Assembly (NCBI RefSeq): GCF_036173045.1
Contig: NZ_CP108040.1
Location: 1 to 64,000, forward strand
DNA: 64,000 nucleotides
Reading direction: 5' to 3'
DNA from: Streptomyces sp. NBC_00299
Lineage (GTDB): Bacteria; Actinomycetota; Actinomycetes; Streptomycetales; Streptomycetaceae
The notes beneath the pieces were generated by a model, which did not search any database, had not been told where the DNA came from, and was given only the letters and a program-made list of their open reading frames with translations. Position 1 is the first letter of the stretch; the number at the start of each line of letters is the position of its first letter. Below, one piece after another: positions 1 to 64,000 of this stretch. Both the position numbers and the translations under genes were made by a program.

Positions 1-250
1 ATCGCTGCGCGATGTGCAAGCGAACCACCGCGCTGCGCGCGGTGGTTGCGCTCCGCCCGCGGGAGCGCTGGCGGAACGCTGCGCGTTCCGCTCAATCCGA
101 TTGCTGCGCAATCGGATTGACGCTCCGTCCGCTGCGCTCCCGGAGCTGCGGGACTTCGTCCCGCTGTCAGGCCTCCGCTTCGCTCCATCCTGACGGGGCG
201 AGTCCGCTGCGCTCCTCGCCTGACGGTCCTTCCGGCTGCGCCTCCAGAAC
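1..250. other. Archetypal Streptomyces telomere, tip missing
   Basis: A dense series of perfect palindromes is visible: 1-13, 23-47, 48-68, 71-91, 92-120 (13-bp stem), 122-146 and 148-164. Most have a TGC triloop, which is GCA on the other strand, the sheared-pair loop typical of Streptomyces 3-prime overhangs. From memory the order and the linker GTGCAAGCGAAC match the archetypal S. lividans-type telomere starting at its second palindrome. The first palindrome and a few flanking bases, about 20 nt, would be missing. Such ends are patched by terminal-protein-primed synthesis (Tpg/Tap). No tap or tpg gene is seen in this window. Confidence 0.9.
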
Positions 251-1149
251 CGTTGGGGCCCGCTCGCGCGGGCCAGGCTGGCTACGAGGGAGAGGGCCGA
301 TCGTGCGGGTTGGAGTGTAGTGAGTGCATCAGATTGAAACAGCATGTACCGTTGGCAGAAATATAGGTCTCCCTCACGGCCACTCGGAATCCCTCCATCA
401 ATTCCGATAGGAAGGGCCATGATGGCCGGTTGTCCTGAATCTACCGGACCAGATCCCGCGCTGATCAGCGATTCTGTACGCCGGGTGACGGAGTACCAGA
501 CAGCGGGCGTGAAGACCCGGTTGAGGCTGTTCGGCCTTCTCCTGGCCCAGAGCGTGGCTGACGACCTGGTGGCCGCGCTGGAAGCCGGGGGCGGTCTCCA
601 GGGCGCAGAGCGAGGTTGTCGAGCTGGACGGGATGGCGCCGGCCTCTCGGGGTGCGCTGTTCGCGGACGAGTGGGACGAAGGCGTTGCGGCGGTGAGCGA
701 AGATCTGGTGGGCATCGCGGATCGGGACGGGGTGCGGCGCGGCGGCAGGTCGGCCGGGGCTGCTGAGTTGGCCATACACATCGCGAGCGTGCGGCAGCGT
801 GAACGGGCGGACCTGGTACGGCTGGAGAGGTTCGCTGAGGGACCGTGCTGCCGGGCACGCACCCGGACACCACCGCGTGGCGCCGGGTGCTGGAGGCGCT
901 GGGCGAGGTCGGCGGTCTGGGCCGGCGCGGACGGTGGAGATGTCCAGCGGGGACGTCATCTTCTGCACGCGCGAGGCCGGGCACCACGCCCCGGACGACC
1001 CGCCGGGGTTCAAGCGCGGAAAGTCGGACGGGGCACCCGTCGGATGGCATCTCGCGGGCAGGTCGATTTTGAGTGACGCCGCGTGCGGCCTGCACCCCGC
1101 ACGCGGCCGTCTGAAAGCCACTAGAATTCAGCATCGGGGAGGCTCGGAA
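251..1149. other. Subterminal region without a supported gene
   Basis: Between the telomere palindromes and the helicase start I see no reading frame with a ribosome site and protein-like composition. The open frames on both strands have arginine- and alanine-rich shadow composition. The helicase frame is open upstream to 799 but has no good ribosome site before 1150. Confidence 0.5.
1078..1107. promoter_or_regulatory. Hairpin upstream of helicase
   Basis: A perfect 11-bp inverted repeat (GCCGCGTGCGG, 8-nt loop, CCGCACGCGGC) ends 42 nt before the helicase start. It could attenuate transcription, bind a regulator, or be a further subterminal palindrome. There is no T-tract. Confidence 0.5.
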
Positions 1150-3831
1150 ATGTCAGCTATTCAGCTCAAGGAACACCAGGTCGACCAGAAGTCAGCGTTC
1201 CGGAAATGGGTGAAATTCTCTGCAAGATCATCTGTGCCCCCGGAGGGGGCGCGCGGCACAATCGTGTCAGCGACCGGTTCAGGCAAGACGATCACGGCTG
1301 CCGCGTGCGCGCTGGAGTGCTTCCCGGGCGGTCGGATCCTCGTGACCGTGCCGACCCTGGACCTACTCGCGCAGACCGCCCAGGCGTGGCGCCTGGTGGG
1401 CCACCGGGCCCCGATGGTCGCGGTGTGCTCGCTGGAGAACGACCCCGTGCTGAACGAGTTGGGGGTGCGCACCACTACGAACCCGATCCAGCTCGCCCTG
1501 TGGGCAGGGTCCGGGCCCGTGGTCGTGTTCGCCACGTACGCCTCCCTGGTGGACCGCGAGGACATCGACGCACCTGTGGGCCAACGGAAGGTCCGCGGGC
1601 CGCTGGAGGCCGCTCTGGCAGGCGGGGAGCGGCTGTACGGGCAGCAGATGGACGGCCTCGACCTCGCGATCGTGGATGAGGCCCACGGAACCGCCGGCGA
1701 TCTCGGGCGGCCCTGGGCAGCGATCCACGACAACGCCCGCATCCCCGCCGACTTCCGGCTCTACCTCACCGCCACCCCGCGCATCCTCGCCGCGCCCCGG
1801 CCGCAGAAGGGCACCGGCGGCCAGGAGGCGGAGATCGCGACCATGGCCGACGACCCGGACGGCACCTACGGCGCGTGGCTCGCAGAGCTCGGACTCTCAG
1901 AGGCGATCGAGCGCGAAATCCTCGCCGGATTCGAGATCGACGTCCTGGAGATCCGCGACCCCTCCCCCGTCCTCGGAGAGTCCGAGGAGGCGCGGCGCGG
2001 CCGGCGCCTGGCCCTGTTGCAGACCGCGCTCCTGGAGCACGCCGCCGCGCACAACCTCCGCACGGTGATGACGTTCCACCAGAAGGTGGAAGAGGCCGCG
2101 GCGTTCGCGGAGAAGTTGCCGGAGACCGCTGCCGAGCTCTACGTCAACGACGCCACAGGCGACGACCTGGCCGCCGCCGACAAGCTGCCCTCGTCGTCGA
2201 TCGACGCGGAGTTCTACGAGCTGGAGACCGGCCGCCACGTCCCGCCGGACCGGGTGTGGTCGGCGTGGCTGTGCGGCGACCACCTCGTAGCCGAACGCCG
2301 CGAGGTACTCCGCCAGTTCGCCAACGGCATCGACGCCACCGGACGCCGGGTCCACCGCGCCTTCCTCGCCAGCGTCCGCGTGCTCGGGGAAGGCGTAGAC
2401 ATCACCGGCGAGCGCGGCGTGGAAGCCGTCTGCTTCGCCGACACCCGCAGCTCCCAGGTAGAAATCGTCCAGAACATCGGCCGCGCACTCCGCCTCAACA
2501 AAGACGGCACCACCAAGATCGCGCGCATCGTCGTGCCGGTCTTCCTGGAGCCTGGCGAGGACCCCACCGACATGGTCGCCAGCGCCAGCTTCCGGCCCCT
2601 CGTAGCCGTACTCCAGGGCCTGCGCTCACACGATGAACGCCTCGTCGAGCAACTCGCCTCCCGCGCCCTCACCCACGGCAAGCGCAAGGCCCACCTCCAG
2701 CGCGACGAAGACGGGCAGATCGTCGGGGCCGGCAGCGAAAGCGACGGCGAGGACCAGGAGCAGGACGACACCAACGCCGCTGCCGAAGCAGCCCTGCTGC
2801 ACTTCTCGTCGCCGAGGGACGCGGCGACCATCGCCGCGTTCCTGCGCACCCGGGTCTACCGGCCCGAGTCGCTGGTGTGGCTGGAGGGCTACCAGGCCCT
2901 CCTCCGCTGGCGGAAGAAGCACCACATCACCGGCCTCCACGCCGTCCCCTACGACACCGAGACCCAGGTCGGCGTCACCAAGGACTTCCCCCTCGGGCGT
3001 TGGGTGCACCAACAGCGCAAGGCGCTGCGGGCCGGGGAACTGGAGGACCGGCGCAAGGAACTGCTCGACGCGTCGGAGGCCGGGATGGTCTGGGAGCCGG
3101 GCGAAGAGGCATGGGAGGCCAAGCTCGCCGCGCTGCGGTCGTTCCGGCGGGCCACCGGGCACCTCGCGCCGCGTCAGGACGCGGTGTGGGGCGAGAGCGA
3201 AGCCGACGGCCTGGTACCCGTCGGGCAGCACATGGCCAACCTCCGCCGCAAAGGCGCGAAGAACGGCCTGGGCAAGGACCCGGAACGAGCCGCCGTGCGC
3301 GCGGCGCAGCTCACCGAGATCGACCCGGACTGGGACTGCCCCTGGCCGCTCGACTGGCAGCGCCACTACCGCGTACTCGCCGACCTCGTCGACGCCGACG
3401 GCCACCTGCCCGACATCGCCCCCGGCGTACTCATGGACGGCGACGACATCGGCAAGTGGCTCCAACGGCAGAAGAATCCGGCCATCTGGACGCAGCTGTC
3501 CGCGGAACAGCAGGAGCAGCTGTCTGCGTTGGGCATCACACCCCTCGAGGCTCCAGCCCCAGCGGCCGCGGCCGGTCGCACGGCGAAGGGCCCGAGCAAA
3601 GCGCAACAGGCCTTCCAACGCGGCCTGACAGCCCTCACGCAGTGGGTCGAACGAGAAGGCACCCACCGGCCAGTACCAAGAAGCCACAGCGAGCAGATCA
3701 CACTCGACGGCGAGACAGAACCGGTGACCGTCAAGCTCGGCGTATGGGTCACCAACACCAAAACCCGCCGCCACAAGCTCAGCGCAGACCAGCTCGCCGC
3801 ACTACGGGAACTGGGCATGCAGTGGGCGTAA
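1150..3831 (+). CDS. TtrA-like telomere-adjacent SF2 helicase
   Basis: The predicted protein has 893 residues and is a superfamily 2 DNA helicase. Visible motifs are Walker A SATGSGKT near residue 40, DEAH box VDEAHGT, motif III-like LYLTATPRI and a C-terminal helicase lobe ending around NIGRALRLN. After an acidic linker come three helicase-associated (HA) repeats, seen as W-x-L-x-F-x-A-T-G-type segments, in the last 300 residues. The start was chosen because GGGAGG lies just upstream of the ATG. Helicases of this build (TtrA family) sit next to Streptomyces telomeres and have been linked to transfer of linear replicons. Position and domain order support that assignment; orthology was not tested. 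Confidence 0.85.
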   Translation: MSAIQLKEHQVDQKSAFRKWVKFSARSSVPPEGARGTIVSATGSGKTITAAACALECFPGGRILVTVPTLDLLAQTAQAWRLVGHRAPMVAVCSLENDPVLNELGVRTTTNPIQLALWAGSGPVVVFATYASLVDREDIDAPVGQRKVRGPLEAALAGGERLYGQQMDGLDLAIVDEAHGTAGDLGRPWAAIHDNARIPADFRLYLTATPRILAAPRPQKGTGGQEAEIATMADDPDGTYGAWLAELGLSEAIEREILAGFEIDVLEIRDPSPVLGESEEARRGRRLALLQTALLEHAAAHNLRTVMTFHQKVEEAAAFAEKLPETAAELYVNDATGDDLAAADKLPSSSIDAEFYELETGRHVPPDRVWSAWLCGDHLVAERREVLRQFANGIDATGRRVHRAFLASVRVLGEGVDITGERGVEAVCFADTRSSQVEIVQNIGRALRLNKDGTTKIARIVVPVFLEPGEDPTDMVASASFRPLVAVLQGLRSHDERLVEQLASRALTHGKRKAHLQRDEDGQIVGAGSESDGEDQEQDDTNAAAEAALLHFSSPRDAATIAAFLRTRVYRPESLVWLEGYQALLRWRKKHHITGLHAVPYDTETQVGVTKDFPLGRWVHQQRKALRAGELEDRRKELLDASEAGMVWEPGEEAWEAKLAALRSFRRATGHLAPRQDAVWGESEADGLVPVGQHMANLRRKGAKNGLGKDPERAAVRAAQLTEIDPDWDCPWPLDWQRHYRVLADLVDADGHLPDIAPGVLMDGDDIGKWLQRQKNPAIWTQLSAEQQEQLSALGITPLEAPAPAAAAGRTAKGPSKAQQAFQRGLTALTQWVEREGTHRPVPRSHSEQITLDGETEPVTVKLGVWVTNTKTRRHKLSADQLAALRELGMQWA

Positions 3832-3882
3832 CGCAGTCCGGCCGTCGGGCCGTTGAACCGGACGGATTCCCACAGCACGCAG

Positions 3883-3911
3883 GGACCCCAGGCCGCAGAT
3901 GCCCGGGGTCC
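3883..3911 (+). terminator. Terminator after helicase gene
   Basis: A GGACCCC / GGGGTCC stem with a 15-nt loop lies about 50 nt after the helicase stop and is followed by CTGCTGTTTC. It is a typical high-GC terminator without a long T-run. Confidence 0.5.
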
Positions 3912-4045
3912 TGCTGTTTCATCTCGGGGCGAAGACCGCTCTCGCGATACGGGTCAGAGCCGATGCCCTGTCCCCAAGTGGCTCTTTCTGCGCGACTCGT
4001 TCTGACGGTCGTCTGCCGCGCCGTGGAAGGCCTTGGGCTGGGGAA

Positions 4046-4090
4046 CGCCGGAGGGCTCCCGCCGCTGGATACGGCGGGAGCCCTCCGGCG
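4046..4090. terminator. Strong bidirectional terminator
   Basis: A perfect 19-bp stem with a 7-nt loop (CTGGATA) lies between the convergent helicase and XRE genes, 17 nt after the XRE stop on the minus strand. Confidence 0.85.
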
Positions 4091-4107
4091 TCCGAGTGAG
4101 GTGGGGA

Positions 4108-4797
4108 TCAGTCCTCTCGCCGTACGACGGTGCGCATGGGGCGCGGCCGGATGACGCGCCGGGTGGCGGAGTGCTGCAGGGACTTGGCGGTGATCTTCTC
4201 GCGCCTGCGGCCGGCGTCCAGGACGCGGCGGGCCTCGAGCCACTCGTGGTACTCGGGGTCGCTGGAGTCCATGAGGAGGCCGGCGAGGATGCCCTTGACC
4301 GCGTCCTCGGTGGGCAGGATCTTGCCGCTGAGGGCCTCCGAGATCGTGCTCTGGGAGATGGGGACGTGGGCCTCGCGTGCGCGGGAGACCATCGTCTTGT
4401 ACGGGGGGTTGCCCCGCCACAGGCGCAAGTCGCCCAGCGCGATGGCGTATTCGGCCTGGTTCACGACGTGGGTGGGTCGCTGGCGCTGGTATGCGGCGCG
4501 CTGGGTGCGGTCGACGGGGACGCCGGCGGCCTGGCGCTGTCGCTCGTTGGCGTACATCTCCCACATGGGGCGCCACTCGTTGGGGTCCTCGCCGAAGGCG
4601 GTGAGGTACTCCACCATGGTCTGCCAGGACGGGCAGCGGTTGGGGTCGGTGGCCCGGGACAGGGTCGCCGTCGACAGCCCGGTGATCTTGCTGATCTCCT
4701 TGAGGGTGAGGTCTTCGGGGCGCAGGGCGGCGAGTTCTTTGGCGAGCCGGGCGAACTTGCCGGTGATCTTGGTGTGGTCGCGCCTGGGACGTGCCAT
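4108..4797 (-). CDS. XRE-type helix-turn-helix regulator
   Basis: The 229-residue protein looks like a DNA-binding regulator with two helix-turn-helix segments. The first, near residues 27-45, is KEISKITGLSTATLSRA. The second, near 143-160, is PISQSTISEALSGKILPT. Between them is a stretch rich in basic and aromatic residues (NEWRPMWEMYANERQRQ). The start ATG is preceded by GGGAGGAACGACC, a strong ribosome site, although the frame is open further upstream. It ends at a strong terminator. Proteins with two such motifs are common on Streptomyces plasmids and chromosome arms. Target genes are unknown; the palindrome at 5487-5510 is one candidate operator. Confidence 0.75.
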   Translation of the reverse strand: MARPRRDHTKITGKFARLAKELAALRPEDLTLKEISKITGLSTATLSRATDPNRCPSWQTMVEYLTAFGEDPNEWRPMWEMYANERQRQAAGVPVDRTQRAAYQRQRPTHVVNQAEYAIALGDLRLWRGNPPYKTMVSRAREAHVPISQSTISEALSGKILPTEDAVKGILAGLLMDSSDPEYHEWLEARRVLDAGRRREKITAKSLQHSATRRVIRPRPMRTVVRRED

Positions 4798-4868
4798 GGT
4801 CGTTCCTCCCTTGAACCGGGAGTGCGGGAGGCAGGCGCACCGCGGGGTGCGCCTGCCTGCCGCACGTC

Positions 4869-5256
4869 TCAGTTCGCCCCTGCGGGCTGGTCGCCGGCCG
4901 GGGCCTGGGTGGAAGGGGGACGCGCTCGTCCGGCGTGAAGGCCGGGTGCTGGGCCTCACGCCGGCGCCGGCGACGGGCGCGGCGGTCGGCGATCGCGTAG
5001 GCGGCGACGGTGGCCGCGGCGCTGGTCTTGCCCGCCGCGACGATGACGGCCGTGGCCGTGGTCGAGTCGACGCCGGCGTGGATCAGGCCGAGCGCGGAGG
5101 CGCCGGCCAGGGCGAAGGAGCCGACCGCGATGCCGATCTTGGTGAGGATGCCGGGGATGCGGTTACCGGTGAAACCGAAACCGGTGTGCGCGGGAGCGTC
5201 TATAACGCATCCCCCGGCAGGGGAAAGGGGCGGAGCCCGCTCCAGTTGGTGATCAT
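4869..5256 (-). pseudogene. Small membrane protein, two frameshifts
   Basis: An ATG with a strong ribosome site (AAGGGAGG, 5265-5272) opens the reading MITNWSGLRPFPLPGDA, then meets TAG at 5200-5202. The neighbouring frame carries a hydrophobic segment (TKIGIAVGSFALAGASALGL) followed by an alanine-rich second segment and a basic tail, with no start codon of its own. A third frame gives a natural-looking end, STQAPAGDQPAGAN, then TGA at 4869. Restoring one base near 5203 and one C in the C-run near 4915 would join all three into a protein of about 128 residues. It is either a decayed gene or a place with two sequencing errors. Confidence 0.45.
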
Positions 5257-5486
5257 TTTCGGTGCCTCCCTTAGGCGCCTTACTCTCTGGTGACCCGGAC
5301 GAACCCCGTCCGTTTTCTTGCTGCACGCCGGGTTGCCCTCCGACGCATAAAAAGAATCGCACGGCCGTATACAGGACGACAAGTTCCTCTTCCAGCAGTC
5401 CGTAATAATGCTGCGAGTGATCATCACCAGCAATGTGGATCTTCACTGGATTCGTGGCCCATGCTTTTTTCCTGACGTCCGTTCAA

Positions 5487-5510
5487 AACCCGGATCCGGG
5501 GATCCGGGTT
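5487..5510. promoter_or_regulatory. Perfect 22-base inverted repeat, possible operator
   Basis: AACCCGGATCC, two G bases, then GGATCCGGGTT form a perfect 11+11 palindrome in otherwise non-coding, relatively AT-rich DNA about 230 nt upstream of the small membrane gene. It could be an operator for the neighbouring XRE regulator or a terminator for an unseen transcript. Confidence 0.4.
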
Positions 5511-5540
5511 GACCGGAGGTCGGAAGTATGTGCAGGCCAG

Positions 5541-5620
5541 AGCGTAAGTGGAGCTGTAAAATCCACTTAATCTACCGCTTCTGGAAGCGGGGTAAAGTCC
5601 AGTTCGAGTGGATCGAAATG
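5541..5620 (+). other. tRNA-Tyr-like structured segment
   Basis: Three hairpins stand in series: 5546-5568 (AAGTGGA/TCCACTT), 5575-5590 (CCGCTT/AAGCGG) and 5597-5613 (GTCCA, loop GTTCGAG, TGGAT). The first contains CTGTAAA, the anticodon loop expected for tRNA-Tyr(GUA). The second could be a class II variable arm. The third resembles a T-arm with its GTTCGAG loop. I cannot pair an acceptor stem, so this is not a normal tRNA. It may be a decayed tRNA, a viral-type tRNA or coincidence. Confidence 0.3.
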
Positions 5621-7670
5621 CGGGAAGTAGGCTACGCGTAAAGCCGGTCCGCCGAATCTCTCGCGCCCTAATCCCGTCAACACCTGCCTGCCTCCCCGTG
5701 AAGGCGTCACACTCGTCCGGGCGAGGAATTGAGACCGGATTCATTTCCCCCACCAGCAGAGATTTATTTTCTGGTTTTTCCATGAAAAAAGAGCCGCGGA
5801 AAATGAGAGATTCGGCAGGTCAGGGCGTTTTCCGGAATTCGTTTTTTCACGGCGTTCGGGTTTGTCCAAAATTGAGGTCTCACCTTGCAAGTAATCACTG
5901 ACAAGTTCAGCCTTGAGACCACGAACTGCCAGGAGCGCCCGCTCCCGGAGGTTCGCCCTGAGGCGCCTTACTCGACCCGGACAGGCGCCCGTCCACCTGG
6001 CCATTGCCCTGGCCACGGCCGCGGTGCGCAGCCCCGCTGTGTGCCGCTCCGACTTGAGAAGACCGTTCAGCAGCAGCAATCCGCCCCGCGCAGCGCCGGG
6101 CCGGCGAGACACGACAGGCGAAGGAGGACAGCGGCATGGAGACACCAACCGCCCTGATGACAGTGGTCGTACTGGCAGCCACCACCGCTCACAGCGTCCT
6201 TCTGCCCATCGCGCACCCCTCACCGGGCACCCGGCTGGCCCGCACAGGCGCCGCCCGGCGCCCCTTGCCCTCCCCCGGCTGGTCCGGGCCAGGACGAGGA
6301 CGACGCCGATGGCCCGAGCAGCTCCACCCAGGGAGCGGCCCCCGCAGGCGGCCCAGCCGGCCGTAGCGCACCGGTCCGTGAAGGCCGCGTCCCGCCGCCG
6401 ACGGACACTCTGCTGAACCACCCCCGGCTGCCCCCACCGCGGACAGCCACCCGCCGGGCACCACAGCGCCACGCTGCCAAGCCCCGGCAAGGCCCGTGAG
6501 GAACAACCGGGCACGCACCCGCTGCGCCACACGGGCCGCATCACCTGCCTTGCGGAGCAGACTCCCCGCGCGCCAACCCCGCCCACGCACGCCGGCCGCA
6601 ATGCCCCCACAGGCCGCGCCCCGGCGTCCGCCCGCACCCAGCCCTCAGGACGCACCTGGGCCAAGGCACCAGTCACGCCTCCTGCCGCAGGACCTGGCGC
6701 GCCGCCCACCCCTGTGAGCACTCTCAGGCCAACAGGCCGGTTGCAGAGCTCCTTGCGGCCACTGAGGGCCTCAGCAAGCTTGTTCCGGAGCCTTCTTCCG
6801 CAGGAAAGCCTCTGCAGGCTTCCGCTTGCCCGGCGAACTCCCTCGCGTGCAGCGCCAGACGCTCAGACGCCGCCCCCCCCCTGCCCGCCACTTCCTGCCT
6901 GGCCGGCTACTCAGCACCGGAAAACAGGACCCACCGGGCCTGTTTCCGACGCCGGCCCAGCCCCGCGCCCCGCACGCCCTCACACAGCCCAGAAACCGCT
7001 CAGGGCCTCACGTCAGCCTGCACCCGCCAAGGGCTCCAGAAGACGCCTCGCCCGCACTCCTCAGCAGCTGCTCTCTCGCGCGCCCGCCGGCCACCGCCGA
7101 TGCCGGCAGCGCCCCCAGCTGGCGTCCTCTGCTACCCCGCCACCAGACCCCGCTGCCGTCACGTGACGACGCCGGTGTGCCCTCCGCCGTCACCCCGCAA
7201 CGCCCCCACATCAGCATTGAAAGCGACTACACGCGTCAGAGACAGCCACATGCGCTCAACAGCCGCTTCGCGCCCGACTGTTGCCCTTGGGCCGGCAACC
7301 ACCCCCAACCGGCCTCTCGCCTTCTCTGCGAACCATTTCCTTTCCCCGCCATCCGCTTCCCGGCCGGCCACCGGCCCGCTGCACGGGCTCAGTTCTTCCA
7401 CGACTTTCGGATACCTTCACCCGATACCGGCACGCTCTCCCGCATCCCCTCGCAGACCCCTCTGCCCCGCAGCCGACTCTCGCCGAGCCGCCGCGCCGCG
7501 GCGGCTGCGTCCGGGCATGCGGCACAACCAGTCGCTGCCGACAACAGACCACGAGGCAGGCAGAACAAAGCCAGCAGGGCACCAAAACGCCGAGACCAGC
7601 GGCCATTGCGCGGCGGGGCCGAACCAACCGGCCAAGGCCTTCTTGAGAGCACCTTTTGCAAGGAAAAGGC
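5621..7670. other. Two-kilobase coding desert with strand-biased composition
   Basis: Apart from one possible small gene at 6136, none of the frames here has protein-like composition. From about 6200 the plus strand is strongly C-rich and G-poor, and the translations are proline/arginine or glycine/valine/tryptophan runs. Short inverted repeats such as AAGCCTCTGCAGGCTT near 6813 occur. It may hold the left end of the transposon that starts further right, or relics of genes. Confidence 0.4.
6136..6366 (+). CDS. Possible small membrane or secreted protein
   Basis: A 76-residue frame begins with ATG preceded by AAGGAGGACAGCGGC, an excellent ribosome site. Residues 5-27 are hydrophobic (ALMTVVVLAATTAHSVLLPI), which would suit a membrane anchor or signal peptide. 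The rest is proline- and arginine-rich low-complexity sequence. Nothing else supports it and the surrounding region looks non-coding. I do not recognise the product. Confidence 0.3.
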   Translation: METPTALMTVVVLAATTAHSVLLPIAHPSPGTRLARTGAARRPLPSPGWSGPGRGRRRWPEQLHPGSGPRRRPSRP

Positions 7671-7703
7671 AGTGGGGGCGGTCCCATCGGGACCGCCCCC
7701 ACT
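7671..7703 (-). terminator. Terminator of the transposition operon
   Basis: A perfect 15-bp stem with an ATC loop (AGTGGGGGCGGTCCC and its complement) lies 71 nt beyond the stop of the minus-strand ATPase gene. Confidence 0.85.
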
Positions 7704-7773
7704 GTTCACGGACCCGGCGCCAGACCCAGACCGAGGGCCTGCGGACACGTCTGCGGAAACCCTCGCGTGGTCG

Positions 7774-8517
7774 TCAGGCAAGGCGGCTGAAGGCCCAGCG
7801 CAGCAGCTCCTGGTCCACGCGGGGGCGGCCGGTGCGGGCCAGGGCGGTGCGGGTGTGGGCGGTCAGCTGGGCCCAGGCGCGGAAGTTGCCGTGTGCGGCG
7901 TGGCTGTCGGCGAAAGTGATGTCGTCGGGGTCGGCGTCGGCCCAGACCGGGTGGAACAGGGGGATGGCCTCGAGGACTTCGCTGGGGGTGAGGCGGGTGA
8001 AGTGCTGCCAGATGAAGATGCGGGAGGAGAGCATCGGTTCGCGGCGCAGCACGGTGTGGCATCCCTCCCCGCCGACGAAAATAATCGCGAGCTGGGTTGA
8101 GGGTTCGTCCCACAGATAGCGGAAGTATTCGAACGCCTCCCCGTTGAGCCACTGGGCCTCGTCCACCAGGAAGGTGCGAGGGCGTTCAGCCAGAGCGGTT
8201 TTCAGCAGACGGTCGAATTCGCTGGGGTGGCGCGGCGGTTCACCGGCCAGGTCGAGCGCGGTGAACAGTTCGTAGCGCACCGCGCGGGCGGTGGGCCGGG
8301 CACGGAAGGTGATCTTGCGGACGTCCTCGCTGGGTTCGAGTGCGCGCAGGCAGGTGTTGACGGCGAGGGTCTTGCCGAAGCCGGCGCCGCCGTGGATGCA
8401 CATCATGGCGCGGGCAGCGGCGGTATCGGTGATGTTCTCCCGGGCGGTGAGCAGGGCGCGGGTGGTGACCACGGACGCATCGGGCAGGTCGACGTACTGG
8501 TAGGTGGCCGCGGTCAC
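7774..8517 (-). CDS. TniB/TnsC-like transposition ATPase
   Basis: A 247-residue AAA+ ATPase of the MuB/TniB/TnsC type, which picks target DNA and activates the DDE transposase. Walker A is GGAGFGKT (about residues 44-51), Walker B TFLVDEAQWL (about 115-124), followed by a sensor region SSRIFIWQHFTRLTPSEV and a conserved C-terminal segment HGNFRAWAQLTAHT. Its start overlaps the transposase stop by four bases (ATGA), so translation is probably coupled. It ends before a strong terminator. It is clearly homologous to the C-terminal half of the fusion protein encoded upstream. Confidence 0.85.
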   Translation of the reverse strand: MTAATYQYVDLPDASVVTTRALLTARENITDTAAARAMMCIHGGAGFGKTLAVNTCLRALEPSEDVRKITFRARPTARAVRYELFTALDLAGEPPRHPSEFDRLLKTALAERPRTFLVDEAQWLNGEAFEYFRYLWDEPSTQLAIIFVGGEGCHTVLRREPMLSSRIFIWQHFTRLTPSEVLEAIPLFHPVWADADPDDITFADSHAAHGNFRAWAQLTAHTRTALARTGRPRVDQELLRWAFSRLA

Positions 8518-10307
8518 GTGGCGTCTCCGTCTTCAGCGGTCTGTGCGGTTGGGCCAGGCGGGCCGTCGGCGGCCGGTTCGGCGGGGAGGGGAGCAGGCCG
8601 GCCGGGCGCGGTCCGGGTGGCGAGGGAGGGCGGGGTGCGCCAGTCGGCCGGTGGCGCGGCGGGCGGGATGAGGTCCGGCAGCGCCAGCTTCGAGGCGTCG
8701 GTGTGCTCGATGGCGGCCAGTTCGTGCCCGGCTTGAGCGGAGGTGAGAGCTCCCAGCCGTTGGGCCGGCCCGGCCGTGGTGGCCGGGGCGAAGCGCTGTC
8801 GGCGCAGCGTCTCGGCGGCCTTCACCTCGGCACGCAGACGTCGGGCACGCTCCGCACGGGCTGTGCGCAGGGCATCGAGTTGTTCGGGGGTGGCCGCGTC
8901 CGCGAGGTGCGCGGGCCCGAGATAACCGCCGCTCGCGCCACAGATGTCGATCTCGTGATCGTGGTGTGGCATGTAGCGCACCGTGACGGTACGGCCGGCC
9001 TGTCCGGTCATCCAGGGGGCGATGTAGGCGCGCCCGCGCCACCGCACACCGTGGCTGGTCAGCTTCCGCGGACGGCCGTCGTCCTCCAGGGTGAACGTCC
9101 ACAAGTCGGCGGCAGGGACGTCCGTGACGGGAGTCGGATCAGCCTGCCATGCCTCAAGCGGCGTACGGCCAGACAGCGCCTTGGGACGGTGCTCGGTGTT
9201 CCACCAGTGGGTCCAGGCCAGCACCTGCGCGGTGAAGTCCTGAAACGACATGGCACCGGAAGTCTCCGGCCTGCGGCCCGCGCCTTTACGCCGGCCGGAG
9301 CGGGGCTTGGTGAGGGTGAGGCTGTAGCCGGGCAGGGCCGCGAACAGCATCCGGTCAACCGCTCTGTTGAGGTTTTCCACCGTGCCCTTGAGATAGGGGC
9401 TGTAAGCGGGAAGATCCTTCACCGTCACGCCCATCGTGCCGAACGCGGTGGTGACGGTGGTCGACAGGAAGTCCTTGCCCCGGTCCACCCGCACCTGCTC
9501 CGGTGTCCCTCCCGCGGGGCCGTAGGGCTCCTCACGCAGCACAGCGGCGCGCAGCGCGGCCAGCACGGAGGCACGGGAAGGAACGCCAGGGGTGACCGCG
9601 GTGCCGGTGATGACTTTGGTAGCGGTGTCGATGAACCAGGTCACCCACGGGCGCACCAGGTCACCGTCGGCATCGACCAGCAGCGGTGCCTGGACATGAT
9701 CGGCCTCCCACACATGATTGCGCCAAGAAGCCGGACGCTTGCCGAAGACGTCATGCGCGCGGGCCGCATCCGGTCCCGTCGCAAGACCGGCCCGCTCCCC
9801 CGCGGTGAGATCACGACGCACCGCGCGCAGGAACGTCGACAACGACGGCACCGGGTCCAGCAACGGCACCGCAGCCGGCGGGGCGCCCGCGGGAGAAGCC
9901 GCGGAGTCAGACGCCGCCGTCGGCTGCTCTTCACGGCCGCCGGTCCGGGCCCGGGCCACCAACTGGCGGTGGACCGCTGAAGCGTTGCCGTGCCAGTACG
10001 CCAGCAGCACCCGGATCTCCCTGGTGACCTCGAACCGGTCACCGCTGCGTTCCCCGGGGCGGATCGCGGCCCGGGGCGACCGGGAGGCCTCAGCCAACCA
10101 CCGCCACACCGTCCGCTCCGACACCCCCAGGCACTCCCCGGCCAGGCGCACATGCTCCCGCGACAGCCGCCGCTCGGCGCGCAGCGCCAGCAGACGACGC
10201 ACCGCCGGCGCCCGCAACGCCGTCAGCGACTCCTCCCCCAAAACACCGGCCGGATCCTCCGGCGGCGCCAACCGCTGCCCGTCCACGCCATGCCCCTTCG
10301 TTCTCAT
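8514..10307 (-). CDS. DDE transposase, TnsB/TniA/MuA type
   Basis: The 597-residue protein has the layout of Mu/Tn7-type transposases. An N-terminal helix-turn-helix (REHVRLAGECLGVSERTVWR) is followed by a second DNA-binding part and then an integrase-like core. The core has aspartates in WEADHVQAP and VRVDRGKDFLS and a glutamate in KGTVENLNRAVDR, and a C-terminal barrel region (HGVRWRGRAYIAPW) follows. The ATG start is preceded by GGAAAG; longer frames upstream have no ribosome site. It probably acts with the co-transcribed AAA+ ATPase. An intact triad suggests activity is possible. Confidence 0.85.
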   Translation of the reverse strand: MRTKGHGVDGQRLAPPEDPAGVLGEESLTALRAPAVRRLLALRAERRLSREHVRLAGECLGVSERTVWRWLAEASRSPRAAIRPGERSGDRFEVTREIRVLLAYWHGNASAVHRQLVARARTGGREEQPTAASDSAASPAGAPPAAVPLLDPVPSLSTFLRAVRRDLTAGERAGLATGPDAARAHDVFGKRPASWRNHVWEADHVQAPLLVDADGDLVRPWVTWFIDTATKVITGTAVTPGVPSRASVLAALRAAVLREEPYGPAGGTPEQVRVDRGKDFLSTTVTTAFGTMGVTVKDLPAYSPYLKGTVENLNRAVDRMLFAALPGYSLTLTKPRSGRRKGAGRRPETSGAMSFQDFTAQVLAWTHWWNTEHRPKALSGRTPLEAWQADPTPVTDVPAADLWTFTLEDDGRPRKLTSHGVRWRGRAYIAPWMTGQAGRTVTVRYMPHHDHEIDICGASGGYLGPAHLADAATPEQLDALRTARAERARRLRAEVKAAETLRRQRFAPATTAGPAQRLGALTSAQAGHELAAIEHTDASKLALPDLIPPAAPPADWRTPPSLATRTAPGRPAPLPAEPAADGPPGPTAQTAEDGDAT

Positions 10308-10393
10308 CCGCTTTCCGTGAAGCCCGTCTTCGCTCACTCCGTCAAAACAGGTGAAGGCCCCCCGCACACGAGCCCTCCGAGCAACGCGGACCG

Positions 10394-11779
10394 TCACGGG
10401 TAGGGGCCAAGACGCGCGCAGGCCTGCTCGATCAACTCCCGGTCCACACGCCTTGCGGGGCCACGCTCGCGGGCTGCGTAGACATGCGACGTGATCTTCG
10501 CCCACGTGCGGAAATTGCCGCGCGCCATCTGCTCATCCGCCCGCGCAAGGTCCTCCGGGCTCGCCTGCGCCCACACGGGATGGAACAGGGTCAGCGTCTG
10601 CGGTACTTGAGACGGCTCAAGCCGGCCGACCTTGTGCCAGGTCAGCACGCGCGAGCGCAGCGCCGAAGCACGCGCCAGGGCACGCTCGCTTCCAGCCCCA
10701 CACAGCACCAGCGCCGCCGCACAGCCCGGCGCGTCCCACAACTGCCGCAGATAATCCAGCAATGGCGGCGTCAGCCGCTGGGCGTCATCGAGAAACAGCA
10801 CACCCGGCTCAGCCAGTGCCCGCGTCAGAGCCTGGCTGGCCGGCCCGGCCCGGTGCGGCAGCGCCCCCGACGGCAGCCCGAGCCCTTCACACAGCGAGGC
10901 CCGCAACTGCGGCAGACCGGGCGCCACGCCGGCCACCACCCGCCACACCGGCACCCGGCCGGGCAGAAGATGCAACGCCTGCTCGACAGCGACCGTCTTC
11001 CCCAGGCCCGTATCCCCGTACACACAGCACATCCCGCGGGCCGCGACCGTATGCCCCACAGCCTCCGCCACAGCGGCCACCTGCCGCGTCGACACCAGCC
11101 GGGCCCCCGGCACATACAACCGCACACCGCCGCCCCGCACCCCCGCATCCGCAGCATCCTCCGGCACCGGCACATCGGCGGACGGCCCATCGACAACAAG
11201 CGGACCACCCGCCCCGTCCACGAGCCCCAAATCCGCCAGCGCCCGCTCATACCGGCTCGGCTCCAGCCCCACCCGAGCCCCTGCCGAACGAGCAACTTCA
11301 AGAACCCGGCCCGCCCCCAGATCCCGCTTGATCACCCGGTGCAGCGTCGGCAGCGAGGGCACACACCGCGCACCCCACCCCTCCAACGCCCCCTCTTCCT
11401 GGGCCCGGAGCATCCTGCGCCGCAACTCCGCGACATTCCCGCCCGCCTGAGCGAGGACCTCCCACAAAGCGTCACTCAGCGAAAACCCATCCTGCCGCGG
11501 CCGCGCCTCGACATGCCCCCGACGCCCATCGGCCAGCCACCGCCACACCGTCCGCTCCGACACCCCCGCCAGCTCCGCCGCAATCCGCACATGCAACCGC
11601 GACAGCGTCCCCTCCCCATCCACCGCAAGAAGCCGCCGCACCACCACACCCCGCGCCAACGGCACACCCCCCGCCGACACAACCCCAGCCGACCCCGCCC
11701 GGAGCTCACCCGCCGAAACCCCCTGAACCGTCACACGGCCCAGCCCACCCAACCCCGCCAACCCCTCACACAGGAACAA
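10394..11779 (-). CDS. Transposase DNA-binding domain fused to AAA+ ATPase
   Basis: The 461-residue protein has two parts that each match a different neighbour. Residues about 45-165 match the N-terminus of the transposase next door, including GVSERTVWRWLA and a PSLPTLHRVIKRDL segment. The integrase core is absent. Residues about 225-461 match the TniB-like ATPase: Walker A GDTGLGKT (about 250), Walker B VLFLDDAQRL (about 330), FHPVWAQASPEDL and GNFRTWAKITSH. It could be an in-frame deletion product of an older transposase-ATPase pair, or a purposeful adaptor that binds element ends and recruits the ATPase. The TTG start at 11779 has no clear ribosome site; GTG at 11734 is an alternative. Confidence 0.8.
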   Translation of the reverse strand: MFLCEGLAGLGGLGRVTVQGVSAGELRAGSAGVVSAGGVPLARGVVVRRLLAVDGEGTLSRLHVRIAAELAGVSERTVWRWLADGRRGHVEARPRQDGFSLSDALWEVLAQAGGNVAELRRRMLRAQEEGALEGWGARCVPSLPTLHRVIKRDLGAGRVLEVARSAGARVGLEPSRYERALADLGLVDGAGGPLVVDGPSADVPVPEDAADAGVRGGGVRLYVPGARLVSTRQVAAVAEAVGHTVAARGMCCVYGDTGLGKTVAVEQALHLLPGRVPVWRVVAGVAPGLPQLRASLCEGLGLPSGALPHRAGPASQALTRALAEPGVLFLDDAQRLTPPLLDYLRQLWDAPGCAAALVLCGAGSERALARASALRSRVLTWHKVGRLEPSQVPQTLTLFHPVWAQASPEDLARADEQMARGNFRTWAKITSHVYAARERGPARRVDRELIEQACARLGPYP

Positions 11780-11945
11780 CGAAACCCATGACAGCCAGCA
11801 ACCAACCTGCTAGCCACACCACAACAGCCGCTTAGTCACCCCATGACAGCGACCACAACCCCACCCCACACCCCCTACCAGGACACCCACATCACCAACC
11901 CACTGACGCCCACCACTGCCACCCCAACGCCCAATCACACTCTGG
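11780..11945. other. C-rich transposon flank
   Basis: Plus-strand C-rich DNA without a gene. CATGACAGC occurs at 11787 and 11842. This is a possible place for the right end of the transposon, but no matching left end was found. Confidence 0.3.
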
Positions 11946-12659
11946 ATGGACCTGGCCGTGGCCGCGATGCGCCTGCCGCCCGGCGTGATCCTGGACGGCG
12001 AGGCCGTGGTGTACCTCGCCTCCGACGACGGCACCGTGCACATCAGCTTCGCCGCGGCGCAGTCCCGCGCGCTGTCCCGCCCCCGCCACGCGAGAGAGCT
12101 CGCCGACCAACACCCGGCGACGTACGTGGCGTTCAACCTCCTGGCCCATCCTGCGGCGGGCTTCGCTGACCTGCGGCCGCGCCCGTACGTGGAGCGCCGC
12201 CAGGTCCTCCTGGACCTCCTCGCCGACGTTGGGCCGCCGATCGTGCCGGTGTGGTCGACCACGGACCTGGACGAGGCCCTGCTCTGGTACGAGACGCTCG
12301 AAGGCACCGGCGTTGAGGGGATCGTGGCCAAGCCGCTCAGGTCGGCCTACAAGACGGGCCGGGTCTGGGCGAAGGTGAGGCACGCGGACACAGTCGACGC
12401 CACCGTGGTCGGCTTCACCGCACGGCCCGCCATCCGAAGGCCCTTGCCGTACGGCTGCCCGACGGACGGGTGGCGCTGTCCCAGCGGCTTACCACGGCGC
12501 TCGCATCTGCCGTCGGCCCGGGCCTGGTCCCCGAGACCGGGCGGGCGTTCGCGAAGGCCGGCGACTCCCTCCTACACGCCCGCCATCGGCGACGTGATGG
12601 TGGAGGTCGTGGCGGGCACAACCCGGCACGCCGTCGTCACGGTGATGCGGCTGCGCTGA
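11946..12659 (+). pseudogene. ATP-dependent DNA ligase remnant
   Basis: This is the middle and end of an ATP-dependent DNA ligase of the LigC/LigD type. Motifs III/IIIa (ILDGEAVVYL), IV (GVEGIVAKP) and V (GRVWAKVRHAD) are visible. The N-terminal part with the catalytic lysine motif KxDG is absent, because homology starts abruptly next to the transposon flank. After VDATVVGFT the frame shifts, passes through the 12470-12580 frame (RVALSQRLTTAL), and returns for the usual C-terminal ending VVAGTTRHAVVTVMRLR. Two frameshifts plus the 5-prime truncation make it non-functional. A second broken copy lies at 30359-30646. Confidence 0.85.
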
Positions 12660-12892
12660 CCAGTGGCAGGGCTTCGTCCGACGCGGCCGGGCTGATCGGC
12701 TGGCGCAAGTCCAGGTAGCAGCGCAGCCGGACGCCAGGCTCCCCCCGCATCCCGCGCCGTGCGTTCCGCTGTCGCCGTTGCCCACCGTTCGGCGAGCAGC
12801 TGCTGGAAGGCGAGCGCGGTCTCATCGTCGGCGGCCGCGACGTCGACGACCAGGCCCGGCCCACTCACGTGCGCCTCGTTGATCGGGTCCAT
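12637..12892 (-). pseudogene. DUF6207-like gene, one-base frameshift
   Basis: The reading starts MDPINEAHVSGPGLVVDVAA and should continue to GEPGVRLRCYLDLRQPISP, but the second part lies in another frame. Compared with the intact copy at 34373-34660, a C-run at 12741-12746 has six instead of five C bases. I recall this short Streptomyces family as DUF6207; its function is unknown. It converges on the ligase remnant. Confidence 0.8.
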
Positions 12893-13079
12893 GTACGGCA
12901 CTACGCCTGGCCTGCCGGGAGGACGGCGGCGGAACGACGGGCTGCTCAAGGTCCCGCTCGCTTTCCCGGACACCGCCCGTGCCTGCGACCTCACCCAAGT
13001 CTTCTCCGACCTGGTCCGTCACCGGAGCGGAAACCTCCTGATGGGTTCGCCACTCTTCTCGGCGCTTGCCGTCAAGACG

Positions 13080-13124
13080 CACAAAAGGCCCGTTCCGGAG
13101 AATCTCCGGGACGGGCCTTTTGTG
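13080..13124. terminator. Bidirectional terminator after toxin-immunity pair
   Basis: CACAAAAGGCCCGT and ACGGGCCTTTTGTG form the base of a long hairpin with an inner TCCGGAGA/TCTCCGG stem. It lies 6 nt after the immunity gene stop. A T-run inside the stem favours termination in both directions. Confidence 0.9.
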
Positions 13125-13130
13125 CGACCT

Positions 13131-13373
13131 TCAGTTCATTCTCTCCTCGGCAACGCCGATTGCCCAGATCACAAACGAAACCGGAACGTCACCCCTGTGA
13201 GGATTAACACTCACAACCGCATCGTTCCATGATCCACCGTCCGGAACTGCGATAGCAATGACCGCTTCGTTTGAACGCCAGGCAGGATCTCGAAACTCAA
13301 TCACATGCTCCCCTGAAGTGACATCGTCAAAATCGATCACTTCAATTTCTCTGCCGTTGAAGACTTTTCTCAT
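13131..13373 (-). CDS. Candidate immunity protein for RHS toxin
   Basis: An 80-residue acidic, soluble protein (MRKVFNGREIEVIDFDD at the start, FVIWAIGVAEERMN at the end) with no signal peptide or membrane segment. It starts 17 nt after the RHS toxin stop, with GGAAG before its ATG, and ends at a strong terminator. In polymorphic toxin loci the gene directly after the toxin tip is normally the cognate immunity gene, which would block the toxin in the producing cell. The local AT content is higher than in the RHS body, as is usual for exchangeable toxin-immunity cassettes. I do not recognise the family; the role rests on position. Confidence 0.7.
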   Translation of the reverse strand: MRKVFNGREIEVIDFDDVTSGEHVIEFRDPAWRSNEAVIAIAVPDGGSWNDAVVSVNPHRGDVPVSFVIWAIGVAEERMN

Positions 13374-13390
13374 CTTCCTCACCCTTCGGG

Positions 13391-16300
13391 TTAGTCCAGG
13401 AACCCGGAGAAGTTGCCATCCACCGAGAACCGGGCACCTATGCCCCCATTGGGGAGGCGGACGTCGATGCTGTCCTGCCAGATCCCGTTGATCCTGCCGC
13501 GGTCCCGCGTGGTGACAGAACCGGGGTGAGTCAAGATGTCGTCCAATACGTCCCGACCGAGCGCATTCCAAGCCGCCGGATTCTTCTTGCCGGAAGGTAT
13601 GGGCCACTGCCCGGTGTTCGTTTTGCGCCCCGCATGTTTTGCGAGTGCATTTCCAGCCATCTCAAACTCGCCTCTCTTGTCCTTGGGGTCCAACTTCCGA
13701 CCGGAGTCAGAAGCAGAATCCAAGTCCAGAATGGGGCAGTTCGAATTGTGCACCAGGACCGGCGTAGCCCCCGCTAGCACATAGTACGTGTGGACGCTCT
13801 CGATGGTGAGGTTGTATGTGCGGACGTGGTCCGTGTACTGGCGGGTGGCTGTGACCTCGACCGTGTGGCCCTCGTCGGTGCGCAGGGTCATGCCCGGCTC
13901 GAGGTCGCCGGCCTCGACCCATTCGTGTTCCGAGACGGACCAGAAGGGGTGCTCGTAGGTGGCGGTGAGGTGTTCCTTGCCGTTGTCCGTGGCGATCGTC
14001 AGCTCGGTGAAGTGCTTGTCCGAGTCGGTGACGATGGTCGCGGTGACCTCGCGTGCACCGCTCTTGCCGGTCTCCGGGTCGGTGGCGAGGACCTTGTCTC
14101 CGAGCTTGACGTCCTCGATGTCCTTGGTCGTGCCGTCGGCCATGAGGATGTCGGTGCCTGCGAGGAAGCACTTGCAGTCGCTGACCGCGTCCCCGGCGTC
14201 GTCAACCTTTTTCGCCTTCCCGCCCGGGAGGAGCTTCAGAAGCTTGAAGATCTTGCCCACGGGCAGGTCCGTCGCGGCCCAGCCGCAGTGGGAGGTGAGC
14301 CCAGGGTCCTTCGCGCACGCCTTCCAGTCCTCAGGGTCCGGCAGAACGATGGCCTTGGCGATGTCCCAGAAGCTGGTCGGAGTCGGGACGGGGCCGGTCT
14401 GCGCAAGCCTGCCCTCGACGATCCTGTCGACGCTCCCGCCGTAACCGGTGATGCCGGCTGTGGAGCAGCCGCAGCGGTAATCGGCGGCGGGACTGCCGGA
14501 GTCGCCGGAACCGTTGCCGTTGTTGCTGGGCTTGTCTTTTTGACCGGCGATGCCGGGGCCGTCGTCCTTCCACACGCAGCCGGCCGTGGGCACGGGGACA
14601 CACGGACCGGACACGGCGTGGTACTTCAGGCCGTCGGCGTCGGCGAAGGTCGCCGGGCTGTTGTTGGCGTAGGCGTACCCGTTGATCTGCTGCGGATCGT
14701 TGGGGTCCATGACCGGGTCGACGGAAATGAAGCGTCCGATGGACGCGTCGTACTCGCGCGCCCCGAGATGGGTCAGACCGGTGGTCTTGGTGTCGTCGGT
14801 GCCGCCAACGAAGCCCTTGGTTCCGGTCCAGGTTCCGGTCGCGGTGCCGCGGTTGCCGCCGAAGGGCAGCGTGCGGCGCTGGGACAGGGACAGATCGGCG
14901 GTCTTGACCGCCAGCTGGCCGGTGCCGACGTGGTCGGCAACGGTAATGGTGATGGAGCCGTCGTCGGACTGGACGGCCTGGCTGCCGCTGCCGAGGCCGA
15001 TGTAGCGGGTCGCCTTGGTCGTGGTGGCGCCCTTGGGCAGCACGACCTCGGTGTTCCCGACGTACAGCGTGGTCTCGTTCGGGCCGCGGGCGATCAGCCG
15101 GTTGCCGTGGGTGTCGTAGACGTATTCGGTGATCTCGTCGGGCTTGCCCTCGACGGGCTGGGTGACCTTGGTGACGTGGCCCTCGGCGTTCCACACCAGC
15201 TTCTGAGTGGTGCCGCGGATCACGCGGTCGGTGGTGTTGCCGGCCTTGTCGTAGAGGTAGCTGGTCTTCGATGTGCCGGACGGGCCGGACTCGTTGACCT
15301 CGGTCAGGGTGTGCGGCTGGTCGCCTCCTGCCGGCGGGTGGACGTAGGACCGAGTGGTGTCGCCGCCCGCGCTGTGCAGCGTCTCGGTCTTGCGGTTGCC
15401 GGTCTTGTCGTAGGTGTACGAGTGCCAGTACGGCGCGACGCCGCCCACTGCGCTCTGGGCGGGCGTGGCCGAGCAGGCGGTGTCGCCCTCGGTCCAGGCC
15501 TCGGTCGTGCGGCGCAGGTGGTCGTAGACAAAGCACTGGGTGTCAGTACCGGCACGCGAGACGTCCGTGACCGACAGGACGTTGCCCGTCTGGTCGTAGC
15601 CGAAGGTGTTGTACCGGTCGACACCCGCGATGTCCTGGCGGTCCACACGGGAGGTGGCCAGGCGCTGGGTGCCCTTCTCGTAGGTGTTGGTGACCCAGGT
15701 CTTCTTCGCGTCCGCCGCCGTGGAGGCGTATGCGTACTGCAGCGGCTTGCCGGTGTTGGAGTATGTGGTGTCGGCTCGGAAGCCGTCCCCGAGGACTGAC
15801 ACCGGACGCAGGGCGGAGTCGTAGCTGTAGCTGTACGAGCCGCCTGGCAGGGCGCCCGCTGCCGAGTAGGAGACGCCCCCGATCAGACCGGAGGGCTCAT
15901 AGCTGGTGCCCGTCTGGTAGGTGCCGGCGAGGGCACCCTCGCTGGCCGGGATCGTCATGGAGGTACGCATCTGCCGGTACAGCTGGTCGTACATCGTGAC
16001 CTTGCTGATGTACTGGGCGCCGTTCACGTACCGTGTCGTGGAGGCCAGGTGGCCCTTCGCGCCGATGATGGTGTCGTACGTCCAGGAGGCGCGCAGCGTG
16101 CCCGTCGCGCTGGTGTCGCGCAGCTCGGTCTGACGGCCGAGCTGATCGTAGACGCGGTACAGGGTCCGGTTCTCGGAATCCTTGGTGGTGATGAGCCGGC
16201 TACGGTCGTCGTAGGTGCTGATGCCCTCGCCCTGGTCCGGGTCTACGACCTTGGTCCGGTTGCCGAGCAGGTCGTACTCGTAGAACCAGTCGTTGCCCGC

Positions 16301-19300
16301 CGGGTCGGTGACCTGTGACAGCTTTCCGGACGGTGTGTGCTTGTACTTGGTCGCGTCGTATGTCGCAGTCGCGCTGCGCGTGTGGTGCTGGCGCAGCTCG
16401 ACGACGCGGCCGCGGGCGTCGGTCAGCGACGTGGTCGCGGTGCCGCCTGCGGGTGGGATCACTGTGGTGCGGTCGCCGTTGTAGCTGGTGGTGGTGGTGC
16501 CGAGGTCGGCGCCGCCGTCCCCGTTGCCGGCGACGGTCTTGGTGGTGATCTCTCGGTTCAGTCCGTCGTAGGTGTGCCGGATCTGCGTCTCCACGCTCAG
16601 CGCGTCCGCGGGCTTGAACAGTTCCCGGTTGGCTGCGCCGGTGGTGTAGTAGGAGGCGAACTCCTTGGAGAGCAGACCGCGTTCGTCGTAGAACTTGTCC
16701 GAGATCAGCCGGCCGCCGTCAGGACCGATGTTCTGGGTCTGGCGGGCACGCAGCAGACCGTCGTACAGCGTGTACGAGGCGACCTGACCGCCGCTGTTGT
16801 TCAGAGTGAGGGTGCGGACCGCGACTGGCTTCCCCTCGTCGATGAAGTAGTCAAACTCGAAGTTCGGCGTCTGCCCGGTCTTGCGGTCGGCCAGCCAGAT
16901 CTTGTCGGCGCGGCCGAGCGCGTCGTATGCGAAAGTCTGGATCTTGCCGTTGGTGTCCTTCTGCTCCGTGGGCAGCCCGCGCGGCACGTCCATCGTGGTG
17001 GTGGTCGTCTGCGCGGTCGCCGAGTCCCCTGCCTTGGCCGGCGGCGTGGTCGTCGTGACTGTCGTCGGGAGGCCGGTTGCGGGAGTGTAGGCGGTGGTGC
17101 TGGTCAGACCGTCGGTACGCGCGGTGCGCACCGGCGCGGTGGTCTCGGTGGCCGTTACGTTCGCCGTCAGGTCCTTGGTCGAAAGAGGGCGGCCGTAGGC
17201 GTCGAACGTGGCGCCGGACTCCAGGTAGGTGCCGGCGGTGCCGCTGTGCTTGGTCAGCTTGGCCGTTGCGGTCGCGTCACCCTTCGTCGGCGCCGCGTCG
17301 TAGGCACCGCCGTCGTACGCGCTGCGCACATCGGAGACGACGTGCTTGGTGCGGTCCGGTGTGGTCGCGCACTTCACCGAGACCGTCTCTACCCGCGAGG
17401 GCAGGGTGAGGATGTTGGCGGTGGTGTTGGTGGCGTATGTGGTGCGGGTGCAGACGTCGTCGGTGGCGATGGACGTGTCGCCCTGGTCGTCGATTTGAGT
17501 GACCCGGCCGGCGACGGTGTCGTATGTCGTGTCCTTCAGGGTGGTGCGCCACAGGCTGCCCGCCCCGTCGTCCAGCGATGTCCACGTCCGCGACTCGTCT
17601 GTGCCGGTGAAGTTCGCGGTCACCGTGCCCCACGAGCGCGTCTTCTTCGCGGTCTCGTGGTGCCACGGCCGCTCGACGGTCTTCTCCAGCACCTTGCCGC
17701 CGGGCCCGGAGTACTTGGCCGTCTTGTAGGTGAATCCGGTCGCCGCCTCGTGGTCGGTGATCGCGGCGCCCTCACCGGTGTCCAGGGTGACGCTGACGGA
17801 CTTGGTGCCGCCGTCCTTGGTCAGCCGGTCACCGTGCATACCGCGCAGGAAGTAGCTGTCCGTTTGCGTCTTCAGGTACGCGGCGCCGCCCTGGCCACCG
17901 GTCTTGGCCCGGACGTGACCGTAACCGCGCCACTGCGACCAGGTCTTGTTCTTCTCCTTGGTCAGACCGTCATCGTCGTCGTAGTGCCATGCGGCACCGC
18001 CCAGGTACTCGTACGTGGTCACCGCGTCGGGTGCGCCGCCGGTGCGGTCGGTGGCGGTCACCGAGGTGACGACGTATTTGTTGAACCAGTGCTTTTCCGG
18101 CGCCTCGGTGTCCGTGCCGCCAAGCATCTGCGGGTAGCAGCGGGTGGTGTTGGTCTCCGGCGTCGGCAGCGTGGCCTGGTCGCAGGCCTCAGCCGAGTAG
18201 TTGACGTCGAGCTGGCCGCCCTGCTCGTCGGCGATGGTCGACAGGCGCGCCTTGATGAACGGGGCGTAGCCGTCGCCGGTCTTGTCGAGCCGGTTCGCGA
18301 GCTGTGTGTATGTCAGCGTCGTCTTCGGCAGGGTGATCGGCGTGGTGCCGGTGTGCCCGGTGCGCTGGATGGAGTCCAGCAGCAGTTGGTAGTCGACGTC
18401 CGCCTGACCCCAGCGGTGGGTCAGCGCCCAGGAGTCGACCTTGTGGGGGGTCGTGCCGTTGAAGACGTAGCTGGTGATGCCGGTCAGCCGCTTGCGGGTC
18501 CAGAAGGTCGGTGAGAGCCGGCCCTTGTCACAGTCGGTGGCTGCCTCGCAGTTCATGTCCCACGGGGTGTCGTACCAGTAGTCCGAGTCGGTGGAGATCG
18601 AGGAACAGGTGGTGTGGGCGTCGGGTATGCACCGCTCGGAGTTGGTGAACTCCACCTTGGCCAGCGGCTGGTCGTAGAAGGCGCGCAAGCCGTACTCGAC
18701 CCGCTTCAGGTAACCGCCGCGCACATACGGGGTGTCGTCCGCGGCCTTGAGGTTACGGCCGTAGGAGTTGCTCTCCTTGCCGTAGTAGTACGTCATCCGG
18801 TTGCCGTGCGCGTCGATGACGGCATCCAGGTTCCACCGCCAGGTCTGCTGGCACCAGGATTCCGCGAACGTCGTCTTCTTGCACGGTTCGCCGGCGTCGT
18901 CGCCGAAGACGGGCACGGTCCACGACGAGTTCGTCTCGTCCTTGCCTTCGGCCCACCCGGAGGGGCGGTTGTAGCCGAAGTAGTAGCGCGCGCCGTCCGG
19001 GGTGGTCACCCGCCAGTACTCGCCGTCGTCGTCGCCGTTGGCCAGCGCCGTGTTGCGCAGCCGCTTGACGAGTGTGCCGTCGTCCTTCTTGAGTTTGAAC
19101 TCGTCGGTCGTCCCGGTGGGGACGAGCTCGCCGCCCTTTCCGTTGAAGGTGATGTAGGCGTTGTCGTAGCCCCAGCACAGGTCGCCGGGCTTGCTGATGC
19201 CGTCGGGGGCCGTCTGCCCGTCGTCGGCGCACGGCTTGTAACGGCGCTCGATGAAGCCCTGCGACAGTTCGAGGCCGTCACCGACCCACGAGGACTGGTT

Positions 19301-20206
19301 GTTGGTGTTGCCGGTACGGCCGTCGATCGACCCGGATGAGTAGGACAGACCCAGGCTCGGAGCCAAGCCACCCGGAACCTCGGGCACCGGAATGTCGTAC
19401 GACCAGGCGAAGTCACCGGTGTTGAGATTGGTGCTCCAGGTCGCCGACGGCGACAGGGGGCTCGCCTTGTAGTCACCGGTCTTGCCCGCGTCCCCGGCGG
19501 TCGCGGCCATCAGGGTAAGTGAGCGGTTGCTCACCTTCACGCTGCGGGCGGTGAGGGTCTGTGCCTCGGTGTCGTTGTCCGTGGCTACCGGGGTGGTGGT
19601 GCGGCACGCCTTTTTCTTCGGCGTGGTCAGCGCGCAGGCCGGAAGCTCGACCAGGGTCAGCCTGGAGGCGTAGCCGCCGCCGAACGCCTCGGCGAAGCTG
19701 GAGTAGTCCAGGGTGGCGCCGATCTTGCCGGAGGACGCCTTGTCCTTGGCCCTCAGGGTGAACAGGACCCCTTCGACCCCGGCCTTCGCCGCGGCTGCAC
19801 GGCCCACGACTTTGGCCTCGATGGTGCCGCCGGTCGCCGACTCTAGCTTCTTTGCGGGGGTGTTCAGCGTAACCGGGAGGCCCTTGGCGGCAACTGCCGC
19901 ACTGTCCTGGGCGGCCGGCTCCTTCAGCGTCACGACCGCCGAGCCCGCCTCGGGCCAGTCGGCCTTCGGCGCCTTTTGTGGGGTGCGCGGGCCCTTTTGG
20001 ACCTTGCGCGGCTTGCTCTTTGTACCTGACGTGCCCGCGACCGGCTTGTCCGGTTCGGACACCTCGGGGCGTCCCTTGCCCGCCGCCTCGGCGGCCGGCG
20101 CGAACGCCGTCGCCTGAAGGAGCGTGGCGACCATGACCGCCGATGTTCCCAGGGCGACTCTGCGACCCAGGGCGGCTACGCGCCAGGAGCGCGCTCTGCC
20201 ATTCAT
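13391..20206 (-). CDS. Secreted RHS/YD-repeat polymorphic toxin with HINT domain
   Basis: A 2271-residue secreted toxin-delivery protein. An N-terminal signal region (VALGTSAVMVATLLQATAFA) precedes a long body rich in YD-type repeats (for example YDTHGNRLIARGPN). The RHS core signature GRFISVDPVMDPNDPQ lies near residue 1830. A HINT autoprotease-like domain follows from CFLAGTDILMADG (about 2012) to TYYVLAGATPVLVHNSN (about 2150). The last 115 or so residues (KHAGRKTNTGQWPIP, NPAAWNALGRDVLDDILTHP, GGIGARFSVDGNFSGFLD) are the toxin tip. They resemble RHS-borne putative RNases of the BECR group, from memory only. The start was set at ATG 20206, before the signal region. It is encoded after the LamG partner. 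Confidence 0.85.
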   Translation of the reverse strand: MNGRARSWRVAALGRRVALGTSAVMVATLLQATAFAPAAEAAGKGRPEVSEPDKPVAGTSGTKSKPRKVQKGPRTPQKAPKADWPEAGSAVVTLKEPAAQDSAAVAAKGLPVTLNTPAKKLESATGGTIEAKVVGRAAAAKAGVEGVLFTLRAKDKASSGKIGATLDYSSFAEAFGGGYASRLTLVELPACALTTPKKKACRTTTPVATDNDTEAQTLTARSVKVSNRSLTLMAATAGDAGKTGDYKASPLSPSATWSTNLNTGDFAWSYDIPVPEVPGGLAPSLGLSYSSGSIDGRTGNTNNQSSWVGDGLELSQGFIERRYKPCADDGQTAPDGISKPGDLCWGYDNAYITFNGKGGELVPTGTTDEFKLKKDDGTLVKRLRNTALANGDDDGEYWRVTTPDGARYYFGYNRPSGWAEGKDETNSSWTVPVFGDDAGEPCKKTTFAESWCQQTWRWNLDAVIDAHGNRMTYYYGKESNSYGRNLKAADDTPYVRGGYLKRVEYGLRAFYDQPLAKVEFTNSERCIPDAHTTCSSISTDSDYWYDTPWDMNCEAATDCDKGRLSPTFWTRKRLTGITSYVFNGTTPHKVDSWALTHRWGQADVDYQLLLDSIQRTGHTGTTPITLPKTTLTYTQLANRLDKTGDGYAPFIKARLSTIADEQGGQLDVNYSAEACDQATLPTPETNTTRCYPQMLGGTDTEAPEKHWFNKYVVTSVTATDRTGGAPDAVTTYEYLGGAAWHYDDDDGLTKEKNKTWSQWRGYGHVRAKTGGQGGAAYLKTQTDSYFLRGMHGDRLTKDGGTKSVSVTLDTGEGAAITDHEAATGFTYKTAKYSGPGGKVLEKTVERPWHHETAKKTRSWGTVTANFTGTDESRTWTSLDDGAGSLWRTTLKDTTYDTVAGRVTQIDDQGDTSIATDDVCTRTTYATNTTANILTLPSRVETVSVKCATTPDRTKHVVSDVRSAYDGGAYDAAPTKGDATATAKLTKHSGTAGTYLESGATFDAYGRPLSTKDLTANVTATETTAPVRTARTDGLTSTTAYTPATGLPTTVTTTTPPAKAGDSATAQTTTTTMDVPRGLPTEQKDTNGKIQTFAYDALGRADKIWLADRKTGQTPNFEFDYFIDEGKPVAVRTLTLNNSGGQVASYTLYDGLLRARQTQNIGPDGGRLISDKFYDERGLLSKEFASYYTTGAANRELFKPADALSVETQIRHTYDGLNREITTKTVAGNGDGGADLGTTTTSYNGDRTTVIPPAGGTATTSLTDARGRVVELRQHHTRSATATYDATKYKHTPSGKLSQVTDPAGNDWFYEYDLLGNRTKVVDPDQGEGISTYDDRSRLITTKDSENRTLYRVYDQLGRQTELRDTSATGTLRASWTYDTIIGAKGHLASTTRYVNGAQYISKVTMYDQLYRQMRTSMTIPASEGALAGTYQTGTSYEPSGLIGGVSYSAAGALPGGSYSYSYDSALRPVSVLGDGFRADTTYSNTGKPLQYAYASTAADAKKTWVTNTYEKGTQRLATSRVDRQDIAGVDRYNTFGYDQTGNVLSVTDVSRAGTDTQCFVYDHLRRTTEAWTEGDTACSATPAQSAVGGVAPYWHSYTYDKTGNRKTETLHSAGGDTTRSYVHPPAGGDQPHTLTEVNESGPSGTSKTSYLYDKAGNTTDRVIRGTTQKLVWNAEGHVTKVTQPVEGKPDEITEYVYDTHGNRLIARGPNETTLYVGNTEVVLPKGATTTKATRYIGLGSGSQAVQSDDGSITITVADHVGTGQLAVKTADLSLSQRRTLPFGGNRGTATGTWTGTKGFVGGTDDTKTTGLTHLGAREYDASIGRFISVDPVMDPNDPQQINGYAYANNSPATFADADGLKYHAVSGPCVPVPTAGCVWKDDGPGIAGQKDKPSNNGNGSGDSGSPAADYRCGCSTAGITGYGGSVDRIVEGRLAQTGPVPTPTSFWDIAKAIVLPDPEDWKACAKDPGLTSHCGWAATDLPVGKIFKLLKLLPGGKAKKVDDAGDAVSDCKCFLAGTDILMADGTTKDIEDVKLGDKVLATDPETGKSGAREVTATIVTDSDKHFTELTIATDNGKEHLTATYEHPFWSVSEHEWVEAGDLEPGMTLRTDEGHTVEVTATRQYTDHVRTYNLTIESVHTYYVLAGATPVLVHNSNCPILDLDSASDSGRKLDPKDKRGEFEMAGNALAKHAGRKTNTGQWPIPSGKKNPAAWNALGRDVLDDILTHPGSVTTRDRGRINGIWQDSIDVRLPNGGIGARFSVDGNFSGFLD

Positions 20207-20250
20207 GAACGAACTCGTTTCTTCGATCAACTTGATCAAGGGGAAATCAA

Positions 20251-20284
20251 GGGGTGCCCGGGGCAGAAGCGGCCCGGGCACCCC
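20251..20284. terminator. Intercistronic hairpin between LamG and RHS genes
   Basis: GGGGTGCCCGGG and CCCGGGCACCCC form a perfect 12-bp stem with a 10-nt loop in the 95-nt gap between the two genes. It could partly terminate transcription or stabilise the LamG message. Confidence 0.7.
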
Positions 20285-20301
20285 GTCTCATCAGGTCCCG
20301 G

Positions 20302-23300
20302 TCAGTCGCCGGGCACCTTTGTCGCCAGGTCGAACCACGAGGTGTGCAGCTTTTCGACCTGTGCGTCCGTGAGCGTGCCCTGGAAGGTCCACACGTCGTC
20401 GACCAGGCCCGGGAAGTACGAGCGCGCGCCCGTGCCGGTGCCGTTGCGGCCGATCTGCAGCGAGGTGGCCTTGAACGCGATCGCGTTCTCCGCCCACGGG
20501 ACGAGGTCCTCGCAGCCCACGTCATCCGCCGCGCCGTCGCCGTTTTCGTCCTTGCAGGCGACCTCCTCGAGGTGGCCGTTGACGTACAGACGGGCCTCCT
20601 TGGTGAAGCCGTCGTAGGCCAGGGCGATGTGGTTCCACTGGCGTGCGTCGGAGAACAGGCCGTTGTCGACCTGCACCACGGTGGGCGTCTGGGCGGGGTC
20701 GTCGGTGTCGGTCAGCGACAGCTGCCAGCGTCCGGGGTTCTTGTCCGGGTTGACGGTGTCGGGGACGAACTGCACCTTGAGCGCGTTGCGGTTGGCCCCC
20801 TCAGCGCTCAGCAAGGTCACTGGCCCGCCGGGCATTGACGACGTCACTGCCCATGCCGTCAGTGTGAAGCTGCCGGAGGTGTCGGTCGGGATCTTCGCGG
20901 CGGAGGCGTAGCCGGTGGTGCCGTTCAGCGCCATCGAGGCGTTGCCGATGAAGGCGCTGTCCGACTGCGCTGCACCGCCGTTCAGCGTGAGCGGGTTGGT
21001 GGTGCTCACATCGTCCGGAGTGGTGAGGGGGGCGGTCCCGGCCGTCGTCTCGAACATCCAGCGGCTCTTGACCAGCGGACGCTGCTTGAACAGCTGGTAC
21101 ACCTCGTCGCCCGACACCGCACGGTCGAAGATCCGCACGTCGTCGATCTGTCCGGGGAAGAAGGACGCGGGCGTGCCGTCGAACTGGCTGGCACCGATCT
21201 GGAAGGCGCCGCCCGCGTACCAGTTCGCGGCCAGCTGCGTGGAGCCTGCCAGGGTGCCGTTCACATACAGCAGCAGCTTGTCGGCCACCGTGTCGTGCAC
21301 GCCGACGAGGTGCGCCCAGGTACCGGCCTGGGCGGTCTTTCCCTCGGCCTGCATGGCGCGGATCGGGGTGCCGGTGGCGGAGTCCGCCGAGTAGTTGTTG
21401 AGCACCCAGCGGTCGTAGGCGCTGGAGTAGTACAGCTCGAAGCCCGGCTTGTTCGTGCCGAGCTGCGTGGCGATGACACCCGAGTGGTTCGGCTTGGTCG
21501 CTGGGAGCTTCGCCCACGCCGACACCGCGTAGCTGCGCTCGTTGTTCAGCAGCGGCCGGTTGGTGGTGGCGTAGTCGTTGGTGCCGTCCAGGGTCAGTGC
21601 CTTGCCTGCAACGCCCTCGCCGCCGGAGGTCGGGCCGCCGGCGAACGCGGCGTTGACGACTTCCTGCTTGCCGGTCAGCTCGGTGGCGGAGGCCTGCTCG
21701 TCCATGGCGAAGACCATGCGCGCCGGACGCCCCGCGCTCAGCGACGTCTTGGTGTTGAGTACCGTCACCTCGGCCTGCGACAGAGGCTTGTCGAAGATCT
21801 GCACCTCGTCGATGTCGCCGGGGAAGAACGAACCGGGAGCTCCGCTGTAGGAGCCCGCGCCGAGCTGGAGGCCCCGGCGGGCGTCCCACGGTGTGGAGTA
21901 CGCGGTGGTGCCCACCAGGGCGCCGTCGACGTAGAGCTTCATCTCGTCGGCGCCGGAGCTGTAGGTGCCCACCAGGTGGGTCCATTTGCCGACGGTGACG
22001 CCGCCCGCGGCGGGTGCCATCGCGCGCACGGGCGTTGCGGAGGCGGTGTCGGCGGTGTACTGGTTCATGGCCCAGCGGTCATAGACCTTGGAGTAGTACA
22101 GCTCGAAGCCGGGTGCATGGTTTCCGGGCTGGGCCGCGATGACCGCCGCCCCGCTGGGCGCCTTGGACAGCTTCGCCCAGGCCGACACGGAGAAGCCGCC
22201 GTCAGTGCCGATCGTGGGAATGTCCGTCTTGGCGTAGTCGTCCACGCCGTCGAACGTCACGGCGGTGCCCTTGGCCCCGGCCGTTCCGGGCGTGGGGCCG
22301 CCGTACAGCGTCGCGGGGCGGTCCTTCGCCGTGGCCGTCGCCGTGGTCGCGCCCGCGGCCTCGTCGAGCTGCCACATCGACCGCTCGGGCTGACCAGACT
22401 TGACCCGGAACTGGTACGTACGGATCTCACTGTCGTTGCCCGCCGCGTCGAAGGCCTGCGCGGTCACGAACCTCAGACCCGGCTCGTCCGGCAGGATCTT
22501 CGCGATCTGAGCCGCACCGCCGCTCGTCGCGAGCGTGTTCTTCGAACTGGGGTCGCCGTTGAAACCGAACCAATACTTCGTCACGTCGGTCGACGAGCTG
22601 TCGATCGTGAACGAGCCGTACTTGCCGACGCCGTCGAACCATGGGTCCTCGGGGTCCTCAGGGTTGGACTGGGGGTACTCGCCCGAGGAGATCGAGGGCG
22701 CCTTGGGCACGGCGGTGTCGTAGACGAAGTAGCAGCCGGTCGGGTCACCCGCGTTCGACCACGGCGAGTACTGGCCCCCGTCATGCGAGCGGACGTACCA
22801 GTTGACCGTCTTGTTCGTCGGGATCGACGACGGCAGGCTGATCTGGAATGACGAACCCGACTTCTTCGACCCGGTCCGGTCCGGGGTCCACGAGCCGCCG
22901 TCCCACTTCGCCTGGAACTGCACCGAGACGCTGTCGCCGTCCGGGTCGGTGATGTTGTTCGCGTAGATCTTCCCCAGCGTGCGAACGCGCGCCGGAGTGG
23001 ACGGCTTCTTGCACGTGCCGCCGTACTCCATCGTCAGCTGCGACATCTTGACCTGGCCCGGCGGGCGGTTGTACTTCACCCGCAAGAACGCCTTGTCGGA
23101 GAACCGCTTCCAGCCGTACTCATCCGTCTCGCTGGCCGCCTTCAGACCGAACGTCATCGACGGGTCCTTGGCGTTGGCTGCCGACTGAAGGGCGGACTTC
23201 ACGTTGAACTCCGCGTCGGCCGCGGAGCAGCCCGAGTAGCCGTGCGCGAAGGAGTCCGACGCGATCTTGGTGTTCCAGAACCCGCTCTGGTTCTGCGAGT

Positions 23301-24567
23301 TCCACGTCGTCTGGTCCGAGATGGGGTCGGTGTCCCACAGCTCGACCGTGCGGTCGGAGCAGGAGGCCGACCAGGTGTTGCGGACCACGAAGTCGGCTTC
23401 CAGGATCGTCCTGCCCGCGAACGCCGAGGTGGAGATGCGATAGAAGAGCCGCTTGGTGTCGTACGGCTGGCAGTAGTACCAGCCGCAGTAGCCGAGGCCC
23501 GCGTCCGAGTCGCCGTTGAACTTCCACTGCGGCGACGACGCCCAGTACTTCGACGCCATCGTCCACGCGGTCGCGCGCGGCGAGTACCACTGCGGGTCGA
23601 TGAACACCGGGTATTTGGTGCCGACGCCATTGAGGACGTTCTGGTCCGGGGTCAGCACCAGCTCGTTCTCGCCGGCCGGGAGGTCCACGTCGACGGGGGC
23701 GAGCTTGCCGGACTCGCCGGCGCCCGGCTCACCGGCCGGGGTGCCGGAGGCTGCGGCGAGGGTTCTGGCGGAAACCTTCGGTGCCTGGGCGGACTCGCCG
23801 GGGCTGGAGTCCCACATGACCGGCTTCGGCGCCTCGAAGACGGTGCCGTTCGTGGCGCTGTCGGCCGCGCGCAGGCCGCCCTGGGCGTTCTCCTTGACCT
23901 TCAGGCCGTCCGACCCGAGCTTCAGCCGCAGTTCGGCGAGATCTGGGTTCTTGGCGGCCTCGGCCGACTTGACCACGAGCAGCTGCGTGAAGCCGTCCTC
24001 CTGCGCGGTCATCCGCAGGTCGACATCCGGCAGCACATCCGGGTATGTCGCCATAGCCCCCGACAGCTGCGGCTCGGGCAGCGCGGTAGGCCACGAAAGG
24101 CTCATCGCCCGCCCGGCACGCTCCATCCGCACCAGCGGATCCTTGGCCCCGCCCCCGGAGAATGCCAGGTTCACGGTGGCCGCCTTGGGCGCGAACGTCC
24201 CGCCCTCGGTGGCGGCCAGGTCGGTGTCGACGCGCTTCCAGCCGTCCTCGGCGCGGGTCCACGTCGGCCGCAGATACTCCCGTGCCTCGAAGTTCCCGTC
24301 CGGGGTGGCGAACACCTCGGTGGTCTCTCCCCGCTGGGACAGGACCTCCACAGCCTCGCCGGACTTGTGGGCCTTGGCCAGCGCCTGGGCCTCGGTGGCC
24401 GCGGCGGTCGGGCCGTCGGCGGTCCCGGTGCCTGTCGTGGCGGGTGTCTGCGTCTCGGCGATGGCGTAGCCGACGGTTCCTGGAACCAGGCCGGCGGCCA
24501 GTGTCACACCGAGCAGTGCGGCAACTGCTCTACTTCGGCCCGGTTGTCGAGCCCATATACCTGTCAT
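20302..24567 (-). CDS. Secreted LamG-domain protein, RHS partner
   Basis: A 1421-residue exported protein. The N-terminus has an arginine-containing start and a hydrophobic segment (AVAALLGVTLAAGLVPGTVG) typical of a signal peptide. The middle contains a beta-rich region with several cysteines (GYCGWYYCQPYD) of the DNRLRE-like type and a fibronectin-like part. The last 650 residues hold three concanavalin/LamG-like modules, beginning near MWQLDEAAG, MVFAMDEQAS and RWMFETTAG, each with a repeated PGDIDEVQIFDKPLS-like strand. LamG proteins often precede large RHS genes in Streptomyces and may help anchor or present them at the cell wall. It is the first gene of the toxin operon. Confidence 0.8.
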   Translation of the reverse strand: MTGIWARQPGRSRAVAALLGVTLAAGLVPGTVGYAIAETQTPATTGTGTADGPTAAATEAQALAKAHKSGEAVEVLSQRGETTEVFATPDGNFEAREYLRPTWTRAEDGWKRVDTDLAATEGGTFAPKAATVNLAFSGGGAKDPLVRMERAGRAMSLSWPTALPEPQLSGAMATYPDVLPDVDLRMTAQEDGFTQLLVVKSAEAAKNPDLAELRLKLGSDGLKVKENAQGGLRAADSATNGTVFEAPKPVMWDSSPGESAQAPKVSARTLAAASGTPAGEPGAGESGKLAPVDVDLPAGENELVLTPDQNVLNGVGTKYPVFIDPQWYSPRATAWTMASKYWASSPQWKFNGDSDAGLGYCGWYYCQPYDTKRLFYRISTSAFAGRTILEADFVVRNTWSASCSDRTVELWDTDPISDQTTWNSQNQSGFWNTKIASDSFAHGYSGCSAADAEFNVKSALQSAANAKDPSMTFGLKAASETDEYGWKRFSDKAFLRVKYNRPPGQVKMSQLTMEYGGTCKKPSTPARVRTLGKIYANNITDPDGDSVSVQFQAKWDGGSWTPDRTGSKKSGSSFQISLPSSIPTNKTVNWYVRSHDGGQYSPWSNAGDPTGCYFVYDTAVPKAPSISSGEYPQSNPEDPEDPWFDGVGKYGSFTIDSSSTDVTKYWFGFNGDPSSKNTLATSGGAAQIAKILPDEPGLRFVTAQAFDAAGNDSEIRTYQFRVKSGQPERSMWQLDEAAGATTATATAKDRPATLYGGPTPGTAGAKGTAVTFDGVDDYAKTDIPTIGTDGGFSVSAWAKLSKAPSGAAVIAAQPGNHAPGFELYYSKVYDRWAMNQYTADTASATPVRAMAPAAGGVTVGKWTHLVGTYSSGADEMKLYVDGALVGTTAYSTPWDARRGLQLGAGSYSGAPGSFFPGDIDEVQIFDKPLSQAEVTVLNTKTSLSAGRPARMVFAMDEQASATELTGKQEVVNAAFAGGPTSGGEGVAGKALTLDGTNDYATTNRPLLNNERSYAVSAWAKLPATKPNHSGVIATQLGTNKPGFELYYSSAYDRWVLNNYSADSATGTPIRAMQAEGKTAQAGTWAHLVGVHDTVADKLLLYVNGTLAGSTQLAANWYAGGAFQIGASQFDGTPASFFPGQIDDVRIFDRAVSGDEVYQLFKQRPLVKSRWMFETTAGTAPLTTPDDVSTTNPLTLNGGAAQSDSAFIGNASMALNGTTGYASAAKIPTDTSGSFTLTAWAVTSSMPGGPVTLLSAEGANRNALKVQFVPDTVNPDKNPGRWQLSLTDTDDPAQTPTVVQVDNGLFSDARQWNHIALAYDGFTKEARLYVNGHLEEVACKDENGDGAADDVGCEDLVPWAENAIAFKATSLQIGRNGTGTGARSYFPGLVDDVWTFQGTLTDAQVEKLHTSWFDLATKVPGD

Positions 24568-24601
24568 CACTCACTCACAACGTATTCACATTTGTGATGT
24601 G

Positions 24602-24631
24602 TACATAACGATGCGGTGATCATGAAGTCAA
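24602..24631 (-). promoter_or_regulatory. Candidate promoter of LamG-RHS operon
   Basis: On the minus strand a TTGACT -35 box (24626-24631) and a TATGTA -10 box (24602-24607) are separated by 18 nt and lie about 35 nt before the ATG. A CACAT-N5-ATGTG palindrome between promoter and start could be an operator. Confidence 0.55.
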
Positions 24632-24654
24632 TTCCAAGAGACCGCATTGTGAGA

Positions 24655-24858
24655 TCAAGATTTGGCAAAGTAGGTGGTTCTTAGGGCAAGATGCAGCAAA
24701 GTGCTCTGTTCCAGTGCGGCGTAGCCCATGAGCCCGCGCCGGTAGCGTGTGTGGAGGGTCTCGAGGCCGCGTAGTTCGGGCGAGATAGCGGTTGTCGACG
24801 CTGCGGACACGGTGTCGTACTGCGGCTTGGGCGTGGTCCACGCCTCGTTGACCCTCAC
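24655..24858 (-). CDS. Short hypothetical protein or gene fragment
   Basis: A 67-residue frame (MRVNEAWTTPKPQYDTVSAA at the start, ALRTTYFAKS at the end) has protein-like composition unlike the surrounding frames. It lies between the toxin operon promoter and the recombinase genes. I do not recognise it. The C-terminal part looks like the end of a larger protein, so it may be a relic. Confidence 0.35.
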   Translation of the reverse strand: MRVNEAWTTPKPQYDTVSAASTTAISPELRGLETLHTRYRRGLMGYAALEQSTLLHLALRTTYFAKS

Positions 24859-24932
24859 CGGCCGAACTCGGCGGGCAGTCCTCGCGCATCGTCCAGGCCG
24901 GTTCCCCGGGCGATCTCGCGGGCACGCAGCTC

Positions 24933-24962
24933 CGGTCGGCCTACATGGCGGGCCGGGTCTGG
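24933..24962 (+). pseudogene. Tiny DNA ligase fragment
   Basis: The plus strand encodes TQLRSAYMAGRVW, matching the LRSAYKTGRVW segment of the ligase remnant near 12340 at both protein and base level (CGGTCGGCCTAC, GGGCCGGGTCTGG). Only about 30-40 bases are recognisable. It is one of several pieces of the same ligase gene in this window. Confidence 0.55.
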
Positions 24963-25025
24963 TGTGTTAACTGCACCAGTCGCTCCGATCCGGGGCGGCT
25001 GATCGCCGTCTGAAGGAAACTCCTG

Positions 25026-26222
25026 TTGTTAGACCTGCGTCACGAGTTGATCGAAGGCCGGGCAGATGTGCCCCGTGTCGGTTCGGTCATTGAGCTGGAG
25101 ACGATTCCCTGGTACACGGTTGTCGACGGTGAGGGCACTGCCGTTGCTCCCGTCGTTCCGTACCTCCGCGGCTTGATCCTGGACGACAACCGTCCGGCAA
25201 CCGCCAAGAGCTATGCCCATGACCTCCTTCGCTGGCACCGGCTGCTGTGGTTCCTGGGCATCGACTGGGACCGGGCGACCGAGGCCGAAGCCTCCGCCCT
25301 CGTAGGCTGGCTCCGCGTCGCCCCGAACCCCCAGCGTCACCGCCGAAGCGCCAATGCGCCGCAGCCAGGCTCGGTCAACCCGCGCACCGGCAAGCCCTAC
25401 CTCAAGGCCGGCTACGCCCCTTCCACGATCAACCACTGCCTGACCGTGATCAGCGGCTTCTACGCCTACCACCGGCATCACAACCGCGGTCCGCTTCTCA
25501 ACCCGGTACCGGAGTCCCGGGCACAGCGCCGGGCCCTGGCCCACCGGGCTCCGGACGAAGAGATCCCTCAGTTCCGGCGAGCCCGGCTCCGACAGCGGGT
25601 CCGCAGATCCGACCCCCGCTCGATTCCTGACGAGATGTGGGACGAGTTCTTCGCGGCTCTGACCTGCGACCGAGACCGGGCGGCTGTTCTGCTCTACGTC
25701 TCCAGTGGATCGCGGGCGAGCGAGCTCCTCGGCGTCACGCCCGGGGACATCAACTGGGCCAAGCAGCTGATCCGGGTCGTCACCAAGGGCACGGATGACC
25801 GCGAACCCGTCCCGGTCAGCCCGCAGGCCCTAACGGTCCTGGCGGCCTACCTCGACCACATAGGGCTTCCGCAGGCCGGCGAGCCGGTCTTTCGCACCCG
25901 CCGGGCCCCGGACCGGCCGCTGACCTACTGGGCGATGCGCCGGGTGATCCAGCGGGTCAACGACAGGCTCGGCACGAACTGGACGCTGCACGATCTGCGG
26001 CACACCGCCGCGACCCGGATGGCGAACGATCCGAACCTGACACTCTCCCAAGTCCGGGCGATTCTGCGGCACACCGATCTGGCGACCACAGGCCGCTACC
26101 TGAACGCCCGGGTCGAGGACCTCTTCGACGCCCTGCAGCAGCACTACAGCCGGCCGCGCGCCGAGCGGATCATCGCACCCGGCTACGACCCCGACGACTT
26201 CAAGGCGGTCTTCGGTGGTTAA
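25026..26222 (+). CDS. Tyrosine recombinase (TnpA-like)
   Basis: A 398-residue site-specific recombinase. The N-terminal SAM-like domain (residues about 50-160) binds core DNA. The catalytic residues are visible: Arg in SSGSRASELLG, Lys in VTKGTDDR, His-x-x-Arg in LHDLRHTAATR, His in ILRHTDLATT and the nucleophile in GRYLNA. The likely start is TTG 25026, 9 nt after AAGGAAAC. The second codon is TTA, the rare leucine codon read by the bldA tRNA, so expression may depend on development. Its stop overlaps the next gene by 8 nt. Confidence 0.85.
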   Translation: MLDLRHELIEGRADVPRVGSVIELETIPWYTVVDGEGTAVAPVVPYLRGLILDDNRPATAKSYAHDLLRWHRLLWFLGIDWDRATEAEASALVGWLRVAPNPQRHRRSANAPQPGSVNPRTGKPYLKAGYAPSTINHCLTVISGFYAYHRHHNRGPLLNPVPESRAQRRALAHRAPDEEIPQFRRARLRQRVRRSDPRSIPDEMWDEFFAALTCDRDRAAVLLYVSSGSRASELLGVTPGDINWAKQLIRVVTKGTDDREPVPVSPQALTVLAAYLDHIGLPQAGEPVFRTRRAPDRPLTYWAMRRVIQRVNDRLGTNWTLHDLRHTAATRMANDPNLTLSQVRAILRHTDLATTGRYLNARVEDLFDALQQHYSRPRAERIIAPGYDPDDFKAVFGG

Positions 26223-28674
26223 CCGCACCACGGTCGAGACCTACACGGCCCGCAACCGGCGGCCGCGGCCCCGCGACAGCAGCCGCGAGGCGGGACGGCC
26301 CGGGTTCCAAGGGGCCACCCTTGAGGCGGCACCTGCTCCGCGGCCCAAGCATCCGCCGGCCCCGTTCGGGGATCTGACCACGACATCAGTCGAGGATCTC
26401 TGCGACCTGGCCGCACAGATCCTGCGAGGGAAGACGAACTCGGTCGCAGAGAAACGCAGCCGCGGGATCCGGAGGCTCTTCGGCCACCTCGCGACGCTGC
26501 CCGGCGAGACTTGGCAGGAGCGTTGGGAGGGCAGCGGCTTCAACGACGAGAACGCTCCGTCGGTGACCATCCTGGCCAGGCCGGAGGTCCGCTACGACAG
26601 ATCCAACCTAATCTCCGCACTGAAGATGGCGTTCGGCATGAGGGTCATCCAGCCGTCGCTGTCCGGGTTCAGAGCGAACAAGTTCCCGGACTACCCGGAG
26701 CCGTTCCGCAAGCTCCAGCGCGACCCTCAACTCGACGAGATCTTCCGCGCGATCGACTCCCACCCGGAGTGGAATCCCACGAACCGGCTGCGGGCGAAGT
26801 TCGACATCGCCTGCGCACTGACCACCCAGGGCATCACCCTGGCCGACCTCACACCGGCCGCGCTCCTGCACTACGCGATGGAGGTCAAGAGACTGGGGGT
26901 CATTCACGGCGGCAGCAGCAGCAACTCCGGACTCGGCGGATACGCCGCCTGGGAGGTGCTGTACAGCACCGGTCACTTCCCGCAGTGCACCCCGCCGACC
27001 CTGCGCATGATCGTCTACGACGGGCAGAAGACCGTCGAGGAACTCGTCGACAGCTACCACGTCAAAAGCGCCGGTGTCCGCCAGCTCCTGATCGACTACC
27101 TCACCCGGCGCCGGGCGGACACCGACTACATCACCCTCCAGGCCCTGGCCCGCAATCTCGCCAACCTGTTCTGGGTGAGCATCGAGAAGATCAATCCCGG
27201 CCAGAAAAACCTTGTGCTCAGTCCAGAGGTCTACGACCAGTGGCGCGCGGACCTTCGGTACTGGACGAACGACAAGACGAAGGTCCGCAAGCACTTCGAG
27301 ACGATCCTGCTGGCCGTCCGTGCCTTCTACGTCGACCTCCACAGCTGGGCCATCGCAGAGCCCGAGAAGTGGGCCCACTGGGTCGCTCCCTGCCCGGTCC
27401 TGCCGCGCGACCTCAAGGGCTTCGGCAAGCGCCAGCGCGAGAACAACCGGAACATGGCCGACCGCACGCGAATCCGTCAGCCCCTGCTGCCCACACTCGT
27501 TCAGCATGTCGAGTCACGGCACGAGCACCTCGCCGCCCTCCTCGAAGCCGGCCGCAAGGTTCCGCTGGGCGAAGCGTTCACCCTGGGCGGGCGCCGCTAC
27601 AACCGCACCGACTCCCTCGCGGACCGGCGCCGGGCCCGGCTCCTGGACGACCCGGCCGTCAGGGTCGTCGAGCACGCCACGGGCAAGACGACCGACGTGA
27701 CCGTGGCCGAGGACATCGCCTTCTGGGAGTGGGCGATCGTCGAGCTCCTGCGACACAGCGGCATCCGGGTGGAAGAGCTGACCGAGCTGACCCACCTCAG
27801 CGTCCGCCAATACCAGCGGCCGAACGGCGAGGTCATCGCCCTGCTGGTGGTCGCACCCTGCGAACGCGTGATCCCGATGTCCGCCGAGCTCTTCCACGTC
27901 ATCGCGCGGATCGTCCGCCGCCAGACCCCAGGCGGGAAGCCGATTCCGCTGGTCAGCCGGTACGACCCACACGAGAAGACGTGGTCCGAGCCCATGCCGT
28001 TCCTGCTTCAGCGCAAGATCGGCACCATCCGGGGCGTCATGGCCGCCGGCACGGCCCTCAAGATGCTCCGCCGCGCCTGCGAGAGGATCGCCGAGACGAA
28101 CGAGGCATTCGCCGGGATGACGTTCACCCCGCACGACTTCCGCCGACTCTTCGCCACGGAGATCGTCAACGGCGGACTGCCCATCCACATCGGCGCCGCC
28201 CTGCTCGGACATCTGAACCTCCAGACGACCCAGGGCTACGTCGCCGTCTTCGCCGAAGACGTCGTCACCTCCTACCAGGAGTTCCTCAACCACCGCCGGA
28301 CACAGAGGCCCGACGGCGAATACACCGACGTCACCCCCAAGGAGTGGGAGGAGTTCGAGGAGCACTTCGATAAGCGCAAGGTCGAACTCGGCAACTGCGC
28401 CCGGCCCTACGGATCTTCCTGCCAGCACGAGCATGCCTGCATCCGCTGCCCGATGCTCCAGGTCAATCCGAAGATGCTGCCCAGGCTCGCGGAGATCGAG
28501 AAGGACCTGGTCCTCCGCCGCAAGCGGGCCGAGGAAGAACAGTGGCTCGGTGAGATCGAAGGCATCGACATGACCTTGACCTTCGTCCGCACCAAGCAAG
28601 CAGACGCCGCGCGACTCGCCCACCGCACCCCCGTTGCCCTCGGCATCCCGGCCCTCCCTCCACGGCCCGACTGA
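26215..28674 (+). CDS. Large tyrosine recombinase (TnpB-like)
   Basis: An 819-residue recombinase starting at GTG inside the end of the preceding gene, so translation is probably coupled. The N-terminal 400 residues include a long DNA-binding region. The C-terminal catalytic domain has Arg in RHSGIRVEEL, HDFRRLFATE, and HLNLQTTQGYVAVF with the tyrosine nucleophile. A cysteine/histidine cluster near residue 735 (CARPYGSSCQHEHACIRCPM) probably binds zinc, as in Tn554 TnpB-type proteins. It probably works together with the smaller recombinase to excise and insert the element. A wobble-paired hairpin terminator follows the stop. Confidence 0.8.
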   Translation: MVNRTTVETYTARNRRPRPRDSSREAGRPGFQGATLEAAPAPRPKHPPAPFGDLTTTSVEDLCDLAAQILRGKTNSVAEKRSRGIRRLFGHLATLPGETWQERWEGSGFNDENAPSVTILARPEVRYDRSNLISALKMAFGMRVIQPSLSGFRANKFPDYPEPFRKLQRDPQLDEIFRAIDSHPEWNPTNRLRAKFDIACALTTQGITLADLTPAALLHYAMEVKRLGVIHGGSSSNSGLGGYAAWEVLYSTGHFPQCTPPTLRMIVYDGQKTVEELVDSYHVKSAGVRQLLIDYLTRRRADTDYITLQALARNLANLFWVSIEKINPGQKNLVLSPEVYDQWRADLRYWTNDKTKVRKHFETILLAVRAFYVDLHSWAIAEPEKWAHWVAPCPVLPRDLKGFGKRQRENNRNMADRTRIRQPLLPTLVQHVESRHEHLAALLEAGRKVPLGEAFTLGGRRYNRTDSLADRRRARLLDDPAVRVVEHATGKTTDVTVAEDIAFWEWAIVELLRHSGIRVEELTELTHLSVRQYQRPNGEVIALLVVAPCERVIPMSAELFHVIARIVRRQTPGGKPIPLVSRYDPHEKTWSEPMPFLLQRKIGTIRGVMAAGTALKMLRRACERIAETNEAFAGMTFTPHDFRRLFATEIVNGGLPIHIGAALLGHLNLQTTQGYVAVFAEDVVTSYQEFLNHRRTQRPDGEYTDVTPKEWEEFEEHFDKRKVELGNCARPYGSSCQHEHACIRCPMLQVNPKMLPRLAEIEKDLVLRRKRAEEEQWLGEIEGIDMTLTFVRTKQADAARLAHRTPVALGIPALPPRPD

Positions 28675-28721
28675 GCCCCTGACACTCGGAGATCCGGAGG
28701 AATCCCCGGCGGCCACCCGGA

Positions 28722-28753
28722 GCCGGTTTCTGCCCTGGCAGGCAGGAACCGGC
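28722..28753 (+). terminator. Terminator after recombinase pair
   Basis: GCCGGTTTCTGCC and GGCAGGAACCGGC form a 13-bp stem with one G-T wobble and a 6-nt loop, about 50 nt after the stop codon. Confidence 0.75.
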
Positions 28754-28916
28754 CCCGGCGAGGGTGCCCGGCATGGCCTCCGGCCAAGACCACAACCTCG
28801 CTCCACTGTGCCGGAGCGCGTTACTTGCCGTGCCACACGCCGCCCCGACCTGCGAGTTCCCTCCAGCGGTACACGACATCTGTCGGGAGACTCGAGAGTT
28901 TCTCGCAGGTCAGTCT

Positions 28917-29546
28917 CTACGGACGGCGGGCCAGCAAGTGTGTGTCGAGGAAGCCGCGCTCGGTTGCTGGGTCGTGGAGCAACCGAGCCACCGTGACGAG
29001 CCCAGCCTCGGCCAGCAACTCGGCAAACTGCTCCGCCGGCCAGCTGTAGGCGGGCGCCACCTTGTGATCGAAGCGGACCGGCTCCGGCCCTTCGGTGCCG
29101 AAGAAGGACACCAAGAGCAGACCCCCTGGCGCCAGAACACGCACCTGCTCAGCGAGTAGCGCGGGCAGTTCTCCAGGTGGGGTATGGATCATCGAGTAGT
29201 GGGCCAGCACTCCACCGAGCGTGCCGTCCTCGACCGGCAGGGCCTCCATTCGTGCTTCGTCGAACCGCAGCGTCGGCTCGGCCCGCCGAGCGTGGTCGAC
29301 CATGGCCGGGGAGAGGTCGATCCCGAAGGCATCCAGCCCCAAGTCGTGGAGCATGGCCGTGAGATGACCGGGTCCGCACCCGACGTCGGCTACCCGCAAG
29401 TTCCCCGTATCACGCACGAGCTCGGCGAAGGTGCCGATCATGTTCCGAGCGAACGGCCGCGTCTCCAACCGACTAGTGAACATCGACGCATAGAGCTCGA
29501 CGACCCCGTCGTAGGCCGTCCTGGTCTCATCCTGGTGTTCTAACAC
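28917..29546 (-). CDS. SAM-dependent methyltransferase
   Basis: A 209-residue class I methyltransferase. Motif I is VADVGCGPGHL (about residues 52-62), followed by the acidic end of strand 2 in GIDLSPAMVDHAR and post-motif region VLAHYSMIHTPPGEL. Such proteins transfer a methyl group from S-adenosylmethionine; the substrate cannot be told. The start is GTG, followed directly by the rare TTA codon, which would make translation dependent on the bldA leucine tRNA. No strong ribosome site is visible. The NUDIX gene lies 54 nt upstream on the same strand and may be co-transcribed. Confidence 0.8.
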   Translation of the reverse strand: MLEHQDETRTAYDGVVELYASMFTSRLETRPFARNMIGTFAELVRDTGNLRVADVGCGPGHLTAMLHDLGLDAFGIDLSPAMVDHARRAEPTLRFDEARMEALPVEDGTLGGVLAHYSMIHTPPGELPALLAEQVRVLAPGGLLLVSFFGTEGPEPVRFDHKVAPAYSWPAEQFAELLAEAGLVTVARLLHDPATERGFLDTHLLARRP

Positions 29547-29600
29547 GGGCAGGAAGCTACACCCCGCCGTTCACCGGCCCGGGCCGCGAGGCAGGAAAGG

Positions 29601-30113
29601 TCAGGACTGCGTGGTCCGGAACGCGAGATACCGGCTGAAGGCTTCGTGGCTGTCGGGGGTGAAGCGCCACTCGATCAGGGCCGACCGCAGCTCCGGCTCG
29701 GTCAGCCAGCCATGCCAGGCGACCTCATCAGGATCGGCGGCCACGGTGTCAGGCACCAGGGCTTCATGCACGCCGAGCCAGTGAGGGCTCAAACCGCTGC
29801 GATTGATGAACGTGAACAGCAAGCGCGGCAGTACACGAATCCCCAGCTCTTCGGTCAGCTCCCGCGCAGCAGCCTGTTCGTAGGACTCACCGACATCCAC
29901 GGCGCCACCGACCACGACTTCGTGGAGCCCGGGGAAGCGCAACAGCTGCTCCGACCGCCGGTGAACGAGAACCCGACCGCGCTCATCACGACAGACTGTC
30001 ACGGCGACCCGGTGCAGCCACCCCTCCCGGATGGCCTGACGGCGGCTGACCAGCACCCCCAGCACACGATCTTGATCGTCGACACGCTCCACCAGTTCGT
30101 CCACGACGCACAC
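29601..30113 (-). CDS. NUDIX hydrolase
   Basis: A protein of about 170 residues with a complete NUDIX box (GGAVDVGES followed by RELTEELGI) after an N-terminal strand pair (VAVTVCRDERGRVLVHRRS). Such enzymes hydrolyse nucleoside diphosphates linked to other groups. The overall pattern (VDELVERVDDQDRVLG at the start, then HRVAVTVC) resembles the isopentenyl-diphosphate-isomerase-like YfcD group. GTG 30113 was chosen because it begins the conserved part; the frame is open further upstream without protein-like sequence, and GTG 30104 is equally possible. It is encoded just before the methyltransferase. Confidence 0.75.
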   Translation of the reverse strand: MCVVDELVERVDDQDRVLGVLVSRRQAIREGWLHRVAVTVCRDERGRVLVHRRSEQLLRFPGLHEVVVGGAVDVGESYEQAAARELTEELGIRVLPRLLFTFINRSGLSPHWLGVHEALVPDTVAADPDEVAWHGWLTEPELRSALIEWRFTPDSHEAFSRYLAFRTTQS

Positions 30114-30358
30114 CCTGGCAGAGCCCACCGACAACGCCGCTTCCCGGCGACCCGCGGAACCGGACCAAGAGCACCTGCCTAAGGAAGCCAGACGAGAGTG
30201 ACGACAGTTGTCCTGCGAATAGGACACCTCAGGCTCATCCACACCGCCCCACGCGCTCTGCGCCCGTCGTATTCGGCGCCGACGCCGAAGATCGGAGTGC
30301 TGGGCGGGATGATCGGCCCCCAACACACACCACTGAACTTGACTTGGTGCAGAGAAGG

Positions 30359-30646
30359 GCGAAGGTCAGGCACGCAGGCACAGTCGACGCCACCGTGGTC
30401 GGCTTCACCGGCGAGGCCCGGCATCCGAAGTCCCTCGCGGTATAGCTCCTTGACGGACGTGTGGCGCTGTCCCAGCGGCTGAGCACGCAACGCCCTCCGT
30501 CGTCGGCCCCGCCTGCTCCCCCAGCCGGGGCGCGGGCGTTCACGAAGGCCGGCGTATCTTCCACGCCAGCCGTCGGCGACGTGGTGGTGGAGGTCGTGGC
30601 GGGCACGAGTCGGCACGCCGTCGTCGCTGTGATGCGGCTGCGCTGA
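30359..30646 (+). pseudogene. Second DNA ligase remnant
   Basis: Begins inside the ligase at AKVRHAGTVDATVVGFTGEA, meets an in-frame TAG after PKSLAV, resumes with VALSQRLSTQ and ends with the typical VVAGTSRHAVVAVMRLR. Frame changes and the missing 5-prime two thirds make it non-functional. At base level it closely follows the copy at 12370-12659. Confidence 0.8.
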
Positions 30647-30789
30647 CCAGTGGCGGGGCTTCGTCCCGCGCGACCGGGCTGAGCGGCTGGCGCAAGTCCA
30701 GGTAGCAGCGCAGCCGGACGCCGGGCTCCCCCGCACCCCGCGTCGTCCGCTCCGCTGTCGCCGTCGCCCACCCGTCTGCGAGCAGCTGG
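30640..30789 (-). pseudogene. DUF6207-like fragment cut by ABC-3C locus
   Basis: The C-terminal half of the DUF6207-like gene (GEPGVRLRCYLDLRQPLSP) is present, but homology to the other two copies stops at GCGAGCAGCTG near 30789, 17 nt before the ABC-3C ATPase stop codon. The break point therefore coincides with the edge of the defence locus. Confidence 0.75.
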
Positions 30790-30805
30790 CCGACCGAGTG
30801 AGCGC

Positions 30806-32638
30806 TCAGCCTTCGGCCTGGGCCGGGAAGAATCCGGCGCGCTGCGATCCTGGCGTGCTGAACGCGTACACCGTGGCGTATTCGTCCAAGTCCCTGGGTG
30901 GGTCGCCGTTCTCGACCACGATGACCTGACCCGGGACGTCGCTGAGCAGGCCCCGGTAGAAGTGCTCGACGACGTTGTGCGTGAGCTGGACGTCCTGTTC
31001 GTGTGGCTCTCGGTAGGTGAGGACCGGCGAGTCGAGCACGACGAACCCGGGGTGCGGCAGGCCGCGGGCGGCTGTGTATCCGGCAAGGGCGGTGGAGAAG
31101 GCGGCGTGGATGACGGAGCGCATGCCCTTGCCGCGGCTGCCCCTGGGACGGCCGTCGACGGTGATCTCAGCCGTGTTCTGGTCGTAGGTGACGCCGTTGT
31201 CGCCGGGCACCTTCCAGGACTGCAGAATCTGCTGGACCATGCGCTCGAATTCAGCAAGGTCAGCGGCGGGGATTCCGTCCGGGCGGGTCGGCGGCGGTTC
31301 CTCCGACGTGCTCGACTGCAGGTTGGCCTTCATCTCCTCGAGTCGCTGGATCTGTGCATGGACGGCGAGGTCCGCGTGGATCCGCGAGCGGGTGGCCAGG
31401 AGTTCTTGGCTGTCGGCGTTCAGGGGCGCTAGGCGTTCGTCGAGACGGGCCAGGTCGCGACGCAGCGCTTCGTTCTGGTCCCGGCAAGCGGCGTGTTCGC
31501 TGTCGAGATCCGCCAGTTGGTCTTCGAGGTCCTCGATCGTGGTGAGCAGGTCGGTATGGAGTTCGGCGGTCTTGCGTGTCTCTGCGACGACGGCGGCCTG
31601 AAGCTGTGTGGTCTCGTGAAGGTGGTGACCATCCTGCTGGTGTTCTGGCGTGGCGCCGCAGAAGACGCACGTTCCGGTGCGGAAGTACCCAAGGAGGGTG
31701 CCGGCTTCGGCGACCATCTGCAGGCGGGCGAGGTCTGACTCGTACTGCTGGCGAAGTAGGTCGAAGCGGGCGAGCAGGGAGCTGACCTCACCGGCGCGGG
31801 TTCGGTTGCCGGTGGTCTGAGATTCGAGAGTGCGTGTCCGTCCCAGAAGGGCCGACCGCCTGGCGATCAGGTCTCCGACAGCTGCGGATGCGCTGGCCAG
31901 CGCTGTTTCGAGACGGCCAAGTTGTTCCTGCAGCTCGGCTTCGTTCGCCTCGATGGTGAGGCTGCTCCGGGTGTCGGTGATGACCTGGTCGAGGAGGTCG
32001 ATCTTTCCCTTGCCGACCTTCTTGTCGACGTCGCTCGCTCCCTTGGGCCTCTCTGGATCGTCGGCCCCGGTCAGCAGGTACTTGAAGGCCGACTTTTCCG
32101 CGGTAGCGCTGGTGTTCTGCCCGCTGGTGAGAACCGGTGAGCGGGGAGCGGCCATCTGTGTCTCGCTGATGACGCAGAGGTGGGCCAGGTGGCGGAAGCT
32201 GAGGGAGACCCGGTCGCCCCGTTGGTTCTTAAGGAGATTGCGGCCGTCGGCGCCGATGAGCTTGAGCAGGTAGCGGGAGAGGTTGTTCTCGCTCGTTGCG
32301 CTGTGCCTGACGTTGAGGGTCTTCTCCGGGGGCGCAGTGGTCAGTGCGCGGACGTCGCCGCTGTGGATCTCGACCTTGTTGTCGTCGGGTGCGCGGGAGA
32401 GGGTGACGGTCTGGCCGTCGGCTAGACGGAGGCCAAGCAGAATGCGGGTGTAACCGTCGGCTTCCTGGATCTCCTTGAGGCTGCTCGCGCCGAGCATGTA
32501 GTCGATGGCTTCGACGATGAAGGACTTGCCGGTGTCTGAGGCGCCGTAGATGACGGTCAGGTGCGGCCCGAATTCCACGGCAGCCGGCGTTTTGCCGGGG
32601 CCGACGAAGGTGAGGTGGAGCAGGGTCAGAGCGCTCAC
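30806..32638 (-). CDS. ABC-3C system SMC/Rad50-like ATPase
   Basis: A 610-residue ABC ATPase of the RecN/SbcC-like group. Walker A is VIYGASDTGKSF (about residues 29-40). Long coiled coils in the middle (about 200-470) flank a single CVFCG zinc-type pair near residue 320. The C-terminal lobe contains a signature-like GSRGKGMRS and Walker B FVVLDSPVL. The GTG start overlaps the stop of the middle component (GTGA). In ABC-three-component systems this ATPase is thought to sense or move along nucleic acid and to control the effector. The last gene of the operon, ending at the DUF6207 break point. Confidence 0.85.
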   Translation of the reverse strand: MSALTLLHLTFVGPGKTPAAVEFGPHLTVIYGASDTGKSFIVEAIDYMLGASSLKEIQEADGYTRILLGLRLADGQTVTLSRAPDDNKVEIHSGDVRALTTAPPEKTLNVRHSATSENNLSRYLLKLIGADGRNLLKNQRGDRVSLSFRHLAHLCVISETQMAAPRSPVLTSGQNTSATAEKSAFKYLLTGADDPERPKGASDVDKKVGKGKIDLLDQVITDTRSSLTIEANEAELQEQLGRLETALASASAAVGDLIARRSALLGRTRTLESQTTGNRTRAGEVSSLLARFDLLRQQYESDLARLQMVAEAGTLLGYFRTGTCVFCGATPEHQQDGHHLHETTQLQAAVVAETRKTAELHTDLLTTIEDLEDQLADLDSEHAACRDQNEALRRDLARLDERLAPLNADSQELLATRSRIHADLAVHAQIQRLEEMKANLQSSTSEEPPPTRPDGIPAADLAEFERMVQQILQSWKVPGDNGVTYDQNTAEITVDGRPRGSRGKGMRSVIHAAFSTALAGYTAARGLPHPGFVVLDSPVLTYREPHEQDVQLTHNVVEHFYRGLLSDVPGQVIVVENGDPPRDLDEYATVYAFSTPGSQRAGFFPAQAEG

Positions 32639-33213
32639 TGGATCTCGTCCTCCCCGTGGTTGGGGACGTCGGCCCGGGATCGGTCGGTCCAGTCCTGGGT
32701 GATCTGCTTCATGCCGTCGCGGACGTCCGTTCCTTCATGCATGTACGCCGAGGTCAGCCACTCCGCGCGTTCCTTGAGCTGGCCGAGGTAGGGGGCTTCG
32801 AGGACCTCTAGGAAGCTGGCGGCTTCGTCTGTCGCGCCGTAGAGGAAGCCCTCCGCGGTCGCGGTCATGTCGGCGAGGCCCGCGCGCATCAGCACGACGA
32901 GCCCTTGCTCGATGAGGCGTCGCCGCAGGCCCAGCTCTCCGGGGCCGACGGGAAGGTCCGGGTGGAGACTGTCCGGTCCGCCGTCGAGGTCGCCGCTGTG
33001 GAGCATCGCGTGATCGAGGTACACGAGCTGCGCAACGTCGAGGCGCCGCGGGAAGGTCTCGGCCAGCAGCACGAGGGCGCGGACACCGACTTCCAGCGGG
33101 CTGTTGAGAGGGCTCACGGTGACTGCATTGCGTACCTCCCCCGGTGGCAGTCCGCCTGGCGGTGTTACAGACCCGTCGGTCCGGGAACCTCGTGGGCGGC
33201 GTCGAGGACTCAT
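32635..33213 (-). CDS. ABC-3C middle component (MC2-like)
   Basis: A 192-residue protein lying between the effector and the ATPase. A basic, proline-rich start is followed by a compact helical domain: GVRALVLLAETFPRRLDVAQ, LVYLDHAMLHSGDLDG, GELGLRRRLIEQGLVVLMRAGL. This matches what I recall of the middle component 2 family, a small winged-helix-like protein found only in ABC-3C operons. Its ATG overlaps the effector stop by ATGA, and its stop overlaps the ATPase GTG, so all three should be made in a fixed ratio. Confidence 0.75.
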   Translation of the reverse strand: MSPRRRPRGSRTDGSVTPPGGLPPGEVRNAVTVSPLNSPLEVGVRALVLLAETFPRRLDVAQLVYLDHAMLHSGDLDGGPDSLHPDLPVGPGELGLRRRLIEQGLVVLMRAGLADMTATAEGFLYGATDEAASFLEVLEAPYLGQLKERAEWLTSAYMHEGTDVRDGMKQITQDWTDRSRADVPNHGEDEIQ

Positions 33214-34337
33214 TGCGACTCCTCTTTGCACCAGGTCAGCTGGCCATCGTTTGCAAGGTGGTGGCACAGGCCCTTTCGGTCGCGGACGGTGATGACCGGG
33301 GCGAGGATGTTGGCGGGGTTCGGCTGATGGTGCACGGCTGCTTCCAAGACGGCAGTCAGCCGCTCGTAGCCGAGGTCGTACTCGCGTTCCTCAGCCTCGA
33401 TCACGGTCTCGAAGAGATCCGTCTCGACCGCCTCGTACGTCTCGTACGGGACGCTCTCACGGGCGAAGACCCGCAGGGCTTCGGCGCTGTAGAAGGCTTC
33501 CCGCTGGCGCGCCAGGTGCCGCTGCGTCCGGGCGTGGGCGCGGGCCTCCTGGAGAGTCTGCAACTGGAGGCCGTACTTCTCGTTGTAGGCCGCCAGAAGC
33601 TTTCGGACGTAGACCGCCTCCTGCGCGCCCTGCTCCGACGGAGGCCGCTCAACCGCGGGCCGGCGCCCGAGCGGGGTCGGGAAGCGTCGGGCATGATGTG
33701 GCGTCGTGCGATGCAGCTCCACGATCCAATCGATGTTCCGGGCCTCGAACATGGAGAAGTCGTTGGCGTCGGCGAGCGCCTCGACCGCCGCGCGGACGCC
33801 CGCTTCCAGCTCTGCGCCGAGCTTGGAGTTTGCCTTGTTCCAGGCCTTGAAGAACTCTGCTTTCAGCGTCGCCGGATTGGCCAGGTAGCGGGTCAGGTAC
33901 GAGCCGATCTTCGGTGCCACGAAGATGTAGCGGGTCGGCAACTCGTACACGCCGAGCACCTTCGCCACGAAGATCTTGACGATCTCCGGCCACGCGTCCG
34001 CCGGCTGAAGCGCGTCCTGGTAGTGCTTGCACTGATAGCAATGCCACTCACCGTTCGTGCCCTGGCGAGTCAAGCAGGCAGCGACGTCGGCACCACGGTC
34101 TCCAGCCCCACCCATGCGCGTCACCAGCACATATGGGTGCCCCAGAGCGCGGACCCACTCGACGGTGAACTCTTCCCACTGCACATCCGAGTACGTGTAC
34201 AGGTACTGCTTGGCGGTGAGCAGCGGGGCACCCTGCATGGGAGGTGCCAGGACGACCTGGGACGGCGAGCTCGGCATTGGAATGCCCTCAAAGACCGGCC
34301 CCTCTTCTTCTTGAGCCGCTTCCTCCGCCTCAGCCAT
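33210..34337 (-). CDS. ABC-3C effector with nuclease-type domain
   Basis: The 375-residue first gene of the ABC-3C operon. Residues about 55-150 look like a restriction-endonuclease-fold (Mrr-like PD-(D/E)xK) domain: TRMGGAGDRGADVAA supplies the acidic residues and WHCYQCKHY the Q-x-K pair. The remaining two thirds (AVYVRKLLAAYNEKYGLQLQ, DLGYERLTAVLEAAVHHQPN) fit the C-terminal domain typical of ABC-3C effectors. The ATG at 34337 was chosen for its GGGGGGAC ribosome site; the frame opens at a TTG 33 nt earlier. Cutting of foreign or host DNA is the expected outcome, from family knowledge only. Confidence 0.75.
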   Translation of the reverse strand: MAEAEEAAQEEEGPVFEGIPMPSSPSQVVLAPPMQGAPLLTAKQYLYTYSDVQWEEFTVEWVRALGHPYVLVTRMGGAGDRGADVAACLTRQGTNGEWHCYQCKHYQDALQPADAWPEIVKIFVAKVLGVYELPTRYIFVAPKIGSYLTRYLANPATLKAEFFKAWNKANSKLGAELEAGVRAAVEALADANDFSMFEARNIDWIVELHRTTPHHARRFPTPLGRRPAVERPPSEQGAQEAVYVRKLLAAYNEKYGLQLQTLQEARAHARTQRHLARQREAFYSAEALRVFARESVPYETYEAVETDLFETVIEAEEREYDLGYERLTAVLEAAVHHQPNPANILAPVITVRDRKGLCHHLANDGQLTWCKEESQ

Positions 34338-34372
34338 GTCCCCCCGCACCGTGCCGTAACGCAAGATCAACC

Positions 34373-34660
34373 CTATGTAGTCATACCACCCGGCCCGCCC
34401 CCGACGGAATCCATCGCGTCAGACCGGGGTGCCAGGGCTTCGTCCGGCGCGGCCGGGCTGATCGGCTGGCGCAGGTCCAGGTAGCAGCGCAGCCGGACGC
34501 CGGGCTCCCCCGCATCACGCATCGTCCGCTCCGCTACCGCCGTTGCCCACCGGTCTGCGAGCAGCTGCTGGAAGGCGAGCGCGGTGTCGTCGTCGGCGGC
34601 CGCGACGTCGACAACCAGGAGGCCGGGCTCACGCACGTGCGCCTCGTTGATGGGGTCCAT
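34373..34660 (-). CDS. DUF6207-like protein, intact copy
   Basis: A 95-residue protein starting MDPINEAHVREPGLLVVDVA and containing ALAFQQLLADRWATAVAERT and GVRLRCYLDLRQPISP. This is the only uninterrupted copy of three in the window. I recall the family as DUF6207, short Streptomyces proteins of unknown role. It ends 35 nt before the start of the ABC-3C effector on the same strand and could be co-transcribed with it. Confidence 0.7.
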   Translation of the reverse strand: MDPINEAHVREPGLLVVDVAAADDDTALAFQQLLADRWATAVAERTMRDAGEPGVRLRCYLDLRQPISPAAPDEALAPRSDAMDSVGGGPGGMTT

Positions 34661-34732
34661 GTACGGCACTACGCCCAGGCTGCCGAGCGGGTTCCGCCGG
34701 TGTGGTGTCTTCACCCGACCGAGTGCCGGTGA

Positions 34733-35005
34733 TCAAGGGCTGTCGCCTGCCCAGTCCCAGCGGACCGGGTCGCCGGGGCGCGGGTCGTACAGCGCCCGGC
34801 CCCCGGGGCCGAACTGCCCGAGCTCCGTGAGGAGGGAGACACCGTCGTCGATCTCCTCCGGCCTCCAGCCGGTGATGTCGAGCAGCAGTCCGTCCAGCGG
34901 CCCGCCTACCAGTTCGGCGTAGCTGCGTCCGGGCTTCGGACCGGGATGGTCGTGGTCAGTGCCGTAGATCCGGCGGCGCAGCAGCTGCTCATCGTCGCTG
35001 TCCAT
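34733..35005 (-). CDS. Hypothetical small acidic protein
   Basis: A protein of about 90 residues starting MDSDDEQLLRRRIYG, with a conserved-looking core SYAELVGGPLDGLLLDITGW and an acidic tail. It has no signal peptide or membrane segment. No ribosome site marks the start clearly; TTG 35035 would add ten residues. Similar short proteins occur on Streptomyces plasmids, but I cannot name the family or function. Confidence 0.6.
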   Translation of the reverse strand: MDSDDEQLLRRRIYGTDHDHPGPKPGRSYAELVGGPLDGLLLDITGWRPEEIDDGVSLLTELGQFGPGGRALYDPRPGDPVRWDWAGDSP

Positions 35006-35036
35006 GTCGTTCAGCGTCGCAGCCGCCACTGACAAC

Positions 35037-35070
35037 GAGGGCTTGCCCAGGGGCGGCTGGGCAAGCCCTC
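35037..35070 (-). terminator. Terminator after replication-relaxation gene
   Basis: GAGGGCTTGCCCAG, loop GGGCGG, and CTGGGCAAGCCCTC form a perfect 14-bp stem 25 nt beyond the stop codon. Confidence 0.9.
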
Positions 35071-35094
35071 GCGCTGCCGGGAGGCTTGCCTAGG

Positions 35095-36462
35095 TCAGCT
35101 GCGCCAGCGTCCGAGCCAGCCGCCGGCCTTCGATGCCTGCGCCGCCTCTTCCTCCTGGCGCTCCTGCTCCTGCCGGTCGCGTTCGGCCTGTTCCGCCTGC
35201 CGCTCCGCCTCGAGCGCCCTCGCCTTGCAGTCGTCGCACAGGCGCGGGTGACTGTCCCCGCGGCCCCAGTCGACCGCGATGCTGGCTTTCCACCGGTCGT
35301 CGGTGAACTTCTGTCCGCAGTCGGCGCACGCCGGACGCTGAGCCTCGCGTTCGGCTGCTTCCTGCGCGATACGGCGCCGCGCCTCTTCGTCACGGCGGGC
35401 GAGGGCGGCATGGCGGCGGGGGTTGCCGATTGCGTCCCAGAGGCTCTGTCGGCCCTCGCGGCCGAAGCGCCAGAACACGGGTCCGGACGGGCCGTGTTCG
35501 CGCAGCAGCTCCAGCGTGGTCGCCACGATCGGCATCTTCCCCTTGTAGAGGTGGAAGCCGTCGGCCCCCTGGCCCTGCCAGTGCTCGCGGGTGAGGGCGG
35601 CGACCTTCTTCATCTGGTTCAGCGCGGGCCGCGGGCCGACCTGGTGGAAGACGAGCAGGACCGGCGGGTGCGTCGCGTCGCCCCACTGGGGATCGGGAGC
35701 GGACCAGCGGGTGCGCCACATCGGCTTGTCCTGGCCGTCGGTGTCCTTCGTCTTGCGGTGGAAGTGACGCATGTACTTGTCGAACTTCGCGGCTATCTTC
35801 GCGGCGTTTTCGGTGCAGTTGTCGGCCTCGATGAACAACAGCGGCGCCCCCGCCTCCGGGGCGGTGAGGACGAGGTCGGCCCACGCACATCCCACGCCGG
35901 GGTTCTTCCACGTTCCCGTCGCCGGGAGGGCGACCTCGGTGGCGTAGGAGGCGATGCTGCCGATCCCGTCGGATGCGTCGACCCAGGCCTGGGCGGCCGC
36001 GATGGCATCGGCCGGCTCACCGGCCACCAGGTGAAGGTCGGGCTTCGGACGGATCATCGCGAGGATCGTCTCGTTGACCGTCATCGCGTGCGAAGCCCCC
36101 GAGCGGCCCGCGCTCTTGGGCGTGCCGCCCATCTCCTCCGGCCCCCGGTCCAACTCGAGTCCGGCAGCGGCCAGCCCGTCCTTGGTGAGCAGGCGCACCT
36201 CCTCTCCCCCTCGGGTGCGGCCGCCGTCGACGGATAGGCCATGTCGTCGCAGATCGTTGAGCGCGCCGCGATGGGAGGCGGTGCGCGCCTCCTTCCGCGC
36301 GGCTGCCGTCTCCTTCGTCGTGTGCCGGTACGTCAGGTGCGGTGAGGACAGCCGCTGGATCTGATCCGCCGTCGCCGCCTTGAGCACCCCGAGCACGCAC
36401 AGCACATCGGTGCGCAGGTTGTTCGTCGATCCCGCCTCGTTCGTCTTGCGCTTGCCCGCCAT
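35095..36462 (-). CDS. Replication-relaxation family protein
   Basis: A 455-residue protein that fits the Streptomyces plasmid replication-relaxation (Replic_Relax) family. The N-terminal part (DVLCVLGVLKAATADQIQRL, then HRGALNDLRRHGLSVDGG) looks like a winged helix. A central catalytic-like region follows (WADLVLTAPEAGAPLLFIEA, DKYMRHFHRKTKD). Near residue 400 two cysteine pairs (CADCGQKF and CDDCKARA) probably bind zinc, and a charged coiled coil ends the protein. The ATG is preceded by GGGAGGGCGG. Such proteins are thought to act in plasmid replication or transfer. It is followed by a strong terminator. Confidence 0.7.
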   Translation of the reverse strand: MAGKRKTNEAGSTNNLRTDVLCVLGVLKAATADQIQRLSSPHLTYRHTTKETAAARKEARTASHRGALNDLRRHGLSVDGGRTRGGEEVRLLTKDGLAAAGLELDRGPEEMGGTPKSAGRSGASHAMTVNETILAMIRPKPDLHLVAGEPADAIAAAQAWVDASDGIGSIASYATEVALPATGTWKNPGVGCAWADLVLTAPEAGAPLLFIEADNCTENAAKIAAKFDKYMRHFHRKTKDTDGQDKPMWRTRWSAPDPQWGDATHPPVLLVFHQVGPRPALNQMKKVAALTREHWQGQGADGFHLYKGKMPIVATTLELLREHGPSGPVFWRFGREGRQSLWDAIGNPRRHAALARRDEEARRRIAQEAAEREAQRPACADCGQKFTDDRWKASIAVDWGRGDSHPRLCDDCKARALEAERQAEQAERDRQEQERQEEEAAQASKAGGWLGRWRS

Positions 36463-37032
36463 CAACCCCGCCCTCCCGTGCGTCGCGACCGGCCACCGGC
36501 CGGGCGCCGGCCCCCGGCCGCAGAGGGCACCAGGCGCGCCCTGAACCCGATGATCGCCTCCACCACTGACACCCCACCCCCACCTATTTCCCAGGGCTTG
36601 GTCAGTGAGAGGAGGAGAGAAGAGGGTTGTGACGACGCTCCAGGCCACCGAAAAGCCGTGGTGTGCTGGGCAAATGCGGTCGGCGCAGGGGTCGGGCACG
36701 GAAGTGGGTACGGCAGCGGGATCGCAAGCGCCGACGACAGGAGACTGCGGCGGCCTGCCCGGCCAACCAGCCCTCCCGGCGCGGGTCGCGCGGCGACCTG
36801 GTCGGCGGCGCGGTCAGGGTACGGCGGGCACCTGTCTTCGGTCATCATCGGCGGTCTCTCCCCAGCGTCGTGGCGTCCTCCACCGGCCTTGTAACGGCCG
36901 GTGGAGCGCCCGCGCGAGGCAGAGCCGCCCCAATGGCTCGGTGGCCGCTGCATGCCCCTCCCGCAGGCGCGTGGCGGCCATCGTGAACACCCACCCCTTG
37001 ACCGCGACCTAACGGCGGCCGGCAGCGAAGTT
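36463..37032. other. Intergenic region, one hairpin
   Basis: No well-supported gene. A GTG at 36629 follows AGGAGGAGAGAAGAGGGTT, but the resulting 127-residue frame has shadow-like composition. A 10-bp hairpin (TCCACCGGCC, loop TTGTAAC, GGCCGGTGGA) is at 36879-36905. Confidence 0.4.
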
Positions 37033-37330
37033 GGTCAAGGAGAAACACCCGCTCCTGGCGGGCGGCGCCGCATCGGACAAGGGGTCGTGGTCGGCCCGAC
37101 CAGACTCGACAAGGGGGCCCGGTTCAACCCATGCACTCCTGGTTCGCCCCATCCGGTGGAGTAGGGAGACCATCCATCCGGTGCGCATCCACTCGGTGGG
37201 CGGTGCGCACCGGTGCGGCCAGCGGCGCGGGAGTGGTGCGCATCGGGTGGGGGTCGATGCCGTGCAGCGGGCCGGTTGGAGGCGTCGTGTTTCTCCTTGA
37301 CCTGAGCCAGGGACCCTGTTGGCCAATTCC
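37033..37330. repeat. Left iteron-like block and inverted repeat arm
   Basis: GGTCAAGGAGAAAC (37033-37046) and its inverse at 37289 frame a cluster of related short motifs: CCATCCGGTGGAGTAGG (about 37151), CCATCCGGTGCGC (37174), CCACTCGGTGGGCGG (37189), GTGCGCACCGGTGCG (37203) and GTGCGCATCGGGTGG (37235). The segment 37289-37330 is the left arm of a 42-nt inverted repeat whose right arm is 40257-40298. Such clusters resemble iterons of a replication origin or sites for a plasmid protein. Confidence 0.6.
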
Positions 37331-39240
37331 ACTGTGGTCGTACGCGGCCCGGTGTCGTTGATCTGATCATCCGGCGTTGTTGCCGGGGATGGACAGCGTC
37401 GGGGAGGCGTCAGTGTCGCTGCGTACGGGCGGGCCGGGCCGGATTCCGGAGACAACGCGGAGGATCGCGAAGGCCGCCTTACCTCAGGGCAGCCTGGCGA
37501 TCAGGGTGCGTGACGCGCTGGGCGAGTTGTTCCGCGACGAGGACTTCGCCGACCTGTTCCCGCAGCGGGGTCGGCCAGCCCTGCCTCCGGCGGTGCTCGC
37601 CCTGGTGTCGATCCTGCAGTTCGCCGAGGGCCTGTCCGACCGGCAGGCTGTCCTCGCTGCCAGAGCGCGTATCGACTGGAAGTACGCCCTCGGCCTGGAG
37701 CTCGAGGACCCTGGATTCGACCATCCCGTGTTGAGTGAGTTCCGGGATCGGCTGGTCGACGGCAGCGCGGAGACCCGCATCACGGACGCCGTGCTGGCTG
37801 CTGCCTCGGAGGCCGGCCTGTTGAAGTCTCGCGGCCGCCAACGCACCGACAGCACACACGTGCTGTCGGCAGTCCGCGGCCTGAACCGTCTGGAACTGGT
37901 CGGCGAGACCCTGCGGGCGACCTTGAACGCGCTGGCCGTGGCTGCACCCCGGTGGCTTGCCGAACTGGCCGACGACGAGTGGTTCAAGCGGTACTCCTAC
38001 CGGATCGAGGACTACCGGCTTCCGCAGGCGAAGACCGAGCGCATCGATAAGGGCAACGAGATCGGGAAAGACGGCATGCGCCTGCTGCAGGCCGTCTTCC
38101 ACCCGACCGCCCCTGGATGGCTTCGCCAGGTCCCCGCAGTGGAGATGCTCCGTCGGACCTGGGTTCAGGAGTTCCAGATCGAGAACAACGTCGTCCGATG
38201 GCGTCACCCGAAGAACATCCCGCCTGCTGGCCAACGCCTGGTCTCGCCCTACGACAGCGTCGCCCGCACCGGATCCAAGCGGGACACCGACTGGTCAGGA
38301 TGGAAGGTCCACATCACAGAGACGTGCGAGCCCGACCACCCCAACCTGATCACACACGTGCTCACCACGACCGCCCCCATCCACGACGTTCAGGTGACCG
38401 ACGCCATCCACGAAGGCCTCGCCGAGCAGAACCTGCTGCCGACCGAACACTTCGTCGACTCCGGCTACACCGAGGCCCGCGTCCTCGTATCCGCCCAACG
38501 CGACTACGGCATCGCGATCGTCGGACCAGTTCAAGGCACCGCGGCCTGGCAGGCCAAAGACGGAGACGGATTCACGCAGGAGAGCTTCACCATCGACTGG
38601 CAGGCCAAGGAGGTGAGCTGTCCCAACGGCAAGCGCAGCAGGGGCTGGTCCGCCAGCAACAGCCAGACGGGAGCTCCCGTCATCCGGGTCTGGTTCTCCA
38701 TCAACGACTGCCGGCCCTGCCCCGTCCGCAGCCAGTGCACACGCGGCACCGGGAGGATCGGCAGACGCCTGACCTTCAGAAACCGCGAAGAACTCGAAGC
38801 GCTTCGCAAGGCGCGCGAAGAGCAGAAAATGGACGAGTGGCGTCGGCGCTACCAGTCCCGCGCGGGCATCGAGAGCACGATCTCGCAGGGCGTCCGGCAG
38901 ATGGGGCTGCGACGTTCTCGCTATCACGGCGTCGCCAAGACGCACCTTCAGCATCAGTTCACGGCGGCAGCTCTCAACCTCTCGCGCATCGACGCCTGGA
39001 TCACCGAGACACCGCGGGGCAGCAGCCGTACCTCCCACTTCCGCCGCCTCAGGGCAGTGCACTGAAGCCGCCTGGCCGTGTCTGTCGTCACGACTCCAGC
39101 AACGATGCTGCCCTCGATCTGCCTGGACTCCGATGGCATGGTCGCCGGTTGGCACGAGTAGTGCTCGACACGGTCAGCGTATCGACGAGAGTCAAGTTGT
39201 TGGCGGGAGACGACGGGCTTCAGTAACGCTCCAGGGCGTT
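37331..39240 (+). mobile_element. IS1182-family insertion sequence (limits uncertain)
   Basis: The transposase gene is complete, but I could not find matching terminal inverted repeats near 37331-37388 and 39066-39240. The limits are estimates. Confidence 0.5.
37389..39065 (+). CDS. IS1182-type DDE transposase
   Basis: A 558-residue transposase. The N-terminal part has the IS1182/IS5-like segment LFPQRGRPALPPAVLALV, and QRTDSTHVLSAVR supplies the first aspartate. TEHFVDSGYTEARVLVSA holds the second, and the C-terminal RAGIESTISQGVRQMGLRRS holds the glutamate. A cysteine cluster CRPCPVRSQCTRG lies between them, as is usual for IS1182 members. The ATG follows a weak CCGGGG; TTG 37377 is an alternative. 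It lies inside the large inverted repeat formed by 37289-37330 and 40257-40298. Confidence 0.85.
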   Translation: MDSVGEASVSLRTGGPGRIPETTRRIAKAALPQGSLAIRVRDALGELFRDEDFADLFPQRGRPALPPAVLALVSILQFAEGLSDRQAVLAARARIDWKYALGLELEDPGFDHPVLSEFRDRLVDGSAETRITDAVLAAASEAGLLKSRGRQRTDSTHVLSAVRGLNRLELVGETLRATLNALAVAAPRWLAELADDEWFKRYSYRIEDYRLPQAKTERIDKGNEIGKDGMRLLQAVFHPTAPGWLRQVPAVEMLRRTWVQEFQIENNVVRWRHPKNIPPAGQRLVSPYDSVARTGSKRDTDWSGWKVHITETCEPDHPNLITHVLTTTAPIHDVQVTDAIHEGLAEQNLLPTEHFVDSGYTEARVLVSAQRDYGIAIVGPVQGTAAWQAKDGDGFTQESFTIDWQAKEVSCPNGKRSRGWSASNSQTGAPVIRVWFSINDCRPCPVRSQCTRGTGRIGRRLTFRNREELEALRKAREEQKMDEWRRRYQSRAGIESTISQGVRQMGLRRSRYHGVAKTHLQHQFTAAALNLSRIDAWITETPRGSSRTSHFRRLRAVH

Positions 39241-39382
39241 GTGAGTCGTCGGATGTGGCGTGGTGAGAGCACGGTCGAGGTGTACGCAATCGGCCGGTAT
39301 ATCGCGGGTCACCAGGCGGACGTGGGGGGACACGCCCCGCCAGCTCGACGACCTGCAAGGCGTGATCAGCCTTTTCCTTGAG
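39066..39382. other. Intergenic region, nothing recognised
   Basis: Between the transposase and the membrane protein, which converge. It probably holds the right end of the insertion sequence. No gene or strong hairpin was seen. Confidence 0.4.
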
Positions 39383-39982
39383 TCAGGCGTAGTTCAATCC
39401 GGTGCCATCGCTAGGAAGACTGCGCCTCGGACGCAGCCGCTTGACCTCGACATCCACATCGACCAACGGCGCGCGCAGGTCAAAGGTCGGCGCCCCCTCG
39501 ACCAGAAGGGTGAACGTCGTCATCAGGTGAGCGGCAATGAGCGTCGGCTGCATCGTCAGCGTAGTGCCATCGACGGTGACCTGTGGAGTGACCCTGACAG
39601 GTCCACTCCCATCCTTCCAGTCTTCCCACGTGGCCTCGATCAGTTCGACGATGGGAACTCCCAGATCCATCACGATCGGTGCCCCAGAGTCGAAGAGGCT
39701 GGAAGGGATGTCTCGGCCGGTGTCGTTCAACATCTTGATCTCAGCGATGTAAGGGTCCGCGAGGACGTTGCCGTCGTAGGTGATGACCAGCCGCCCATTA
39801 GCCAAGCCTGTCGACGGGGTCAACAACTGGGCTGACTTGCTCAAGAAGAATCCCAGCTGTCTCTTGGGGAGCGCCGCACGTTTCGTCACGATGGCCGCAA
39901 CGATGCCGATAATCACCGTGGCCAGAACACTGGCGACGGCCACCAGTACGGACGGATCTTTCCAACTGTCGGCCAGGTACAC
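39383..39982 (-). CDS. Membrane-anchored hypothetical protein
   Basis: A 199-residue protein with one N-terminal membrane segment (VLVAVASVLATVIIGIVAAI, residues about 12-31), a basic stop-transfer KRAALPKRQ, and a beta-rich soluble domain of about 150 residues (LVITYDGNVLADPYIAEIKM, GAPIVMDLGVPIVELIEATW). The topology with the bulk inside the cell is likely because positive charges follow the segment. GTG start with GGGAG 8 nt upstream. It lies between the insertion sequence and the right iteron block; no function is known to me. Confidence 0.7.
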   Translation of the reverse strand: MYLADSWKDPSVLVAVASVLATVIIGIVAAIVTKRAALPKRQLGFFLSKSAQLLTPSTGLANGRLVITYDGNVLADPYIAEIKMLNDTGRDIPSSLFDSGAPIVMDLGVPIVELIEATWEDWKDGSGPVRVTPQVTVDGTTLTMQPTLIAAHLMTTFTLLVEGAPTFDLRAPLVDVDVEVKRLRPRRSLPSDGTGLNYA

Positions 39983-40256
39983 GCAGTTGCTCCCTATCGA
40001 GTCGGTATGACAACGCCGGAGCCAGGATCCTAGTGGTCACGTCCCGCTCACGCTGATGACCAACTGGAGGGACCATGCCAGGCAACGGTCCTACTCCTAA
40101 GGCAGGCAAGCGTCTTCTGGGTGTCCGTGTGCACGGGCGGGGGCGCAGCTTGACCATGGCTCCAGACGGAACATTTCGGACTGCACTTCCCCTTGACACT
40201 GCACGTTTCCCCTCGACCTTGCGTCCGTTGGTTGCCGCCTGAGGCAGCCGCCCAGC

Positions 40257-40500
40257 GGAATTGGCCAACAGGGTCCTGAGCCAGGGTCAAGGAGAAACGC
40301 GGCGGGTGCGCACCGGGTGGATGCACGGCATCGTCCCCGGCGATGTCGTCCATCCACCGGGTGGGCTCCACTCGGTGGAGTGGGTGCTGGCCACGGTGTC
40401 CTCCACTCCCGCCGCTGGGCTCCACTCGGTGGAGTGGGTGCCGGGCATCGCCGGTGCGCACCACGGCATCGGGTGCGCGGCATCGGGTCCACTCAGTGGC
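40257..40500. repeat. Right iteron-like block and inverted repeat arm
   Basis: 40257-40298 is the inverse of 37289-37330 with small differences. It is followed by palindromic motifs: GTGCGCACCGGGTGGATG (40307), CCATCCACCGGGTGGG (40349), CCACTCGGTGGAGTGG at 40369 and again near 40423, and CCACTCAGTGGCC (40489). CCACTC-GGTG-GAGTGG is itself a hairpin. The block ends where the relaxase gene ends. Confidence 0.65.
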
Positions 40501-42457
40501 CGGCCTCCCGGCCGCGGTGCGGTCCGGGCTCCTGCGGGCGGTGCGCCCGCTGGTCGTCCTCGCGCACCGGATGCGCGTCGTCGGCATCGTCGCGGTGCGC
40601 GTAGCGGTCCATCGTGGCGCGGGCCCGGTCGGCAGCCGCGGTGAAGGCGTCCCCGAGGTGGCGCAGCCGCTCGGCGGTGAGATCGAGGGCTTCCACGTCG
40701 GTGCGGGACTTCCGCAGGGCCCGCAGCGCCGTCAGGTTGACCGCTTCCTGTCGGCCGGGCTCCGGTTCCTGATCGTCGTGCTCGACTTCGGCGGCTGGGG
40801 GCGGGAGCAGCTGCTCGGGCATCGCCGCCTGCTGGTGCGCGACGACGTCGTACGCCCGGCCCCGCACGGTGGTGGTGGTGCGCAGCTTCTCCCGCACCAC
40901 CGCACCGGCGAGGACGGCCCGCTCGTACTGCAGCGGGAGGCGAGGTATCTCCCACTCCCCCGCTGTCTGGTCCGAGGTCCGGGCCGCAGCCGGCTCGCCG
41001 GGGTCGGCCGGGGGAAGCCGGTCCGGGTCAGGCGCGGGGGGTGGTGGGCGGCGGCGGTCGGTGAGGTCGGACAGTGCCCACCGTGCGGTGTAGAGGCGGT
41101 AGCCGGACTCCAGGCCGCGCACGGTTTTCGGCTCGCTGATGTCCAAGCAGTACGTGGAGATGGCGGCAGCCACGATCCGATCGTCCAGACCCGGCTCGCG
41201 GCGGCGGCCGCGCAGGACGAGGGCGAGGTGACGGCGGGCTTCGGCGAGCAGGTGCCGGCGGTGGAAGCGGCCGCCATCGTTCATCACGAACACCGTCGCG
41301 GCGACGTCGACGGCCGCCAGGGCGACATCGACCACGGCGGCGACCCGGGCCCGGATCGCCGCAGCCGCGGCACGGGCGTACTCGAGGAGGGAGTTGATGA
41401 CGTCGACGGCCACCCCGGAGGTGAGGATCGCGCTCGCCTTCCACCACGCGCGCAGCTGCGCGAGCGGCCGGGCCGTCTGTTTGGGCGGGCGGGTCTTGCG
41501 GGCGGCGATCTGGTTCAGCTTGGCGCGGGCCCGTTCGGAGACCACGGGCAGGAACTTCGGCTCGCCGTCGTCGTCGACGGCGGTGACGTACTCGTGCTCC
41601 AGCTCTGCCAGGCAGGCGGCGATCTGGTCGCTGCGCCGGGAGGTCCAGCGGATCAGCTCGTGCGGCACCCCGGCAACCTCCATCACAGGCCGGCGCCCCG
41701 GGGTGACAACGCGCGGCTCGGTCGCCAGCCCCAGCGCCTCGCAGACCTCCGCGGCCACGAGCTCGTTGTATAGCGCGGAGGCGGCCACGGTGTTCTCGTG
41801 CAGGGCCAAGGTGTGGATCGAGCCCCACTTCCCGTCCAGACGCTGCCCTTTCACGGACAGCAGCAGATGGTCATGGAGCAAGGGCATCCCCGACCGTGCC
41901 TCGTAGTGGCGGAAGCGCGCGGCGACCAGACCGCCGGGCGGCCGCACCCGGTAGATGCCGTCCTTGCCGTACCGGATCACCGCCACTTCGTCCTCGATCC
42001 ACTCCAGCACCCTCTCGATCGCCCGCTCGTGCGCGGCCTCGATCACCCGCCGGGTCTCGTCATCGCCCATGGCCCACAGCAGGTAGATCGTCGGCTGCGG
42101 GCGGAAGACGAGGTCGACGCCCGTGACCTTCACCCGGCGACCGAGAACGCCGGCCTTCCATGCGGCCTGCGGTGGCTTGCCCACAGCCAGTTGGTCGGCC
42201 TCGATCAGATCCGCGTGCGGGTGCCGGCCCCTCTCCCCGAACAGGTTGCGAAGTTGCGCCTCGGTGACGACGTCCCCGGCTGCCAGGCCGAGGGCGGCGA
42301 GTCCGCGGCCCATCCATCGGCCGGCCGGGACACCGGCCTCCTTCTGAGCCTTGGCGAGCGGCGTGCGCGCCGGGCGTCGGCCGTCGCCGACGACGGTCTG
42401 GCGCAAGTAGTAGCGGTACATCTGCCCGGCAGTGATCAGCTTGATATCCGTGGTCAT
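40493..42457 (-). CDS. MobF/TrwC-type relaxase, helicase-less
   Basis: A 654-residue transfer relaxase. N-terminal tyrosines in GQMYRYYLRQ (residues 14, 16, 17) are placed like the nucleophiles of TrwC. The metal-binding motif is LLHDHLLLSVKG near residue 194, after FRHYEARSG. The first 300 residues fit the TrwC relaxase fold. The rest is helical and arginine/proline-rich, without Walker motifs, so the fused helicase of classical MobF proteins is absent. Relaxases nick oriT and carry the strand into the recipient. The hairpins just upstream are the best oriT candidate here. The start lacks a strong ribosome site. Confidence 0.8.
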   Translation of the reverse strand: MTTDIKLITAGQMYRYYLRQTVVGDGRRPARTPLAKAQKEAGVPAGRWMGRGLAALGLAAGDVVTEAQLRNLFGERGRHPHADLIEADQLAVGKPPQAAWKAGVLGRRVKVTGVDLVFRPQPTIYLLWAMGDDETRRVIEAAHERAIERVLEWIEDEVAVIRYGKDGIYRVRPPGGLVAARFRHYEARSGMPLLHDHLLLSVKGQRLDGKWGSIHTLALHENTVAASALYNELVAAEVCEALGLATEPRVVTPGRRPVMEVAGVPHELIRWTSRRSDQIAACLAELEHEYVTAVDDDGEPKFLPVVSERARAKLNQIAARKTRPPKQTARPLAQLRAWWKASAILTSGVAVDVINSLLEYARAAAAAIRARVAAVVDVALAAVDVAATVFVMNDGGRFHRRHLLAEARRHLALVLRGRRREPGLDDRIVAAAISTYCLDISEPKTVRGLESGYRLYTARWALSDLTDRRRPPPPAPDPDRLPPADPGEPAAARTSDQTAGEWEIPRLPLQYERAVLAGAVVREKLRTTTTVRGRAYDVVAHQQAAMPEQLLPPPAAEVEHDDQEPEPGRQEAVNLTALRALRKSRTDVEALDLTAERLRHLGDAFTAAADRARATMDRYAHRDDADDAHPVREDDQRAHRPQEPGPHRGREAGH

Positions 42458-42507
42458 GCAGACACGTCACACGGCCCTGACCTGCAAGAAAAGCCCGATG
42501 GGCGTGG

Positions 42508-42575
42508 TGTCCCGTCAGGCGGGAGTAGCGGCTCATCTTTCTTTCCGAGTGCCCGTCAGGCGGGAAGCGGCTCCG
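42508..42575. promoter_or_regulatory. Paired hairpins, oriT candidate
   Basis: Two copies of CCCGTCAGGCGGGA (about 42510 and 42560) lie directly upstream of the relaxase gene, each able to form a 4-5 bp stem with a TCAGG loop. Relaxase genes usually lie beside their own nick region, which makes this a candidate oriT. Confidence 0.35.
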
Positions 42576-42599
42576 GTCGGGGCGCGAGTGTCAACGCTC

Positions 42600-44039
42600 T
42601 CAGGTTCGTGTCCACAAGTAGCCGTCCAGGTGCCTGAGAAGAGCCTGAACGCTCAGAACGGCGGCGATAGCGAACTCGCTGCAGTAGCTGCCCTTGGCGG
42701 CCTGGTGCGCAGCCAGATGCCGGTTGAAGGTGATTTGTCTCGGGGCGGGGCCGAAGGTGTTCTTCAGGGCTGTGACGAGCAGGTAGGCGGTGAACATGCC
42801 GGGTCTCATGCGGCTGCGACCGTCGTATGTGGCGAGGGCTCCGGTGAGCCTCTTGTGGCTGCTCATTCCGGAGAACTGGGCGTTGGCGAAGCGGTCTGAC
42901 AGCCAGTCATGACCGTACTCGCGCATGCATGAGTCGAGGACATTACCCAAGAGGGCCTGCGCAGCGGAGTCTCTGCCATCAACGAGGCAATCGACGGCCT
43001 CCTCAACGAGCTCCCGATAGACGAGAAGCTCGGGGTGGTCTACCTCGCTGAGGCTCGCGGTGACATCCTCCAGCACCTCCTTGCGGTGATCTAGCAGCAC
43101 CTGGTGACGGGCTTGCGATGTCTTGAGGGCGACCAGCATGTCGACAAGCTCTGCCCTGGGAGCCCAGGCCAGGCACATGCCGTCCTTGGCGCTGATGCGT
43201 AGCAGCCATGGCCAGAGCTGCACTCGCACATGCCGCAGGTTGTCCGGAAGGAGTAGGCGGGTTCTGGCACTCAGCGCCTGGCGCAGCAGATGGGACGGGA
43301 AGGCGTTTCTGGCCTGTTCAGCCAGGCCCCGAAGGGTGGAGGCCAGCGGATCCACTGCAGCTATCTGTGCGCGTATCCCGGCCATGATGGCCTGGGGAGG
43401 CAGGAGACCGGCACTGCGGATGCCTGCGAGCGGGTCGATGATGGGCATGGGCTTGGGCACGTGAGTCTGCAGTGCCGCCATGGGCCCGGTGATCCGAACC
43501 ATGTCGGCAAGCTGCTCACGAACCCCGGCCAACGGATCGATCTGAGGACGCAGGGACGCCACGATCGAGGGAAGGTTCGTAAGCCCAGCATCCACCGCGA
43601 TCTTGCTGCGGACGCTCGCCAACAGCTCATCGTTCTGGCGAAGCTGGGCCTGAAGCGCCGCCATGGGCCCGGTGATCCGAGCCATGTCGGCAAGCTGCTC
43701 ACGAACCCCGGCCAACGGATCGATCCGCGGGCCCAACGACGCAATGGTCGATGGGATGCCCACACGCGCCACGTCCGAGGCGGCACAGCTGTGCACAGCA
43801 GCCAGCAACTTCTGGTTCTGCTTGAGCTGTGCCTGTAGCGCGGCAACTGGGCCCACCAGCCGGGTCATGTCAGCAAGCTGGGAACGGACCCCTGCCAACG
43901 GATCGATACGGCTCATCCTCGCCAGACCGGTGAAAGGGCTGACGGCTGATGCTCGCTCGCGCTCACCTCCATCGCGGGGCGCTTGCGAGGGGCTCTCGTC
44001 ATCGGCTTCCTGCGGCTCTTCTGGCTCATGCATGCCCAC
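42600..44039 (-). CDS. Repeat protein with HEPN-like C-terminus
   Basis: A 479-residue protein. An acidic start is followed by three copies of a 60-residue repeat beginning IDPLAGVREQLADM and continuing ITGPMAALQAQLRQND (starts near residues 46, 106 and 166), then two shorter versions (IIDPLAGIRSAG, VDPLASTLRG). The C-terminal half is helical and ends with FNRHLAAHQAAKGSYCSEFA near residue 440, then VLSVQALLRHLDGYLW. The R-x4-H arrangement and the following helix resemble the active motif of HEPN RNases. An RNA-targeting or abortive-infection role is an inference. A piece of a related gene lies at 52526-52605. Confidence 0.65.
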   Translation of the reverse strand: MGMHEPEEPQEADDESPSQAPRDGGERERASAVSPFTGLARMSRIDPLAGVRSQLADMTRLVGPVAALQAQLKQNQKLLAAVHSCAASDVARVGIPSTIASLGPRIDPLAGVREQLADMARITGPMAALQAQLRQNDELLASVRSKIAVDAGLTNLPSIVASLRPQIDPLAGVREQLADMVRITGPMAALQTHVPKPMPIIDPLAGIRSAGLLPPQAIMAGIRAQIAAVDPLASTLRGLAEQARNAFPSHLLRQALSARTRLLLPDNLRHVRVQLWPWLLRISAKDGMCLAWAPRAELVDMLVALKTSQARHQVLLDHRKEVLEDVTASLSEVDHPELLVYRELVEEAVDCLVDGRDSAAQALLGNVLDSCMREYGHDWLSDRFANAQFSGMSSHKRLTGALATYDGRSRMRPGMFTAYLLVTALKNTFGPAPRQITFNRHLAAHQAAKGSYCSEFAIAAVLSVQALLRHLDGYLWTRT

Positions 44040-44150
44040 AGGATTGCGTATGGGGCTGACAGTACCTTTCTGGATCTCCCAGGGTCAGGCGGAGGCCCAG
44101 TGTTGGCTGTGGTTCGCCGGCCGCCAGGGAGGACTGGCGTGCTCTCCGGT

Positions 44151-44936
44151 TCAGTGTGCCAGCACCGCGTCCACGCGGGCGTGGATGGCTGCCACGATCG
44201 CCCGGTACTTGAGGTCCTTCTTCCGGTGGAGCGAGGGGTAGTTGAAGGTAGAGAACCGCAGCTCGATCAAACCGGTGCGGGCTTCATCGTCCAGCCGGAT
44301 CCAGTTCTCCATCTCGCGCGGCGGATAGACCGCATCGAGGTGGTGGGCCCGCGCCACTGGAAGGCCGAACTCTGAGTCGGTCAACGCGTCAACCAGCTCC
44401 TGCTTCCGGTACGGCACCCCGGTCCGGTGGTCGAGGTCCAAGCACCAGCGCACCGGACCGAGTCCCTCGTAGCCGTTGATCCCGAGCCCGCGGTAGCCGC
44501 TGACGTGATCGGCGGGCACGACCGTGTGGAAGAGGGCCAGACGCCGCAGCAGGCCGCTGCTGCACCATGCTCCGGCCTGGAAGTTGCGGGACCACTCCCC
44601 CGTGTTCCATTGCTGCTCGAAGGCCAGCTCTTCCTCAGACCACCGGTCGGGGCCTTTCCACAGCGGCCGCCAGTCGAGCTCGGTGGGGATGGTGTCGAGC
44701 GCCTGAGCCTCCACGCGCTTCCAGGCGCCGACGGGCAGGCCGGTCAGCCGCGCCGAGGTCACCCGGCCGCACTGGTAGATCTCGTTGCCGTTCTTCGTGC
44801 GCTGCCAGATCCGCACGCCGGGCATGCCGTGGACCTCGCCACCGGGCTCGTACGAGGGCAGGATCGTGCGCAGGATCTCGTGCGCCCGCTGCTCACTCTC
44901 CACCTCCAACTCGATGCTGTCGACGCGGGGGCGCAC
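44151..44936 (-). CDS. Hypothetical protein, probably truncated or chimeric
   Basis: A 261-residue reading starting at GTG: MRPRVDSIELEVESEQRAHE near the start, RWCLDLDHRTGVPYRKQELV in the middle, HARVDAVLAH at the end. The same frame stays open and protein-like for at least another 45 codons upstream (TNETYDQARSQLRPGQPSIP, EAELFRQLLDSRSDFTAYPF) but has no start codon there. It runs back into the relaxase fragment at 45100-45240. The real N-terminus may therefore have been lost, or translation may begin in the fragment. I do not recognise a domain. Confidence 0.55.
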   Translation of the reverse strand: MRPRVDSIELEVESEQRAHEILRTILPSYEPGGEVHGMPGVRIWQRTKNGNEIYQCGRVTSARLTGLPVGAWKRVEAQALDTIPTELDWRPLWKGPDRWSEEELAFEQQWNTGEWSRNFQAGAWCSSGLLRRLALFHTVVPADHVSGYRGLGINGYEGLGPVRWCLDLDHRTGVPYRKQELVDALTDSEFGLPVARAHHLDAVYPPREMENWIRLDDEARTGLIELRFSTFNYPSLHRKKDLKYRAIVAAIHARVDAVLAH

Positions 44937-45240
44937 GCGGCGGATACCGAAGGGGTAGGCGGTGAAGTCGCTGCGGGAATCGAGAAGCTGGCGAAACAGC
45001 TCCGCCTCGAAGCGGAGCTGTTCACCGGACGCGGCCGGGATCGATGGCTGCCCAGGGCGCAGCTGCGAGCGGGCCTGGTCGTACGTCTCGTTCGTGTAGA
45101 GGCGGCGCCGATCGGCGCCCTGCAGTGAGCCCGAGCGCGGGCAGACCCCGGCTCATCCATACCCCGGGCGGCAGACCGGCTTCCTCCTGGGCGTCCTTCA
45201 TCGGCTCGTGGGCGTTTCGCTTCTGAACGTTCCCAACACT
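44937..45240 (-). pseudogene. Relaxase N-terminal fragment, frameshifted
   Basis: The reading beginning MISVGNVQKRNAHEPMKDAQ, followed by GLPPGVWMSRGLPALGLTAG, matches the relaxase segment GVPAGRWMGRGLAALGLAAG near residues 40-60 of the 40493-42457 protein. Right after this the frame shifts and joins the hypothetical protein downstream. It is a relic of a second relaxase gene. Confidence 0.65.
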
Positions 45241-45589
45241 GATCATCTCGGATCCCGTACGGCGGGCGACGTCGCGCCCGCCAGGCGAACACCGTCTTTC
45301 GCTCCCGAGGCCCATGCAAATGCTGCGCGACAGCCAGTCATCCACGCCCCACACGCCCCAACAACCGACAGCGGACGACTCCATCGTCAACACGCGCGCC
45401 GTCCTGGCTTCGGGCCCGGGTGTTCGGGGTCAGTTCCGTAATTCTCTGATTGATCGGCGCATTTTGAGGAGAAGTGGGTCGGCGAGTATGCCCTGAGCAT
45501 TCGTGCGGCGAGCCTCGGCATCCCGGACACCTGGGGCGTCGACAGGCGTCGGCCGATCAGCTGGAGGGTGCGCCTGCCGCTGTCTGGCT
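45241..45589. other. Intergenic region, possible relic
   Basis: No supported gene. A short plus-strand stretch (VGEYALSIRAASLGIPDTWG, about 45475-45540) reads like protein without a start and may be a relic. Confidence 0.35.
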
Positions 45590-45910
45590 TCAGACCAGGC
45601 CGTTCCACTCGCAGCCCGCCCCCGGGTCGCACTGCCAGCCTCGAGAGTCCCCCTCTTCCGAGAACGCCGGGTCGCCAACATCAGTACCGAAGTTGTAGGC
45701 GGGAGGAGGTTCACCGACCAGGTAGCCGGTCTTCTCTCCCTTTCCGTCCGGCGGGGTTTGTGAGGGGGGCGCGGGGGCGGCGTGTTCACGAGCCTTTGTA
45801 TAGAAGGCTCTCCCGTTGGAGTAGGTATATACAGCTATGATCTCTGTGTAGGGCTGGTAGAAGCCCGTTCGTCGCTCGACGGCGCCTTGAACTGGCAAGT
45901 TCAGTTGCAT
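45590..45910 (-). CDS. Small protein of the peptide locus
   Basis: A 106-residue protein starting MQLNLPVQGAVERRTGFYQP, with GGAGG 11 nt upstream of the chosen ATG. A tyrosine-rich middle (TEIIAVYTYSNGRAFYTKAR) is followed by a proline-rich linker and the end GWQCDPGAGCEWNGLV with two cysteines. It is the last gene after the four tandem peptide genes on the same strand, 115 nt from the nearest one. It has no membrane segment. It could be another secreted peptide, an immunity factor or a modification partner; I cannot decide. Confidence 0.55.
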   Translation of the reverse strand: MQLNLPVQGAVERRTGFYQPYTEIIAVYTYSNGRAFYTKAREHAAPAPPSQTPPDGKGEKTGYLVGEPPPAYNFGTDVGDPAFSEEGDSRGWQCDPGAGCEWNGLV

Positions 45911-46024
45911 CGTTCTTCGCATCCTCCGGTTGAGAGGACCAGGTCCCCGGAACATCCCGGCTCTGCGCGGGTATTGGTCCGGGCGACGATGTCGGACTGG
46001 CACCGTCGCCCGGTACGGACGCGG

Positions 46025-46204
46025 CTAGAAGAGCAGGCTCCCGAGTGCCCCGAGGAGGGGCAGGAAGTTCGCTTCGACGCCGGAAGGGTCGTTGTCTGCT
46101 CCTGTGGGCCTGGCCGACGTGCGGTCGACCGGCGGCACCTGCTGCGGCATCTGCAGGGAAACAAACACCGGACGGGACTCATCTCGCGTGGTCGGTTCAT
46201 TCAT
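46025..46204 (-). CDS. Cyanobactin-like precursor peptide 1
   Basis: A 59-residue gene with ribosome site AAGGGAG before the ATG. It shares the leader MNEPTTRDESRPVFVSLQMP and MPQQVPPVDRTSARPTG with the next three genes, and diverges after it: ADNDPSGVEA then the hydrophobic tail NFLPLLGALGSLLF. GVEA corresponds to the recognition sequence II, G(L/V)E(A/P)S, which precedes the core in cyanobactin precursors. The predicted core is therefore 13-14 residues and has no cysteine, serine/threonine-rich pattern or C-terminal recognition sequence. Confidence 0.75.
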   Translation of the reverse strand: MNEPTTRDESRPVFVSLQMPQQVPPVDRTSARPTGADNDPSGVEANFLPLLGALGSLLF

Positions 46205-46279
46205 CGCGCTCTCCCTTCATACCTCTCAGCTAGCGAGGCCTAGGCGGCAGACGCAAAGCGCTGCCGCCGACAAGCAGCC

Positions 46280-46465
46280 TCAGCCGAACAGGCTGCCGAT
46301 CCCCTTGGCCAGCAGATTGATCAGGCCGTTGGCCTCGACGCCGGATTGGTCGCTGTGTGCTCCTGTGGGCCTGGCCGACGTGCGGTCGACCGGCGGCACC
46401 TGCTGCGGCATCTGCAGGGAAACAAACACCGGACGGGACTCATCTCGCGTGGTCGGTTCATTCAT
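46280..46465 (-). CDS. Cyanobactin-like precursor peptide 2
   Basis: A 61-residue gene with the same leader and ribosome site as peptide 1. After AHSDQSGVEA comes the amphipathic tail NGLINLLAKGIGSLFG. The leader part is nearly identical at base level to the neighbouring copies, while the tail differs, the usual sign of core diversification by gene duplication. Confidence 0.78.
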   Translation of the reverse strand: MNEPTTRDESRPVFVSLQMPQQVPPVDRTSARPTGAHSDQSGVEANGLINLLAKGIGSLFG

Positions 46466-46540
46466 CGCGCTCTCCCTTCATACCTCTCAGCTAGCGAGGC
46501 CTAGGCGGCAGACGCAAAGCGCTGCCGCCGACAAGCAGCC

Positions 46541-46738
46541 TCAGCCGAACAGCCCGCCGATACCCCTGGCGATCTTCGGGCCCCATTCATCGAGGAAGCC
46601 GTTGGCCTCGACGCCGGATTGGTCGCTGTGTGCTCCTGTGGGCCTGGCCGACGTGCGGTCGACCGGCGGCACCTGCTGCGGCATCTGCAGGGAAACAAAC
46701 ACCGGACGGGACTCATCTCGCGTGGTCGGTTCATTCAT
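46541..46738 (-). CDS. Cyanobactin-like precursor peptide 3
   Basis: A 65-residue gene, leader as in peptides 1 and 2. The tail after GVEA is NGFLDEWGPKIARGIGGLFG, longer and more charged. The IG(S/G)LFG ending is shared with peptide 2, so this end may matter for processing or activity. Confidence 0.78.
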   Translation of the reverse strand: MNEPTTRDESRPVFVSLQMPQQVPPVDRTSARPTGAHSDQSGVEANGFLDEWGPKIARGIGGLFG

Positions 46739-46813
46739 CGCGCTCTCCCTTCATACCTCTCAGCTAGCGAGGCCTAGGCGGCAGACGCAAAGCGCTGCCG
46801 CCGACAAGCAGCC

Positions 46814-47011
46814 TCAGCCGAACAGCCCGCCGATACCCCTGGCGATCTTCGGGCCCCATTCATCGAGGAAGCCGTTGGCCTCGACGCCGGATTGGTCGCT
46901 GTGTGCTCCTGTGGGCCTGGCCGACGTGCGGTCGACCGGCGGCACCTGCTGCGGCATCTGCAGGGAAACAAACACCGGACGGGACTCATCTCGCGTGGTC
47001 GGTTCATTCAT
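46814..47011 (-). CDS. Cyanobactin-like precursor peptide 4
   Basis: A 65-residue gene identical in protein sequence to peptide 3 and encoded in a 273-nt unit that appears identical at base level, so this duplication is very recent or homogenised. Its upstream region differs after GAAGGGAGAGCGCG, marking the end of the tandem array nearest to the protease gene. Confidence 0.78.
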   Translation of the reverse strand: MNEPTTRDESRPVFVSLQMPQQVPPVDRTSARPTGAHSDQSGVEANGFLDEWGPKIARGIGGLFG

Positions 47012-47093
47012 CGCGCTCTCCCTTCATAATTTGCCGTTCTCGCGGCTGGGCGTTCTTGCCCTCAGCGTTGGCATGTGGCCGCAGTGCTTTGTT

Positions 47094-47285
47094 TCAGACC
47101 TTGGTGCTGCGCATCGCGTAGCACAGTTGGCGAGCGGCGCCGGGCAGGTCTGCGCAGCCTGAGGCAGCAGCATCGACGCCGCTGTCGGTGCCTCGGCCCG
47201 CTGAGACTGGTGCGTTGTCCCTGTACACGGGTGGTGCCTGGACGGGTGCGGCGAGCTTGGGCAGTTTTTCTTGGTGGGGGCTCAT
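47094..47285 (-). CDS. Diverged cysteine-containing peptide of the locus
   Basis: A 63-residue gene with GAAGGAAG before the ATG, between the protease gene and the tandem array. Its leader (KLPKLAAPVQAPPVYRDNAP, GTDSGVDA) has the same layout as the tandem peptides, with PPV and a GVDA in place of GVEA. The tail AASGCADLPGAARQLCYAM has two cysteines and could form a disulfide or thioether ring. It may be a fifth precursor with another fate. Its start is 26 nt beyond the protease stop, so the genes are probably co-transcribed. Confidence 0.65.
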   Translation of the reverse strand: MSPHQEKLPKLAAPVQAPPVYRDNAPVSAGRGTDSGVDAAASGCADLPGAARQLCYAMRSTKV

Positions 47286-47311
47286 GGTCTGCTTCCTTCT
47301 TCGTGTTGTGC

Positions 47312-49801
47312 TCACATGCCGCCAATGAACTTGTGGGCAGGCCCGATGGGGATGGGGAGCGGCAGCGCTACGTCGAACGTGAGCAGGTAGGTCACGCGGG
47401 CGCGCCGCTCGTTCTCGGGGTCGAAGAATGTGAGGTAGACGTCCTGGCAATCCGATCCTCCAGGGCGGCAGAAGGTGCTCTTGGCGACCTTGATGGATTC
47501 CAGGGCGTAGAAGTTGTCGTCCTTGCCGGGAACGTGCTTCGCCGACAGGAGACCGTCCTTGAGCTCGCTTCCCACCAAGAATGCGTTCGTTCCTGCCGCA
47601 TTCATTGCCCGGTCGGCAGAGGTCTGCCCAAGGTTGCGGAACCTCCAGTAAGCCATGTCGAGGAGGGCTCGGATGGTTGTCTTGAGCGTGTCGATCTTGC
47701 CTTCGTCGAGCTCGACCGGCGGCTTCCTCTTCTTGTACTCCTGCTTGACGGCCTCGATTACTGCCTGGACCAGGACGGCTTCGTTCCAGGTGTAGAGGCC
47801 GCGGCTTTGGACCTCGACTACAGGTAGGTTCTCCCCTTGAAAGGTCCGGGCTGTGCGATCCGTCAGCACTCCGGGGATCGACACCCGCGAGACGTAGTTC
47901 GGATCGTTCTCCCCCAGTGTCTGTCCGACGATGGCGTCCCGGAAGGTTCTGTAGACCGGAGACACAGGTGGATAGGACAGAACTTCCACAAACTCAGCGA
48001 GCTTGTTGGTGTTCCCTGCTGTTTCGGTCGCTGCCTCGCTGATTTCAGCCGCCGAGGCCTTGGGATTCGTGATGAGCGGCCGATCCCAGTCCATGCCCAC
48101 GGCCGGCTCTGCCTCAAGAGCGTAAAGATTGGTGGCGTCAGCCTTCAGCGTCCAGATCAGGTGACGAGACTCCGTCGGGTACTTCGACAGATAGGCCCGC
48201 ATCTGCGCAGGGTCGTAGATGTTCGGCTGGACTTCCTTCTCCGGGCCGCCTGCTGGATCCGTGATTACCACGTTGGGCATCAGCTGACGGAAGCTGTCCC
48301 GGCGGGCCTCGGTGCCGAAGTCGTATCCGATCGTGCCGATGGCGTAAATCACCTGCTGGTGCGCACCGTTCCCGTTTCCCCCGCACTGACACCCCGAAGT
48401 GCTCCCGCCGCACCCGCACGACGGGCGGACACCGGCCGTCGGCTCATTCACGCTGAAGCTGGCCGACGCGGGAGGTGCTGCCGCTGCAACCCCGTAGCTC
48501 CCACTAGAGACTTCCTGGCTGCCTGCAGCATGCGAGGCTGGCGCGCGGTGGCTTCCCTCGTTCTGTTCTGAGGCGCTCGCTTCCACGAGTAGGGCATCGT
48601 TGGTGTCGCCAGCCTCTGCTGCGGGTGGAGTGGGTTCCGGCTGCTGCGGCTCTTCTTGGGCGGGCGGGGACGGAGCTTCCAGCGCCGCCTCTGTCGTCCT
48701 GCCTGCCTCGGGAGCTCCCTCGTTCGGAGCGAAGTGCGCGGCATTCGTGTCCATGGTGGTGGGCCTCTCGTCCGATGCAGAGTGGGGTATGGGGAGCGAC
48801 GGGCGCTCGCCGGCGGCGTTGACGCCGACTCCGGAAGTGACGGCGTCATGCCGCCGTGTCAAGAAGGCTGTCGGCCGGGTCTGGGACTCAGCGGCCAGAG
48901 CCTGATCGTTTGTGGGCGTGCTCGGTCGCGTGATCATTTGGTGGGCGCGCGCGACGTCGAGTTGGCCAGCCAAGTGTCTGCGGCACTCGTAGTCGTCAGG
49001 AGAGGAGCAGGGGGGGTCGCTAGCGGTCCGGAGGATGGCTCTGCCGGCCGCGAGTGGGTCGGCCTTGTCTCCGTGCCGGAGCTGCTCTGCCATCAGCAGT
49101 GCGGCCACCCCGGAGACCACAGGAGTGGCGAAGCTGCTGCCGGTCAGGGCCATCAGCCCCCCGCCGGGCGCAGCGCCCTCGATAGCCTGTCCGGGTGCAA
49201 GTACCCCGTTCTCGCGGTAGGCGATGCCCCAGTTGTTGGCCTCCATTGGTGCACCGTTGATGTCTGCAGCGCCGACAGCCAGTACTGACGGCGCCGCGGC
49301 GGGGGCTTGCAGGCAGTCACACCCGTCGTTGCCGACCGCCGCGACGACGAGCACCCCGCGGTCCTCACACATCCGCAGCGCTCGGTCCAGCATGCTCTCG
49401 GCTTGGCCGTCTGCCGAGCGCTCTCCCCCGCTGATATTGATGACATGGGCCCCTTCGTCCATGGCCCGCTCTACAGCGCGCGCCAGATCGAGCTGGGGCA
49501 CACGCCCCTCCCGTCCGTCCTGGAAGATGGGGAGGATGAGCCCGCGGCATCGGGGCGCGAGGCCGACGGCACTGCTTTCCAGCTGTCCGAAGAGAAGGCT
49601 CGCCACGTGGGTGCCGTGCAATGACATCGCCCCTCGTCCCGCGGGGTCCCGGACCAGTGTGTCGATCCGCTTGACGTCGGCGCCCTCGAAGCAGGGGTGG
49701 GTCAGGTCCACAGGGCCGTCGAGTACGGCGATACACACGTCGGGATCGCCGAGCATCTCCCCCGGCGCGGGGAGGTCACGAAGGATGGACCGGACTTTCA
49801 T
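47312..49801 (-). CDS. PatA/PatG-type subtilisin protease
   Basis: An 829-residue protein. Residues 1-300 are an S8 subtilisin domain with the complete triad: Asp28 in IAVLDGPVD, His65 in LHGTHVASLL, Ser223 in TGSSFATPVVSG, plus Asn158 in AAVGND for the oxyanion hole. There is no signal peptide. After an acidic proline-rich linker comes a cysteine cluster (CGCGGSTSGCQC, about 459-474) and then a domain of about 340 residues beginning YAIGTIGYDFGTEARRDS. This I recall from PatA/PatG-type cyanobactin maturation proteases. It should cut the precursors at GVEA. Whether it also cyclises them is open. AAGGAG lies upstream of the ATG. Confidence 0.8.
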   Translation of the reverse strand: MKVRSILRDLPAPGEMLGDPDVCIAVLDGPVDLTHPCFEGADVKRIDTLVRDPAGRGAMSLHGTHVASLLFGQLESSAVGLAPRCRGLILPIFQDGREGRVPQLDLARAVERAMDEGAHVINISGGERSADGQAESMLDRALRMCEDRGVLVVAAVGNDGCDCLQAPAAAPSVLAVGAADINGAPMEANNWGIAYRENGVLAPGQAIEGAAPGGGLMALTGSSFATPVVSGVAALLMAEQLRHGDKADPLAAGRAILRTASDPPCSSPDDYECRRHLAGQLDVARAHQMITRPSTPTNDQALAAESQTRPTAFLTRRHDAVTSGVGVNAAGERPSLPIPHSASDERPTTMDTNAAHFAPNEGAPEAGRTTEAALEAPSPPAQEEPQQPEPTPPAAEAGDTNDALLVEASASEQNEGSHRAPASHAAGSQEVSSGSYGVAAAAPPASASFSVNEPTAGVRPSCGCGGSTSGCQCGGNGNGAHQQVIYAIGTIGYDFGTEARRDSFRQLMPNVVITDPAGGPEKEVQPNIYDPAQMRAYLSKYPTESRHLIWTLKADATNLYALEAEPAVGMDWDRPLITNPKASAAEISEAATETAGNTNKLAEFVEVLSYPPVSPVYRTFRDAIVGQTLGENDPNYVSRVSIPGVLTDRTARTFQGENLPVVEVQSRGLYTWNEAVLVQAVIEAVKQEYKKRKPPVELDEGKIDTLKTTIRALLDMAYWRFRNLGQTSADRAMNAAGTNAFLVGSELKDGLLSAKHVPGKDDNFYALESIKVAKSTFCRPGGSDCQDVYLTFFDPENERRARVTYLLTFDVALPLPIPIGPAHKFIGGM

Positions 49802-50176
49802 ATACGCCGCCCTCTCCTTGTGGGTGAGCCAACGAGCCGTCGGTCAGAGCTTTCACCGGGCCCGTTATGACAGCGTTCTCAGCTTCGTCGGGGATGCGTT
49901 GCGGGAGTGTCCTTTCGATCTGTTTGGGCTGGTCAAGATGCTCATCGACCCCACCAAATTCCGTGACCGCACAGGCGCGCCGGGCGGATGTGTGATGGTG
50001 CCCGATCCGACCGCCGACGTCCGCTGCTGGGCGAACTGGGCTAGGACTACCGGCCACCCTTTGGAGGGGTGGGAAGCTTTGCAGCCCGACAAGCAGCCGG
50101 CCCGCCGAGCGCAGCACAGACGCACGACGGCGCAACTACGCGGCAGGCCGCAGGCCCCGCCCGTTCGACTGAGGCC
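49802..50176. other. Intergenic region with possible gene fragment
   Basis: On the plus strand, about 49835-50060, a frame reads like protein (SFHRARYDSVLSFVGDALRE, DLFGLVKMLIDPTKFRDRTG) but without its own start. It may be a relic of a lost gene. The region should also hold the promoter of the protease-peptide operon on the minus strand; no clear boxes were found. Confidence 0.35.
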
Positions 50177-50890
50177 CTACATGGGCATCAAGTCACGCAC
50201 CAGGCGGGCCATCTGAGGTGATGGCGAAACGTTCAGCTCTCGCTGCAGGAAGGACTGGTAGTCCAGGTATCGCTTGATCGCACTGGCGATGTTGCCTTCT
50301 GCTATGTGCACCTCTATGACTATGCGGTGCGCAGTCTCCCGAATGGGATCGACTGCGATAGCTGCCAGCGCTGCTTGGAGAGCGGGTAGGTACTGGCCTG
50401 CGGCTTGGAACTGCTGAGCCAAGCCCTCAAGTGCGTAAACCCTCGTCTGGTTCCAGCGCTCTCGCTCCAGGTCCAGCCAGTTGTCCGTCCAGCCCGGCAA
50501 CAATTCCCGACTCAAATCCCCCACGAGCTCCTCCCAGCCATGGGACATCTGGCCGGATCCGGCGATGATCTGGCGGGCGGCCCCCGAAACCGCGTGTAGA
50601 TCCACCTTGACGGCTGGCGACAGCATGAGACGCTGGCCCACACTGTCGATCACCGTGACAGATCCCACCCGGCGGCCGTAGCACAGAGCACATCGCAGGT
50701 TCGCCGCAGCCCGGAAGGTCGTGCAATCGGGCCACAACTGCTCGGCGGCGGAAGACCGGTGCACATCGTCGTTCTGCAGCGCGAGAAATGCCAGCAGCCG
50801 CTGCGCTCCCAACGGGATGCAGATCCTCTTGCTGGCATGGGTGAACTCGAAGGGTCTCAAGATTTCGAGGCGCGCACCATTCCATGACAC
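50177..50890 (-). CDS. SARP-family transcriptional activator
   Basis: A 237-residue regulator. The N-terminal winged helix (LEILRPFEFTHASKRICIPL, QRLLAFLALQNDDVHRSSAA) is of the OmpR-like SARP type. Residues about 95-237 form the BTAD domain (DLHAVSGAARQIIAGSG, YALEGLAQQFQAAGQYLPAL, AIKRYLDYQSFLQRELNVSP). GTG 50890 was chosen because GGGGTGT precedes it and the SARP pattern starts there. SARPs switch on antibiotic and peptide clusters in Streptomyces. It lies upstream of, and in line with, the protease and peptide genes and is the likely activator. Targets are expected to carry direct heptamer repeats. Confidence 0.8.
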   Translation of the reverse strand: MSWNGARLEILRPFEFTHASKRICIPLGAQRLLAFLALQNDDVHRSSAAEQLWPDCTTFRAAANLRCALCYGRRVGSVTVIDSVGQRLMLSPAVKVDLHAVSGAARQIIAGSGQMSHGWEELVGDLSRELLPGWTDNWLDLERERWNQTRVYALEGLAQQFQAAGQYLPALQAALAAIAVDPIRETAHRIVIEVHIAEGNIASAIKRYLDYQSFLQRELNVSPSPQMARLVRDLMPM

Positions 50891-51202
50891 ACACCCCACT
50901 TTGCAACCGGCACGTGCCAAGCGCACCTGCTACACACCCCACACGGACTACTAGGAACCCTCTCTGGCCTGCTGCAATGCGCGGGCGATGAGCCAGAAAC
51001 GCTTGAGAGACATGTGGCTAACGATCACGACAACGACGATGGAACGCTCGTGAGGCAACCTCAAGGCATGTCGCCAGGCCGGGAGTATGTCCGATGCGTC
51101 GCTGACGGTCGCTGCCCAGCAATCTCGGATTGTCCTGTGAGCCCCGTCCTCGCTTCTGGCCCCGGCCCTGCTGCCTGCAACCCAGTTGGAACGGAGACGA
51201 GC

Positions 51203-51985
51203 ATGGCTCTCGTGCCTCGGAACATCTCCCAAGCGGAGGCCCGCGAGGTCATCGACGCGTTCGTTGCCGAACGGCTGATCAAACTGGAGTCGCCCTCCTC
51301 CACCACAGGACGCATCAATCTCGATGGGTGGAATCCCGTCACGCTGGAGAATGAGCCCGGAAATGTCGCAGGAGTCATCGTGCGGTACTGGCCCACCGGC
51401 AAGAAGGGAACGGAGAGCCAAATCAGTACCGGATCGGCTCCGGACCGGCTTGACCCACGCAACGCCATGGCGTTCGTACTCATGTGCCAGATGCTGAACA
51501 CTGCCTGGGGGGTTACAGAGTTGTACCACGCAGGCATCAGCGGGGACCGTCCTGGAGGCCGAAATGACTGCCACGGGCAAGGCCGTGCCGTCGACTTCGT
51601 AGGGGCTCGGGGAAATCTGTTCGGAGCCGATGTGTACTTCACCGTCTTCGATGACTGGGGCAGGATCCACGTGCCAGGGCTCACCACCGCCGGCGGCGAC
51701 TGGCCCGCCGGGACCGGCGGGAACACCAGCTACCGGCTCCTTGCTGACGGGGCCCCCGACACAGCTGCCTGGCAGTTCTTCCTCGAGCTCTATCACTTCG
51801 CGGCGACGAACTACCAGGACCGCACGGACGGCCTGGAGGACGCCAGCGATCCCACCGACATAGGCAAGAAGAGCAGATTCATCATGCATCCCGACCATCC
51901 CAAGTCGGCTCCCGGAACCCTGCATGGCCGGGAAGCCCACAAAGGTCATATCCACATGCAGATCGGCCGCACCGGTAGCGCATAG
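51203..51985 (+). CDS. M15-like metallopeptidase-fold protein
   Basis: A 260-residue protein. NDCHGQGRAVDFVGARG (histidine and aspartate seven residues apart) and KGHIHMQIGR near the C-terminus recall the zinc-binding H-x6-D and H-x-H motifs of M15 peptidases (VanY/DD-carboxypeptidase and DUF882 relatives). There is no signal peptide. The ATG at 51203 follows GGAGACGAGC; the longer frame upstream lacks a ribosome site. It is divergent from the SARP gene and may belong to the peptide locus, for example as a second processing peptidase, but this is inference. Confidence 0.6.
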   Translation: MALVPRNISQAEAREVIDAFVAERLIKLESPSSTTGRINLDGWNPVTLENEPGNVAGVIVRYWPTGKKGTESQISTGSAPDRLDPRNAMAFVLMCQMLNTAWGVTELYHAGISGDRPGGRNDCHGQGRAVDFVGARGNLFGADVYFTVFDDWGRIHVPGLTTAGGDWPAGTGGNTSYRLLADGAPDTAAWQFFLELYHFAATNYQDRTDGLEDASDPTDIGKKSRFIMHPDHPKSAPGTLHGREAHKGHIHMQIGRTGSA

Positions 51986-52525
51986 GCCCAGGGCTCAGCG
52001 TCAGATGCTCCCGCTGAGGTTCCGTGGACAGCTGCAAAGTGTTGCGATGAGACGTGACGCGCAGACGGTCACCTCAGTGCCGGCTGCATTGCGATGCTGG
52101 ACCACATTGCCGGCGAGCGCACGCGCTCGGACGAAGCGCGACAGGCGTTTTGGGACGCTGCTCGTCGCGCGCTTGACAGCGCGCTCTCACGCCTGGCCGG
52201 GGCCGGGCGCGACAGAAGACTGCTTCAGCAACCTGATGAATCGGGATTGCCCGGGCCAGGTTCTGACTGCCAGGCGAACTGGCTACCGCAGGCGGGGCCC
52301 GTGCCCGCTCGTGTGTGTGAGAGAGCGCATCTGGACATGTGCTCCCTTCACCTGAGGGTCAGAGGCGCTGTCGTGCGGCTGGACCGTGTCCGTCGCGAGC
52401 CCCGCACCCAGAACCAGCTCGCCGCCCGGCTTTTGTCGGGACTCAGATTCGTTCCGCGCGGGTCGGCGTGCCAGAGGACCTCTGGTTCTGCCTGAGCGCT
52501 GCCTAAAGCTCGGCCGCCGGGCCCA

Positions 52526-52605
52526 TCAATCGAGCCGTCTCAGCAAGCGGAGAACGGAAATGCTGCCAACGGATCGGTACGGCTCATCTTCGTCAGACCG
52601 GGAAA
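52526..52605 (-). pseudogene. Relic of HEPN-like repeat-protein gene
   Basis: About 80 bases match 43849-43930 inside the repeat-protein gene, including GCCAACGGATCG and ACGGCTCATC, and the minus strand still encodes GLTKMSRTDPLA versus GLARMSRIDPLAGV. The gene therefore once had a second copy or has been partly moved. Confidence 0.65.
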
Positions 52606-52795
52606 CAGGTCCTCCCATGCCGTCCGGCCCGCCGGTACGGCCATCAAGCCGTTCCCGACTGTCTTCTGCGTGCGATGACACGGAGTGAAGCGGGCTCCTT
52701 CGCTCCCAGCCACGGGAAACTCAGCAGGCCCGGAGCGTCCCGGGGAAACGGCCCAACCCTCAGCCGCCAGTGGGCGGGTACAGAGCATGGCCGCG

Positions 52796-52831
52796 TGGGG
52801 CGCGCATCACCCGGAGGGTGAGCGCGCCCCA
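52796..52831 (-). terminator. Terminator of parAB
   Basis: TGGGGCGCGC and GCGCGCCCCA close a long hairpin with an inner TCACCC/GGGTGA stem, about 95 nt beyond the parB stop. Confidence 0.8.
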
Positions 52832-52924
52832 TCTGGTCCCCTGGTATTTCTGCTGACATGGGCCTTCTGTCGCGGCTACTTCCCCGGTTGCACACTCCGA
52901 ACGGCCTGCTCTCCACCACCACAG

Positions 52925-54010
52925 TCAGCCAGCGGAGACCGCCTGGTTGTCCCTGTGCTCAATGAGCAAGTCCAGCATCTTGTTGAACTCGTCTGGTGGC
53001 ATCTTGCGGATCAAGAACCAGGCCGCTTCCGTTCCGTCCTGGTACGGGAATCGCTTCGGTTGCTGGTCTCGGGCACTAGCGACTGCCTCGGTTGCAGTGC
53101 TCTGTACTGGCACCGAGGGCGTGTCCGCGGCTGTTCCGTTGAAAGTCGGCTCATCGTCCGGCCCGGGCACCTGCGAGCCCGACTGCTCCTGCATCGAACC
53201 CGGCCCGCTTACATCGCTACCCCTTTCGTTGCTCATGGCCGGCTCCTCGGAGGGAGCGGCCTTCTCGGATGGTGTCTGAGACCGAGCGGTGGGCTTGTCC
53301 GCCTCTTTGCGGGTTCGCTCCGCCTTCAGGTCTTGGAGGGCGGCGTCTTGCTCCGCGTGCGGCTTGTTGCCGACCGCACGTAGCAGGTCGATGGGTTCCT
53401 CGCCGATGCGGGCCTGGAGTTCGGGCGTGAGGTTGAGCAGTGCGAGACGCTGAGATACCCAGCCTTGGGAGCGGTGGAGCCTCTTGGCCAAGGCCCTCTG
53501 GCTGCCATGGATGGCAAGAAGGCGTTGCAGAGCCCGGGCTTCGTCGAGTTCCTCGAGGTCTTGCCGGTGAATGTTGGCAACCAGGGCCGATTCGAGCAGT
53601 TCCTCGGAGGTGGACCCTTGGTCATCACTGACCATGACTTTGACGGCGGTCAGGCCAGCTTCGCGGGCGGCGGCGAGCCTGCTGCTGCCGTCGATGACGA
53701 CGTGGGTGGTCTCGGGCTCGATGTCGGCTTCGCGATCCGGGTTGGCTTTGACGTACGCGTCGCGGTTCATGACCGTGATGGCCTGCTTCTGGCCGTGGGT
53801 TCCCAGGCTGCCCGCGAGATCAGTGAGGTCGCCGAGGCTGGAGCGGGGATTGTCTGGGTTGAGGCTGATGCGGTGGGGTGGCAGTTCGTACGGCGAGGAG
53901 ACGCCCTCGGTCGGGACGCCTGTGGCGGCGGCCACGGCCTGACGTCGTGCGCTGACAGGTCGCACTCCCCCGCCGAATCGGCCGGCGCCCAGCTGGTCGG
54001 CCTTGCTCAC
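52925..54010 (-). CDS. parB: ParB-family partition protein
   Basis: A 361-residue centromere-binding protein. The N-terminal ParB/Spo0J domain includes ISLNPDNPRSSLGDLTDLAG and the nucleotide-binding box VIDGSSRLAAAREAG. The helix-turn-helix is GSQRALAKRLHRSQGWVSQR, followed by LALLNLTPELQARIGEEPID. A disordered acidic linker leads to a short C-terminal dimer region (MPPDEFNKMLDLLIEHRDN). The GTG start overlaps the parA stop (GTGA), so the pair is co-translated. It most likely binds the GTGATTACGRCGTAATCAC palindromes upstream and beyond the operon. Confidence 0.85.
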   Translation of the reverse strand: MSKADQLGAGRFGGGVRPVSARRQAVAAATGVPTEGVSSPYELPPHRISLNPDNPRSSLGDLTDLAGSLGTHGQKQAITVMNRDAYVKANPDREADIEPETTHVVIDGSSRLAAAREAGLTAVKVMVSDDQGSTSEELLESALVANIHRQDLEELDEARALQRLLAIHGSQRALAKRLHRSQGWVSQRLALLNLTPELQARIGEEPIDLLRAVGNKPHAEQDAALQDLKAERTRKEADKPTARSQTPSEKAAPSEEPAMSNERGSDVSGPGSMQEQSGSQVPGPDDEPTFNGTAADTPSVPVQSTATEAVASARDQQPKRFPYQDGTEAAWFLIRKMPPDEFNKMLDLLIEHRDNQAVSAG

Positions 54011-55314
54011 AGCACCTCCCTGGCAAGTGCGCGCATGCCGATCGCCTGCTGTGATTTGGGCGCGTACGACAACAGGGGCATCTTCACTCGGACGGCTTCC
54101 TTCTGTTCCTTGAGGTCTCCGATGAGTCCGACGACTCTCGGATCCTTTATGTCGACCCACCCCTGGAGGGAGGACGTAGCGATGTAACCGCGGCGGGAGT
54201 CGTAGAGGTTGACGACGATGCCGAGGTAGTCGATGTCGACCAGGAGGTCGCCGCGCAGGTCGTCGATCTGTGTGGTGAGAAGTTCGTAGGCGTCTGCGGA
54301 GCTGTCTTCGGCCTGGACGACGATCAGGGCGCCGGATTGTCCGGGCTTTTCGCCGTCGCGGCGTCGGCCGTAGTAGACGGCGGCGTCCATGCTGAGGCCG
54401 AGGCTGGGCGGGCAGTCGACGATGATTACGTCGTAATCAGCTTCGAGCGGGGCGAGTGCCCGCTCAAGGGCGGCTTCCCGGGCCCGTACCGCGGACAGGC
54501 GTACGTCGAGCAGGAAGGCGTCGTTGCAGGCGGGCAGGAGGTGGAGCCGGCCGTCGAAGTTGTCGTCGTCGACGGAGACGATGAGATCACGCAGGTCGCC
54601 CTTGGGGTCGCCCGCCATGTGGTTGGTGAGGCTGTCGCCGTTCAACGGCAGGGGTGCGGCGCCGAGCTGGTTGGTGAGGTGGCATTGCGGGTCGAAGTCG
54701 ACGAGGAGCACTTGCAGGCCGGGGCCGGGCAGGTTCTCGATGTCGAGCGGGTCGGTTTCTCGTTCTTCTTCGTCGTGGGTCTCGCTTGCGCGCAGGGCCT
54801 TGGTGAGGGCTTTGGCGACGCGTACGGCGTGCAGGGCGTTGGGGTTTTCGGCGAGTGCTTCGCCGAGTCCGGCGGTGATGGCGGTCTTGCCGACGCCGCC
54901 TTTCTGGTTGCAGACGATGAAGCGGCGGGTGATCTCAGGCCGGGCCACGTCGGGGGCGGGGTTGGAGTCGATCCACAGCTGGATGGACTGGGCGAGGCCC
55001 TGAATGAGGGAGACCCGTCGGTCAGTGGTGACCTGGCGGAACTCCTCCCACTGGCCGGGCGGTAGGAAGGTGGCGAAGGAGTCGGCGCCGGACGTGTCGA
55101 CGGTGGCGGCGGTGGCGGCCAGGTTGCACCAGTCTCTGATGCCTTGTTCGACCGCGGCTTGGATCTCGATGCCGTGCTGGGCGGCTCTGACTTTGAGGTT
55201 CTGCCGGAGCCAAGCCGGCAGTTTGGAGACGACCTTCTCGCGGTCGCCGGGCGTGGCTGGCGAAGTCATGAGGGACACCATACTAACGTCCTTGATCTTT
55301 TGCTGCTTCGACAC
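54007..55314 (-). CDS. parA: ParA-family partition ATPase with DNA-binding N-terminus
   Basis: A 435-residue partition ATPase that moves replicon copies apart with ParB. The deviant Walker A box is CNQKGGVGKTA (about 136-146), Walker A-prime VLLVDFDPQCHLTNQL, Walker B DVIIVDCPPSLGLS. The first 130 residues are an extra segment containing SKLPAWLRQNLKVRAAQHGI and EIQAAVEQGIRDW, like a ribbon-helix-helix DNA binder, suggesting self-regulation. The GTG start lies about 50 nt from a candidate ParB site. ATG 55281 is an alternative start. An internal palindrome matching the ParB sites lies inside the codons for the Walker B region. Confidence 0.88.
   Translation of the reverse strand: MSKQQKIKDVSMVSLMTSPATPGDREKVVSKLPAWLRQNLKVRAAQHGIEIQAAVEQGIRDWCNLAATAATVDTSGADSFATFLPPGQWEEFRQVTTDRRVSLIQGLAQSIQLWIDSNPAPDVARPEITRRFIVCNQKGGVGKTAITAGLGEALAENPNALHAVRVAKALTKALRASETHDEEERETDPLDIENLPGPGLQVLLVDFDPQCHLTNQLGAAPLPLNGDSLTNHMAGDPKGDLRDLIVSVDDDNFDGRLHLLPACNDAFLLDVRLSAVRAREAALERALAPLEADYDVIIVDCPPSLGLSMDAAVYYGRRRDGEKPGQSGALIVVQAEDSSADAYELLTTQIDDLRGDLLVDIDYLGIVVNLYDSRRGYIATSSLQGWVDIKDPRVVGLIGDLKEQKEAVRVKMPLLSYAPKSQQAIGMRALAREVL
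54423..54439. promoter_or_regulatory. Candidate ParB site inside parA
   Basis: TGATTACGTCGTAATCA is a perfect 17-nt palindrome equal to the core of the intergenic ParB sites, located in the codons for the YDVIIVD stretch of ParA. Confidence 0.6.
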
Positions 55315-55362
55315 GTTAGTTTCGGTTGCTTGTTGGTCTGTCAGGCCACCAAGGCCCTGGAA

Positions 55363-55381
55363 GTGATTACGGCGTAATCAC
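55363..55381. promoter_or_regulatory. Candidate ParB site 1
   Basis: GTGATTACGGCGTAATCAC, about 50 nt upstream of parA; well placed for autoregulation. Confidence 0.8.
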
Positions 55382-55506
55382 CCGGTGCCGCGCGCCGCTG
55401 GTCTCAGGGACGTCTGATGAGGCAGACCCTCACGGGTGGCTGTCGTCAGCAGCAGCCGATCGGGCGCGGCAGGGAGCCAGACTCCGGGCGCCGTCCGGTC
55501 AATCAA

Positions 55507-55525
55507 GTGATTACGCCGTAATCGC
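55507..55525. promoter_or_regulatory. Candidate ParB site 2
   Basis: GTGATTACGCCGTAATCGC, one arm base changed from the consensus; 144 nt from site 1. Confidence 0.75.
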
Positions 55526-55578
55526 TCCGAACATCAGAGCCTGACACACGCGCCAGCAGACCAGGCTCTGCCTCCGGC

Positions 55579-55599
55579 GGTGATTACGACGTAATCACC
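55579..55599. promoter_or_regulatory. Candidate ParB site 3
   Basis: Contains GTGATTACGACGTAATCAC with extra G/C pairing outside; 73 nt from site 2. Confidence 0.8.
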
Positions 55600-55685
55600 G
55601 CTGGGACGCTGCACGCATGGGCTGGGGGAGTGCAGCAAGCCGTCAGCGCGAGGCCCCGCGTCGCGCTGTTTCCCTGCAGGAACTC

Positions 55686-57182
55686 TCAGGAGCGACCCAG
55701 CACCCGGGTAAGGCCGGCGACAAGCGTGGTGGCGAGTATCCAACCCAAGGCAACGAGGGCATAGGCGAACCACTGCTGTCCGCTGCCTGACACGAAGGCC
55801 CTATCTTGGCCGAAGTCAATGATGGGCAGCAGCAGGTCGAGTGTGTAGACGGTGGGGTTGAAGGCGGGACCGCGGCCCGGTTCGGAGCGCTGTGGCTCAT
55901 TGAGGCTGAAAACGAGTGTGCCGAGGAGCGTGAGAGCGACGAGCCACCCGCCGGCGAGGGCGGGGCGGTAGCCATAGCCTGCGACAGCGTCTTGCAGCCA
56001 GTCCCAGATCTTGGTTGTCCACGGGAGAGTTGAGCGGTGGTGGCGGTGCTTCGCGCGCAGAACCCTGTGGGCTTCACTGTCATGGCCGAGGAGGCGGTAG
56101 GCCGCTGCTAGTTGTTCGTAGGGCTGAGGCAGGTACTGATCACCGAGGCTCTCCCTGAGCCAGGCGAGGCGGCTGCGGGTCGAGCGAGGTGGCAGCGGTT
56201 CGAGGCGATCGTAGGTGAGTGCGTCCAATTCCAGAAGTGGGCCTCCTTGAGGACGGTCGATCAGATTGCCGATAGCGGCTCCCCGCAACGAGACGGACTC
56301 CACGTCCGATCTTGCGGTATCGATGTCCAGGCGTCGCGCGTAGATCCCATCGAGACGGATTGCCGGCTTACCCGAAAGGGCTCCGTGCACAGCGGCTTGG
56401 GACAGGACTGCATCACCGTTGATCTGCGCGCCGCTCAGGATGATGCCGTGCGCCACGCGAATGTCAGAGGCCCAGAAGGTGTCGCATGTCAGCAGATGGG
56501 CGCCCAGTGCCTCTTCGGTGCCTCCTGAAAGGCCGATCTGGGCCTGGCGCAGGTCAACACCCCCGATCCGGGCACTGGACAGTGAAAGCCACTTGCCAAC
56601 GGTCAGGCCGAATCGACCGTTGAACCACGTCCCGATCGTGACGACGTTTCCGTTGATCCAACCGCCGACCTTCGCACGATCAAGGTTGAGGTCAATCGTG
56701 AAGTCACTTGCCTGGATCCATACGTTGCCCTCAACGACCGCATCCCGCATGTCGAGGACCGGGCACCGCAACGCTTCTGCGCTGAGCTCGGGCAGGTGCG
56801 ACTTCTGCAGGTAGACGGCGAGCGTCGAGGCGTGCCGGAGGCTGAGGACTTCGGAGAAGGAACAGGCGTCAAAGTCGATCTCGCAGTCGATGATGGCTGA
56901 TGTGAGGTCGAGTTCACCCGTCACTCGTGCGCCCGTGACACGAAGCGCACGAATCTTCCCGGGACTTGCCGGCGGACCTCCGAGAAGAAGGAGCGCGATC
57001 GCGTGGGCTCGGATCTGCCGCTCCGGGCCCCACGCTGCCCCACTCGCGGGATCGTCCTCTGCCGCTACTCCTGTGCGCAGATCCAGCATGCTGCCGTCGC
57101 GAAAAGCGGACCACAGACGACGCTCAGAAGCACTCCAGTCTTGCGGCGGTGACATGTCGTCGGGCTCCGGGCGGATGGCCAT
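55686..57182 (-). CDS. Membrane protein with beta-helix-like domain
   Basis: A 498-residue protein. Residues about 60-330 show a loose repeating pattern of alternating hydrophobic residues (VTGELDLTSAIIDCEIDFDA, GGWINGNVVTIGTWFNGRF, GAQINGDAVLSQAAVHG) typical of pentapeptide-like or right-handed beta-helices. Near residue 360 comes a helical YEQLAAAYRLLGHDSEAHRV. The last 110 residues hold two or three membrane segments (LAGGWLVALTLLGTLVF, WFAYALVALGWILATTLVAG). Streptomyces annotations call such proteins membrane-associated oxidoreductases, but I see no cofactor motif. ATG 57182 was chosen; the start is uncertain. It lies inside the partition site region. Confidence 0.65.
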   Translation of the reverse strand: MAIRPEPDDMSPPQDWSASERRLWSAFRDGSMLDLRTGVAAEDDPASGAAWGPERQIRAHAIALLLLGGPPASPGKIRALRVTGARVTGELDLTSAIIDCEIDFDACSFSEVLSLRHASTLAVYLQKSHLPELSAEALRCPVLDMRDAVVEGNVWIQASDFTIDLNLDRAKVGGWINGNVVTIGTWFNGRFGLTVGKWLSLSSARIGGVDLRQAQIGLSGGTEEALGAHLLTCDTFWASDIRVAHGIILSGAQINGDAVLSQAAVHGALSGKPAIRLDGIYARRLDIDTARSDVESVSLRGAAIGNLIDRPQGGPLLELDALTYDRLEPLPPRSTRSRLAWLRESLGDQYLPQPYEQLAAAYRLLGHDSEAHRVLRAKHRHHRSTLPWTTKIWDWLQDAVAGYGYRPALAGGWLVALTLLGTLVFSLNEPQRSEPGRGPAFNPTVYTLDLLLPIIDFGQDRAFVSGSGQQWFAYALVALGWILATTLVAGLTRVLGRS

Positions 57183-57602
57183 GCTTCGTTGTACGGGATG
57201 CACCGTCGCTTGCACCAGGGTGCCGATCAGGCTCCCTGGTGCACATAGAGGTGGTTACAGTCCGGCAGGCCTCAGTCGAGCTCGCGGCCGAGGGCTGTGC
57301 CGGCGAGGTATAGGACGCGATGCACGATGCACCCGTTGGCTGCGCCGAAACCCAGCCGGGCGGGGCCGCTCCGATGGCATCTGTCATCAACTCGGCCGCC
57401 GTATCAGGAGCCGGTGTCCAGGCTGCCGAAGCTTGCTCAAGCCAGGGGAGCACTTCGGTCAGCCGGTCAGAGGGGCTCAGTGCCTCAGGCGGCTACCGGC
57501 AGCACCGCGAGCTTGAGCACGCCGACAATGGGTTCGAGTGCTGGCATCCCAGCTCCGTGCCACGTCAGCCACAGCATGTCGGAGCCTACTGCGGTGCCCG
57601 TA

Positions 57603-57623
57603 GGTGATTACGGCGTAATCACC
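57603..57623. promoter_or_regulatory. Candidate ParB site 4
   Basis: GTGATTACGGCGTAATCAC with flanking G and C; first of a pair in repeat copy 1. Confidence 0.8.
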
Positions 57624-57684
57624 GCGCGGACTACCGGCCAGCCATTTCGAGTCGGGCACGCAAGCAGCGCCACACACAGCTCGA

Positions 57685-57705
57685 GGTGATTGCGGCGTAA
57701 TCACC
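57685..57705. promoter_or_regulatory. Candidate ParB site 5
   Basis: GTGATTGCGGCGTAATCAC, one base off the consensus; 82 nt from site 4. Confidence 0.75.
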
Positions 57706-57822
57706 TTTGGTTGGCGTTCTCGGTGCCGGCGCCTGGTGACGTTCAACTCCAGGGGCAAGAAGTTCAAGTTGCGCGCCAACTGCAAGACATGGGTTCCGGG
57801 CGTCGGAGGGCGTGCTCACGGG

Positions 57823-58275
57823 ATGAACAGCAACCACGACCGACCGGGAGTGCGGGTACTGCGGGAGCACCTCGCAGGCGCGGCGCGGATCGAGGCCTAC
57901 CCACTCACGTCGAGGACGCCTGCAGGCAGTACGCCGCCGCGGGCTACGACGTCAGTGCACGGCTGCGCCGACACCTGGAGACGTTCGGAGAACTAACTGT
58001 CACCTGGCCCTTCCGGGCCGACGAGACCTACCTCGGGGTCGCGGTCGAAGAGGCGCTCGACATCCCTGACAGGAAATGTCCGCATCTACGGCAAGCGCCT
58101 GGGCCAGCCCGTCCTCCCACTGGGGATCGCCTTCTCCGCTGATGAGGGCGTCCTCCTGGCGGAGAACGGTGACATCCTCTTCGGCGGTGATGCCGGGATG
58201 CAGCAGGTGGCCAACAGATTCGAGACAGCCATCGTGGCTCTTGTCTCGGACGGATGGGACAAGACCTTCCCCTAG
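57823..58275 (+). pseudogene. SUKH-3 immunity-type gene, frameshifted
   Basis: Pieces in three frames together make a SUKH-3-like protein. A start MNSNHDRPGVRVLRE is followed in another frame by LPTHVEDACRQYAAAGYDVS and ELTVTWPFRADETYLGVAVE. After an extra A near 58076, RIYGKRLGQPVLPLGIAFSA and VLLAENGDILFGGDAGMQQV run to TAG at 58273. SUKH proteins neutralise polymorphic toxins, so this is a relic of a toxin-immunity locus or an orphan immunity gene. It lies between the two direct repeats. Confidence 0.7.
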
Positions 58276-58740
58276 CCTCGATCGTTCATGCAGGGGCCGG
58301 CAGCGTGCTGACGGGCCCCTGCACTCGGCTCCCACTGCACCGTCGACAGCATGCGATCCCAGCGTGCGTGACGCCTACTGGCCCTTCGCTGCCAAGACCT
58401 CAGAGTCGAACCGAGCCTCCAACCGTCCAAAGAGGCACCGCGCCGTGGCCACGCGATACGACGGGCTCGCGGTCCGCTACGAGGCGACCATCCTCGTTGC
58501 AGCCATCAACAACTCGGCCGCCGCACTGTAGGCGCCGGTAGCCAGGCTGCGGAAGCTTGCTCAAGCCAGGGGAGCACTTCGGTCATTCGGCCAGCGGCCG
58601 CCAGCGCCTCAGGCGCGCAGGAGGCTACCGGCAGCACCGGCAAGCACGAGCACGGGCGACAGGTTCGAGTGAATTATCTGGCATCCCAAGTCAGTGCCAC
58701 GTCAGCCACAGCATGTCGGACCCTACTGCGGTGTCCCGTA

Positions 58741-58761
58741 GGTGATTACGACGTAATCACC
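58741..58761. promoter_or_regulatory. Candidate ParB site 6
   Basis: GTGATTACGACGTAATCAC with flanking G and C; first of the pair in repeat copy 2. Confidence 0.8.
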
Positions 58762-58821
58762 GCGCTGACGACCGGCCAGCCAGTGCGACTCGGGCATGCA
58801 ACCACGCCGCAGACAGCTCCA

Positions 58822-58842
58822 GGTGATTACGGCGTAATCACC
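58822..58842. promoter_or_regulatory. Candidate ParB site 7
   Basis: GTGATTACGGCGTAATCAC with flanking G and C. It contains the stop codon TAA of the minus-strand gene to its right. Confidence 0.8.
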
Positions 58843-59288
58843 TTGGCTGGCGTTCTCGGTGTCGGCGAGGAGGCGGCCGGCGGCGCGGGCGACGCCGGCC
58901 GGGACAAGCGCCTCGGAGAGGGACTTGTCTTCCCTTTGCTCTTGGCAGTCTTCGGGTTCGGCGTCCACGGCATTTGGGCGACGTGGAAGGCGTAGCGGTG
59001 GGTGGCCGAGAGCACGAGCAGTTCGTCGGTCAGGCTGGTCTCGACTCCGGTGAGGATCGCGAGGGTCTCGTACACAGCTACGCGGGCGCCTGCTTCCGTG
59101 AGCGCCGTGCCGTCGACGATGCCGCTCGCGGCTGGGACGGTCGTCAGTGCGGGGGAGTCCTCCAGCGGCTCCTAGACACCAGGCGGCTCGCCGACCAAGA
59201 GCGGGTGCGGCAATGAACTGAGTCGCTTCAGCAGCCACGGGCGAACCTGGCTTTGCCGGACCGACCACCTGGCCTCGTGATCGGCCAT
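58827..59288 (-). pseudogene. Hypothetical gene interrupted by an amber codon
   Basis: ATG 59288 opens MADHEARWSVRQSQVRPWLL and reaches TAG after LVGEPPGV. The same frame then continues with protein-like sequence (EPLEDSPALTTVPAASGIVD, YETLAILTGVETSLTDELLV, SATHRYAFHVAQM) to a stop inside ParB site 7. GTG 59075 could restart translation of the last 82 residues. The IS630-type element lies only 11 nt upstream of the ATG and has probably separated the gene from its promoter. I do not recognise the product. Confidence 0.55.
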
Positions 59289-59382
59289 GGTGCCTTTCCT
59301 AGTGCTCTGACCGGGAAGGTTCGCCGGGTTGGCGATTGGAGCGGTTGGATGGGCGGCAACGTCCGTTCCGACCGCTGGAGGT

Positions 59383-60504
59383 GTGGTGGCTGAGCCTGTG
59401 CGGGTGCGCAGACTGACCGACCAGGAAGGGCAGAAGCTGCAGCAGATCGTGCGCCGGGGAAGTACCAGCTCGGTGCGTTACCGGCGTGCGATGATGCTGC
59501 TGGCCTCGGCGGGCGGGAACCGTGTTTCGGTGATCGCCCAGTTGGTCCAGGCCGATGAGGACACGGTGCGGGATGTGATCCACCGGTTCAACGAGATCGG
59601 CCTGGCCTGCCTGGACCCTCAATGGGCGGGAGGCCGTCCCCGCCTACTCAGTCATGACGACGAGGACTTCGTCGTCCAGACGGCCACCACCCGCCCCGCG
59701 AAGCTCGGCCAGCCCTTCACCCGCTGGTCGATCCGCAAACTCGCCGCCTACCTGCGGAAAGTGCACGGACGTGTCATCCGCATCGGCCGTGAAGCCTTAC
59801 GGTGCCTGCTCCGGCGCCGCGGCATCACCTTCCAGCGCACCAAGACCTGGAAGGAGTCGCCCGACCCCGAGCGCGACGCCAAGCTCGACCGCATCGAGCA
59901 CGTCCTGGAGCACTTCCCGGACCGGGTCTTCGCATTCGACGAGTTCGGCCCGCTGGGGATCCGGCCCACCGCAGGCTCCTGCTGGGCGAAGCAGGGCAAG
60001 CCCGACCGTCTGCCGGCGACCTACCGCCGCACGCACGGCGTGACCTACTTCCACGGCTGCTACTCCGTCGGGGACGACCGGTTGTGGGGCGTCAACCGCC
60101 GCCGCAAAGGCACCGCCCACACACTGGCCGCGCTGAAGTCGATCCGCGCCGCCCGGCCCGACGGCGCACCGATTTACATCATTCTGGACAACCTCTCCGC
60201 CCACACCGGAGCGGACATCCGCCGCTGGGCGAAGAAGAACAAAGTCGAGCTGTGCTTCACCCCGACCTATGCGTCCTGGGCCAACCCGATCGAGGCGCAC
60301 TTCGGCCCGCTGCGGCAGTTCACCCTGGCGAATTCGAACCACCGCAGCCATCCCGCGCAGACCCGGTCACTGCACCGCTACCTGCGCTGGCGCAACGCCA
60401 ACGCCCGCCACCCCGACGTCCTCGCCGCACAACGCAAGGAACGCGCCCGCATTCGCAGCGAGAAGGGCATCCGCTGGGGCGGCAGACCAGCCCTCGCGGC
60501 GTGA
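59383..60504 (+). CDS. IS630-family transposase
   Basis: A 373-residue DDE transposase. The N-terminal helix-turn-helix region reads RVRRLTDQEGQKLQQIVRRG and VSVIAQLVQADEDTVRDVIH. The catalytic residues are Asp in FAFDEFGPLGIRP, Asp in IYIILDNLSAHTG and Glu in WANPIEAHFGPLR, all intact. The start is taken at the GTG-GTG pair after GGAGGT; the open frame begins 54 nt earlier at a TTG. It is complete within well-conserved inverted repeats, so the element is probably active or recently was. Confidence 0.9.
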   Translation: MVAEPVRVRRLTDQEGQKLQQIVRRGSTSSVRYRRAMMLLASAGGNRVSVIAQLVQADEDTVRDVIHRFNEIGLACLDPQWAGGRPRLLSHDDEDFVVQTATTRPAKLGQPFTRWSIRKLAAYLRKVHGRVIRIGREALRCLLRRRGITFQRTKTWKESPDPERDAKLDRIEHVLEHFPDRVFAFDEFGPLGIRPTAGSCWAKQGKPDRLPATYRRTHGVTYFHGCYSVGDDRLWGVNRRRKGTAHTLAALKSIRAARPDGAPIYIILDNLSAHTGADIRRWAKKNKVELCFTPTYASWANPIEAHFGPLRQFTLANSNHRSHPAQTRSLHRYLRWRNANARHPDVLAAQRKERARIRSEKGIRWGGRPALAA

Positions 60505-60529
60505 TCAAGAACGGTCCACGCCTTCCTCG

Positions 60530-61096
60530 CTAGAGGCGGCGTGCCGCAACAACCGCTGAGCTGGCGGGCGTTGTGAGTACTTCAGTGGCGTCCAGGGCCG
60601 GATGAGTGAGGTAGAACAGGCGGAGCTCGTCCACTTCGTCGCCGAAACGAGGCGGCCAATGGGGCGATGGGGTGAAGTCGTCCAGGATGAGAAGGCCACC
60701 GGGAGCCAGCAGCTCGACGACCTGCTCGGGGTCGTCGCGCTTGCCTCCGCCGTCACAGAAGAAGACATCGAAGGGAGCGTGCTGCTCAAGCAGCCGCCAG
60801 TCCCCGGTGAGGACGCTGACGCGGTCGTCGTCCGCGAAGACACCAGCCGCTCGACGCGCAAGCTCCTCGTCCCGTTCCACGGTGACCAGGCGGGCACCGG
60901 CGCCAAGCCCGCTGTGCAGCCAGGCGGTACCCACGCCCGAGCCGGTGCCGCTCTCCGCAATGACTCCGTGGGGTTTCGCAGCAGCGGCCAGCCTGAGCAA
61001 CCTGCCCACCTCGGGGATGCAGCTCTTCTTGAAACCCGCCTCGGAGGCGACACGCTCCGCGGCCACCACGCGAGACGGAACCGCACGCTCTGCCAT
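60530..61096 (-). CDS. Passenger O-methyltransferase-like protein
   Basis: A 188-residue class I methyltransferase carried within the IS630-type element, convergent with the transposase. Motif I is IAESGTGSGVGTAWL (about 46-60), strand 2 ends LVTVERDEELARRA, and the acidic FDVFFCDGGGKRDDPEQ and LLAPGGLLILDDF follow. This is the layout of the COG4122-like O-methyltransferases. The ATG is preceded by GGGGGATTCGTGATC. It ends 26 nt after the transposase stop, with no room for separate terminators. The substrate is unknown. A resistance-type modification would fit a selectable passenger, but this is inference. Confidence 0.75.
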   Translation of the reverse strand: MAERAVPSRVVAAERVASEAGFKKSCIPEVGRLLRLAAAAKPHGVIAESGTGSGVGTAWLHSGLGAGARLVTVERDEELARRAAGVFADDDRVSVLTGDWRLLEQHAPFDVFFCDGGGKRDDPEQVVELLAPGGLLILDDFTPSPHWPPRFGDEVDELRLFYLTHPALDATEVLTTPASSAVVAARRL

Positions 61097-61204
61097 GATC
61101 ACGAATCCCCCTTCATCCTGGACATGACGCTATCCGCCGGCAGAGACGTCCGTACGGAGTTTCGCCTGCCCACACCCGGCAAACCTTCCCGGTCAGAGCA
61201 CTAG

Positions 61205-61434
61205 TCGCTCCCTGTGTTCACAGTGGCGCCCCATAAGCCGGGGCAAGGCGTGAGTAGCCCAGGAAGGGACTGCACAGGGCCGGGCGAGCGACGAGCGCGA
61301 TGCTGGTAGGGCTGCCTCAGTTTGGTTGAGACGCCCGTTTGGCAGCGCAGGCTGCATCCTCGCAATGGCTCAGGTCGATTGAGACAGGCCAGCTCCGTGG
61401 CCCGTCTCGAGGAGAGGGGAGATCACTTTCTCGC
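61205..61434. other. Short intergenic region, nothing recognised
   Basis: It lies between the right end of the IS630-type element and the next gene. No gene or strong hairpin is seen. Confidence 0.4.
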
Positions 61435-62238
61435 CTATCTGGAAACCAACTCGATTGCGGCCTCGTAGGCGAGGCGAGCACTGTCCGTTGTAGCCACTGG
61501 CCGCGCGGCGTTGCGCTCGATCTTTCGCAGTTCGCGGACGGCCGCGGTCACGTAGGTGTCGAGGCTGACGACTTGAGTGGGCGTCCGGCAATCGGGCAGC
61601 ACCAATGCGATCTGGTCAAGCCAGAAGGTCACGTCATCGTGATCGTCCAGGCCGTCGCGGTGCTGAAGCAGGCGCTGCGCGATGGGAGCCAGAAGGGCAT
61701 GGCGGCGCTCTGATTCTTCCTGTGCGCGACGCTCGGCGGCAGCTCGGGCTGCAGCCTGCCGCTCGGCCTCACGAACGGCTTCGGGGGTGCGGCGGACAGG
61801 GCGTTCACTTGGGGACGTTGCTGCAAGGACGGAAGCTTGCAGACGCTTCGCCTTGTTGTAGGCCGCGCTGGGAGCTCTGACCGCTAGAGCCGGCACCAAG
61901 TCACTCCATTCAGCGCCCGCAGCCCGGGCGTGCTCGATTGCCTTCGATTGGTGCAGGTCGGCTTGTTCGCGGAGGTATTCCCACAACCTGACGCGTGCGA
62001 TCGCAGCCTTGCGTTGTGCCTGCTGGTTCTTCAAGGCACCTGCGTGAGATTCGAGGTGGAGCAGGGCGCGGAACAGTTCCTCGTCTGCTGGCATCTGGCC
62101 GATGTTCTCGTCGTCGGCATCTTCGTGCAGCTGGCGCAACTCACCGATGACTGCGGCGGTATCAAAGTTGCCGATCCGTACGGGCTGCTTGAGCAGCGGC
62201 TTCGTGGGGGCAGCCTGCTTCTGGGAGGGACGGGCCAT
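61435..62238 (-). CDS. Hypothetical coiled-coil protein
   Basis: A 267-residue soluble protein starting MARPSQKQAAPTKPLLKQPV. A helical region (DTAAVIGELRQLHEDADDEN, LKNQQAQRKAAIARVRLWEY) and a long charged helix (AVREAERQAAARAAAERRAQ) suggest a coiled coil around residues 165-200. Near 125 HARAAGAEWSDLVPALAV looks like a helix-turn-helix of the type in which a regulator decides on an invariable genotype of DNA sites, so DNA binding is possible. The start lacks a clear ribosome site; the frame extends 93 nt further upstream. Confidence 0.6.
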   Translation of the reverse strand: MARPSQKQAAPTKPLLKQPVRIGNFDTAAVIGELRQLHEDADDENIGQMPADEELFRALLHLESHAGALKNQQAQRKAAIARVRLWEYLREQADLHQSKAIEHARAAGAEWSDLVPALAVRAPSAAYNKAKRLQASVLAATSPSERPVRRTPEAVREAERQAAARAAAERRAQEESERRHALLAPIAQRLLQHRDGLDDHDDVTFWLDQIALVLPDCRTPTQVVSLDTYVTAAVRELRKIERNAARPVATTDSARLAYEAAIELVSR

Positions 62239-62564
62239 GAAAGTGAGTATGCCCGGGCGGAAGCGTTTCACAGTCTGTGAATCGAGTGGGGTTAGGGGCT
62301 GCACGGTCAACTTCCTGATGTCGGACGGCACGGATTTCTGAGTACGGGGAATCAGGTCGCGGCGGCACCATGGGCTGACGTGGAAGGGAGGAACCCCAGG
62401 TCAGAGCCGAGCCGGAGCGCACCCTGAGTGTCACCGGGTCCTTGCACGCCTCAAGCCGCCGCCACGCCAGGCGCGGCGCCCGACCGTGGACTCGGTAGTA
62501 GTGCGCTCCGCCCTGAGAGGGGCGGCCTCGATCGTCCCGCTGCCGGCGCGGCGGGCAGCGGGGG
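62239..62564. other. Intergenic region, nothing recognised
   Basis: Between two minus-strand genes. It should contain the promoter of the coiled-coil gene. No gene-like frame or strong hairpin was seen. Confidence 0.4.
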
Positions 62565-62966
62565 CTACATGCGAGTGCCGACCGCAACCCGGTCATTGCC
62601 CGCGAGGACCGGCATAGCCCTCATCAGGATGAGAAGGCGGCGCTCGTCGAGTACTTCCACCGCGGACAGCGTGTGCAGGCCGATGCCCACCATGCCCAGC
62701 ACAAGGCCTAGGAACGCCCGCTGTACGTCGTCCAGGCCGAGCCCGTACAGGCGGCCCAGCAGCCCTTCCCAGCGACACACCGAGCCGTCCTCGCCGTCCA
62801 CAACAAGCAGACGGCGCACGCTGTCCAGGGCGAGGATCGTCCCCTCCTCCGCCAGGGCCTGCGATGCCGCGCGGCCCCGGGGGGACTTGGCCGACGCAAC
62901 GAGCAGCTGGGCAAGCGTCGGTGTGTCCACCTCTTCTGGCTCCGTGGGGGGCGCAGTGATCGTCAT
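62565..62966 (-). CDS. Hypothetical protein
   Basis: A 133-residue protein (TPTLAQLLVASAKSPRGRAA, TILALDSVRRLLVVDGEDGS, LGLVLGMVGIGLHTLSAVEV). It is soluble apart from one moderately hydrophobic helix near residue 88. Its ATG overlaps the stop of the preceding gene (ATGA), so the two are co-translated. Such pairs often accompany XRE/DUF5753 regulators in Streptomyces, as here. Function unknown. Confidence 0.65.
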   Translation of the reverse strand: MTITAPPTEPEEVDTPTLAQLLVASAKSPRGRAASQALAEEGTILALDSVRRLLVVDGEDGSVCRWEGLLGRLYGLGLDDVQRAFLGLVLGMVGIGLHTLSAVEVLDERRLLILMRAMPVLAGNDRVAVGTRM

Positions 62967-63424
62967 CGTGAAGCCTCCCTGGCGTATCGGTAGCCGCCCG
63001 GGCCGAACGCGGCGGCAAGTACAGCGGGATCAGTCAGCAGTCCGGATCCATCGGGCCGCGTGATCCACATACGGCCGTCGATCTGCCACCCGGTCGGCGG
63101 GCAGTTCAGGCACCAGCCCGCCGGCTGCACCGCCAGCTGCCGTACGTCGGCCAGTTCCTCGGCTGCGTCGAGGGGGACCAGCCACCACAGTGCGTCCATC
63201 ACCGGGTCAGCAAGGACCGGCCCCCGCTGCTCTGCGCGGATGCGGACCAGCTTCGGGTAGCCGGTGGTGATCCGTGCCCCGGCGACGAGCCATTCCTCGC
63301 CGGAGGGGATAGGGGCGAGTGCGTCTGACTCCCACACGTCTCGCACGAGGTTCGGGTGTGCGCAGGAGTTGGCGAGCCACGCATCCCCGGCCTCGTACCG
63401 CTGGGCGGACTTTGGTAGGGCCAT
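62963..63424 (-). CDS. Hypothetical protein
   Basis: A 153-residue protein starting MALPKSAQRYEAGDAWLANS. It contains DALWWLVPLDAAEELADVRQ, a single WCLNCPPTGW with two cysteines, and an end rich in glycine and tyrosine (FGPGGYRYAREASR). It lies 87 nt downstream of the XRE/DUF5753 gene on the same strand and is coupled to the following gene by ATGA. No function recognised. Confidence 0.65.
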   Translation of the reverse strand: MALPKSAQRYEAGDAWLANSCAHPNLVRDVWESDALAPIPSGEEWLVAGARITTGYPKLVRIRAEQRGPVLADPVMDALWWLVPLDAAEELADVRQLAVQPAGWCLNCPPTGWQIDGRMWITRPDGSGLLTDPAVLAAAFGPGGYRYAREASR

Positions 63425-63511
63425 GGCCAGGACCGTATGCAGGGCGGTTGCGCGCCTGTGCGGCGATTGCGCCGGATTGCGCGCACGGATGCCGGTGTTG
63501 CTGCCGGTTGC

Positions 63512-64000
63512 TTACGACAGGTTGAGAGCGGCGCTCGCGCGGCCGATGAGCCGGTGCGCGGTGGCGTCGTAGACGGCCGATTCAGCGAGCCAGTACCATG
63601 CCCGTTCGTACAGGGTGATGGACTCGTCGTCGTCCAGCCACATCTCGGTGCTGAGCGTCTCGACGATCACAAGTCGGCGGTCGTAGATCCAGAACCCGTG
63701 TGAGGGGCTGCGGCGCAGCTCGGCGGCGAAGGGGATGATGCCGAGTTGCACCGTGTCCATGCCGACCATGGAGCGGAGCCGGTCCAGCTGCGCGGCCATG
63801 ACAGGCCGTGGCGCGTTGAGCGCGTACAGGGCGCCTTCCCACAGCAGGACGCGGAAGGTGCGCTCAGCTCGTACAGGGCCTGCTGGCGGCGCATGCGGGC
63901 GCGCACGGCGTCCTCGATGTCCGCGGCCGGGACGTCGCGGAAGGCGGCGTTCGCGGTGAACACGGCCCGCGCGTACTCGGGTGTCTGGAAGAGCCCGGGG
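63512..64000 (-). pseudogene. XRE/DUF5753 regulator, partial and frameshifted
   Basis: This is the C-terminal DUF5753 part of a Streptomyces XRE regulator. Its beginning lies outside the window. From the right edge one frame reads LFQTPEYARAVFTANAAFRD and RARMRRQQALYEL. Then the expected continuation RTFRVLLWEGALYALNAPRP, ELRRSPSHGFWIYDRRLVIV and YERAWYWLAESAVYDA lies in another frame. Comparison with the usual family pattern suggests a loss of about 7 bases near 63855. Either the gene is broken or the sequence has an error here. Confidence 0.7.

What the first reader, a model, noticed from the sequence alone, without database searches (positions are those of the whole stretch)
45590..51985. 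Cyanobactin-like peptide locus in a Streptomyces replicon, with four tandem precursors and no visible tailoring enzyme
Seen: four tandem genes share a 35-residue leader and a GVEA motif and differ only in a 14-20 residue tail. They lie after a protease combining an intact S8 triad with a PatA/PatG-type domain, and a SARP is in line upstream. Known: cyanobactin precursors carry G(L/V)E(A/P)S directly before the core, cut by the PatA-type subtilase. Inferred: the products are linear or cyclised hydrophobic, amphipathic peptides such as NGLINLLAKGIGSLFG. The absence of YcaO, radical-SAM or prenyltransferase genes and of a C-terminal recognition sequence would make this a minimal protease-only or new-chemistry peptide family.
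Basis: partly seen in the sequence, partly recalled or inferred. Interest (0 to 1): 0.93.

Follow-up and report, generated by a model that had tools for sequence, protein, structure and literature searches.

The report
Protease-only cyanobactin-like peptide operon, Streptomyces plasmid
A Streptomyces plasmid carries a stripped-down relative of the cyanobacterial cyanobactin pathway, in which one leader-cutting protease and no visible chemistry enzyme appears to release a fixed set of small helical peptides, and the same arrangement recurs in other actinobacteria.

Summary
The protease (47312-49801 -) is a PatA-type subtilase with the PatA/PatG C-terminal domain. Behind it lie five, not four, leader peptides and a PatB-like gene; two of the four listed are identical. 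Protease plus leader peptides occur in 28 further actinobacterial loci. Two leader elements are conserved: PxQxPPVxR, as in a printed cyanobactin peptide, and mostly GVEA followed by a small residue, the cyanobactin leader-cut signature. No second PatA/PatG protease, C-terminal recognition tail, YcaO or radical SAM gene was found on the replicon. Helical-type tails lack Cys and are amphipathic (0.477 against 0.327 in shuffles, 0 of 300). Tails are conserved slot by slot between strains (63% identity) but differ within a locus (27%). Best explanation: a protease-only cyanobactin derivative releasing a set of linear helical peptides, probably membrane-active. Cleavage is supported by homology only; linearity and activity are inferred. 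It fails the cyanobactin definition. Novelty: a new variant of a known kind.

The parts
47312..49801 (-). PatA-type S8 protease, 829 aa, no signal peptide by eye: subtilase domain residues 1-292, linker 293-480 (predicted disordered), PatG_D/PatG_C domain 481-829
   Evidence: TIGR03895 545 bits; Pfam; PDB 4h6v/3zxx 309 bits versus PatG macrocyclase 4h6x 155 bits; model m489109cab43f; triad D28/H62/S223
47094..47285 (-).
   Evidence: same type in the other 28 actinobacterial loci with leaders
46814..47011 (-). Precursor E1, tail N|GFLDEWGPKIARGIGGLFG
46541..46738 (-). Precursor E2, protein identical to E1
46280..46465 (-). Precursor E3, tail N|GLINLLAKGIGSLFG
46025..46204 (-). Precursor E4, tail N|FLPLLGALGSLLF
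45590..45910 (-). Type C, PatB-like small protein starting MQLNLPVQGAVERR and ending DSRGWQCDPGAGCEWNGLV; GGAGG upstream of the chosen ATG
   Evidence: (27 of 39 loci at E<1e-3; annotated cyanobactin PatB of L013 is the best match outside the family, E=0.036)
50177..50926 (-). SARP-type regulator (BTAD domain); the start codon is uncertain
   Evidence: PF03704 E=4e-14; family clustered in 22 of 39 loci
51203..51985 (+). Putative metallohydrolase (HxxGRAxD and HxH residues), member of a variable 'hydrolase slot' beside the operon; belonging to the system is uncertain
   Evidence: no Pfam match of note; low-confidence model without PDB match

Best explanation
It is a heterocyclase-free and macrocyclase-free offshoot of the cyanobactin system. 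A SARP probably switches on an operon encoding a cytoplasmic PatA-type protease, five leader peptides and a PatB-like protein. The leaders are recognised through PxQxPPVxR and cut after G(V/L/I)(E/D)(A/P)-[NDSA], the cyanobactin leader-cut position (shown: motifs, protease class and co-occurrence; inferred: recognition and the cut itself). Because there is no follower sequence and no macrocyclase beside it, the products are most likely linear peptides with free ends: three different short amphipathic alpha-helices in this strain plus one two-Cys peptide. As each slot keeps its own sequence between strains, the peptides probably act together as a multi-component, membrane-active set (bacteriocin-like or surfactant-like); this last step is inference.
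For: Protease is PatA-type by profile and by solved relatives, colinear with PatA domains, while the alignment to the PatG macrocyclase chain 4h6x breaks and leaves residues 66-91 uncovered. Protease plus leader peptides in 29 actinobacterial loci, window included; 13 of their proteases lie on one side of a 100/100 branch in a tree of 20. Leader and protease co-occur: 9 genomes have both, of 12 with protease and 11 with a leader match at E<=0.001, among 295; hypergeometric 3e-13, species not independent. Within the leader, information is highest at PxQxPPVxR and GVEA. Residue after the GVEA-type tetrad in 77 helical-type precursors: D 28, S 23, N 20, A 5, T 1. No Cys in 1,460 tail residues of these; helical amphipathicity 0.477 versus 0.327 (sd 0.011), 0 of 300 shuffles, highest at 100 degrees among the eight angles tried. 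Slot-wise conservation. No YcaO or radical SAM match on the 222,614-bp replicon. The published cut consensus G(L/V)E(A/P)S was seen in passages of PMC10885120.
Against: No cleavage, product or activity has been measured. Tail net charge is between -2 and +2, most often 0 or -1, unlike cationic antimicrobial peptides. No transporter or immunity gene was identified, and neighbours were not scanned exhaustively. A tailoring or cyclising enzyme elsewhere in the genome is possible: 3 YcaO and 20 radical SAM matches lie on the chromosome. Six related loci (L021, L023, L024, L025, L034, L060) have GGAAA-, GGAGA-, DGAAA- or GVAA-type sites instead of GVEA in their helical precursors. The putative precursor of the cyanobactin cluster L013 lacks a clear PxQxPPVxR.
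Confidence: 0.72

Rival explanations
1. The peptides are head-to-tail cyclised or otherwise tailored: the protease, though PatA-like, transamidates, or an enzyme encoded elsewhere modifies the cores.
For: PatG and its orthologues are transamidating relatives (passages of PMC10885120). The genome holds YcaO and radical SAM genes on the chromosome.
Against: No sign of the macrocyclase insert, no C-terminal recognition tail, no Cys in helical cores. YcaO is absent from 3 of 3 plasmid records and from 4 of 24 genomes that carry the locus (incomplete assemblies possible, and the plasmid hosts' chromosomes were not searched).
Confidence: 0.15
2. The helical peptides are signalling molecules (pheromones) rather than membrane-active agents, sensed within the species, perhaps in control of the plasmid.
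For: SARP beside the operon; plasmid location here and in three records; hydrophobic short peptides without strong charge.
Against: No receptor was identified (none was searched for); several different peptides per locus and amphipathic design suit a membrane-active set better.
Confidence: 0.15
3. The operon is a self-directed toxin or defence module: the protease, activated by infection or stress, frees membrane-disrupting peptides inside the producer.
For: Protease without signal peptide by eye; no exporter seen; accessory distribution, 12 of 295 genomes.
Against: PADLOC gave only a weak match of 40 residues of the subtilase core to IetS, E=8e-5, for five window proteins scanned. The SARP suggests developmental or antibiotic-type control.
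Confidence: 0.1
4. The leader families are ordinary small proteins and the resemblance to cyanobactin leaders is convergent.
For: Tails are conserved slot by slot between strains; curated precursor families do not match.
Against: Two separate cyanobactin leader elements in the right order, beside the right protease, in 29 actinobacterial loci and one Terriglobia MAG; in two cyanobacterial loci the first element stands before a GIKPS/GITPS variant.
Confidence: 0.03

Closest known systems
Cyanobactins (patellamide / anacyclamide type)
   Same: PatA-type protease with the PatA/PatG C-terminal domain; leader motif PxQxxPVxR (NILPQQGQPVIR is printed as a cyanobactin peptide in PMC5108345, passages); leader-cut signature G(V/L)E(A/P)-small residue; several precursors per locus; a PatB-like small gene.
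   Different: No PatG macrocyclase, no C-terminal recognition sequence, no heterocyclase seen, no LAELSEEAL-type element (that element is recalled, not searched by profile); tails of 10-38 residues (median 17, window 14-20, counted from the residue after GVEA), helical and without Cys; actinobacterial hosts; SARP regulation.
Two-protease cyanobactin-type loci in Streptomyces (L065, L066)
   Same: Leader with NLAPPVTR and PatB (TIGR04220 above cut-off); the two L065 proteases are over the TIGR03895 cut-off.
   Different: Two proteases, precursors ending PFAGDDAE (recalled as macrocyclase-type tail), separate branch of the protease tree.
S. scabies SCAB_66631 region (PMC7369419, passages read)
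   Same: A protein with homology to the PatG C-terminal domain beside four short peptides.
   Different: The authors report homology only to that domain; not compared with this locus here.
Multi-peptide bacteriocins and temporin/PSM-like helical peptides
   Same: Sets of short amphipathic helices (resemblance recalled, not tested).
   Different: Different leaders and proteases (recalled); no sequence comparison was run.

Membership tests
Cyanobactins | PatA-like N-terminal protease with PatA/PatG domain | tested here: met
   TIGR03895 545 bits over cut-off 421; PatG_D, PatG_C
Cyanobactins | PatG-like macrocyclase (second protease) | tested here: not met
   One TIGR03895 protein over the cut-off in the whole genome, PatA-type; residues 66-91 of macrocyclase chain 4h6x have no counterpart in its alignment
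Cyanobactins | Precursor with leader-cut signature G(L/V)E(A/P)S | tested here: met
   GVEA/GVDA followed by N or A in the window; D 28, S 23, N 20, A 5, T 1 in 77 helical-type precursors
Cyanobactins | C-terminal recognition sequence (AYDG/FAGDDAE type) | tested here: not met
   Tails end directly at the stop
Cyanobactins | Match to curated cyanobactin precursor models | tested here: not met
   No NCBIfam or Pfam match at E<=1 for the four distinct window precursors
Cyanobactins | PatB and PatC companions | tested here: inconclusive
   Type C resembles PatB (profile E=0.036, best outside the family; hhalign probability 44%) but TIGR04220 did not match three type C proteins; no PatC match among the small window proteins scanned
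Cyanobactins | Heterocyclase or prenyltransferase (optional) | tested here: not met
   YcaO only on the chromosome; TIGR04445 absent in 13 records, but no positive control rang
Cyanobactins | Cyclic or N-to-C processed product | not testable with these tools
   Needs mass spectrometry
PatA-type subtilase | Intact Asp/His/Ser triad and colinear domain without macrocyclase insert | tested here: met
   D28, H62, S223, N158; alignments
RiPP (post-translationally modified) | Modification beyond proteolysis | not tested
   No modifying gene seen beside the operon; product unknown

The most novel reading that the evidence does not exclude
PxQxPPVxR is the client tag of PatA/PatG-type proteases in general. 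PatB, whose N-terminus carries the same motif in all three TIGR04220 members in hand (L013, L065, L066), and the conserved two-Cys peptide A are then clients or partners of the protease like the precursors, not enzymes. The protease-only loci would show the core machine (protease, tag, PatB-like partner) onto which cyanobactin chemistry was added, or from which it was lost, and it would make a co-acting set of different helical peptides. This would give a role to three features without a settled one: the leader N-terminus, PatB, and the domain of unknown function.
Probability: 0.35. Interest if true: 0.85.

Novelty: new variant of a known kind. Interest (0 to 1): 0.72.

Why it matters
A 2015 review (PMC4663559, passages) states that cyanobactin clusters had only been identified in cyanobacteria and that active ones always hold two proteases. 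Here the leader-cutting half stands alone with products of a different kind; 12 of 295 sampled Streptomyces have the domain, nine of them with leader peptides (one of the nine, G062/L064, decayed). Because macrocyclase and, as far as searched, heterocyclase are gone while the leader N-terminal motif and the conserved C-terminal domain remain, these loci isolate what those two features do. The tails are short, unmodified on present evidence and within reach of synthesis, so activity is directly testable.

Tried and rejected
Idea that the C-terminal domain binds the leader motif: not rejected, but PMC4259220 (parts 1-3 of 4 read) reports by NMR that the PatG domain does not bind unmodified or heterocyclised PatE' (its calorimetry curve was put down to aggregation); the PatA-type domain was not tested there. 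PMC5108345 (passages) suspected that the same peptide may bind an oxidase but saw no density for it; I did not search the minimal loci for an oxidase.

Idea that type A is PatC: rejected, the PatC of L013 looks different. Idea of a defence system: only a weak subtilase-core match. The metallohydrolase model was poor (mean pLDDT 51.2) and Foldseek gave no match at E<=0.001; the M15-like reading rests on recalled signatures. A profile of that family matched only hemopexin-type chains convincingly in the PDB. Prenyltransferase search had no positive control. Literature: nine searches of the open PMC subset showed me no description of this operon; I saw listings, and passages of nine papers (one of them, PMC4259220, in long parts). 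Subscription papers were not covered.

Of 110 leader ORFs, 12 had no cut motif recognised by my pattern and were left out of the residue count (among them the Cys-rich tails of L014 and L016 and three type C ORFs); two of the 77 kept were visibly mis-split (L010 9305-9559, L058 11051-11242). Helical-type precursors were defined as those without the two-Cys pattern, so the absence of Cys is partly by construction. The leader profile was seeded with 21 segments from 11 loci, so matches there are by construction; 21 of 32 loci were not seeded. One seed (W1) carries one mistyped letter. The type C profile was built from 10 of its 27 loci.
Full report
What is there. The window is the first 64 kb of a 222,614-bp second contig of a 9.73-Mb two-contig genome; ParA- and ParB-like ORFs lie at 53-55 kb (by eye), so I take it for a plasmid. 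On the minus strand, from 49801 down to 45590, lie a protease, five small leader peptides and one further small gene. A SARP-type regulator (BTAD) precedes them in the same direction, and a putative metallohydrolase runs the other way at 51203-51985.

The protease. P0001 scores 545 bits against TIGR03895 (cut-off 421) and above threshold for Peptidase_S8, PatG_D and PatG_C. Its catalytic domain is closest to solved PatA-type proteases (4h6v 310, 3zxx 309, 4h6w 303 bits) and farther from the PatG macrocyclase (4h6x, 155 bits); the domain structure 4uvq matches its C-terminus at 144 bits. The alignment to PatA domains is colinear with small gaps, whereas that to 4h6x breaks in two and leaves chain residues 66-91 uncovered. 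I read these as the macrocyclisation insert, whose existence, not place, is described in the passages I saw of PMC4663559. D28, H62, N158 and S223 are identical in 20 of 20 aligned rows, window included. AlphaFold gives two folded domains joined by a linker of very low confidence, residues 293-480 (mean pLDDT 63.7). It is the only TIGR03895 protein over the cut-off in this genome.

The precursors. Three of the four tandem copies have identical leader DNA (135/135) and the fourth differs at 6 positions, while tails differ in length and sequence, except that E1 and E2 encode the same peptide. This points to recent duplication with tail replacement or to gene conversion of leaders. A fifth precursor, 47094-47285, carries LAAPVQAPPVYR and SGVDA and a two-Cys tail. 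The closing gene, 45590-45910, begins MQLNLPVQGAVERR and ends with a two-Cys motif.

The operon recurs. The three plasmid loci that I fetched with the protease are among the four records that a tblastn of one precursor alone returns, all Streptomyces, two of them S. xanthophaeus. One scan of genome contigs with the C-terminal domain gave 23 loci, and 12 of 295 Streptomyces genomes have the domain. Over 39 loci, left after removing four duplicates, a leader profile finds 110 ORFs at E<0.01 in 32 loci, 108 on the protease's strand; 11 of those loci had supplied seeds. The seven loci without are a true cyanobactin cluster (L013), L015, a contig end (L039), a decayed copy (L064), two two-protease cyanobactin types (L065, L066) and a fragment (L067). 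The 32 with leaders are 29 actinobacterial loci, one Terriglobia MAG (L036) and two cyanobacterial plasmids (L014, L016). All 29 carry a type A peptide (27 by pattern, diverged ones in L020 and L057 seen), and 27 of 29 carry type C. In a tree of 20 proteases the 13 rows from these loci lie on one side of a 100/100 branch, apart from three cyanobacterial rows, three two-protease Streptomyces rows and the Terriglobia row.

Leaders need the protease. In the same 295 genomes, the precursor profile matches in 11 at E<=0.001. Nine of these have the protease (all nine at E<=1e-4); the other two (G117, G204) have one weak match each (E 5e-4 and 8e-4) in frames of 121 and 1785 residues. Three protease-bearing genomes lack the leader: G112 and G127 hold the two-protease type, G214 a fragment. 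The hypergeometric probability for 9 of 11 is 3e-13, not corrected for relatedness.

Two conserved elements and where they come from. In 26 aligned precursors, beside the start Met, the best leader columns are P20, Q22, P25-V26 and R28, then G42-V-E-A45; one gappy tail column (a Gly) also reaches 3.3 bits. The second element is the published PatA cut consensus G(L/V)E(A/P)S (PMC10885120, passages); here the fifth residue is D 28, S 23, N 20, A 5, T 1 of 77, which places the likely cut after it. The first element matches the printed cyanobactin peptide NILPQQGQPVIR (PMC5108345, passages), and recurs in precursors of the Streptomyces two-protease loci (PNLAPPVTR), in ORFs beside cyanobacterial proteases with no YcaO annotated within 8 kb (LPVQAAPVQR in L014, LPIQSKPIFR in L016), and in the three TIGR04220 PatB proteins in hand (L013, L065, L066). 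The putative precursor of L013 does not show it clearly, and no such ORF was found by pattern in L015, which is evidence against universality. Type C is PatB-like: in 6,636 ORFs its profile ranks the annotated PatB of L013 first outside the family, but only at E=0.036, and hhalign gives 44% probability, so membership stays open.

What the products look like. 73 distinct helical-type cores have mean maximal hydrophobic moment 0.477 at 100 degrees against 0.327 (sd 0.011) for shuffles, none of 300 reaching it; among eight angles tried 100 degrees is highest, 90 and 110 nearly equal. There is no Cys in 1,460 residues (precursors with the two-Cys pattern, and the Cys-rich cyanobacterial ones, were set apart beforehand), and net charge is between -2 and +2. 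Reciprocal best slots between related strains are 63% identical in the core and 73% in the leader, pN/pS 0.77 and 0.59, while different slots of one locus are 27% and 63% identical; slot pairing by best match favours similarity somewhat, and some groups (L027, L032, L033, L038) show much weaker core conservation in one slot. So a locus encodes a set of different peptides, each largely kept, not a random library. A tail type F-[LF]-P-[LM]-[LI] occurs in the window, L009, L010, L017, L028, L030 and L031.

No tailoring gene is visible. In the own genome all 3 YcaO and all 20 radical SAM matches lie on the other contig. YcaO is absent from the three plasmid records and from four of 24 genomes, and in the seven genomes where I had both positions it lies on another contig or more than 700 kb away; for the other 13 genomes the distance was not worked out. 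Families conserved around the protease are the SARP (22 of 39 loci), the small genes, and a variable hydrolase slot: hemopexin repeats with the window's domain, M35 protease, trypsin-like protease, Rv2525c-like hydrolase. I did not scan every neighbour for every family.

Mechanism. Shown: protease class, motifs, co-occurrence, operon order, helical design, slot conservation. Inferred: cutting after GVEA-N in the cytoplasm, linear products, joint membrane action, SARP control. How the peptides leave the cell is unknown. The reading that the C-terminal domain binds the first leader element is attractive because both persist where the other cyanobactin enzymes are not seen, but the PatG domain did not bind PatE' by NMR (PMC4259220, parts 1-3 read).

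Relation to what is known. It works like the leader-cutting half of a cyanobactin pathway but fails the cyanobactin definition (no macrocyclase, no C-terminal signal). In print I saw only hints: a PatG-domain protein with four short peptides in S. scabies (PMC7369419, passages) and cyanobactin homologues in a Saccharopolyspora (PMC10145562, passages). Nine searches of the open PMC subset showed no description of this operon.

Noticed in passing
L065 and L066 (genomes G112, G127): Streptomyces carry two-protease cyanobactin-type loci with PatB and precursors ending PFAGDDAE, which resemble the anacyclamide/piricyclamide family below its cut-off.
   Followed up: partly
window 48362-48925 (protease linker): The linker holds GVNAAGE and AGVRPSCGCGG, resembling the precursor cut motif; similar motifs recur in the linkers of several related proteases, perhaps self-cleavage sites.
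   Followed up: partly
L014 9873-10178 and L016 9423-9614: Cyanobacterial plasmids have single PatA/PatG proteases with no YcaO annotated within 8 kb, followed by leader ORFs with Cys-rich tails after GIKPS/GITPS; perhaps another protease-only branch.
   Followed up: no
L013 10035-12434: A fusion of two methyltransferase-like parts (by eye) to the PatG-type C-terminal domain without a protease domain.
   Followed up: no
G233 C1:11940-12944 and C1:7071157-7072161: The locus occurs twice, about 12 kb and 6 kb from the two ends of one contig in opposite orientation, as might be expected for terminal inverted repeats of a linear chromosome.
   Followed up: no
window 51203-51985: Protein with conserved DCHxQGRAxD and HIHMQ residues, related to domains fused to hemopexin repeats in other loci; may be an M15-like peptidase.
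   Followed up: partly
L016 7917-9293: The Nostoc protease lacks the part of the subtilase domain with the catalytic Ser, so it is truncated or misassembled.
   Followed up: no
L010 9305-9955 (- strand): Two extra precursors lie about 4 kb from the protease on the opposite strand, one ending DFLPLLPIVASAAGGLLGKLFG.
   Followed up: no
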